In this document: positions 1 to 32,357 of the stretch, piece by piece
Layout of the letters: each line of letters opens with the position of its first letter
Position numbering within the stretch: the first letter of the stretch is position 1
NCBI GenBank assembly: GCA_012521015.1
Contig: JAAYNE010000145.1
Span: 1-32,357 of the forward strand
Direction of reading: 5' to 3'
DNA length: 32,357 bases
From: Clostridiaceae bacterium
Lineage (GTDB): Bacteria; Bacillota; Clostridia; Saccharofermentanales; DTU023
Translations under genes and position numbers: made by a program
Notes under the pieces: generated by a model
Seen by the model: the letters and a program-made list of their open reading frames with translations, nothing else
Databases searched by the model: none
What the model was told of the DNA's origin: nothing

Positions 1-1
1 C

Positions 2-700
2 AATCAACATTTCAGTCTGCAAAATATCAATCTGAACATTCCGTCAGGCTCAACCGTTGCTCTGATCGGTTCAACCGGTTCGGCAAAATCCACTCTGGTT
101 CACCTTATTCCGCGTTTATATGATGTTTTTGACGGTGAGATTAGTGTAGGCGGTATACCGATTAAAGAATATCGTATTTCAACTTTACGGGATCAGGTCG
201 CGATTGTTTTACAAGAGAACACATTATTTTCGGGTACGATCAGATCTAATATGAAATGGGGTAATCCTCAGGCTTCGGATCAGGAGATAATCCGAGCTTT
301 GGAGATAAGTCAGGCGGCAGACTTTGTTTTGAATCGACCGGAAGGTTTATCGGCAAAAGTCGAAAGAGGCGGTGCTAATTTCTCGGGTGGTCAAAGACAA
401 AGATTATGTATAGCCAGAACTTTACTTAAAAATCCGAAAATTATGATATTTGATGATTCTACATCTGCGGTCGATATGACAACCGAAGCCAAAATCAGAA
501 AGGAACTCAATAAGTTTAACCCTGATTTAACCAAAATAATCATTGCCCAACGTATTTCATCCATTCAAAACGCCGATCAGATTATTGTCCTGGATAACGG
601 AAAAATTTCCGGCACCGGAACCCATACTGAATTGTTGGCAGATAATCGTATTTATCAGGAAATCTATGAATCACAACAGAAGGGAATGGCAGCAGGATGA
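2..700 (+). CDS. ABC exporter subunit, ATPase domain (5' partial)
   Basis: C-terminal nucleotide-binding domain of an ABC exporter half-transporter; the membrane domain lies upstream of the window. The frame is open from base 2. Visible motifs are a Walker A variant GSTGSAKST (Ala where Gly is usual before Lys), the signature FSGGQ, and Walker B ending IMIFDDSTSAVD, in which the catalytic Glu is Asp. The H-loop His is Gln (IIAQRISS). These changes are typical of the degenerate-site subunit of heterodimeric exporters such as TM287/288 or BmrCD. The stop overlaps the ATG of the next gene (ATGA), so the two subunits are translationally coupled. The substrate is unknown: drug, peptide and lipid exporters all share this fold. 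Confidence 0.93.
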   Translation, partial: NQHFSLQNINLNIPSGSTVALIGSTGSAKSTLVHLIPRLYDVFDGEISVGGIPIKEYRISTLRDQVAIVLQENTLFSGTIRSNMKWGNPQASDQEIIRALEISQAADFVLNRPEGLSAKVERGGANFSGGQRQRLCIARTLLKNPKIMIFDDSTSAVDMTTEAKIRKELNKFNPDLTKIIIAQRISSIQNADQIIVLDNGKISGTGTHTELLADNRIYQEIYESQQKGMAAG

Positions 701-2595
701 ATAAGCGTATGAAGCCTCGCAGTACATCTAGTACGGTCAAAAGATTATTCCGATATATGGATAAATATCGTGCATTTTTAATTATTGCAATTATTGTCAT
801 AGGATTATCATCGCTCGGCGCAATTTTGGGCAACTATATGATCAGACCGATTATCAATTCTTTAGTAGCAGGTGAAGGTATTGCAACTTTAGCGAAACAA
901 GTTTTGCTCACTACGCTGATTTATTTTATATCAGTAATTGGCGAATATATGGCAGGACGCTTATTTGTCTATTGTGCGGAGAATACGACCGCCAATATCC
1001 GACATGATGTTTTTAGCCATATTCAAACCTTACCCGTCAAATATTTTGACCGTAGAGAGCATGGTGATTTAATGTCTGCGATGACCAATGACGTGGATAA
1101 TGTCGCAATTGCTTTAGGTCAATCTTTATCCAATATTGTTCGTAGTGTTTTAATGTTTCTCGGAACAATTATAATGATGTTCATTTTGAGTCCGATGTTA
1201 TCTGTTATTAATATTATTTTACTTGGTCTTTTATATTTTGCTGTGAAAATTGTGGCAAGCAAAAGTTCAAAAGCATTCAGGTTGCGACAAGCTACCTTAG
1301 CTAATCTTAACGGTTTTATAGAAGAGTATATGAGTGGTCAAAAAGTTATTAAAGTATATAATCATGAAAATGAAACAATAGAAGATTTTTCAGAACATAA
1401 TGAAAAATTATTTGAGGAAGCAACCAAGGCGGATACTTATGCGACATTAATGTTTCCTTTAACCGGAAATCTCACTTATGTCGTATTCAGTATTATTGCA
1501 ATGATTGGCTCATATATGACAATTAACGGTGTTTTTGCCATGGACATTGGTACACTTGCTTCATATTTGAATTTCACGCGCAACGTATCAAGACCGGTCA
1601 CGAATATTGCTAATCAGTTTAACATGATTGTTGCTGCTCTGGCAGGTGCAGAGAGAATATTTGATATTTTGGATGCAGAGCCAGAAATTGATGATGGTCA
1701 AGTTAAAATCGTAACCGATCGAAAAGGTCGATGCTATTGGTATGTACCACCTACGCTTTATGATTGCCAAGCAATCATAGCTAGAACAGAAAAAATGCGT
1801 CAAGTTAATTTACCGGATCCGGAATTTGCCGAACGTTATCCCGGATGTCTGGTACCCTTGCGAGGAGATTTGCGTTTTGTCAATGTTTCATTCGGCTATG
1901 ATGAAACACATGATCCGGTTTTGAAAGATGTTTCATTCTATGCAAAACCCGGTCAACGTTTGGCATTTGTCGGAACTACCGGTGCAGGCAAAACTACAAT
2001 TACTAATTTAATTAACCGTTTTTATGAAATTAGTAAAGGAAATATTTACTTTGACGGAATCGATATTAGAGATATTAAAAAACAAGATTTACGCCATCAA
2101 TTAGGTATAGTTTTGCAAGAAGTGCATCTCTTTGAGGATACGGTTAAAGAGAATATCCGCTATGGTCGTTTAACTGCAACGGATGAAGAAATTGTCGCAG
2201 CTGCTAAAGCGGCAAATGCCCATGAATTAATTCTGCAACTGAATGAAGGCTATGACACGATGTTGACAACAGATGGCTTAAATTTATCACAAGGTCAAAG
2301 ACAATTGATTTCTATTGCCAGAGCTGCAGTCAATGATCCACCGATTCTTATTTTGGATGAAGCGACCAGTTCGGTAGACACAAGAACTGAGAGTTTAATA
2401 GGTCAGGGGATGGACGAAATTATGCAAGACAGAACAGTCTTTGCAATTGCTCACAGGCTTTCAACAGTCCGTCATTCCAACGCAATATTAGTTTTAGAAA
2501 ACGGCTTAATCATTGAAAGAGGTGAACATCAGGAACTAATGGACCTCAAGAGACGTTATTATGAGTTCAATACGGGTATCATCGAATTGGAATAG
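697..2595 (+). CDS. ABC exporter subunit, TMD-NBD, catalytic partner
   Basis: Full-length ABC exporter half (632 aa): six-helix membrane domain at about residues 15-320, then the ATPase domain from about 395. Walker A is GTTGAGKTT (near residue 425), Walker B is ILILDEATSSVD with the catalytic Glu, and the H-loop is IAHRLS. The signature is LSQGQ instead of LSGGQ. Paired with the upstream subunit this gives one consensus and one degenerate ATP site, the usual asymmetry of heterodimeric exporters. An insertion of about 60 residues (roughly 333-395, containing a Trp-Tyr-Val-Pro-Pro segment and two Cys) lies between membrane and ATPase domains and explains the extra length over the usual 580 or so. 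The gene ends 9 bp before the convergent deaminase gene. Confidence 0.95.
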   Translation: MNKRMKPRSTSSTVKRLFRYMDKYRAFLIIAIIVIGLSSLGAILGNYMIRPIINSLVAGEGIATLAKQVLLTTLIYFISVIGEYMAGRLFVYCAENTTANIRHDVFSHIQTLPVKYFDRREHGDLMSAMTNDVDNVAIALGQSLSNIVRSVLMFLGTIIMMFILSPMLSVINIILLGLLYFAVKIVASKSSKAFRLRQATLANLNGFIEEYMSGQKVIKVYNHENETIEDFSEHNEKLFEEATKADTYATLMFPLTGNLTYVVFSIIAMIGSYMTINGVFAMDIGTLASYLNFTRNVSRPVTNIANQFNMIVAALAGAERIFDILDAEPEIDDGQVKIVTDRKGRCYWYVPPTLYDCQAIIARTEKMRQVNLPDPEFAERYPGCLVPLRGDLRFVNVSFGYDETHDPVLKDVSFYAKPGQRLAFVGTTGAGKTTITNLINRFYEISKGNIYFDGIDIRDIKKQDLRHQLGIVLQEVHLFEDTVKENIRYGRLTATDEEIVAAAKAANAHELILQLNEGYDTMLTTDGLNLSQGQRQLISIARAAVNDPPILILDEATSSVDTRTESLIGQGMDEIMQDRTVFAIAHRLSTVRHSNAILVLENGLIIERGEHQELMDLKRRYYEFNTGIIELE

Positions 2596-2604
2596 ATATT
2601 GCGA

Positions 2605-3939
2605 TCATAAACCTAATTGAGTCAGTTTTTCGTTTTTGATGCGGTTGACTTCAAATTTTACTTTTTCAATATCGAGTGTTTTGTATTCACCGTTTCGATA
2701 TAAGATTTGTCCGTCAACCATTGTGAGATAAACGTTTTTCATGTTTGCTGAGTATATTATATTGGTAGCCAAATCATAAACCGGTTGCATATTGGGTGTA
2801 TCCAGATCAAAAATTACAAGATCTGCCGCATTGCCTTCTTTGATTAGACCGCAATTTTTTCTGCCTTGGGCATTTGCTCCGTTGATTGTAATCATTTGCA
2901 ACAGTTGTTCAGGTTTTAATAATTTAGGATCTTTTTTGAGTCCTTTTTGGACTAATGCAGCTAAACGAGTTTCCTGTAAAATATCTAAATCGTTGTTGCT
3001 TGCGGCTCCGTCGGTACCTATACAAACAGTGACACCGAAATCCAACCATTTGCCAACCGAAGCAAAACCGCTGCCTAGTTTCATATTGCTGGCAGGGTTG
3101 TGGACTAATACAGCATCGTTTTGTTGAATTATTTTTAAATCCTTTTCCTCTACGTAAACGCCATGTGCCAGAATACATTTCTGTTGAAAAACACCTAGAT
3201 CAAAAAAGTATTCAGTGGGTGTTTTTCCATAATGACGTTGTTTACACTCTTCGTGTTCGAATGCTGTTTCAGATAAATGTAATTGAATAATAAGATTATT
3301 ATTTACAGCAAATTCCAGTAATTGAAGAACTTGTTCCGGATAAGAAGTGTATTCAGCATGAATACCGGCATCGGCAATGATTTTTCGTGAGGGATTGCTT
3401 TTCATATAATCTAACAAAAATATTTCATCACGATATGCTTCGGTTTTGGCAAACTTTACTCCCGGTCCGAAATCCGTGATCGCATTACACAGATTGGCTT
3501 TGATTTCTACCTCGTCAATTGCTTTGACAATGCCGGGTATTCGCATATACATATCGGAAAAAGAAACTGTGCCGGAAGCCAAAAATTCACTTAAGCCTAA
3601 GAGGGTTCCCCAATAAGTGTCTTCAGCTGTTAAAAGATTTTCGAAAGGAAAAATTTTAGTGAAAAGCCAGTCCTGTAAACTTAATCCTTCACCATATCCG
3701 CGTAGCAAAGTCATCGGTACATGACTATGCATATTATAAAAACCGGGCAGAACAGCTTTATTTTTTCCATCAATTATTTCCGGATTATGTTCAAAATTAC
3801 ACTCGAAAAAGAAATCATCAAAATTATCATTGGTACTTGGTCTGATTTTTTCAATCATATTGTCTTTAATCAGTATATCCATGTTTTTCTGATGAACGAA
3901 ATTGTGATCCAGATAATCAATATTTTTCAATAGGAACAT
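2605..3939 (-). CDS. mtaD: Amidohydrolase, methylthioadenosine/S-adenosylhomocysteine deaminase type
   Basis: A 444-aa metal-dependent amidohydrolase of the MTA/SAH deaminase (MtaD/SsnA-like) family. These cytoplasmic enzymes deaminate the adenine ring of SAH or MTA, or related nucleosides. Metal and substrate motifs are in the expected order: NMHSHVPM (HxH), GYGEGLSLQDW, HLSET, CILAHGV, VHNPASNMKLGSG and the metal Asp in CIGTDGAASNND. The ATG at 3939 lies only 23 bp after the PBP stop on the same strand, so the two genes probably share a transcript. The exact substrate cannot be fixed from sequence because this family includes several adenosine-derivative deaminases. Confidence 0.9.
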   Translation of the reverse strand: MFLLKNIDYLDHNFVHQKNMDILIKDNMIEKIRPSTNDNFDDFFFECNFEHNPEIIDGKNKAVLPGFYNMHSHVPMTLLRGYGEGLSLQDWLFTKIFPFENLLTAEDTYWGTLLGLSEFLASGTVSFSDMYMRIPGIVKAIDEVEIKANLCNAITDFGPGVKFAKTEAYRDEIFLLDYMKSNPSRKIIADAGIHAEYTSYPEQVLQLLEFAVNNNLIIQLHLSETAFEHEECKQRHYGKTPTEYFFDLGVFQQKCILAHGVYVEEKDLKIIQQNDAVLVHNPASNMKLGSGFASVGKWLDFGVTVCIGTDGAASNNDLDILQETRLAALVQKGLKKDPKLLKPEQLLQMITINGANAQGRKNCGLIKEGNAADLVIFDLDTPNMQPVYDLATNIIYSANMKNVYLTMVDGQILYRNGEYKTLDIEKVKFEVNRIKNEKLTQLGL

Positions 3940-3962
3940 TTTTGATCTCTTTCAAATAAATT

Positions 3963-6383
3963 TTAAGGCTCAGGATCCGGTGTGACCGGTTCGGGAACAT
4001 TAGGTTCTGGTTCCGGATCAATAGGTGGTGGATCAGTAAATGATTCGGTCGGTTTAGTCGGCTCGATTGATTCAGTTGGTTCTAAAGTTGTAGTTGATGT
4101 ACTTTGGACTTCAGACGGTTCGATAGGCGTTGTCGGGATTGCCTGAGAAGTAGTTGCTTCCGTTGTGGTAGTCGGTTGAGTTTGAGCATGAGAATTACAT
4201 CTGCTTAAAGGATTTGCAGCCGAACCATCAATTAATGAAGCAATAAAAGCATTTGGACAATTTTCAGTTGCTAATAAACCGGTATCACCGCACACTAGTG
4301 TTTCGGTTATTCCTACAGGTCGGGTAAAATCTTTATCTGCTAAGCCGAAATGAATTTTTGTCATACAAGCGTTCCAAATATCGGATGCGTTGTTGAAATC
4401 GACTTCCGGAATTTCGATTTTTCTGCCGTTTATATTATCGTACCCATACCAGACAGCTGCGGTATAGTATGGAGTATAGCCACAAAACCAGACATCAATC
4501 GCATCTTCCGAAGTTCCGGTTTTGCCTGCTGCATGAATATTATCGGGTTTGGCTCCACTGGATTCAGCAACTTTTTCCAGATTTTTGGTTAAAACATAAG
4601 CAGAACTCGGATTATAGACTGCTGTTTGGGGCGGTGAGATATTATCTAAAAGTACAGTTCCGTCATGTCTCAATACTCTGGTATATGAGGTAGGTTCAAC
4701 GTAAATTCCTTCATTAGCCAGGACACTATAGGCACCTGCCATTTCTAATGTACTGACGCCTACGGATAATCCGCCGAGAGCAGTGGAAGGGTATTGTTCA
4801 TCCATGCGATTAATTCCGCTCATTTTTAGATAAGTCAGGCCGAGTTCGGGAGTTACGGTATTGATAAATAGATCTGCTGCAATCGTATTTGTTGAATTAA
4901 CCAGAGCCTTTTCCAATGTCATGTTGCCGAGATAATCCTTATAGAAATTTTCAGGGTAAGGATTTTCCGGATTACCCGGATCCAAATATACAGCTTGATC
5001 ATTGAAAATAGTTGCATCACTAATTAAATCTAAATCAAGTGCCGGACCGTAGACAACCAAAGGTTTGATTGCAGATGCCGGTTGTCTTTTGGCACTGGTT
5101 GCTCGATTAAAAATAAAATTATTTTTCTTTTCACCAAAGCCTCCGACCATTCCTCGAATACGTCCAGGATCATTCAAATTATTTTCCAAAACAGTGATCC
5201 CAGCTTGCGGAGATTCTGGACTATCCGGAATTTGTGAAGGATCTTTTGATATTAAATCAGGATTTTTAAAAACTTCTTCCAATTTGCTTTGTACGTCAGG
5301 ATCCATTGTGGTTTCTATAACTAAACTTTGGTTAAAGACGGTCAAGGATGCCATTTCAGGACTATAACCGCTCTTAGTGATCAAATCCGCGATTACTTCA
5401 TTGATAGCGTATTCAACGAACCAATTATAAATATCGGTATCTGCTTTACTTACATAGCTAAAATCGAAAATCAGTTCCGAATTAAGTGATTCTTCATATT
5501 CTTCCGGGGTAATTATGCCGAGTTCATCCATTTTACTTAAAATAGTCCGCATACGGCGCAAACCATTTCTGCGTCCATGTTCGGTCAACGGATTATAGAT
5601 AGCCGGTTGGTTAGGAATGCCGGCTAAAAATGCAGATTCCAACAAATTAAGCTCAGAGGCATTTTTATTAAAATAAGTTTGTGCTGCGGCACCAATACCG
5701 ACAATGTTGTTCGCCATAGGTACCAGATTAAGATATAGCTCAAGAATTCCTTCTTTTGAGAAAGTTTTTTCCAATTCGATAGCGGAATACCATTCTTGAA
5801 TTTTTCTTTGGGCTGAAATATCGTCTGCACCGGAAATCATTTTTACAGTTTGTTGAGTTATTGAAGAACCGCCATGTGTAGGAGTGCCTCCGTTAGCAAT
5901 TGCACTGATGACCGAACTGGCAATTCTTTTCGCATCGATTCCGGGATGGCTTTTAAAACGTTCATCTTCAATTGCAATAAAAGCATCATCAATATAAGTA
6001 TGCTGAATATCATCATAAGATATATATTCTCTTTTTACGTGAGATGAGCCGGACAATTCAGCAATCATATCTCCGTTTTTATCTAGGAGAACCGTGTTTT
6101 CTTCAAAGTTTCTCATATCAGTAACTGCAACCGGATTTGCTGTTGAAATATAACCAGCCAGCATGCCGCTGCCAAATCCTGTTATTAAAAAACCGATTGT
6201 TAAGACAAAAATAAGAATAATTTTTAAGCTACACGAAGCTATATAAGATAAAGTTCCTAAAAAAGAATTAGGTTTGGCTTGCTTTGAGGGTTTGCCCTTC
6301 ACACGTTTTTTTAAATCTAATTTTGATTTTACTTTGCGCCTAGCTATTCTTGATTCTATTCGATTATTCTTATTTTCAGTCAT
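3963..6383 (-). CDS. Class A penicillin-binding protein (bifunctional PG synthase)
   Basis: Membrane-anchored peptidoglycan synthase that polymerises lipid II (GT51 domain) and cross-links stem peptides (transpeptidase domain). It has a basic cytoplasmic N-terminus, one membrane helix near residues 50-75, then GT51 with IEDERFKSHPG and GGSSITQQ. The transpeptidase motifs are SAIK (SxxK), STN (SxN) and KTGT (KTG). An unstructured Pro/Thr/Glu-rich tail closes the protein, as in many Firmicute PBP1 proteins. The frame opens at 6404, but the ATG at 6383 is preferred because AAAGGTG lies a few bases upstream; this gives 806 aa. It is divergent from the cell-wall hydrolase gene and precedes mtaD on the same strand. 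Confidence 0.95.
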   Translation of the reverse strand: MTENKNNRIESRIARRKVKSKLDLKKRVKGKPSKQAKPNSFLGTLSYIASCSLKIILIFVLTIGFLITGFGSGMLAGYISTANPVAVTDMRNFEENTVLLDKNGDMIAELSGSSHVKREYISYDDIQHTYIDDAFIAIEDERFKSHPGIDAKRIASSVISAIANGGTPTHGGSSITQQTVKMISGADDISAQRKIQEWYSAIELEKTFSKEGILELYLNLVPMANNIVGIGAAAQTYFNKNASELNLLESAFLAGIPNQPAIYNPLTEHGRRNGLRRMRTILSKMDELGIITPEEYEESLNSELIFDFSYVSKADTDIYNWFVEYAINEVIADLITKSGYSPEMASLTVFNQSLVIETTMDPDVQSKLEEVFKNPDLISKDPSQIPDSPESPQAGITVLENNLNDPGRIRGMVGGFGEKKNNFIFNRATSAKRQPASAIKPLVVYGPALDLDLISDATIFNDQAVYLDPGNPENPYPENFYKDYLGNMTLEKALVNSTNTIAADLFINTVTPELGLTYLKMSGINRMDEQYPSTALGGLSVGVSTLEMAGAYSVLANEGIYVEPTSYTRVLRHDGTVLLDNISPPQTAVYNPSSAYVLTKNLEKVAESSGAKPDNIHAAGKTGTSEDAIDVWFCGYTPYYTAAVWYGYDNINGRKIEIPEVDFNNASDIWNACMTKIHFGLADKDFTRPVGITETLVCGDTGLLATENCPNAFIASLIDGSAANPLSRCNSHAQTQPTTTTEATTSQAIPTTPIEPSEVQSTSTTTLEPTESIEPTKPTESFTDPPPIDPEPEPNVPEPVTPDPEP

Positions 6384-6779
6384 GAAACACCTTTGTTTAT
6401 ACATAATTTATGTATATAATATATGATTATAATAATTATTATTGAGTCAAACAAGCTAGAGCAATAATCTGACCCTCAGTGTGAACATTATATGTAAAAA
6501 AGCATTGAATTGATTAGAGGTTTTAACAGAAAACATATTTTTAGTGCAAAGTACAATAAAATATCAGTGTTTTTTGGTTGAAATATGACATTTTAGCTTG
6601 GACAAAGTGAAAAAGCAGTAATATAATTGTTTTTATTATATATTGGTTTAAGATAATTTGATTACAGTAAGTAACATTTTATGTAATATATATATTATAT
6701 GATATACAGAGATTAAAATATTTTTAAATAATGATCTCGAAAGGATAAATGATTACCGATAATGGTAATTGGAGGTTTT
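6384..6779. other. Divergent AT-rich intergenic region, PBP / NlpC-P60
   Basis: About 400 bp without a credible gene, between two divergent cell-wall genes. It is very AT-rich. I see one good plus-strand promoter (listed separately) and a small inverted repeat ATTACC...GGTAAT at 6752-6769, just ahead of the hydrolase Shine-Dalgarno. No recognisable riboswitch is present; a c-di-AMP (ydaO) element was looked for because it often precedes NlpC/P60 genes. Confidence 0.6.
6599..6627 (+). promoter_or_regulatory. Sigma-A-type promoter for the NlpC/P60 gene
   Basis: A TGGACA -35 box (6599-6604) and a perfect TATAAT -10 box (6622-6627) are separated by 17 bp. The expected start near 6634 would give a leader of about 145 nt before the hydrolase ATG. 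This is consensus matching only. Confidence 0.55.
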
Positions 6780-8354
6780 ATGAATAACTCTCAACATAAT
6801 CCGATATTCGGTAAACTTAAGAAGATACTTAATCAAATGCCAAGTGGTATTTTGAAAAGAGTTTTTCTATACGGTCTTCCGGTGTTATCAGCGATTTTAA
6901 TAATAACTGTTGTTGCAACGTCAATATTAGTTAAACCGAATCAGGATAATATCGATTTAGAAAAAAACGAAAAAGAAATCTCTCAAGTGAAAATTGAGCC
7001 GTTGGCAAAAGTCACAATTTCTGAATACGTAGAAAAAGATTTAGCCCAAATTAAAAGAGACAGTAACCCCTTGGCTTTACAAGAATTAATTGAAAGCGGA
7101 ACGGGTGTTGAATTAGAAGAAAAAGATACGATCAGCATCGGTGAAATCCATGCCAGTGTAGAAGTTTCTGAAGTTGAAGTAATTGAATCTGAAGATGTTG
7201 AAACAGAAGATGCTCAACAAGAAATTGAGAATGAAGATGGTGTCAATAATGTCAATAATAATGAAGACGAGAGTGTTGAAGAACAAGCTCCTGCAGTTTC
7301 TGAATATGAAGAAACTTGGGTCTATAAATATGTCAATACTTCAGTTTTATTAAATATCAGAGAAACGCCATCATTTGCTGCTGCAGTAATCGGTACATTA
7401 GAACAAGGCGATAAAGTTACCGAGATTTCAACAAATCACGAATGGTCAGAAATTTTGTTGAATGAGGGAAAAGTCGGTTATGTATACAATCAGTTTTTAA
7501 CTGTTGAATATGTTGCTCCTGCTGCAGAACCTGTTCCTGAAGTTACGGTTAATCAAGCAGATTTTGAAGCTTTGTCAGGAACTATGTACATAGGTGTTGG
7601 TGCAGCTAATTTAAGATCTGAAGCAAATACAAGTTCACATATTAACAATACACTTTATTACGGTGCACCTGTTTATTTACAAGGATATGCCGGTGGTTGG
7701 TATTCAGTTTCCGATGATAGCGGTTCAAGCGGATATATAAGAGAAGATCTTTTGCGTGATGACCCTGTACCACAAGAAGAAATTGATGCGCTAAGAGCTT
7801 CCTCAGAAATTCCGGCAGAAACAACAACGCCGGTTTCAACCGAAGAGCCTACTTCGGCTGAAACACCTGCTCCGACTGAAGCACCTGCTCCAACTGAAGC
7901 ACCTGCTCCGACTGAAGCACCTGCTCCAACTGAAGCACCTGCTCCGGCTGAGCCTGTAGCACCGGGCGGAAGTGGTGGTGTTGCGGCTGCACAAATTGCG
8001 GCAAGTAAAGTAGGCTTACCATATGTTTATGCTACAGCCGGTCCCAATACTTTTGACTGTTCAGGTTTAGTACAATTTGCGGTAATCCAAGCCGGTGGTT
8101 CAATTAGCAGATCAGCAGCCAGTCAGGCAAATGACGGTATCGCTGTTCCTTTCTCATACGGAGATTATTCGGCCTTAGCTCCGGGTGATGTATTGTGCTT
8201 TGCTTTCAATGGTGGTGGTGTAAGCCATTCAGGTATGTATCTTGGTGGAGGACAATTTGTCCATGCAATGAATCCGAGTGATGGTATTCAAATCAATTCA
8301 TTGAGTGGTTATTGGGCAAGTTCATTAGCATATGTACGGCGTGTTTTCTATTAA
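6780..8354 (+). CDS. Membrane-anchored SH3b-SH3b-NlpC/P60 cell-wall hydrolase
   Basis: Extracellular endopeptidase expected to cleave peptidoglycan stem peptides. Order of parts: short cytoplasmic N-terminus, one membrane helix (about residues 20-45), a long acidic linker, two bacterial SH3 domains (about 180-240 and 267-325), a Pro-Ala-Thr-Glu repeat spacer, and a C-terminal NlpC/P60 domain from about 400. The catalytic Cys sits in TFDCSGLVQ (about 427) and the His in VSHSGMYLG (about 483). The frame opens at 6762, but GGAGG at 6771-6775 selects the ATG at 6780, giving 524 aa. It is monocistronic, ending at a strong terminator, and divergent from the class A PBP, which suggests joint control of wall synthesis and remodelling. 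Confidence 0.93.
   Translation: MNNSQHNPIFGKLKKILNQMPSGILKRVFLYGLPVLSAILIITVVATSILVKPNQDNIDLEKNEKEISQVKIEPLAKVTISEYVEKDLAQIKRDSNPLALQELIESGTGVELEEKDTISIGEIHASVEVSEVEVIESEDVETEDAQQEIENEDGVNNVNNNEDESVEEQAPAVSEYEETWVYKYVNTSVLLNIRETPSFAAAVIGTLEQGDKVTEISTNHEWSEILLNEGKVGYVYNQFLTVEYVAPAAEPVPEVTVNQADFEALSGTMYIGVGAANLRSEANTSSHINNTLYYGAPVYLQGYAGGWYSVSDDSGSSGYIREDLLRDDPVPQEEIDALRASSEIPAETTTPVSTEEPTSAETPAPTEAPAPTEAPAPTEAPAPTEAPAPAEPVAPGGSGGVAAAQIAASKVGLPYVYATAGPNTFDCSGLVQFAVIQAGGSISRSAASQANDGIAVPFSYGDYSALAPGDVLCFAFNGGGVSHSGMYLGGGQFVHAMNPSDGIQINSLSGYWASSLAYVRRVFY
7863..7952 (+). repeat. In-frame 18-bp tandem repeat, five copies (A-P-T-E-A-P spacer)
   Basis: Five direct 18-bp units inside the hydrolase gene encode an Ala-Pro-Thr-Glu-Ala-Pro spacer ahead of the NlpC/P60 domain. 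Copies alternate at one codon base (gac/aac), so duplication may have been of a 36-bp double unit. Copy number is expected to vary between strains. Confidence 0.9.
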
Positions 8355-8410
8355 TTTTCTATTGAAAGATAATCAGAAAAGTAGCTAATTTAATAAGTAA
8401 CTTATTGATA

Positions 8411-8445
8411 AAAACAGTCTATGCACTTTGGTAGACTGTTTTTTA
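8411..8445 (+). terminator. Rho-independent terminator after the NlpC/P60 gene
   Basis: Perfect 11-bp arms AAAACAGTCTA / TAGACTGTTTT with a 10-nt loop run into a short T tract. The A-rich 5' arm also lets it work for transcripts from the bioY side, although bioY ends more than 100 bp away. Confidence 0.85.
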
Positions 8446-8557
8446 GTACCGCTAATATATACACTCCCGGATATGTAGAGTTGGCCATTCGATAAATATA
8501 ACAAATACAGGAATAGAAATAAATATTAGTTGGCTCACAAATTCTTTTCAAGTTGTT

Positions 8558-9124
8558 TTACACTTTGGTTAATACTCTGTTCAGCGGTTTGCTCAGAATT
8601 TCTGCAGTTAAGTAACCTAAAACGACTGAAACAATGTCTTTGAATATGAAAGGAACAGAACCGTTAATTGTCGCGATAATGAGGCTCATACCAGTTCTTG
8701 CTGCCAACCAGACAATTCCAAGTAAATGACAACAGAATAGACCTGCCAGGGATAGCAAAATAACCCATATATATGTGCTGAGAGATTTATTTTTTTGGAT
8801 CAAATTACCGGCAAGACCGATTAAAATAATCATCGGTATGAAACCTATTAAATAACCACCTGTCGGTCCCACAAGTTTTGCCGGACCAGAACCGAAATTG
8901 GAAAAAACCGGTAAGCCGATTAAACCTAAGATCAAATAGGCCCCGACGACAAATGTTCCCAATTTTAGCCCCAGGAGGAATCCGATTAAAGCAAGTGCAT
9001 AGGTTTGCATTGTAACAGGAATTCCGCCCGGAAGATTGAAAGATATTTGTGTACAAACAACTAAAGTCGCAATCATTAAAGCACAGATTGTGATTTGTCG
9101 AATAGATAATTTTGAATTTGTCAT
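8558..9124 (-). CDS. bioY: BioY, biotin ECF transporter S component
   Basis: A 188-aa integral membrane protein with about six helices. It carries the BioY family signature near the N-terminus (an NLPGGIPVTMQT-type segment) followed by LIGFLLGLKLG and the GPTGGYLIGF motif. BioY binds biotin in the membrane and works with the shared ECF energising module (EcfA/EcfA'/EcfT), which is not in this window. It lies 139 bp downstream of birA on the same strand, with no terminator seen between, so the two may be co-transcribed. The Shine-Dalgarno is weak (GAAAGAAAG). A small inverted repeat GAATAC...GTATTC (9146-9165) lies just upstream. Confidence 0.95.
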   Translation of the reverse strand: MTNSKLSIRQITICALMIATLVVCTQISFNLPGGIPVTMQTYALALIGFLLGLKLGTFVVGAYLILGLIGLPVFSNFGSGPAKLVGPTGGYLIGFIPMIILIGLAGNLIQKNKSLSTYIWVILLSLAGLFCCHLLGIVWLAARTGMSLIIATINGSVPFIFKDIVSVVLGYLTAEILSKPLNRVLTKV

Positions 9125-9263
9125 CTTTTTCTTTCTTTCATTTTAGAATACTTTTTGTTGTATTCAAGTTTAGATTTTTTATTATTTAATTTATTCTTCG
9201 TACAATTCATCTTTTGCAGTTATTCAATTCTTTAGCTTGAAAATTTTGCTTATTTTAAAAGCA

Positions 9264-10271
9264 TCATTCTTTGTGTAAAGTGGCTTCGCCGTGATTGATT
9301 GTTTCGATTGAGCCATCTTTAAGTTCAACCATAAGTTCAAATTCTTCGTCAATACCTAGAACTTTAGCTTGCAATATCTTATTGTTATGCCGAATATCTA
9401 CAACCTTATTAGTCAGAATAGATTTTTTCCGAAATATTTTTAAAGCTTGTTTCGAATTATTCGGGTTGGCATATACCTCCCATTGATTCAAAAATTCAGC
9501 AATGATGCTGTTTCTTAACCCGGAGCGTTTTTCGGCAATTGAATAAATGGCAGTCGCTGTATTGGCTATTTGTTCGGGAAAATCGTTTTTGGGTTGATAT
9601 ACATTTACTCCCACGCCGACAACCAGATATGAAATTGTCCTGGTTTCGAAATCCAGTTCAGCTTCACTTAAAATTCCAGCAATTTTTTTATCATTGAGAT
9701 AAATATCATTGACCCATTTAATTCCTGTGTTTTTCCCGGATACTTTATCTATTGCTTTTGCTAAAGCTACTGCCGCCAGTGCCGGACTTTTTTGACCAAG
9801 ACCATAATCTTGATGCGGTCTAATTAATAAACTGAAATAAATGCCTGTTCCCGGAGGTGAAAAAAAATCTCTTCCCCTCCGTCCACGTCCGTTCTCTTGG
9901 GCATTAGCAACAATCAATGTCCCTGAAACTGCATCTCCACGCGCTTTTGTTTTGAGAATATTGTTTGTGGAATCAATAGTATCAAAAACCTCAATTTTGT
10001 AGGCATCAGGATTATTCAGTTTAAGGCTGATGCCGGTTGCAGAAAGTTGATCCTGCTCCTGCTGTAATTGATAACCTCTGCCGGTTACTGACTGAATCGA
10101 ATATCCTGCGGTTTGTAGTTTTTTGATCGCACGCCAAATGGTGTTTCGGCTGACCTTTGCTTGCCGTGCTAAATTACCGCCGGAAATCCATTTGCCCGTA
10201 TTGGATTCCAATTCTTGTAATACGAAAATTTCAGTATTGTTTATAATTTCTTGCTCAATAGTTTCATCCAT
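9264..10271 (-). CDS. birA: Bifunctional biotin-protein ligase / biotin repressor
   Basis: A 335-aa group II BirA. The N-terminal winged helix (about residues 12-70) contains a helix-turn-helix (ISGGNLARQAKVSRNTIW). The catalytic domain has the biotinyl-AMP loop GRGRRGRDF, the active-site segment GIKWVNDIY and KIAGILSE, and a C-terminal SH3-like domain closes the protein. It activates biotin with ATP, transfers it to carboxylase carrier domains, and, as the HTH type, probably represses biotin genes when biotin is abundant. bioY downstream is the natural target. A promoter with an overlapping inverted repeat lies upstream (see the 10397-10450 entry). Confidence 0.95.
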   Translation of the reverse strand: MDETIEQEIINNTEIFVLQELESNTGKWISGGNLARQAKVSRNTIWRAIKKLQTAGYSIQSVTGRGYQLQQEQDQLSATGISLKLNNPDAYKIEVFDTIDSTNNILKTKARGDAVSGTLIVANAQENGRGRRGRDFFSPPGTGIYFSLLIRPHQDYGLGQKSPALAAVALAKAIDKVSGKNTGIKWVNDIYLNDKKIAGILSEAELDFETRTISYLVVGVGVNVYQPKNDFPEQIANTATAIYSIAEKRSGLRNSIIAEFLNQWEVYANPNNSKQALKIFRKKSILTNKVVDIRHNNKILQAKVLGIDEEFELMVELKDGSIETINHGEATLHKE

Positions 10272-10665
10272 ATTATTTTTTGCAAATTTTATTTGATATC
10301 AAATTTACTTTCTGTTTAGTTCGAAATTTTATTTAAAAGTTAAAGTAAAAACAATTTTTTCTAATTGACGAGTAGAACTATTCTTAACTAATAAATATAT
10401 TACTGTGAAAATTAACATTGTCAACATAAAAAATAAAAAATAGTGACAATATAACAACAAATTTAAGCTTTTTTCTCATAAAATGAATGAGAATGTTCTG
10501 TAACAATGGTATTAGAAAAATTTCTGTGTTATGAATAGAAATAATGGAATTAATTTTCGTATAGTATAATTAATCTGAAAACCGACACAAGACGATAAAG
10601 GAGTTATAAACATCGACTTCAAAATTGAAAGTACATGCTTATTCTTGTATCAAAAGGATAAACAA
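10272..10665. other. Divergent intergenic region, birA / Nudix
   Basis: About 390 bp, strongly AT-rich, with no credible full gene. It holds the birA promoter described above, a TATAAT at 10565-10570 facing the Nudix gene, and a strong AAAGGAG (10597-10603) followed at good distance by an ATC codon that is in frame with the Nudix gene (see findings). Confidence 0.6.
10397..10450 (-). promoter_or_regulatory. birA promoter with overlapping inverted repeat (possible operator)
   Basis: On the minus strand a perfect TTGACA -35 box (10424-10419) is followed after 16 bp by TAATAT (10402-10397). The -35 lies in an inverted repeat, ATTGTCA (10417-10423) and TGACAAT (10444-10450), 20 bp apart. The half-sites resemble the TTGTNAAC halves of BirA operators, but the spacing is longer than the usual 14-16 bp. 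The promoter is more secure than the operator. Confidence 0.45.
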
Positions 10666-11100
10666 ATGAGTGATATTAAATACGAAAAATCGTGTGGAGC
10701 AATTGTATTTACACGCATAAATGATGAAATAAAATATCTTCTGGTTAAACAACAGGCAGGCTTTTATAGTTTTCCCAAAGGGCATGCTGAAAACAATGAA
10801 ACTGAAATTGAAACCGCTCTCCGAGAAATTAATGAAGAAACGGGATTGAATCCGAAAATTCTTGATGGATTCAAAGTATCTGATGAGTATCCGTTGCCGG
10901 ATAAAGAAAACACAATTAAACAGGTAGTGTATTTTTTGGCGGAATATCAAGATAACCAAGATCAGAAGCTTGTAGCTCAAGAAGATGAAATAATAAAAAT
11001 TGATTTATTGACCTACGAAGAGGCATTCAAGATTTTCAATTGGGATAGCCAAAGAAGCATCCTCAAAGCAGCAAACAACTTTTTGTTAAGCAATCATTAA
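10666..11100 (+). CDS. Nudix hydrolase, diadenosine tetraphosphatase-like
   Basis: A 144-aa cytosolic Nudix protein. The Nudix box GX5EX7REUXEEXGU is complete (from GHAENNE through REINEETGL). The N-terminal CGAIVF and the SFPKGH motif before the box resemble asymmetrical Ap4A hydrolases of bacteria. Such enzymes cleave dinucleoside polyphosphates or other nucleoside diphosphate-linked compounds; the true substrate is not determinable here. The ATG at 10666 is chosen because AAAAGGA lies 7 nt upstream and the conserved domain begins directly after it, although the frame is open further upstream. It is transcribed toward the tRNA genes. Confidence 0.9.
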   Translation: MSDIKYEKSCGAIVFTRINDEIKYLLVKQQAGFYSFPKGHAENNETEIETALREINEETGLNPKILDGFKVSDEYPLPDKENTIKQVVYFLAEYQDNQDQKLVAQEDEIIKIDLLTYEEAFKIFNWDSQRSILKAANNFLLSNH

Positions 11101-11172
11101 GAATTTAACTAATCGAATTTTTAAAATTTCCCAACCTGTAAAAAAGCACTATATCCGAGCTATAAATAGCGT

Positions 11173-11201
11173 TTGACAAATTAAAAATCCGGTGATAGTA
11201 T
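11173..11201 (+). promoter_or_regulatory. Promoter of the tRNA-Leu/tRNA-fMet unit
   Basis: A perfect TTGACA (11173-11178), 17-bp spacer and TAGTAT (11196-11201) lie about 30 bp before tRNA-Leu. No clear terminator is seen between the two tRNAs, so they may be one transcript. Confidence 0.75.
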
Positions 11202-11230
11202 GGTTAAGCACTAAAGAGAGCAAGCCAAAC

Positions 11231-11318
11231 GCTCGTGTGGCGGAACTGGCAGACGCAACGGACTTAAAATCCGTCGAACTAAACATTCGTGCCGGTTCGA
11301 GTCCGGCCACGAGCACCA
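11231..11318 (+). tRNA. tRNA-Leu (anticodon UAA)
   Basis: An 88-nt class II tRNA. The acceptor arms GCTCGTG / CACGAGC pair fully, the anticodon stem is ACGGA/TCCGT with loop CTTAAAA (anticodon TAA), a long variable arm (CGAA/TTCG) is present, and the T-arm is GCCGG-TTCGAGT-CCGGC. CCA is encoded. It reads UUA, and UUG by wobble, which suits an AT-rich genome. Confidence 0.97.
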
Positions 11319-11480
11319 ATTTTAGAGTTTGTTCTCAGCATTAAAAAGAAAAACAATTGTTTTACCGGATTCTGCAATAATTCAAATAATTAGTAATTGT
11401 TGATCATTGATTATTTAAGAGTTATGATTTATATCATAATTATATGAAGAATATTAGTTAATGAGTTAATAATTAAATAC

Positions 11481-11556
11481 CGCGGAGTGGAGCAGCTGGT
11501 AGCTTGTCGGGCTCATAACCCGGAGGTCGCAGGTTCGAATCCTGCCTCCGCAACCA
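11481..11556 (+). tRNA. Initiator tRNA-fMet (anticodon CAU)
   Basis: The anticodon loop CTCATAA gives CAU. It is the initiator and not the elongator form: C1 is unpaired with A72 at the acceptor end, and the anticodon stem carries three consecutive G-C pairs (GGG/CCC) next to the loop. CCA is encoded. The gene marks the upstream edge of a region with accessory character. Confidence 0.93.
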
Positions 11557-11565
11557 ATCTGGAAT

Positions 11566-11634
11566 GCAGTTATTGATACAATTTCTTGTATCGGTAGCTG
11601 CGTTCTTTTATTTTGAGTCTATTTTCTGTCCTGT
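11566..11634 (+). repeat. Dispersed hairpin repeat, copy A (terminator-like)
   Basis: A hairpin at 11566-11601 (GCAG...CTGC outer stem; inner stem GATACAA TTTC TTGTATC) is followed by a T-rich run and a conserved tail ending near CTATTTTCTGTCC. It lies just after tRNA-fMet and could terminate it. The same layout and much of the same sequence recur at 18227-18295 and 21912-21980. Confidence 0.7.
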
Positions 11635-11776
11635 TCAGGGCGGGCGGCATGTTTGTCCACAGCGTTTCATCGGCAACTCCTTCCTTTGTCCACTGAAGAA
11701 GTCTTACCACTTTCCCCTTGGACAGAAGTGATAATTTTGAGTAGTTTTTCTGCTGACCTATATTGGATATAGGGCG
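11570..11776 (-). pseudogene. Decayed reading frame, probable mobile-element remnant
   Basis: A minus-strand frame of 68 codons reads as credible protein (it includes SKGKVVRLLQWTKEG and DETLWTNMPP) and stops with TAA inside hairpin repeat A. It has no ATG start, no Shine-Dalgarno, and an in-frame stop immediately upstream. Base composition is richer in G+C than the flanks. It looks like the tail of a gene left by an integrated element; the phrase resembles sequence I associate with clostridial conjugative elements, but I cannot name the family. Confidence 0.35.
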
Positions 11777-12183
11777 TTAAATATTTCTCCTCTCACTCTG
11801 CAGGCAGGAAAAAGAGCGTTTTTGAACAGGGAAAAGAAATCTCTTTGATAAAAAAGTAAAACGCCCTAAGTTGAACTTAAAGCGTCGGTTTTTACACACT
11901 TCCGGGCGAGTTTTTATTTTGTAGCAGCTTGTAGCAGGATTTTCTATATAGCCTGCTATTTCGTCTAAATATCAGCCTATATTAACAAAGATGTAGTAGA
12001 ATTGCCGATCGTCTTTAGTTGTTTCTGAACGACATTCACCAAACTTTTTGCATATTTCGTGATTAAAGTTTCTGTTGTTTTAAGAAAAGAGACCATTCTT
12101 ACGAAAGGGGGGGATGCAATGATCAGAAAATTCATATCAGTCATATTTAAAAGCGGAGTGAAATCTGAATGAGCCAGACTGAA
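11777..12183. other. Non-coding or decayed stretch after the tRNAs
   Basis: About 400 bp with no standard-length gene. It includes short inverted repeats (for example TAAGTTGAACTTA), a repeated AGCAGCTTGTAGCAGG-like segment, and one 17-codon frame with a strong ribosome site (12119-12172). The texture is unlike the AT-rich intergenic DNA elsewhere and suggests remnants of an integrated element. Confidence 0.4.
12119..12172 (+). CDS. Possible 17-residue peptide
   Basis: ATG at 12119 follows an unusual run of seven Gs (GAAAGGGGGGGATGCA) that could act as a strong Shine-Dalgarno. The product begins MIRKFISVIFKSG, is basic and amphipathic, and ends SE. It could be a leader peptide, a small membrane-active peptide, or chance. 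No family is recognised. Confidence 0.2.
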   Translation: MIRKFISVIFKSGVKSE

Positions 12184-14133
12184 CTACCATAGGAGGGTGC
12201 GAATCTTGTCGATTATAGCTATGAAAGCCGCAATCCTAGTCAAGTCGAAAGTAATGAATCTGTCTGCAACCTTGATTTCTTCATTGACTAGGGATTTTAC
12301 ACTCCTATAGGATCTTCTTTTAAGATCTTCAATTGCAAACTTTTTGGATAGGTTAGGATTTGGGTATAGGGGTTTTCCGATCAAGATAAAATATCGTGGT
12401 TTTCCGGTCAACCACCTTTGTTTACCCTTGCGAGATTTTACTAATCTGATGGCCATTGGCAAAATTGCTTTATTCTCCTTTATGGCAAAATAGAAAGCAC
12501 CATTTCGGAAGTCCCTCAAACCTTGAAAATTCTTTAACAAATATCCTTCAGGGAAAAAATGGACAATATTATTTTGCTTTAACTTATGCTGAATTGCCTC
12601 AACAAAATCTTTGGCTGAAGAAAAAGTATTCGGTGTTGGAATGACTCCCAGTAGTTTAAGGATTTTCCCAATGACCGGCAGTTGAAAATTGGCTGAGGTT
12701 GATACGAATGAAACATCTTCCGGGGAAAGGGCGACCGCTGCCATGCTTGAATCCATGTTGTGGATATGGTTCATGATGCTGATTCCACCCTCATCATCGA
12801 GCAGGACAAGATTTTTCCTGCCTTTAACTTTTAAACCATAGAGGATAAAAAGAATCACATAAGCGATAAAACTTGCGAATTTTTTGGCCTGTCTAGTGAA
12901 GAAAACCCGGATTTTGCCCGGAAGCCTGGGTTTAGTAAGTTTTTTCTTTTCTTTTTGCGATTTTATTTTGTCTTGGTGGTGAGGAACATCTTCTTTCGGA
13001 TATCCATCTTGCTTTTGTTTTTCAAGTGCATCTCGGTAGAGTTTAACTAGATCTTGAATTGTATTTTCCACCCTCATTCCATCTGCTTTTTCAGCATATT
13101 TTTTCGAATATGATAATTTTTCTGCCGGATTATCTATCCAATATTCAATTTTTTCAGCCAAAGAAGAGGAATCACCGGCAGTGAAGAGGGAATTTTCAGT
13201 TAAGGAAAAGCTATTGGTTGCTGACAATTTTGAGTCGGAGATGACCGGGACCAATCCACAGGCCATGGCTTCCAGACAAGAGATCCCTTCAATTTCAGCA
13301 TCAGAAGCGTGGATGTATAAATCAGCCTGGTTCATAAGTTTTACCAGATCTTTTTGCGAATAAAAATTAAAGATTGGCTTGTTAGTCAAGTCCTTGCTTA
13401 GCTCTTCTAAGTTTTCCTGCTTAGGTCCTTGTCCGGCAAAAACAAGCTGTATTTTGTCTTTATACTTGCTTTGTTTAACAGCCTCGATCACGAGGTCCTG
13501 TCGTTTTTCGCCGGATAAGCGACCCACTGTTAAAATCAAAAATTTGTCTTCGAATTGCTTGGCTCGCTCAACTTGCATGGGTTTAAAAATATTGCTTACT
13601 CCATTCGAGATAACTCTTACTTCAGCCTTGTAATCGTGGGCGGTAAGTTGGTCGGCGATCATCCGGCTTGGAGCATGAATGTAGTTGAATTTGCTATAAA
13701 AGTGTTTACGGAAATCACGATATAATCGGTTGTTAATTTTATCATTTGTGCCCAGTCCGATTGAGTAGGTGATATTTTGTGGTTGGAGATGGAAGGAGGC
13801 TACGGTTGTAATACCCATCTGACGAGCTATCTTCTCACCCTTAATACAAAAAGGAGTAGGTAGGTGGAAGTGGATAATGTCTGCTCCATTAAAGGCTTCA
13901 AAATATTTACTGTCATCCGGCTTGGCAAATGTGAAACCTTGCGCGTCAACCAGGTGTTGAAAAAAAGGCAGACTAAATTCATCCACAACAATTTTATCAA
14001 CGTCCGATTCTCCGGTTGAGAGAATTTTAACTTCGTGTCCCAGATCCCGAAGAAGCTTTACGTTCCTTTTGGTTGCAGTAGCTACACCGTTATTAGGTTG
14101 GTCATATAGGTCAAGTACGTGTACTATTTTCAA
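12184..14133 (-). CDS. GT4 glycosyltransferase fused to PlsC-type acyltransferase
   Basis: A two-domain enzyme of about 650 aa. The N-terminal GT-B/GT4 half (about residues 1-370) starts KIVHVLDLYDQPNNG and has the E-x7-E motif in EIEGISCLEAMACG. A basic linker and a hydrophobic segment lead to a 1-acylglycerol-3-phosphate acyltransferase-like half (about 440-649) with NHIHNMD (HX4D) and FFPEG. Such a protein would glycosylate a lipid (for example diacylglycerol) and acylate the lipid or sugar, making membrane glycolipid. The frame opens at 14187, but a TTG at 14133, preceded by GGTAGGTG and matching the usual family start, is preferred; a GTG at 14144 is the alternative. It is divergent from an XRE regulator. 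Confidence 0.85.
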   Translation of the reverse strand: MKIVHVLDLYDQPNNGVATATKRNVKLLRDLGHEVKILSTGESDVDKIVVDEFSLPFFQHLVDAQGFTFAKPDDSKYFEAFNGADIIHFHLPTPFCIKGEKIARQMGITTVASFHLQPQNITYSIGLGTNDKINNRLYRDFRKHFYSKFNYIHAPSRMIADQLTAHDYKAEVRVISNGVSNIFKPMQVERAKQFEDKFLILTVGRLSGEKRQDLVIEAVKQSKYKDKIQLVFAGQGPKQENLEELSKDLTNKPIFNFYSQKDLVKLMNQADLYIHASDAEIEGISCLEAMACGLVPVISDSKLSATNSFSLTENSLFTAGDSSSLAEKIEYWIDNPAEKLSYSKKYAEKADGMRVENTIQDLVKLYRDALEKQKQDGYPKEDVPHHQDKIKSQKEKKKLTKPRLPGKIRVFFTRQAKKFASFIAYVILFILYGLKVKGRKNLVLLDDEGGISIMNHIHNMDSSMAAVALSPEDVSFVSTSANFQLPVIGKILKLLGVIPTPNTFSSAKDFVEAIQHKLKQNNIVHFFPEGYLLKNFQGLRDFRNGAFYFAIKENKAILPMAIRLVKSRKGKQRWLTGKPRYFILIGKPLYPNPNLSKKFAIEDLKRRSYRSVKSLVNEEIKVADRFITFDLTRIAAFIAIIDKIRTLLW

Positions 14134-14292
14134 ACTAATCACACCTACCTTTAAATAAATTATATATCTAATTTTTAACATAGCCAAGTAGTAAGGTCGG
14201 GGTATGAAAAAATCTAAAAATCATTTTTTATAGAATTATTCACATAGAGATGATAGAATAGGTATAGTTTTCAAGGACGAAAGGTATATCTT

Positions 14293-14505
14293 ATGGCAGT
14301 ATCCTACGACAAACTGTTGCATCTATTGATCGACCGGCAGATGAGCAATTCGGAACTCATCAAGAAGGCCGGTTTCTCCGGCAATGTTATGACACATATC
14401 AAACGCAGAAAATACATCTCTCTTGACAGCATTGAAAGAATCTGCCGAGTGCTTGACTGCGGTGTGGATGATATTTTGCAATTTATTAATGAGAAGAACA
14501 CTTGA
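14293..14505 (+). CDS. XRE-family helix-turn-helix regulator
   Basis: A 70-aa single-domain Cro/CI-type DNA-binding protein. The helix-turn-helix spans roughly residues 19-40 (MSNSELIKKAGFSGNVMTHI), followed by the typical SLDSIERICRVLDCGVDDIL tail of YozG-like small regulators common in Firmicutes and mobile elements. A Shine-Dalgarno AAAGG lies upstream. It lies divergent from the glycolipid enzyme gene and upstream of a TetR regulator; either could be its target. Confidence 0.88.
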   Translation: MAVSYDKLLHLLIDRQMSNSELIKKAGFSGNVMTHIKRRKYISLDSIERICRVLDCGVDDILQFINEKNT

Positions 14506-14591
14506 TGACATTATACTGATTCTGCTAAATACTGAAATTTTGACAAAACGTTTAAGATTTTAAAATGGTGATAGGGAAAAGAGGGAGCTTT

Positions 14592-15152
14592 ATGGCAAAT
14601 TCCAATATAACAAAACAAGCACTTTCAATTGCCTTGAAAGAACTCATGGAAGAAGTTCCTTTCGATAAAATCCGTATAGCAGATATTTGTAATCGATGTG
14701 ATATGAATCGAAAGAGTTTCTATTATCATTTTAAAGATAAGTATGACCTTTTAAACTGGATTTTTGATACCGAATTTATTTCATTTGCTAAGGATCTTTC
14801 ACAAGCTGAAGAACTTAATGAGCATGTAGATGCAGTCCAAAATATATGTAACTATTTTTATGAAAACAGAGATTTTTATCGCAAGGCATTGCAAACAGAA
14901 GGACAAAACTCTTTTCCTGAACACTTCCGAGCATTTGTAATGCCGATTATGAAGCTGCGAATTGAGTATTTATTCGGTGATAACGAAGATGAGTTTACAT
15001 TGAATTTTTTTACTGATGCAGCGGTGGCTACAATAGAGCGTTGGCTGTTAGATAAAAATTGTATGTCACCGGATGAATTTTTGAACAAAGTGATGCACAT
15101 TGTTCAGCAAGGAGCTGAGGCATTACACAATGAATTAAATAAAGAAAAATAA
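14592..15152 (+). CDS. TetR/AcrR-family transcriptional regulator
   Basis: A 186-aa TetR-type repressor. The N-terminal helix-turn-helix (about residues 8-52) contains FDKIRIADICNRCDMNRKSFYYHFKDKYDLL, a classic signature split here over adjacent helices; the C-terminal ligand/dimer domain is of the short Firmicute type. Start at 14592, with GAGGGAG upstream, is preferred over the longer frame from 14565. It sits next to the radical SAM pair and may control that divergent promoter region, where an inverted repeat TTTAGTGTCT / AGAACACTAAA is present. Confidence 0.9.
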   Translation: MANSNITKQALSIALKELMEEVPFDKIRIADICNRCDMNRKSFYYHFKDKYDLLNWIFDTEFISFAKDLSQAEELNEHVDAVQNICNYFYENRDFYRKALQTEGQNSFPEHFRAFVMPIMKLRIEYLFGDNEDEFTLNFFTDAAVATIERWLLDKNCMSPDEFLNKVMHIVQQGAEALHNELNKEK

Positions 15153-15247
15153 TTGATTGAAATTTCTCATGGTAATTATTCTTTGTGATTAACAATTACT
15201 TTCTTTTAAGAAATTGGTGATCTTTACTCCATCTTGGGTAGCCTTTT

Positions 15248-15376
15248 TTATATAGTTGACGGAGAGCATTTGTATCCCGGGCTTGATGGGCTTACGCCGC
15301 AGTCCAGTATTCCGACTGTATAAATTCCTCTAAAGCCACCGTCTACATCTATAATACCTGACTTTTCACTTTTCAT
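15248..15376 (-). pseudogene. Truncated patatin-like phospholipase (N-terminal fragment)
   Basis: A 42-codon minus-strand frame starting 12 nt after the stop of the upstream gene. It begins with SGIIDVDGGFRGIY, matching the Asp-x-Gly-Gly-x-Arg-Gly-x-Tyr oxyanion-hole region at the start of patatin-like phospholipases. The frame ends at a TAA long before the GxSxG nucleophile motif, so no catalytic protein can be made. This is a gene remnant, which supports decay in this region. Confidence 0.6.
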
Positions 15377-15387
15377 ATAAATATACT

Positions 15388-16404
15388 TTATTTTGTTTTG
15401 AGACAAGCATTTAACAGAATATCTGTAATACTACTTTGAAAGAGATTATGGTGTCCGTTCTCAAACGTCTTTTCCCAATCACATATATTGCCGTCTTTAT
15501 TAAAGTATACGGGACAAGCATCCTCTGAAATAATCGTGTCGACCAGACAATTATCCCCTTGCAAATCCCAAACGATTGTACTATACGATTGGTCAAGGCG
15601 AGTTTGCTTCACTGTCGAATATATTACTTGGCGAACTTCGCTCGGACATTTCTTTTCCGGCATTAGAACGGTGAAAATAGGTGAAAGTTGCTGGGCATCA
15701 CGAAACAAATCACCATTGATAATGATTTCTGTGTCTTTCTGTCCATACTGATACCATATAGAGTAAAGCATTTTATTTGCACATAGTTCAGCACAAACAT
15801 CGGTAGCATTTTCGTCGTAACGGATAACGACCATCAGGTTTTTTAATATAGTTGCTTCTTTAAGAAATGTAATGGTTATGTCCATTGCATCACAAAACAC
15901 ACAAAATGCACTGTCAGGATATTTTTCTATCAGGGAAAATGTTTTGCTAGGCTGATCCGGTACAAAAAACATCCATGTGTCAATACCTAAACTTTTACCT
16001 TCAAAGATCAGATCATCATATTTTTGCTGATATTTTTCAAACAGTTGCGAATCGATCTCAACGCATATTGTCCATGGAATATTGCAACCTAGCACTTTCT
16101 CATTTTCACGGATACGTTGTGCACCAACGGTGCAACTGTTATATCCGATATTGATACCAAACGTGTAGAGTTTTTCTGTATCTACATGTGTTATGACATC
16201 TCTTATTAACTCATAATAAGCACTGTTTTCATTCTGGAGCATTGTTTGGGCTATTGTAAAAAAGTTTTTTTGAAATCTGCCATCTGAAAATTGCAAGGCC
16301 ATATCTATCAGATTTCTGACGCCTCGTTCCGGACTTTGCTTAATGCTTTTCAATGCTTTTTTAACAACAATTTCAACTAATAATCGAGGCATTCTGTTTT
16401 TCAT
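15388..16404 (-). CDS. Cysteine-less paralogue of the adjacent radical SAM protein
   Basis: A 338-aa protein that aligns with the radical SAM protein encoded divergently at 16676. The first 115 residues align almost without gaps; the CNIPW motif falls at residue 107 in both. Further along, YDDLIFEGKSLG matches LDDIIRQGTKMG, and IEKYPDSAFCVFCDA matches CEAHPDCIFLAFTNG. The stretch that carries the CxxxCxxC cluster in the partner is replaced by IDSQLFEKYQQ, and the C-terminal cysteine cluster is also absent. It cannot bind the [4Fe-4S] cluster needed for SAM cleavage and may be a scaffold or regulatory subunit. GGAG is unusually far (13 nt) from the ATG. No named family is recognised. Confidence 0.8.
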   Translation of the reverse strand: MKNRMPRLLVEIVVKKALKSIKQSPERGVRNLIDMALQFSDGRFQKNFFTIAQTMLQNENSAYYELIRDVITHVDTEKLYTFGINIGYNSCTVGAQRIRENEKVLGCNIPWTICVEIDSQLFEKYQQKYDDLIFEGKSLGIDTWMFFVPDQPSKTFSLIEKYPDSAFCVFCDAMDITITFLKEATILKNLMVVIRYDENATDVCAELCANKMLYSIWYQYGQKDTEIIINGDLFRDAQQLSPIFTVLMPEKKCPSEVRQVIYSTVKQTRLDQSYSTIVWDLQGDNCLVDTIISEDACPVYFNKDGNICDWEKTFENGHHNLFQSSITDILLNACLKTK

Positions 16405-16675
16405 TTATGTATATTCGCTCCTTATAAAGCTCAGATATACTCTCTGTAGCTTATTAAAAGAGACAGTTACTAACAATATACAAAGTCGACTTAATGTCGT
16501 AAAAGAAGACAGATTGCTAATTATGTTACAATTTAGGACTTTTGCTATTTAGTGTCTAATGATTTTTCAGAGTCCATTTCTTATAATCTGTGATTAAATA
16601 AAATTCTATTTGGCAACTGATTTTTGGAACATTTTTAAGTTAACAGAACACTAAACTGAAAAAGGAGAATATACG
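16405..16675. promoter_or_regulatory. Divergent control region of the radical SAM pair
   Basis: Holds a 10-bp perfect palindrome AAGTCGACTT (16483-16492) and two inverted copies of a decamer, TTTAGTGTCT (16548-16557) and AGAACACTAAA (16645-16655). These are candidate binding sites for the neighbouring TetR protein. The leader sequences of both genes share GGAG(CG)AATATAC, consistent with an ancestral duplication that included the translation start. Confidence 0.4.
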
Positions 16676-18022
16676 ATGAGCAAAACATTTAAAGAAAATA
16701 TGCAAGCTTTTGCAATAAAGCAAGTTCTTAACTACCTTGATGAAGATCCGGAAAAGGGTTTACCGAAAATCTTAGGATGGGCTGAAAAGTTTGACAAGGA
16801 TGGTAATCTTGCACATGTGATTAAGCCATTTCACTCAGTTTTAGATGATCCGAATAACAACTGGAACATACTTATTAAAAGCCTATGGACTGATATAAAC
16901 CCCGCTGTTCGCAAAGTATTTTTCGAGAATTTTGTTATAAATGCTACATTTATCGGTTTTCCCCGACAGAAAAAATGGAGAAAAGAACATAACTGCAACA
17001 TCCCATGGGCAATTCTCATGGATCTTACATCTGCTTGCAATCTTAAATGTATAGGATGTTGGGCAGCAGATTACGGTCAAAAGCTGAATTTGGAATACGA
17101 GGTGCTTGATGATATTATCCGTCAGGGTACCAAGATGGGTACCTATCTGTATCTTTACACCGGTGGTGAGCCATTAGTTCGTAAGGACGATATTATCCGT
17201 TTGTGTGAGGCACATCCTGATTGTATATTCCTAGCTTTCACCAATGGAACGTTGATTGATGAGAAGTTTGCTGATGAAATGTTGCGTGTTAAGAACTTTG
17301 TACCTGCTATTAGTATCGAGGGATTTGAAGAAGCAACTGATTACCGTCGTGGCAAGGGTACCTATCAGAAGGTTATGAATGCTATGCGTATTCTGAGAGA
17401 AAAGAAATTAATATTTGGTGCATCCTGCTGCTACACATCAAAAAATATTGATTCTCTAACTTCCGAGGAATATATTGATATGTTGGTAGACTCCGGAGCA
17501 AAATTTGCATGGTTTTTCCATTATATGCCTATCGGAAACGAGGCTGTTCCCGAATTGCTTCCTTCACCAGAACAACGTGAGACTATGTACAATAAAATCA
17601 GAGAATATAGAAAAAGTAAACCTATTTTTACCATCGACTTTCAAAACGACGGTGAATACGCAAACGGATGTATTGCAGGAGGTCGTAGCTATTTACACAT
17701 CAATGCCAATGGTGATATCGAACCTTGTGCGTTTGTTCACTACGCAGACTCCAACATTAGAAGCCATACACTCATAGAAGCCTACAAACGTCCTTTGTTT
17801 TTGGCTTATAAAGAAGGACAGCCTTTTAATGACAATATGTTCCGCCCTTGTCCGATGCTGGAAAATCCGGAGTGTCTCTGCAATATAGTAAAAAGTTCCG
17901 GTGCACATTCAACCGATATGCAGTCTCCTGAAAACATTGACGATTTGTATGCTAAGTGTAAGCCTTATGCAGACCGCTGGACTCCCAAAGCTGATGAACT
18001 CTGGGCTGCAAGTCATAAGTAA
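16676..18022 (+). CDS. Radical SAM enzyme with C-terminal cysteine cluster
   Basis: A 448-aa radical SAM protein. CxxxCxxC is C121-NLK-C125-IG-C128; downstream TGGEPLVR is the Gly-Gly-Glu SAM-binding motif and SIEGFEEATD lies on a later strand. About 110 residues precede the barrel, shared with the paralogue encoded opposite. The C-terminal part contains NGCIAGGRSYLHINANGDIEPC, then RPCPMLENPECLC, a SPASM-like set of cysteines expected to bind auxiliary Fe-S cluster(s). SPASM enzymes usually modify peptides or proteins; no precursor peptide gene is evident here. AAGGAG precedes the ATG. The substrate is unknown. Confidence 0.9.
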   Translation: MSKTFKENMQAFAIKQVLNYLDEDPEKGLPKILGWAEKFDKDGNLAHVIKPFHSVLDDPNNNWNILIKSLWTDINPAVRKVFFENFVINATFIGFPRQKKWRKEHNCNIPWAILMDLTSACNLKCIGCWAADYGQKLNLEYEVLDDIIRQGTKMGTYLYLYTGGEPLVRKDDIIRLCEAHPDCIFLAFTNGTLIDEKFADEMLRVKNFVPAISIEGFEEATDYRRGKGTYQKVMNAMRILREKKLIFGASCCYTSKNIDSLTSEEYIDMLVDSGAKFAWFFHYMPIGNEAVPELLPSPEQRETMYNKIREYRKSKPIFTIDFQNDGEYANGCIAGGRSYLHINANGDIEPCAFVHYADSNIRSHTLIEAYKRPLFLAYKEGQPFNDNMFRPCPMLENPECLCNIVKSSGAHSTDMQSPENIDDLYAKCKPYADRWTPKADELWAASHK

Positions 18023-18108
18023 GTATTCATCATAAAAACAAATTATGATTATATAGATATAGATAAGCTAAACTAACAGCTGCCGGATAGAAGTATTCTT
18101 TTGGGGCC

Positions 18109-18174
18109 ATGACAGAAGAACGGACGGACGAATCGGCTGACGAATTTATCGTCTACCGTCTAGCGGGCTTCTAA
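18109..18174 (+). pseudogene. Short coding-like remnant
   Basis: The open frame from about 18091 through a TAA at 18172-18174 is G+C-rich compared with its flanks and acidic (MTEERTDESADEFIVYRLAGF). It lacks a ribosome binding site and upstream coding sequence. It is probably a fragment of an element-borne gene; the family is not recognised. Confidence 0.25.
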
Positions 18175-18226
18175 TGTACAAAAGTAGGATTGTATCATCG
18201 AAATCTGTCCTTAGCCAACTTAAAAC

Positions 18227-18295
18227 ACAGCCGTTGATCTAATTTTTTGTATTGACAGCTGTTTTTTATGTTTTAAAAGTCAATTTTCTGCCCGG
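18227..18295 (+). repeat. Dispersed hairpin repeat, copy B
   Basis: ACAGC (18227-18231) pairs with GCTGT (18258-18262), followed by TTTTTTATGTTTT and a tail AAGTCAATTTTCTGCCC that matches copy A (AGTCTATTTTCTGTCC). The outer stem differs from copy A at both arms in a compensating way, which argues that the fold matters. It could act as a terminator downstream of the radical SAM gene. Confidence 0.65.
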
Positions 18296-18300
18296 AGTAA

Positions 18301-18478
18301 TGAGCACGATTTAGCTGCTGAAAGTGCTATCGTTACTCATGCTCACCGCATCTACAGTACTCAGCCAAGAGGGTGCTCAAGAACTTGATGAACAGAATAT
18401 CAAACCCGAGATGACAAAAACATACAGCAGCTTAGATGAGAGTATTGATGAACTTAGTATTGTCAAATATATGTAATA
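18301..18478 (+). pseudogene. Frameshifted coding remnant
   Basis: Plus-strand sequence reads EHDLAAESAIVTHAHRIYSTQ in one frame, then after a shift EGAQELDEQNIKPEMTKTYS and on to SLDESIDELSIVKYM before TAA. Both parts look protein-like, but they are in different frames and lack a start. I infer the decayed end of a gene; the family is not recognised. Confidence 0.3.
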
Positions 18479-18751
18479 TGCAGGAAATCTTGTGTTAATA
18501 AGATTGGTTGAATTTATGATAATATAATTACGAGTAGCAGGCGATATGTATCTATTTCTCCAATACCTTTGGGCAAATGAGATTCTAGTTTTAAGTATCA
18601 TGTAATCCTTTAAAATATTTAATTTTTTTTACTATCACATTATGCCTTCGCCCATATGAGAAAAAGCAATAAAATTGTTTAGAAATTGGAAATAAGTAGG
18701 ATAAACCTGCAACAAGCGATACCTTAAAGCTTTACTTTGGAGGGTAGGATA

Positions 18752-21700
18752 ATGAGTTATAGTATCATGCTGTCAATATTACTTTACATTTGTGGTTGTT
18801 TTTATATGGTTTTTGGCGCATGTACAATAGCTACTAACGCAAAAAGCAAAGTCAACAGGTTGTTTCTAGTTCTAACAATTTCATTAGCAATTTGGTCATT
18901 TTCACATTCTATTTCAAATTCAGCACCTACATCGGAAATTAGTGCTTTTTGGAGATCTTTCTCCGCTTTCGGTTGGGGAGTTTTTAGCAGCATTTTATTA
19001 CATTTTATCTTAGTTCTGACAAAAATTAAAAGTCGATTAAATAAGCGAAATATGTTGATTGTACTTTATTTACCCGCTTTCATTAATATAATTTTATTTG
19101 GACCATATGGATGCCTTATAGAGAAACAATATAAAATGATACAAACTGACTTTGGTTGGATGAACATGGCTCCTATGTATACTGCAGGAATTTGGCTTAA
19201 TCTATACTATGTTATATTTTCGATTATAAGTCTTATATTACTTATTAATTGGTGGAGAAAACTTGAGTCTCATTCCCCTGAGAAGCGGCTGGCAAAACAT
19301 TTTTTAATATCTGTAATATTTCTTTTTGCTATAGAAGCTGCAATAGATATGTTACCTGATATTCTTGATAAAAAATTTTTTCCTAAATTGCCCGTTCTAT
19401 TTCTGTTAGTTCCGACAATAATGCTGTTTGTAGTATTAAAAAAATTTGGACTACTTAAAGGAAGAAGAAGAAGAAAAACATACACTCTTTCGGAGATCAA
19501 AAACAACCTAGATGGAGACCGATTGCGCTTGTTTCAAACATCAACAGTCATTTTTCTGCTGGGTGGCGCACTATCCTTTTTTGTAGGATATTTTGGCATG
19601 AAAGGAATGTTAGAATATGAGCTTTTGATCGCTGTGACTTTATTGTTAATTGGAATATTTGCAAGATTTATTCCGCTCATAACGAAAAGGCATTCTATTC
19701 AGAATGCTATCTTCTTGGCAATATGCTCTTTAGGTACGTTTTATTTTATGATAGTGAATGCTAAAACAGGAGCGTTAACGATATGGTCAATATATATCTT
19801 GTTTCTTCTGTTTAACGTTATACTTGATGGTAGAATTCATTCTATTATCTTTACCGTATTTTGTATATTAATTCAAGTCGCTTTTTGGATAACCAATCCG
19901 AAAATTTCTGTTATTATCGATGGAAATGAGTATTTAACAAGAATTTTTATTATTATACTTTCTTATTTCGCTGTGCATTATCTGACAACTGAATATGCTT
20001 TAAAGGTGAAGGATTACAAAAGGTTTGCAAGTGAACAGGAAGTACTTGAAAAAATTTCTTCTAATTTTATCTCGAGTAATAGAGAAAACGTTAAAGAGAA
20101 AATTGATGAAATGTTAGAAATGACTGATGAAATACTCGACTTTAATCATGCCTATTTAGTCAAATTTGATACGAATTGCGATGATGCAACAATTCTTAAT
20201 GCACGTGTGAAAGACGCGGGGAGTGAATCATTTCCCTATCGTCCGGGAATGAAAGTAAAGACAGTAACTTTGCCCATGATTAAGCTTCTGATCGATCAGG
20301 ATATGCCTCTAATGTGTGAGGATATCGCGAACGTTTCCCCTGAAGAAGACGGAGAACTAAGGAGATTTTTCATGTCAAGAGGGATACTCTCTTATTTTAT
20401 ACTGCCAATAAAAGTTGACGAAGAAATAGAAGGAATGTTTGTTGTTGAATACAAGGACCCAATTGATATAAGTCTTGCAGAAAGTCGATTATATTTTTTA
20501 AAAATGATTGTAAATATATTGGGGGATACAAGGAAAAAGACTTTGTACGAGGAAAGACTATATAATTTTGCTTATTTTGATGAAGCCACAAAATTAGCAA
20601 ACAGGAATATGCTGAAAAAAAGACTTAACCAAATCATAGATGATAAAAAAGAATCAGGAAAAACAGCAGTTTTAGATATTAAACTTAAGAACCTTAGGAT
20701 GATTAAAGATACCTTTGGTCAAGGTATAGGGGAGAAGATAGTGAAAAAATCGGCGATAATCCTCAAAAATCTGTTTGAGAAATGTTGTATTATCGCAAGG
20801 TCAGGTGAAGGAGAGTTTGTTGTTATTCTACCAACTGTGGAAAATACCAAGCAGATAGAAGAATGTGCGCAGAGATTAGTTGACTCATTTTCTCGTCCTA
20901 TATTAACCGAGACAGGAATAGAAGCATTATTTGTTGTTATCGGTATAGGTATATCCGTATATCCGGATAACGGACGAGATGCCGATACTCTTTTGAAGAA
21001 TGCTGATCTGGCAGGATATGAAGTGAAAAATGCCAGCGATAAAATTGTTTTCTATACAAAACAAATGGAAAGTCATATTGCGGAAAACACTTTGGTCACG
21101 AATAGCCTTTTTAAATCATTACAAAACAAAGAATTGTTTCTGGAGTTTCAACCACAAATCAGCTGTGATACGGGGAAAACTGTAGGGATTGAAGCTTTGC
21201 TCAGATGGACGAGTGACAGCAACAAACGTGTACCGCCGGATAGATTTATCCCTATACTTGAGCAAACGGGATTGATTTACGGTGTGGGGCTCTGGGTGTT
21301 GGAACAAGCTTTGCAGGAACATAAAAGTCTTATATCAAAGGGATTTCCACCTCTTCGCGTTTCTGTCAACTTATCGGTTGTACAATTCCAAACAAAAGAT
21401 CTTATTACTGATTTTATGGAAATTATAGAGGGGAGCGGGGTAGATCCGCAGTATATTGAGCTGGAGATTACGGAAAGTTTGTTTTTGGAAAATCCTGAGG
21501 ATGTAATTGAAAAACTGTACAAATTGAAAGAGTTGGGAGTAAGTATAGCCATAGATGATTTCGGCAGAGGGTACTCATCATTAAATCGACTAAATTTAAT
21601 ACCTTTTGACCGAATAAAAATAGACAAGGGTATTATAGATAATATAGATTTAGAAAGAAAAAGAGCTCCTGTAATGGCGAGTATTGTTTTATTAGCAAAA

Positions 21701-21847
21701 GCCTTCAAGGCGGGTATTACGGCCGAAGGTGTGGAAACAAAAGAGCAGGCGGATTTTCTGAGAAGCATAAACTGTGATGAAATACAGGGCTACTATTTTT
21801 CGAGGCCCCTGTCGATGAAAGCACTGGAAGTATTTCTTAAATCTTAA
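18752..21847 (+). CDS. Membrane GGDEF/EAL protein, probable c-di-GMP phosphodiesterase
   Basis: About 1031 aa. Two blocks of membrane helices (about residues 1-230 and 265-420; the first resembles a 7TM histidine-kinase-type sensor) precede a GAF-like domain (about 430-590). A GGDEF domain follows (about 605-770) whose active-site loop is SGEGEF and whose metal Asp region is altered, so it is unlikely to make c-di-GMP. The EAL domain (about 785-1030) keeps GIEALLRW, VNLSVVQ, ELEITES, IAIDDFGRG, DRIKIDKG, AEGVET and QGYYFSRP, so it should hydrolyse c-di-GMP. Start at 18752 is set by GGAGGGTAGGA just upstream; a TTG at 18737 is in frame but overlaps that site. Signal input is unknown. Confidence 0.93.
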   Translation: MSYSIMLSILLYICGCFYMVFGACTIATNAKSKVNRLFLVLTISLAIWSFSHSISNSAPTSEISAFWRSFSAFGWGVFSSILLHFILVLTKIKSRLNKRNMLIVLYLPAFINIILFGPYGCLIEKQYKMIQTDFGWMNMAPMYTAGIWLNLYYVIFSIISLILLINWWRKLESHSPEKRLAKHFLISVIFLFAIEAAIDMLPDILDKKFFPKLPVLFLLVPTIMLFVVLKKFGLLKGRRRRKTYTLSEIKNNLDGDRLRLFQTSTVIFLLGGALSFFVGYFGMKGMLEYELLIAVTLLLIGIFARFIPLITKRHSIQNAIFLAICSLGTFYFMIVNAKTGALTIWSIYILFLLFNVILDGRIHSIIFTVFCILIQVAFWITNPKISVIIDGNEYLTRIFIIILSYFAVHYLTTEYALKVKDYKRFASEQEVLEKISSNFISSNRENVKEKIDEMLEMTDEILDFNHAYLVKFDTNCDDATILNARVKDAGSESFPYRPGMKVKTVTLPMIKLLIDQDMPLMCEDIANVSPEEDGELRRFFMSRGILSYFILPIKVDEEIEGMFVVEYKDPIDISLAESRLYFLKMIVNILGDTRKKTLYEERLYNFAYFDEATKLANRNMLKKRLNQIIDDKKESGKTAVLDIKLKNLRMIKDTFGQGIGEKIVKKSAIILKNLFEKCCIIARSGEGEFVVILPTVENTKQIEECAQRLVDSFSRPILTETGIEALFVVIGIGISVYPDNGRDADTLLKNADLAGYEVKNASDKIVFYTKQMESHIAENTLVTNSLFKSLQNKELFLEFQPQISCDTGKTVGIEALLRWTSDSNKRVPPDRFIPILEQTGLIYGVGLWVLEQALQEHKSLISKGFPPLRVSVNLSVVQFQTKDLITDFMEIIEGSGVDPQYIELEITESLFLENPEDVIEKLYKLKELGVSIAIDDFGRGYSSLNRLNLIPFDRIKIDKGIIDNIDLERKRAPVMASIVLLAKAFKAGITAEGVETKEQADFLRSINCDEIQGYYFSRPLSMKALEVFLKS

Positions 21848-21911
21848 AAAGGAATGATACAGACGTCTTGACTAATTACTCTTTAAGATTATTCTATGTA
21901 TCTTTTAAAAT

Positions 21912-21980
21912 GTAGTTATTGATATTATTTCTTGCATTGATAGTTGTGTTCCTTTGTTTTCAGTTTGTTTTCTTTTACTT
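21912..21980 (+). repeat. Dispersed hairpin repeat, copy C
   Basis: GTAGTTATTGATATTATTTC followed by TTGCATTGATAGTTGTGTTC aligns with copies A and B and is again followed by a T-rich run and an AGTTTGTTTTCT tail. The stem is weaker than in the other two copies, suggesting an older or decayed copy. Confidence 0.55.
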
Positions 21981-22097
21981 GTCGTAATGTTTAATAGTGT
22001 GATTTTGTGTTAGTATAAATTTATGGTTCTTCATAAATTGTAAGGGGAAAAGGAAACAAAAACGAGAATATTTTTGAAATTACCGATTATGAGAAAA

Positions 22098-22123
22098 AAT
22101 CCTTATCAGAAATCCTTATCAGA
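22098..22123. repeat. 13-bp perfect tandem duplication
   Basis: AATCCTTATCAGA is present twice head to tail in non-coding DNA, probably from replication slippage. A similar small duplication exists at 24097-24142. Confidence 0.85.
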
Positions 22124-22330
22124 ATAGTTATAAAAGTATCAATTCACGATCCTTATATAGATATGAGTTGCTGCTAAAGTTGTTTGTTAGCAAAGGTGTA
22201 ACATTAATATTTGAATATTTGGACGTGATTTAATTTATAATGATGCGGTTTAGTTTATACACTTACAACATTTAGACTACACTTAAAGTTCGTTTAATTT
22301 AAGCTAATTTGTTTATTAATAGAGGTACAC

Positions 22331-23716
22331 ATGAGATTTAATTCAAAGGCAATTTCGAAAGTAATTCGTCGTGGTTTTTCCTTACGATTGGTTATTTTTT
22401 TTATCATGTTTTCTCTTATTATCCAATTTTCTTTTACCGGTATTCGACGTGTGTCCGCACAACAAAACGATGGAAAAGGAATACCGATCATTATCGTACC
22501 CGGCATAATGGGCAGTAGACTCTATGATGATAAGCACCAGTTGGTATGGCTTGAAGATAGCCAAATTGATATTCTTTTTAAATCATTACCTGGTATCGGT
22601 CAAAAAATCAAATTTTCTTCTGAAAACAACAAGATGAAGGTCCGCGGGAATTACAATAAACAGAATCATATGTCAAAGGAGTTACGGGAATACGGTACCA
22701 GAAACGAGTATAAAGCGATTGTTGATTTCTTGATTGAGGAATTCCCAGAACGAGATATTTACTTTTTTTCATATGACTGGCGGCTGTCTGTCCTCCAAAT
22801 TGCAGATAAGCTAAATAAGCTCATTTTGTGCGTAACGAAATATGGACCAGGCAAGGTTGATATTGTCGCACACAGTATGGGAGGTCTCGTTGCCTCAGCA
22901 TTCATGAAAAAGTTTGCCGACGGATCAGCCCAACAGGTGGGAAAAATAATTACTTGTGGCACTCCTTACGAAGGATCTCCAAAAACTTTTTACGTCTTAC
23001 TACCTGATCGGATCCAGTTTGACTTAAAAAAAATAGATAAAATCCTCTTGCTAGCCGACTCTGTCAAGTTTGACCCGGAAAAAATAGTGAAAATATTCTT
23101 TGATATATTTTCTCGTGTGTTTGCCGGCCTCACGTTCGAAGTGAAATGCTCTTTTCCATCAATGCAACTGCTGGTCCCATCGCTACAGTATATGGAGAAA
23201 TATCCGTTTGTTTCTTCTTATGTTGAGGGCGATGAATACAGTGCATTTTCCATTGCTAGAGACAACTATGCCGAGTTCCTTTCCATGATTTTCTCATCCA
23301 ACAAAGAAGGCGAAAAAGAGTTTAATTTTGATATCTACAACTATATAACCTCCGATGCAAATGATATTCCCTTAACTCACTATGGCAAGCGATACAATTA
23401 TCTAGCATCACTACCAAACACGTATTTTATTGTTGGGATTAATCAAGATACTATAAGTTCTTTGGGTGTAGAAAGGAATATATCCAATCCCTCCTCCTTC
23501 TGCTCAAGAGTTGAAGATATCAAGATTGACACAAATGGAGATGGGACAGTTCCCTATGACTCTGCCACGATGATGGGCGTTTTGCCTCATTTATTGAGCC
23601 GGACAGGGCGATATTTCGAAATTGCTCAGGATCACGGAGGAACTATTAATCACTATAAAGCTAGGTCAGAGATTAAGAGGATGTTGGAAGAGCCGACAAC
23701 AGCATCAGTGCCTTAA
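22331..23716 (+). CDS. Secreted LCAT-like alpha/beta-hydrolase (lipase/acyltransferase)
   Basis: A 461-aa exported hydrolase. A basic N-terminus and hydrophobic stretch (about residues 19-37) end in VSAQQ, a likely signal peptidase site. The mature domain has IPIIIVPGIMGSRLYD (oxyanion region), SYDWR, the nucleophile in VAHSMGG (Ser about 182), the acid in NGDGTVPYDSA (Asp about 404) and the base in QDHGGTINHY (His about 435), the pattern of the lecithin:cholesterol acyltransferase/PDAT-like lipase family. It would act outside the membrane on phospholipids or other acyl esters. The frame continues for 55 sense codons after the TAA at 23714-23716, so this form may be truncated. Confidence 0.87.
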   Translation: MRFNSKAISKVIRRGFSLRLVIFFIMFSLIIQFSFTGIRRVSAQQNDGKGIPIIIVPGIMGSRLYDDKHQLVWLEDSQIDILFKSLPGIGQKIKFSSENNKMKVRGNYNKQNHMSKELREYGTRNEYKAIVDFLIEEFPERDIYFFSYDWRLSVLQIADKLNKLILCVTKYGPGKVDIVAHSMGGLVASAFMKKFADGSAQQVGKIITCGTPYEGSPKTFYVLLPDRIQFDLKKIDKILLLADSVKFDPEKIVKIFFDIFSRVFAGLTFEVKCSFPSMQLLVPSLQYMEKYPFVSSYVEGDEYSAFSIARDNYAEFLSMIFSSNKEGEKEFNFDIYNYITSDANDIPLTHYGKRYNYLASLPNTYFIVGINQDTISSLGVERNISNPSSFCSRVEDIKIDTNGDGTVPYDSATMMGVLPHLLSRTGRYFEIAQDHGGTINHYKARSEIKRMLEEPTTASVP

Positions 23717-23884
23717 ACCAAAACTAACCAGTTTGAATATCTGTATCTTTCTTACTTTGATAAGCAGCTGTTTAATGATGAGATGCAGGATTCGTATGAA
23801 ACGGTTGGTAGTCCTGACGGACTTTATTACTCCGTTATTTATGCCGGTGAAAGTGATCTGATACCGATTACTGTAGGTGCATAA
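23717..23884 (+). pseudogene. In-frame continuation of the lipase gene beyond its stop
   Basis: Directly after the lipase TAA, in the same frame, 55 sense codons read as ordinary protein (NQFEYLYLSYFDKQLFNDEM, later GSPDGLYYSVIYAGESD) before TAA at 23882-23884. There is no start codon or ribosome site of its own. It is best read as the original C-terminus cut off by a nonsense mutation or, less likely, reached by readthrough. Confidence 0.55.
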
Positions 23885-24436
23885 CTCAGTTCACAATAAC
23901 ACACAGATCCTCACAGTGTAGATTGTTATGTGGTCTGTTCAGCAGGAAGTGAGATTATAATCTGAATTAAATTATTGTATAATATGCTACACTGTACTTG
24001 TTATATTTTCACTATATTACACTTGTTATGTCTCATAATAGATTTTTTCTGTGAAAAAATGGTGGAATTTGAGTACAATAATATTCAATTATTGAAATTA
24101 GTGGCAATTAGTGGCAATAAGTATATTAGTGGCAATAAGTATAACAATATTCTTATTTATTGCAATTCAACTGATCAAGTAATCAAGCATTAATAGTTTA
24201 ATCAATAATTTATATTTAAGCTATGAATGAGGATGGTCTTTTGAGGTATGAGTGTGTAGTTTGATAATGATTTATATTAAAGCTATTATCAAGTGCCTTT
24301 AAGATTTAATTCTTTATTGAAAGCTTAGATAAAATTGTCGAAAAATAATGAATACGTTGAAACTGTATTCTTTAATATTAAGCGAATCAAGCGAATCATA
24401 AGATGCTAAATAAGAGGCTAAATAGGAGAGAATTAT
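23885..24436. other. AT-rich intergenic region with tandem duplications
   Basis: About 550 bp with no credible gene; short frames here lack ribosome sites and run through simple repeats. Contains the 24097-24142 tandem repeat, two copies of TTTATATT(T/A)AAGCTAT (near 24210 and 24271), and AAGCGAATC repeated near 24380. AGGAGAG precedes the dehydrogenase ATG. Confidence 0.6.
24097..24142. repeat. 18-bp tandem repeat, 2.5 copies
   Basis: ATTAGTGGCAATAAGTAT is present twice perfectly (24107-24124 and 24125-24142), preceded by a 10-bp partial copy (24097-24106). Confidence 0.9.
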
Positions 24437-25522
24437 ATGAGAATCACAGTTATAGGTGCAGGAAATTCGGGTTTAGCAATGGCAGGGCAACTGGCAATTG
24501 CCGGACATGATGTGATTCTTTGGAATCGTACCGAAAAGAATATTGAAAAAATCATGCAAACGAAAGTTATAAATATGAAGGGCGTGATTGAAGGCAAAGC
24601 GGTTCTCAAAGATGCAACTTCAGATTTAAGTTTGGCCTTGGCCGAACCGGAAATTATTATTATTACTCCGCCAGCTTTTTCGCATAGAGAATTGGCGATC
24701 CAATTTCGTGAATATTTGCAAAGTGAACCTTTGATTATTCTCAGTCCGGGACGTACCTGTGGGGCAATTGAATTCAGTCATTATTATAATCAAGGCAATA
24801 ATTCGAATCGACCTCTGATTACGGAAGCTCAAACAGTAATTCATACTTGTCGTAAATTGTCAGAAGACCTTGTTCATTTATATGCAATTAAAAGTGCAGT
24901 TTATTTATCAGGTCTGGGTACTGTGAGCAATGAAGAAATTTATAATAGACTGCCACCGGATTTGAAACGGAATTTTCAACCTGCAGATTCTATGATCCAA
25001 ACTTCGATCGGCAATGTAGGTATGATTTTGCATTGTGCGCCCTTACTATTGAATAGTGGTAGAACCGAGGATCAATATTCGGATTATCTTTATTATCATC
25101 AGGGAATTACACCACGAATTGCCGAATATTTGGAGGCAATGGATCGGGAGAGAATGCAAGTTGCATTGGCATTGGACTATAAAGTTGAGAGTACAAGTGA
25201 TTGGCTTGCTCGCAGCTATCAATCACCGGGTAATAATCTTTATGAAAAAATTCAGAACACCCATGCTTATTCGGAAATATTAGCTCCGCCAACCTTGAAA
25301 CACCGTTATGTTTTTGAAGATATTCCATATGGATTAGTGCCTTTGGAAGCCTTGGGTCACATGTTCGATATCGATATGAGTTATACAGGCTTGATTATTG
25401 ATTTAGGTTCGAAACTGATGAATGAAAATTTCCGTGAAAGTGGGAGAAATTTGCGCGAGGTAGATTTTGTAGATTTCTTCCAAAGGCTTGTACGAAAGGA
25501 TGACACGGATGAGATCTTCTGA
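24437..25522 (+). CDS. Opine-type (octopine/nopaline family) dehydrogenase
   Basis: A 361-aa NAD(P)-dependent dehydrogenase of the octopine/nopaline dehydrogenase fold. The N-terminal Rossmann domain begins MRITVIGAGNSGLAMAG. The C-terminal helical domain has GNVGMILHCAPLLLN (family NxxxHxxP-like region) and YVFEDIPYGLVPLEALG, the conserved D-x-P-Y-G-L-V-P segment. Family members reductively join an amino acid to a 2-oxo acid, or run the reverse; related folds reduce other oxo/imino acids. AGGAGAG precedes the ATG. Its end overlaps the start of the B12-dependent mutase by 14 bp, implying coupled translation and one pathway. The substrate is unknown. Confidence 0.88.
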   Translation: MRITVIGAGNSGLAMAGQLAIAGHDVILWNRTEKNIEKIMQTKVINMKGVIEGKAVLKDATSDLSLALAEPEIIIITPPAFSHRELAIQFREYLQSEPLIILSPGRTCGAIEFSHYYNQGNNSNRPLITEAQTVIHTCRKLSEDLVHLYAIKSAVYLSGLGTVSNEEIYNRLPPDLKRNFQPADSMIQTSIGNVGMILHCAPLLLNSGRTEDQYSDYLYYHQGITPRIAEYLEAMDRERMQVALALDYKVESTSDWLARSYQSPGNNLYEKIQNTHAYSEILAPPTLKHRYVFEDIPYGLVPLEALGHMFDIDMSYTGLIIDLGSKLMNENFRESGRNLREVDFVDFFQRLVRKDDTDEIF

Positions 25523-27401
25523 CTTGAAGGCGGTATACGGTTTGCTTAAACCTGCGAATGATGCACATACAATAGGTTTGCAAACTGCCGGTGAATTACT
25601 GTCAGAATGTGGTTTCCGAGTTGTTATAGCTGATGAAAAAGTGCAGGAAGCATTAAGCTATTATTATGATCATACGGCAAGGGCGGAAGTGATTAACTGG
25701 ATCCGAGCCAATCAGATAAATCGTTTAGGTATCAGCTATCGACTTGATCATACAGATGCAGTCAATATGTTGGGTTATCTTTTAGAAGAACTTAAACAAC
25801 AAAGAATGCTCAAATTTCAAGACGGAAATATTGATTTGTTGTTTTTTGGCGGTTTGCCTCAAACTTGTCGGGAAGTTGAGCGAGAGTTTTCCGGAATTTA
25901 TACATGCTTTCAAGGCGGAGAAACAATTGGTGAAACATTATCTTTAATGCAAGTTCCGTCGAATTTGATTCCGCAAGATATGTTGGAAGTCAGTCAATAT
26001 GATGATACTTTACATCAATTCGGCCAAGAAATAATCGAATCCGGTGAATACCATTCATATAATGTTAAATCTGCTACCGACTATCAAGGTTTCGGTACAA
26101 AGCAAGATTCTTTACTGAAAAGACTCAAGGCAACTGTAAATGATTGTGGTAGCAATGTCAGACCTTTGATAAGAGCACATGTTGGACCTTATCATTCAGG
26201 TCAAAAAAGAGAAGAAGCTGTACGTGAATGTGGTTTGTGGGTGCAGCAGTTAGCAGAGCGCGGTTTGCTGGATATTTTGTCTTTGGGAACTTCGCAGTTG
26301 TCGCAATCAAATTTTGCGGAAAATTGGGCGGGCAAAATAAATGGTGGAGGAGTTCCAGTTAATTCGGAAGCGGATTATCGTTATTTATATGAACAATCCA
26401 GACCACTTTTGATGCGGACGTATGCCGGCACAAAAGGCATTCCACAGTTAGCGCGAATGTATGAAAATACAATCAATATTGCTTGGCATGCACTATCTTT
26501 ATGGTGGTTTAATCAATTGGATGATCGCGGTCCATATGATTTATATACCAATTTGCAAGAACACTTTAAAACCATAGACTATATTGCAACTACTGATAAG
26601 CCATTAGAAGCCAATGTATCACATCATTTCGCATTTAGGGGTTCCGATGATGTAACGTATATTGTGGTTGCATTTTTAGCAGCTAAGCTGGCTAAAAAAC
26701 ATGGCATAAAAACTTTTGTTTTACAAAATATGCTCAATACACCGCGCAGTACGTGGGGTGTACAGGATTTAGCAAAATCAAGAGCCTTGCTGAAATTAGT
26801 CAGAACTCTGGAAGATGAAAATTTTAAAATAGTATTCCAGCCCCGGGCCGGTCTTGATTATTTTAAGCCTGATCTAAATGAAGCCAAGATTCAACTGGCT
26901 TCGGTTAGTTGCCTGATCGACGATATTGAGCCACATAATCAGACAAATCCTGATGTTATTCATGTCGTTAGTTATTCCGAGGCTTCTCATTTGGCAACTC
27001 CGGAAATAATTAATGAGAGTATCCAGATTACTTTGCATACCATAAAAGAATATCGTAAAGCTCGTAATAAAGGCTTGATTGATAATATGAGCAAAAACCC
27101 TGATGTTAAGCAACGTGAGCAAGAGCTCTATATGAATTCATGTAGATTGCTCAAAACATTAGAAGACAATATAAAAGATCTTTATACCCCGGAAGGTTTT
27201 TTCTTAGCTTTTGCTGCCGGCTTTTTTCCTGTACCTTATCTTTGGGGCGAACAGGATAAATTTTCATTGGCGATAGATTGGCAAACGAAAATAATTCGCG
27301 GTTCAATGCAAGTTGTAGATGAGAATGGAGTTGCTCTTGAGATGTCTCAACGTATGAATCAAGCTATTGAGAATCTTAAGCAGGCGAAGCAATTATTGTG
27401 A
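25509..27401 (+). CDS. Fused cobalamin-binding / glutamate-mutase-like enzyme
   Basis: About 630 aa. The N-terminal 140 residues match the B12-binding subunit of glutamate mutase: DAHTIG (the DxHxxG cobalt-ligand motif), GISYRLD at the SxL position, and FFGGLP at the GG position. The rest resembles the large TIM-barrel subunit (MutE/GlmE): NIAWHALSLWWFNQLDDRGP, VSHHFAFRGSDDVTY, LQNMLNTP and a C-terminal FFPVPYLWGEQ segment. Known enzymes encode these as two proteins (small then large); here they are fused. An adenosylcobalamin carbon-skeleton rearrangement of an amino acid or derivative is inferred. ATG at 25509 with AAAGGA upstream is preferred over the TTG at 25488. No reactivating factor gene is nearby. 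Confidence 0.8.
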   Translation: MRSSDLKAVYGLLKPANDAHTIGLQTAGELLSECGFRVVIADEKVQEALSYYYDHTARAEVINWIRANQINRLGISYRLDHTDAVNMLGYLLEELKQQRMLKFQDGNIDLLFFGGLPQTCREVEREFSGIYTCFQGGETIGETLSLMQVPSNLIPQDMLEVSQYDDTLHQFGQEIIESGEYHSYNVKSATDYQGFGTKQDSLLKRLKATVNDCGSNVRPLIRAHVGPYHSGQKREEAVRECGLWVQQLAERGLLDILSLGTSQLSQSNFAENWAGKINGGGVPVNSEADYRYLYEQSRPLLMRTYAGTKGIPQLARMYENTINIAWHALSLWWFNQLDDRGPYDLYTNLQEHFKTIDYIATTDKPLEANVSHHFAFRGSDDVTYIVVAFLAAKLAKKHGIKTFVLQNMLNTPRSTWGVQDLAKSRALLKLVRTLEDENFKIVFQPRAGLDYFKPDLNEAKIQLASVSCLIDDIEPHNQTNPDVIHVVSYSEASHLATPEIINESIQITLHTIKEYRKARNKGLIDNMSKNPDVKQREQELYMNSCRLLKTLEDNIKDLYTPEGFFLAFAAGFFPVPYLWGEQDKFSLAIDWQTKIIRGSMQVVDENGVALEMSQRMNQAIENLKQAKQLL

Positions 27402-27527
27402 TTAATTTATTGGATTCAAATACTGTTTCTAAGTTAAAGGTTCTGTGATTGGAGGTGCAATTACTGTAATAATATGATGATTTCAGTTTGTACAACAAGC
27501 ATTGACGCTTTACTTTGAACAAAAACA

Positions 27528-27556
27528 TTGATTAGTTTGGTTAGTGTCTATATAAT
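27528..27556 (+). promoter_or_regulatory. Promoter for the SDR gene
   Basis: TTGATT (27528-27533), 17-bp spacer and a perfect TATAAT (27551-27556). The expected leader is about 115 nt. This indicates the SDR gene is transcribed separately from the mutase upstream. Confidence 0.6.
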
Positions 27557-27677
27557 TGAAATAGTTGAAACAGATGTTAATTCTATTAACTTCAATTATT
27601 CATTAAATTAATAAAATTAATATCTGATGAAGAGTAAATGAAATGTATCAATCTAAAATAGTGAAAGGAAAAACAAA

Positions 27678-28436
27678 ATGTTTGATTACACAGGAAGAGT
27701 AGTAGTATTATCAGGAGCTTCATCAGGTCTCGGAAAACAAATGGCACTTGCTTATGCAGATCAAGGTGCTGACATGGTTATCATGGCAAGAAGATTAGAG
27801 AGACTCGAAGAATTAGCAAAAGAAATTGAATCTAAAGGTGTTAAATGTCTGGCTATTCGCTGCGATGTTACAGACGTTGAAAGTGTAAATTCTGCAGCTG
27901 CTGAAGCGAAAGAAAAAATGGGTAGAATTGATGTAGTGGTTAACTGTGCAGGCGCATCTGCTAATGCCGGCGTTTTAGAAATGACGGATGAAGAATGGGA
28001 TTTCACCATTGAAACTGATATGACCAGTGTTTTTTATGTAACACGTGCTTTTGGTCAATATATGAAAGAAGCCAATTATGGCCGTATTATCAACATTTCA
28101 TCAATGTACGGTTTAGTCGGCAATACAGCTATCGATACAGTTGCATACCATACTTCAAAAGGTGGCGTTGTAAACTTCACACGTGCTGTTGCTGCTGAAT
28201 TAGCAAGATACAATATTACATGTAATTGTATTTGCCCGGGTTATTTCGAAACCGAATTGACAACTGATACATTAAATACAGACGAATTCACAACTTACAT
28301 GAAAGCTACAGTACCTCTGGGACGCTATGGTAAAAGTGGTGAATTGAATGCCAGTGCTATCTTCTTAGGCAGTGAAGAAGCTTCATACGTAACCGGTGTC
28401 ATTTTACCGGTCGATGGTGGATATACCTGCGTATAA
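27678..28436 (+). CDS. SDR-family NAD(P)-dependent oxidoreductase
   Basis: A 252-aa classical short-chain dehydrogenase. The cofactor motif is SGASSGLGKQ, followed by VNCAGAS (NAG-type), ISSMYG (catalytic Ser), YHTSK (catalytic Tyr-x3-Lys) and CPGYFETEL. Overall it resembles gluconate 5-dehydrogenase and 3-oxoacyl-ACP reductase-like enzymes; the substrate may be a sugar acid or other secondary alcohol. GAAAGGA precedes the ATG. It has its own promoter and a strong terminator, so a metabolic link with the upstream opine/mutase pair is possible but not shown. Confidence 0.9.
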   Translation: MFDYTGRVVVLSGASSGLGKQMALAYADQGADMVIMARRLERLEELAKEIESKGVKCLAIRCDVTDVESVNSAAAEAKEKMGRIDVVVNCAGASANAGVLEMTDEEWDFTIETDMTSVFYVTRAFGQYMKEANYGRIINISSMYGLVGNTAIDTVAYHTSKGGVVNFTRAVAAELARYNITCNCICPGYFETELTTDTLNTDEFTTYMKATVPLGRYGKSGELNASAIFLGSEEASYVTGVILPVDGGYTCV

Positions 28437-28490
28437 TTTTACCGTATTTTAATGGAATCAAAAATTTCATTGATCTCGTTTAATTAATGA

Positions 28491-28527
28491 AAAAGCCTGT
28501 TAAGATTTTTTTCTAACAGGCTTTTTT
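28491..28527. terminator. Bidirectional terminator between SDR and ABC permease
   Basis: Perfect 12-bp arms AAAAGCCTGTTA / TAACAGGCTTTT with an 11-nt loop, then a T run. The A run on the 5' side lets it serve the opposite strand too, but the permease gene ends about 100 bp away. Confidence 0.92.
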
Positions 28528-28627
28528 CAGTTTTTTTGATTACTGAATTGATTTTTCAATGGTTGATTCAAAAAAGCATAAAAAATCCGAAATGATTATA
28601 ATGACTTTGTTTTTAAAGATCTATTGA

Positions 28628-29464
28628 TTAATTAAGTGATATTTTATTTTTTGAAGCTTTATAGATCCAGATAGACATTATAATCCAAGTGACAAAAGTT
28701 GTAAGAATGAAGCCGATTCCGATAATTTTAATATCATTACTTTGAGCACTGAATACTTTACTCATTTCAGAAATCATGCTTTCAAAGACAATTTCGAATT
28801 GAAAATCCGTGTCGAAATTTTGAGGTAATCTGATTGAAATCGGAATAAGTAACATACTGATTAAGGTTATTATTTGCATTGCTATGTAATGTAAAAAATA
28901 AACCAATATAGGACCACCGACACCGAGCTTTTTGAAGATAGCTTGAGAACCGATTGTGATCGCAAACATCATAGAGATAATGTGTTCAAGTCCGGTATAA
29001 ACTACAAGCAGGAAAATTAAACCGATAAGTTTAGGTTGAAGGAAAAAGTCTTTAACCGTGCTGAAAGCGATATGAAACGGTAACTTCATCTCAACTGCAG
29101 TATTTGAGACAATAAATATTGTGATACCGATTGCAAAAACAAGTACGGTTAAAATATGATAAGTAAAATAATATGCCAGACGTGAACTGAAAACAGCAGA
29201 TTCCTTTGCAGGTATTGAGCGAAAAAAATATGATCGTTTGCCTTGTTGATTTTGATAATCATAAATTACTGAAAATACGATCATTGCTATACAACTAAGA
29301 ATGAAACCTAAAATAGTTATTGCATTTACAAATTGAACTACGCCGGGAATTCTCGTTGCCGAAACAAACAAACCAAGTAAAACCGCACCTATCATTGCTG
29401 CGTAGAAATAACGTGCGATATACCACAATTCTTTGACCTGATATTTATATAATTTGGAAAACAT
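28628..29464 (-). CDS. ABC-2-like membrane permease
   Basis: A 278-aa membrane protein with about six helices and no catalytic motif. It begins MFSKLYKYQVKELWYIARYF, typical of the permease in YtrA-type GntR/ABC operons. It follows the ATPase gene by 53 bp on the same strand, so it should form the membrane part of that transporter. In related systems such operons respond to cell-wall antibiotics, but the substrate here is unknown. Confidence 0.8.
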   Translation of the reverse strand: MFSKLYKYQVKELWYIARYFYAAMIGAVLLGLFVSATRIPGVVQFVNAITILGFILSCIAMIVFSVIYDYQNQQGKRSYFFRSIPAKESAVFSSRLAYYFTYHILTVLVFAIGITIFIVSNTAVEMKLPFHIAFSTVKDFFLQPKLIGLIFLLVVYTGLEHIISMMFAITIGSQAIFKKLGVGGPILVYFLHYIAMQIITLISMLLIPISIRLPQNFDTDFQFEIVFESMISEMSKVFSAQSNDIKIIGIGFILTTFVTWIIMSIWIYKASKNKISLN

Positions 29465-29517
29465 TGAAAACTCCTTGTCTATTAAATTGAAGATTATTTA
29501 GTGTTTATTATTGAGGA

Positions 29518-30210
29518 TTATTGGAATATTTGCTCGAACAACTCATTAATACCTTTTCCGTGTTGTTCACGTAAATCATCAGTTGAACCTTTGATTTTGA
29601 TCTGACCGGAGTCAAGAAAGATAACCGAGTCGATAATATTTTCGATATCATTCAATAAATGCGTAGATACAATCATCAGAGCGTCTTCAGAAAAACCTTC
29701 AATCATGCTGCGCAAAATAATCTTTCTGGAAGCCGGATCAACTCCTGAAATCGGTTCGTCAAGAATATAAATTTTTGCTTCACGTGACATGGTAAGTAAT
29801 ACTTGAACTTTTTCTCCCATACCTTTTGACATTTCAACCAACTTTTGTTCAGATTTTAATTTAAACAAGTCAAGCATTCTGAAAGCTTTATCCTTATTGA
29901 AATCGGGAAAAAAATCATCATATAATTTTATGATTTGTTCAGCTCTTAGATTATCGCTGATGTAAGGTTTGTCGGATAAATAAGAAACGATTTTTCTACT
30001 TTCTAATCCCGGTTTAAGACCATTAATCAGAACTTCACCGGAATATGCCATATCGAAAGCACCTATAATTCGCAGTAAACTGCTTTTGCCTGATCCGTTC
30101 GGTCCTACCAAACCTACTATCTGGCCAGAATCAAGCTCTAGACTCAGATTATTAATTGCCTGGAACTTTCCGTATCTCTTACATAAATTATTAATTAGAA
30201 TTGTTGACAT
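29518..30210 (-). CDS. ABC transporter ATP-binding protein
   Basis: A 230-aa ATPase. Walker A is GPNGSGKSS, Walker B is IYILDEPISGVDP with catalytic Glu, the H-loop is VSTH. The signature is MSKGMGEKV, a non-canonical form common in the YtrB/CcmA-like branch where LSKGM(xx)K replaces LSGGQ. It pairs with the permease downstream and is preceded by the GntR regulator gene, with 72 bp between. Operon order is regulator, ATPase, permease. Confidence 0.93.
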   Translation of the reverse strand: MSTILINNLCKRYGKFQAINNLSLELDSGQIVGLVGPNGSGKSSLLRIIGAFDMAYSGEVLINGLKPGLESRKIVSYLSDKPYISDNLRAEQIIKLYDDFFPDFNKDKAFRMLDLFKLKSEQKLVEMSKGMGEKVQVLLTMSREAKIYILDEPISGVDPASRKIILRSMIEGFSEDALMIVSTHLLNDIENIIDSVIFLDSGQIKIKGSTDDLREQHGKGINELFEQIFQ

Positions 30211-30282
30211 TTTATGATAACCCCTCGATTCTCATGAATTATTAATTTTTCTTAATTTAACATTGTTGAACTTTATTCTGAC

Positions 30283-30675
30283 TTAATGATTTTCCTGCTG
30301 ATTCGTTATTTCTTCTGAATCTAAGCAACGTTGGACTAAATCCAAAATTTCTCTTTGTTCTATATCAATGGCTTGCATTTGTATAACAAAATCTCTCGTT
30401 TTATTCTCTGCCATTTCATGTTTTAAATTATTGATTTTTTCTTGATTTTGCGTGATAAACCTGCCTGTAGTTCTTTGGCTGTAGGCTAAACCGATATTCT
30501 CCAGTTCAACCAAAGCACGCTGAACAGTATTGGGGTTTACGGCAAAATCCAAAGCTAAATTTCTCACGCTTTCAATTTTTTCTCCTGCCTTCCAAGCACC
30601 GTTGGCAATATATGTCTTAAAAATTTCAATTAATTGCAAATAGATTGGTTGACTTTCGTCAAATTTATACGACAT
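30283..30675 (-). CDS. GntR-family regulator, YtrA subfamily
   Basis: A 130-aa repressor with an N-terminal winged helix: QPIYLQLIEIFKTYIANGAW, then ESVRNLALDFAVNPNTVQRA with the recognition helix, and the RFITQN wing. The short C-terminal tail lacks a ligand domain, the hallmark of the YtrA group, which controls an adjacent ABC transporter. A near-perfect palindrome overlaps its own promoter, so it is expected to repress the whole operon. TTGGAG precedes the ATG. Confidence 0.92.
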   Translation of the reverse strand: MSYKFDESQPIYLQLIEIFKTYIANGAWKAGEKIESVRNLALDFAVNPNTVQRALVELENIGLAYSQRTTGRFITQNQEKINNLKHEMAENKTRDFVIQMQAIDIEQREILDLVQRCLDSEEITNQQENH

Positions 30676-30723
30676 TTAGTTTTGCTCCAATTTTTACCCT
30701 GTTTGATTTAAATATTAATTGTT

Positions 30724-30761
30724 TTGTATCATTGTATTAAGTGATTAATACAATAATACAA
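30724..30761. promoter_or_regulatory. Operator of the GntR/ABC operon (17-bp arms)
   Basis: Two 17-bp arms (30724-30740 and 30745-30761) around GTGA, with one mismatch; core TTGTAT...ATACAA. On the minus strand a TTGACA -35 (30782-30777) is followed after 18 bp by TATTAT (30758-30753), so the -10 box lies inside the palindrome. A YtrA-type dimer bound here would block transcription of its own operon. Confidence 0.75.
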
Positions 30762-30883
30762 TTTATATTATTACAATGTCAAGAAGAAAATAATTAAATA
30801 TTTCAAGAATCTTCACAATACTTCACTTTCAAACTATTTTTATTTCAAAAGTTGTTGTTACTATAAATTTACGTTAATAAGCG

Positions 30884-30971
30884 TAGTCGCAAAAGAGGCG
30901 ACTATAAATAAACACCTCTTCATACGTCTCCTCGTGATCAAGGTCCCTTCCTCGGGATCTTGATCTCTTTT
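30884..30971 (+). ncRNA. Possible structured RNA or terminated leader
   Basis: Hairpin TAGTCGC-AAAAGAG-GCGACTA (30884-30904), an A-rich linker, then CCTCTT (30915-30920), which can pair with the first loop and its flank (AAGAGG, 30893-30898) as a pseudoknot. A second, strong hairpin follows (GATCAAGGTCCC / GGGATCTTGATC, 30936-30965) with TCTTTT after it. This lies in a 514-bp gap with no gene. It could be a small RNA with its own terminator, a leader element, or a simple terminator plus chance. The first half recalls small pseudoknotted ribozymes or riboswitches, but no known class is matched with confidence. Confidence 0.35.
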
Positions 30972-31189
30972 AAGTTATTGTAATAATTTAGTCCAAAAAA
31001 TAATCCAACAACTATTCTAATTAATCATTTTAAAAATCATTCTGTTGAATTATTCTAATACACAATTCTTATAATCATTCTAATGATTTTGTGTGGTACA
31101 ATAAGCCGCAGAATATAGATTTATGTACAAACAAAAACATTTTAAATAATTGCTTGAAAAATATGATGATTATTGTATGAGGAAAGTTA

Positions 31190-31942
31190 ATGTTTCATTT
31201 ATGGTATGAACGGCAGATGGATCGGGAACTGAACATTCAAACACGAATTATGCGTGAGTGGACGGAAATAGAGGACTTGCTGGTATATAATCGTTTGGAA
31301 TCAACTCCATATCAGGCGTTGGATAAGCTTTTTGAGTTTAATGAATTAGGGTCCGATTCGGATTTTGTCGATTTTGGTTGTGGTAGTGGCCGAGTAACTT
31401 TTTATGTACATAATCGTTTCAATATTCCGGTTACCGGAATTGAACTTAATCCGGAAACGTATTATGAATTAAAGGAAAATATGGCTGCATATCTCAAAGC
31501 TAATCCTCAAGTAAATTTTGCCGAGAATATTGCTTCATATAAAAAAATTGAACAATGTAATCAATTATATGAAAAGTGTAATTCCGATTATAATTCTAAA
31601 AGTTTTAACAATCGAAAAAACAAACCGAAAAAGAAAAATCAGGCTTCGATCAGGTTTTTCCAAGAATATGCAGAACGATATCAAATTCAGAAAAATCAAA
31701 ATGTTTTTTATTTTTTTAATCCTTTTACCGTAAAAATTTTTGCACAAGTTATCCGTAATATTGAGCAGAGTTTATTTGATAATCCGCGTACAGCAGAAAT
31801 TATTTTGTACTATCCGATGTATGATTATCAAGAATTCATGGAAAAAAAGACAATTTTCCAAAGAGTAGGTTCGATCAGTCTACGCATGTTGGAAGATGAA
31901 TTTGAAAAATTTATTATTTATCGATATGATCCGATATCTTAA
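31190..31942 (+). CDS. Class I SAM-dependent methyltransferase
   Basis: A 250-aa protein with the SAM-binding motif FVDFGCGSGRVTF (about residues 60-72), the acidic end of strand 2 in VTGIELNP, and FYFFNPF at motif IV. A low-complexity Lys/Asn/Ser-rich insert (about 130-152) interrupts the fold between motifs II and IV. The substrate cannot be predicted; the family includes small-molecule and macromolecule methyltransferases. GAGGAAAG lies before the ATG. Confidence 0.8.
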   Translation: MFHLWYERQMDRELNIQTRIMREWTEIEDLLVYNRLESTPYQALDKLFEFNELGSDSDFVDFGCGSGRVTFYVHNRFNIPVTGIELNPETYYELKENMAAYLKANPQVNFAENIASYKKIEQCNQLYEKCNSDYNSKSFNNRKNKPKKKNQASIRFFQEYAERYQIQKNQNVFYFFNPFTVKIFAQVIRNIEQSLFDNPRTAEIILYYPMYDYQEFMEKKTIFQRVGSISLRMLEDEFEKFIIYRYDPIS

Positions 31943-32110
31943 TGACTAAATACAATCAATCAACTTAGATTAATTATATTCAAAATGTTTTTTCGAGTTT
32001 TACGAAAATAGATTTGTATAAAAATTTCCGAAAATATTACATGAGCTTCACACAAAACAAATATTGAAAGTATATATTTGGGTAAAAAGGTAGTAAATTA
32101 AGGAGTTTTT

Positions 32111-32357
32111 ATGTTAATAAAGAAAACCAAAATAAGAATTACATCTATAATTCTTGCTCTCGTTCTATTGTTCTCAATAAATGGTTTTAATGTTTTGTTT
32201 GCAGAAGAACATCAAGAACATGGCGTAGTTATAAACGAAGTAGAATCAAATGATCCGGGTGGCGGAAAAGATTGGATTGAATTATATAATAATTCAACAG
32301 GAGATGTAGATATATCCGGCTGGATTATTTCTGATGATAAAGGTTTGGCAAGGTTAG
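32111..32357 (+). CDS. Secreted lamin-tail-domain protein (3' partial)
   Basis: AAGGAG lies 6 nt before the ATG. The first 35 residues form a signal peptide (basic start, ILALVLLFSINGF core, LFAEE cleavage region). The mature part opens with VVINEVESND, then DWIELYNNS and DISGWIISDD, the defining start of a bacterial lamin-tail (LTD) domain. These domains are found in large secreted or surface proteins, often with nuclease or phosphatase domains. The gene runs off the window end, so its full content is unknown. Confidence 0.88.
   Translation, partial: MLIKKTKIRITSIILALVLLFSINGFNVLFAEEHQEHGVVINEVESNDPGGGKDWIELYNNSTGDVDISGWIISDDKGLARL

Follow-up and report, generated by a model that had tools for sequence, protein, structure and literature searches.

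The window, the whole stretch of 32,357 nucleotides analysed here from a Clostridiaceae bacterium, encodes an opine-type dehydrogenase (ODH) followed by a B12-dependent mutase-like protein (MUT). These proteins are encoded side by side and co-evolve in loci from many phyla, and in numerous Bacillota the pair lies behind a c-di-AMP riboswitch. Taking the evidence together, we lean towards a pathway in which an adenosylcobalamin mutase and a reductive opine dehydrogenase cooperate to produce a compatible solute.

The pair as such is not new. In 2009, Zhang, Rodionov, Gelfand and Gladyshev predicted a B12-dependent family with an N-terminal B12-binding domain that was present in 11 genomes of four groups, invariably beside a pfam02317 gene and with D-Ala-D-Ala ligase and asparagine synthase in its vicinity, and to which no function was assigned (PMC2667541). 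Neither homology to glutamate mutase nor a riboswitch was reported for this family (PMC2667541). Based on the N-terminal B12 domain and the adjacency to pfam02317, the window pair belongs to the same family by description; the ligase and asparagine synthase vicinity recurs in relatives (25 and 14 loci, respectively) and is absent beside the window pair, where no amide-forming partner was found. According to a sequence-only reading of the window, no described pathway was known to join an opine-family dehydrogenase with a glutamate-mutase-like rearrangement; the adjacency of the two genes has, however, been in print since 2009 (PMC2667541). The literature search retrieved no paper linking an opine dehydrogenase with glutamate mutase, an aminomutase or a compatible solute, nor any report of a c-di-AMP link, although ODH may figure in the riboswitch target lists of Block (2010) and Nelson (2013). 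Compared with the 2009 description, the present analysis covers about 130 loci in many phyla and adds a GlmE-like structure, c-di-AMP control (34 genomes) and GlmL, MscS and racemase partners; what appears to be new is the fold assignment of MUT, the regulation by c-di-AMP and the operon logic.

Layout, conservation and co-evolution of the pair

The range 24437-27401 that had been given for the pair is correct, as is the earlier observation that the dehydrogenase ends 14 bp inside the mutase gene: the ODH stop codon occupies 25520-25522 and MUT starts at ATG 25509, in a frame that is open back to TTG 25488. The features are as follows:

24424..24430, + strand: probable ODH ribosome-binding site, AGGAGAG, 6 nt before the ATG (sequence)
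24437..25522, + strand: ODH, opine-type dehydrogenase of 361 aa, with a Rossmann NAD(P) domain and an Octopine_DH helical domain
25494..25499, + strand: probable MUT ribosome-binding site, GAAAGG, within ODH, 9 nt before ATG 25509 (sequence)
25509..25522, + strand: ODH/MUT overlap of 14 bp (sequence)
25509..27401, + strand: MUT, one-chain B12-dependent mutase-like protein of 630 aa (family alignment, AlphaFold2 model, fold matches)
25530..25958, + strand: cobalamin-binding Rossmann domain at the MUT N-terminus (motifs DAHTIG, SYRL and GG)
26097..27365, + strand: predicted GlmE-like barrel and C-terminal part of MUT, model residues 197-619 (VIA-align, hhalign)

The overlap suggests that translation of the two genes is coupled. 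Both frames are conserved, with 30-92% identity over about 130 loci, which is far beyond chance.

MUT is carried by 86 of the 398 genomes of a phylum sample, and 80 loci came from a scan of public genomes; their hosts belong to Bacillota, Planctomycetota, Spirochaetes, Bacteroidales, Acidobacteriota, Azoarcus and an archaeal MAG; many of the hosts are anaerobic Bacillota. Some loci of the two samples may represent the same species. Among 130 loci, ODH was present in 109, upstream of MUT in 106 of the 109 and separated from it by 100 nt or less in 99 (median -4 nt). When the 21 loci seemingly devoid of ODH were re-checked by tblastn, 7 had an ODH masked by a longer shadow ORF, 2 were truncated at contig ends and 9 lacked it. 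With 3 contigs that start inside MUT left out, both genes occur together in 118 of 127 testable loci; the sequence-only reading, which would have been refuted by homologues that are not co-located elsewhere, is supported on this point. Furthermore, the distance matrices of the two proteins correlate (r 0.56, with a maximum of 0.07 in 500 shuffles) and in 98 of 99 loci the nearest neighbour by ODH falls into the same subfamily of MUT, evidencing that the two proteins co-evolve.

Some loci deviate in structure. In a Tissierellia-like group (L070, L071, L072, L074 and L075) MUT is kept and ODH is absent from the locus; in L070 and L071 two T-box leaders are located just after MUT. In genome G129 (L032, 8466-10369) MUT occupies two overlapping frames of 395 and 244 aa, which may reflect a frameshift, an assembly error or a real split, and it is likewise split (253 and 343 aa) in the archaeal MAG (L127).

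MUT as a predicted one-chain B12 mutase

The cobalamin-binding motifs that had been recognised at the mutase N-terminus (DxHxxG, the S/L pair and GG) are present as D18-x-H20-x-x-G23, S76-Y-R-L79 and G114-G115, the second of them being an SxxL variant and not SxL; H20 and G23 are invariant in the 67 homologues aligned. In the short subfamily (group L033-L050) the Asp of DxHxxG, in the column of residue 18, is mostly Cys (10 of 13), which is unusual near the axial His. In Pfam searches the window MUT matched the B12 domain weakly (E 0.001, under the cut-off) and gave no match to MutE. Among 16 family members scanned, the B12-binding domain PF02310 was matched in all 16 (best E 1.9e-13) and PF06368 MutE in 12 (best 1.7e-8), the cut-off of the latter being just passed by some short-subfamily MUTs and not by the window protein. 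Searches of the PDB found nothing with the MUT sequence alone and no match below 0.001 with the family profile A2, and B12 domains were found with profile A1.

The AlphaFold2 model of MUT, built from 67 homologues (pLDDT 92.1, pTM 0.91), was compared with known structures by VIA-align. The top match was GlmE (1cb7_B; Z 27.9, 375 residues, 3.3 A) in a tie with lysine 5,6-aminomutase alpha (Z 27.2), followed by ornithine 4,5-aminomutase (Z 25.1) and methylmalonyl-CoA mutase (Z 20), and Foldseek agreed on the fold. The barrel was also co-linear with the MutE profile in hhalign (prob 93, E 3.8e-7), so that the MutE/GlmE-like barrel anticipated from the sequence is recovered both by the predicted model, which ranks GlmE first, and by profile comparison. 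Family profile, profile comparison and model together support a GlmE-like barrel and the placement of MUT, as a single-chain B12 mutase, in the glutamate-mutase superfamily.

The likeness to glutamate mutase GlmE/GlmS (MutE/MutS) comprises the best barrel match, the co-linear profile, the B12 motifs, the correspondence of MUT E491 to GlmE E330 and, in some operons, a GlmL partner. In contrast to the separate B12 and barrel subunits of glutamate mutase, MUT is one chain of 630 aa with the B12 domain first, shares about 14% identity and has another gene context. The active site differs as well. In the MutE profile A3, numbered as C. cochlearium GlmE, residues R66, R100, R149, E171, Y177, Y181 and E330 are invariant; in MUT the counterparts of R149 (R303) and E330 (E491) are also invariant. 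In the sequence-profile alignment, which is not a superposition, R222 and H224 stand near R66, and R222, H224, R303 and Y305 near R66/R149. The position of R100 is taken by Ser, Thr or Ala and that of E171 is without a conserved acidic counterpart in the profile alignment, and the complete arginine claw (R66/R100/R149) with E171 is not found in MUT. Glutamate mutase proper was ruled out as the identity of MUT by the claw residues together with the architecture. The view of MUT as a one-chain version of a two-subunit enzyme holds for the single chain and the superfamily, but the name glutamate mutase is too strong considering R100, E171, the N-terminal position of the B12 domain and the tie with lysine aminomutase.

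Two MUT subfamilies, short and long, can be distinguished that share only about 30% identity, and the residues R222, H224, Q263, Q266, R303, Y305, W326, W333, D338, R340, E367, N369, H372, H373, R377, D381 and E491 are invariant across both. This conservation points to one shared reaction, probably on a substrate other than plain glutamate.

The lysine 5,6- and ornithine 4,5-aminomutases (KamDE and OraSE) belong to the same barrel superfamily and have the DAHT(I/V/L)G-type B12 motif in common with MUT. A PLP aminomutase was nevertheless rejected, as the lysine that we take, from the structure of OraE, to bind PLP sits in an insertion that the MUT family lacks and PLP chemistry is thus not expected; no conserved Lys was found in residues 16-32 of MUT in the family alignment.

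ODH and the opine dehydrogenases

ODH matched Octopine_DH PF02317 in Pfam (E 4.2e-42), and its closest solved relative is N-(1-D-carboxylethyl)-L-norvaline dehydrogenase (CEDH, 1bg6, PF02317; E 3e-53), with homology over the whole length. It displays the features of PF02317 opine dehydrogenases, a Rossmann GxGxxG and an Octopine_DH domain with the catalytic His, Arg and Asp; these residues (His199, Arg290 and Asp295) are invariant in 102 homologues and correspond by alignment to His202, Arg292 and Asp297 of CEDH. Unlike CEDH, which carries Asp after strand 2, ODH has N30-R31 at this point. Since this NADP-type motif replaces the acidic residue of NAD-type enzymes, the use of NADP(H) as cofactor is suggested. 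A second difference from CEDH is that ODH is nearly always located beside a B12 mutase in the loci examined.

ODH and the opine-metallophore dehydrogenases belong to the same superfamily. This kinship, together with the ATP-grasp and DegT partners of some loci, could accommodate a CntM-like logic with an opine-type metallophore or other secondary metabolite as the product, a role that we consider very improbable given that the operon partners include no nicotianamine-synthase-like protein and no recurrent metal transporter, and that no metal riboswitch was found in the leaders scanned.

A c-di-AMP riboswitch upstream of the pair

A c-di-AMP riboswitch (RF00379) was first sighted next to ODH in locus L033. 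The search covered 80 Bacillota genomes, i.e., 79 relatives carrying MUT and that of the window, and revealed a total of 110 aptamers, of which 36 precede the pair in the same orientation. These 36 come from 34 of the 80 genomes and from 16 families, whereas about 0.06 genomes would be expected by chance. Within 10 kb of the pair, no aptamer lay downstream of it or in the opposite orientation in these 80 genomes. Of 26 mapped loci, 20 have ODH as the gene next downstream of the aptamer (median distance 96 nt), and in 3 others this place is occupied by an ORF of 333-358 aa that matches the ATP-grasp partner found there. Each of the five leaders inspected contains, between an aptamer and ODH, a coding-strand hairpin that resembles an intrinsic terminator; in L042, which contains two aptamers in tandem, the hairpin found lies between them. 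An aptamer followed by a terminator-like hairpin ahead of ODH is the layout expected of an OFF switch.

The riboswitch is frequent in short-subfamily MUT loci only. In the long subfamily, to which the window protein belongs, one clear case (L080) was detected among about 22 loci scanned. RF00379 was not detected in the window or its genome, and the five upstream regions aligned for the window's genus-level group showed only AT-rich similarity and no conserved leader RNA. The cobalamin riboswitch RF00174 gave no match on the pair in any locus scanned.

In many Bacillota the operon of the pair is under a c-di-AMP riboswitch like osmotic genes, and on this basis a compatible solute is the most likely role of its end product. 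A parallel is offered by an osmolyte mutase, which we take to be a radical-SAM lysine 2,3-aminomutase. This mutase is under a tandem Na+/c-di-AMP riboswitch with a terminator and the aminomutase product is an osmolyte (PMC9337991). The likeness lies in the control by a c-di-AMP riboswitch and terminator, whereas MUT is a B12-type mutase associated with an opine dehydrogenase.

Operon partners

The genes in the same apparent operons as the pair (212) were compared with those elsewhere in the same loci (1227). Ddl-like ATP-grasp ligases account for 28 of the 212 operon genes (25 loci) vs 9 of 1227 elsewhere, and AsnB-like amidotransferases for 14 vs 2. These two classes occur together in one locus only and thus look like alternative last steps that would form an amide. 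GlmL was found 6 times in operons and 0 times elsewhere, the protein of L043 scoring 597 bits vs the NCBIfam GlmL cut-off of 475; no match above the cut-off was obtained in the window's genome, which is 89.5% complete. MscS-type channel proteins (5 vs 2) are present in six long-subfamily loci and in none of the short-subfamily loci, and Orr-like racemases were counted 4 vs 2 times. The DapF, YicC and gmk neighbours of L048 were discarded as partners, as they seem to belong to the general backbone of the chromosome. In five related genomes (L055-L058 and L093), MUT is followed by genes for a flavin amine-oxidase-like protein and a large membrane protein.

c-di-AMP riboswitches also govern cell-wall genes (PMC9337991, PMC3766115), which makes a cell-wall precursor the main rival to a compatible solute. 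According to this alternative, an unusual amino acid or opine would be built into peptidoglycan by Ddl-like and Mur-type ligases under c-di-AMP control, together with wall remodelling. The Ddl-like ligase of 25 operons would suit such a role, and so would the MurD-like gene in the operons of L039 and L050 and the amidase-like gene after MUT in L033-L035; however, MurD is limited to those two loci and the amidase to those three, the ATP-grasp partners are heterogeneous and fall well short of the Ddl cut-offs (138 and 203 bits vs 243), AsnB-like enzymes take the place of the ligase in other operons and the MscS-type partners fit osmotic control. On this evidence we regard a cell-wall role as unlikely.

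The partners also bear on a catabolic role, in which the pair would act in amino-acid fermentation, after the manner of the pathways of glutamate mutase or of the ornithine or lysine aminomutases, and ODH would run in the oxidative direction. Its appeal comes from the superfamily of MUT, GlmL in 6 operons, the Orr-like racemase in 4 and the anaerobic Bacillota among the hosts. We consider it improbable in view of the c-di-AMP control in 34 genomes, the biosynthetic, amide-forming ligases in the operons, the NADP-type motif of ODH and the aerobe Azoarcus (L122) among the hosts; moreover, no catabolic enzyme recurs among the operon partners.

Proposed pathway to a compatible solute

In the compatible-solute pathway that we favour, ODH and MUT would be two consecutive enzymes of one biosynthetic route. 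MUT would bind adenosylcobalamin and carry out a radical 1,2-shift on an amino-acid-type, poly-carboxylate substrate within its GlmE-like barrel, and ODH, either ahead of this shift or following it, would join an amino group to a 2-oxo acid with NADPH as reductant, yielding a secondary amine (opine). An amide cap would then be added in many relatives by the Ddl-like ATP-grasp ligase or the AsnB-like amidotransferase, and in many Bacillota the c-di-AMP riboswitch would shut the operon off, as with osmotic genes. The end product would be an amino-acid derivative that is metabolically inert, frequently carries an amide cap and builds up under osmotic stress. This reading starts from the observed pairing, co-evolution, domain architecture, leaders with riboswitch and terminator, and operon partners; B12 use in vivo, the direction and order of the two reactions, substrate and product, and the osmotic role are inferred. 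Points against it are that c-di-AMP riboswitches act on cell-wall genes too, that the riboswitch is frequent in the short subfamily only, that MscS-type proteins were found in long-subfamily loci and in none of the short ones, and that GlmL is in the operon of 6 loci only. For the window's own pair this role is inferred from its relatives, because no riboswitch or GlmL was detected in its genome and no amide-forming partner is adjacent.

A bolder version, which we offer only tentatively, is that the mutase acts on the opine itself and that the two enzymes define a widespread, hitherto undescribed and c-di-AMP-switched class of compatible solutes consisting of isomerised opines, possibly of beta-type or amide-capped iminodiacid structure.

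With this proposal, the orphan prediction of 2009 becomes a pathway that can be tested. In Bacillota, the main second messenger of bacterial osmotic control would govern a new metabolite made jointly by a B12 radical enzyme and an opine dehydrogenase; related pairs occur in Spirochaetes, Planctomycetes, Bacteroidales and others. If true, B12 supply would be linked to osmotic fitness and one more reaction would join the small set of adenosylcobalamin mutases.

Neighbouring genes in the window

An SDR-family dehydrogenase is encoded at 27678-28436, 276 nt after MUT, and is kept at this position in the closest relatives (L051-L054); its best NCBIfam match is gluconate 5-dehydrogenase-like, just under the cut-off. 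A GntR regulator, an ABC ATPase and a membrane protein form one apparent operon on the minus strand (28628-30675) that converges on the SDR gene. The gene that directly precedes the pair, 720 bp off and in the same orientation, encodes an LCAT/lipase-like alpha/beta hydrolase (22331-23716), and the 720-bp AT-rich spacer between it and ODH contains short tandem direct repeats (ATTAGTGGCAATAAGTAT, 2-3 copies) at 24097-24142. Further upstream, 18737-21847 encodes a 1036-aa GGDEF/EAL protein with an N-terminal 7TM region.
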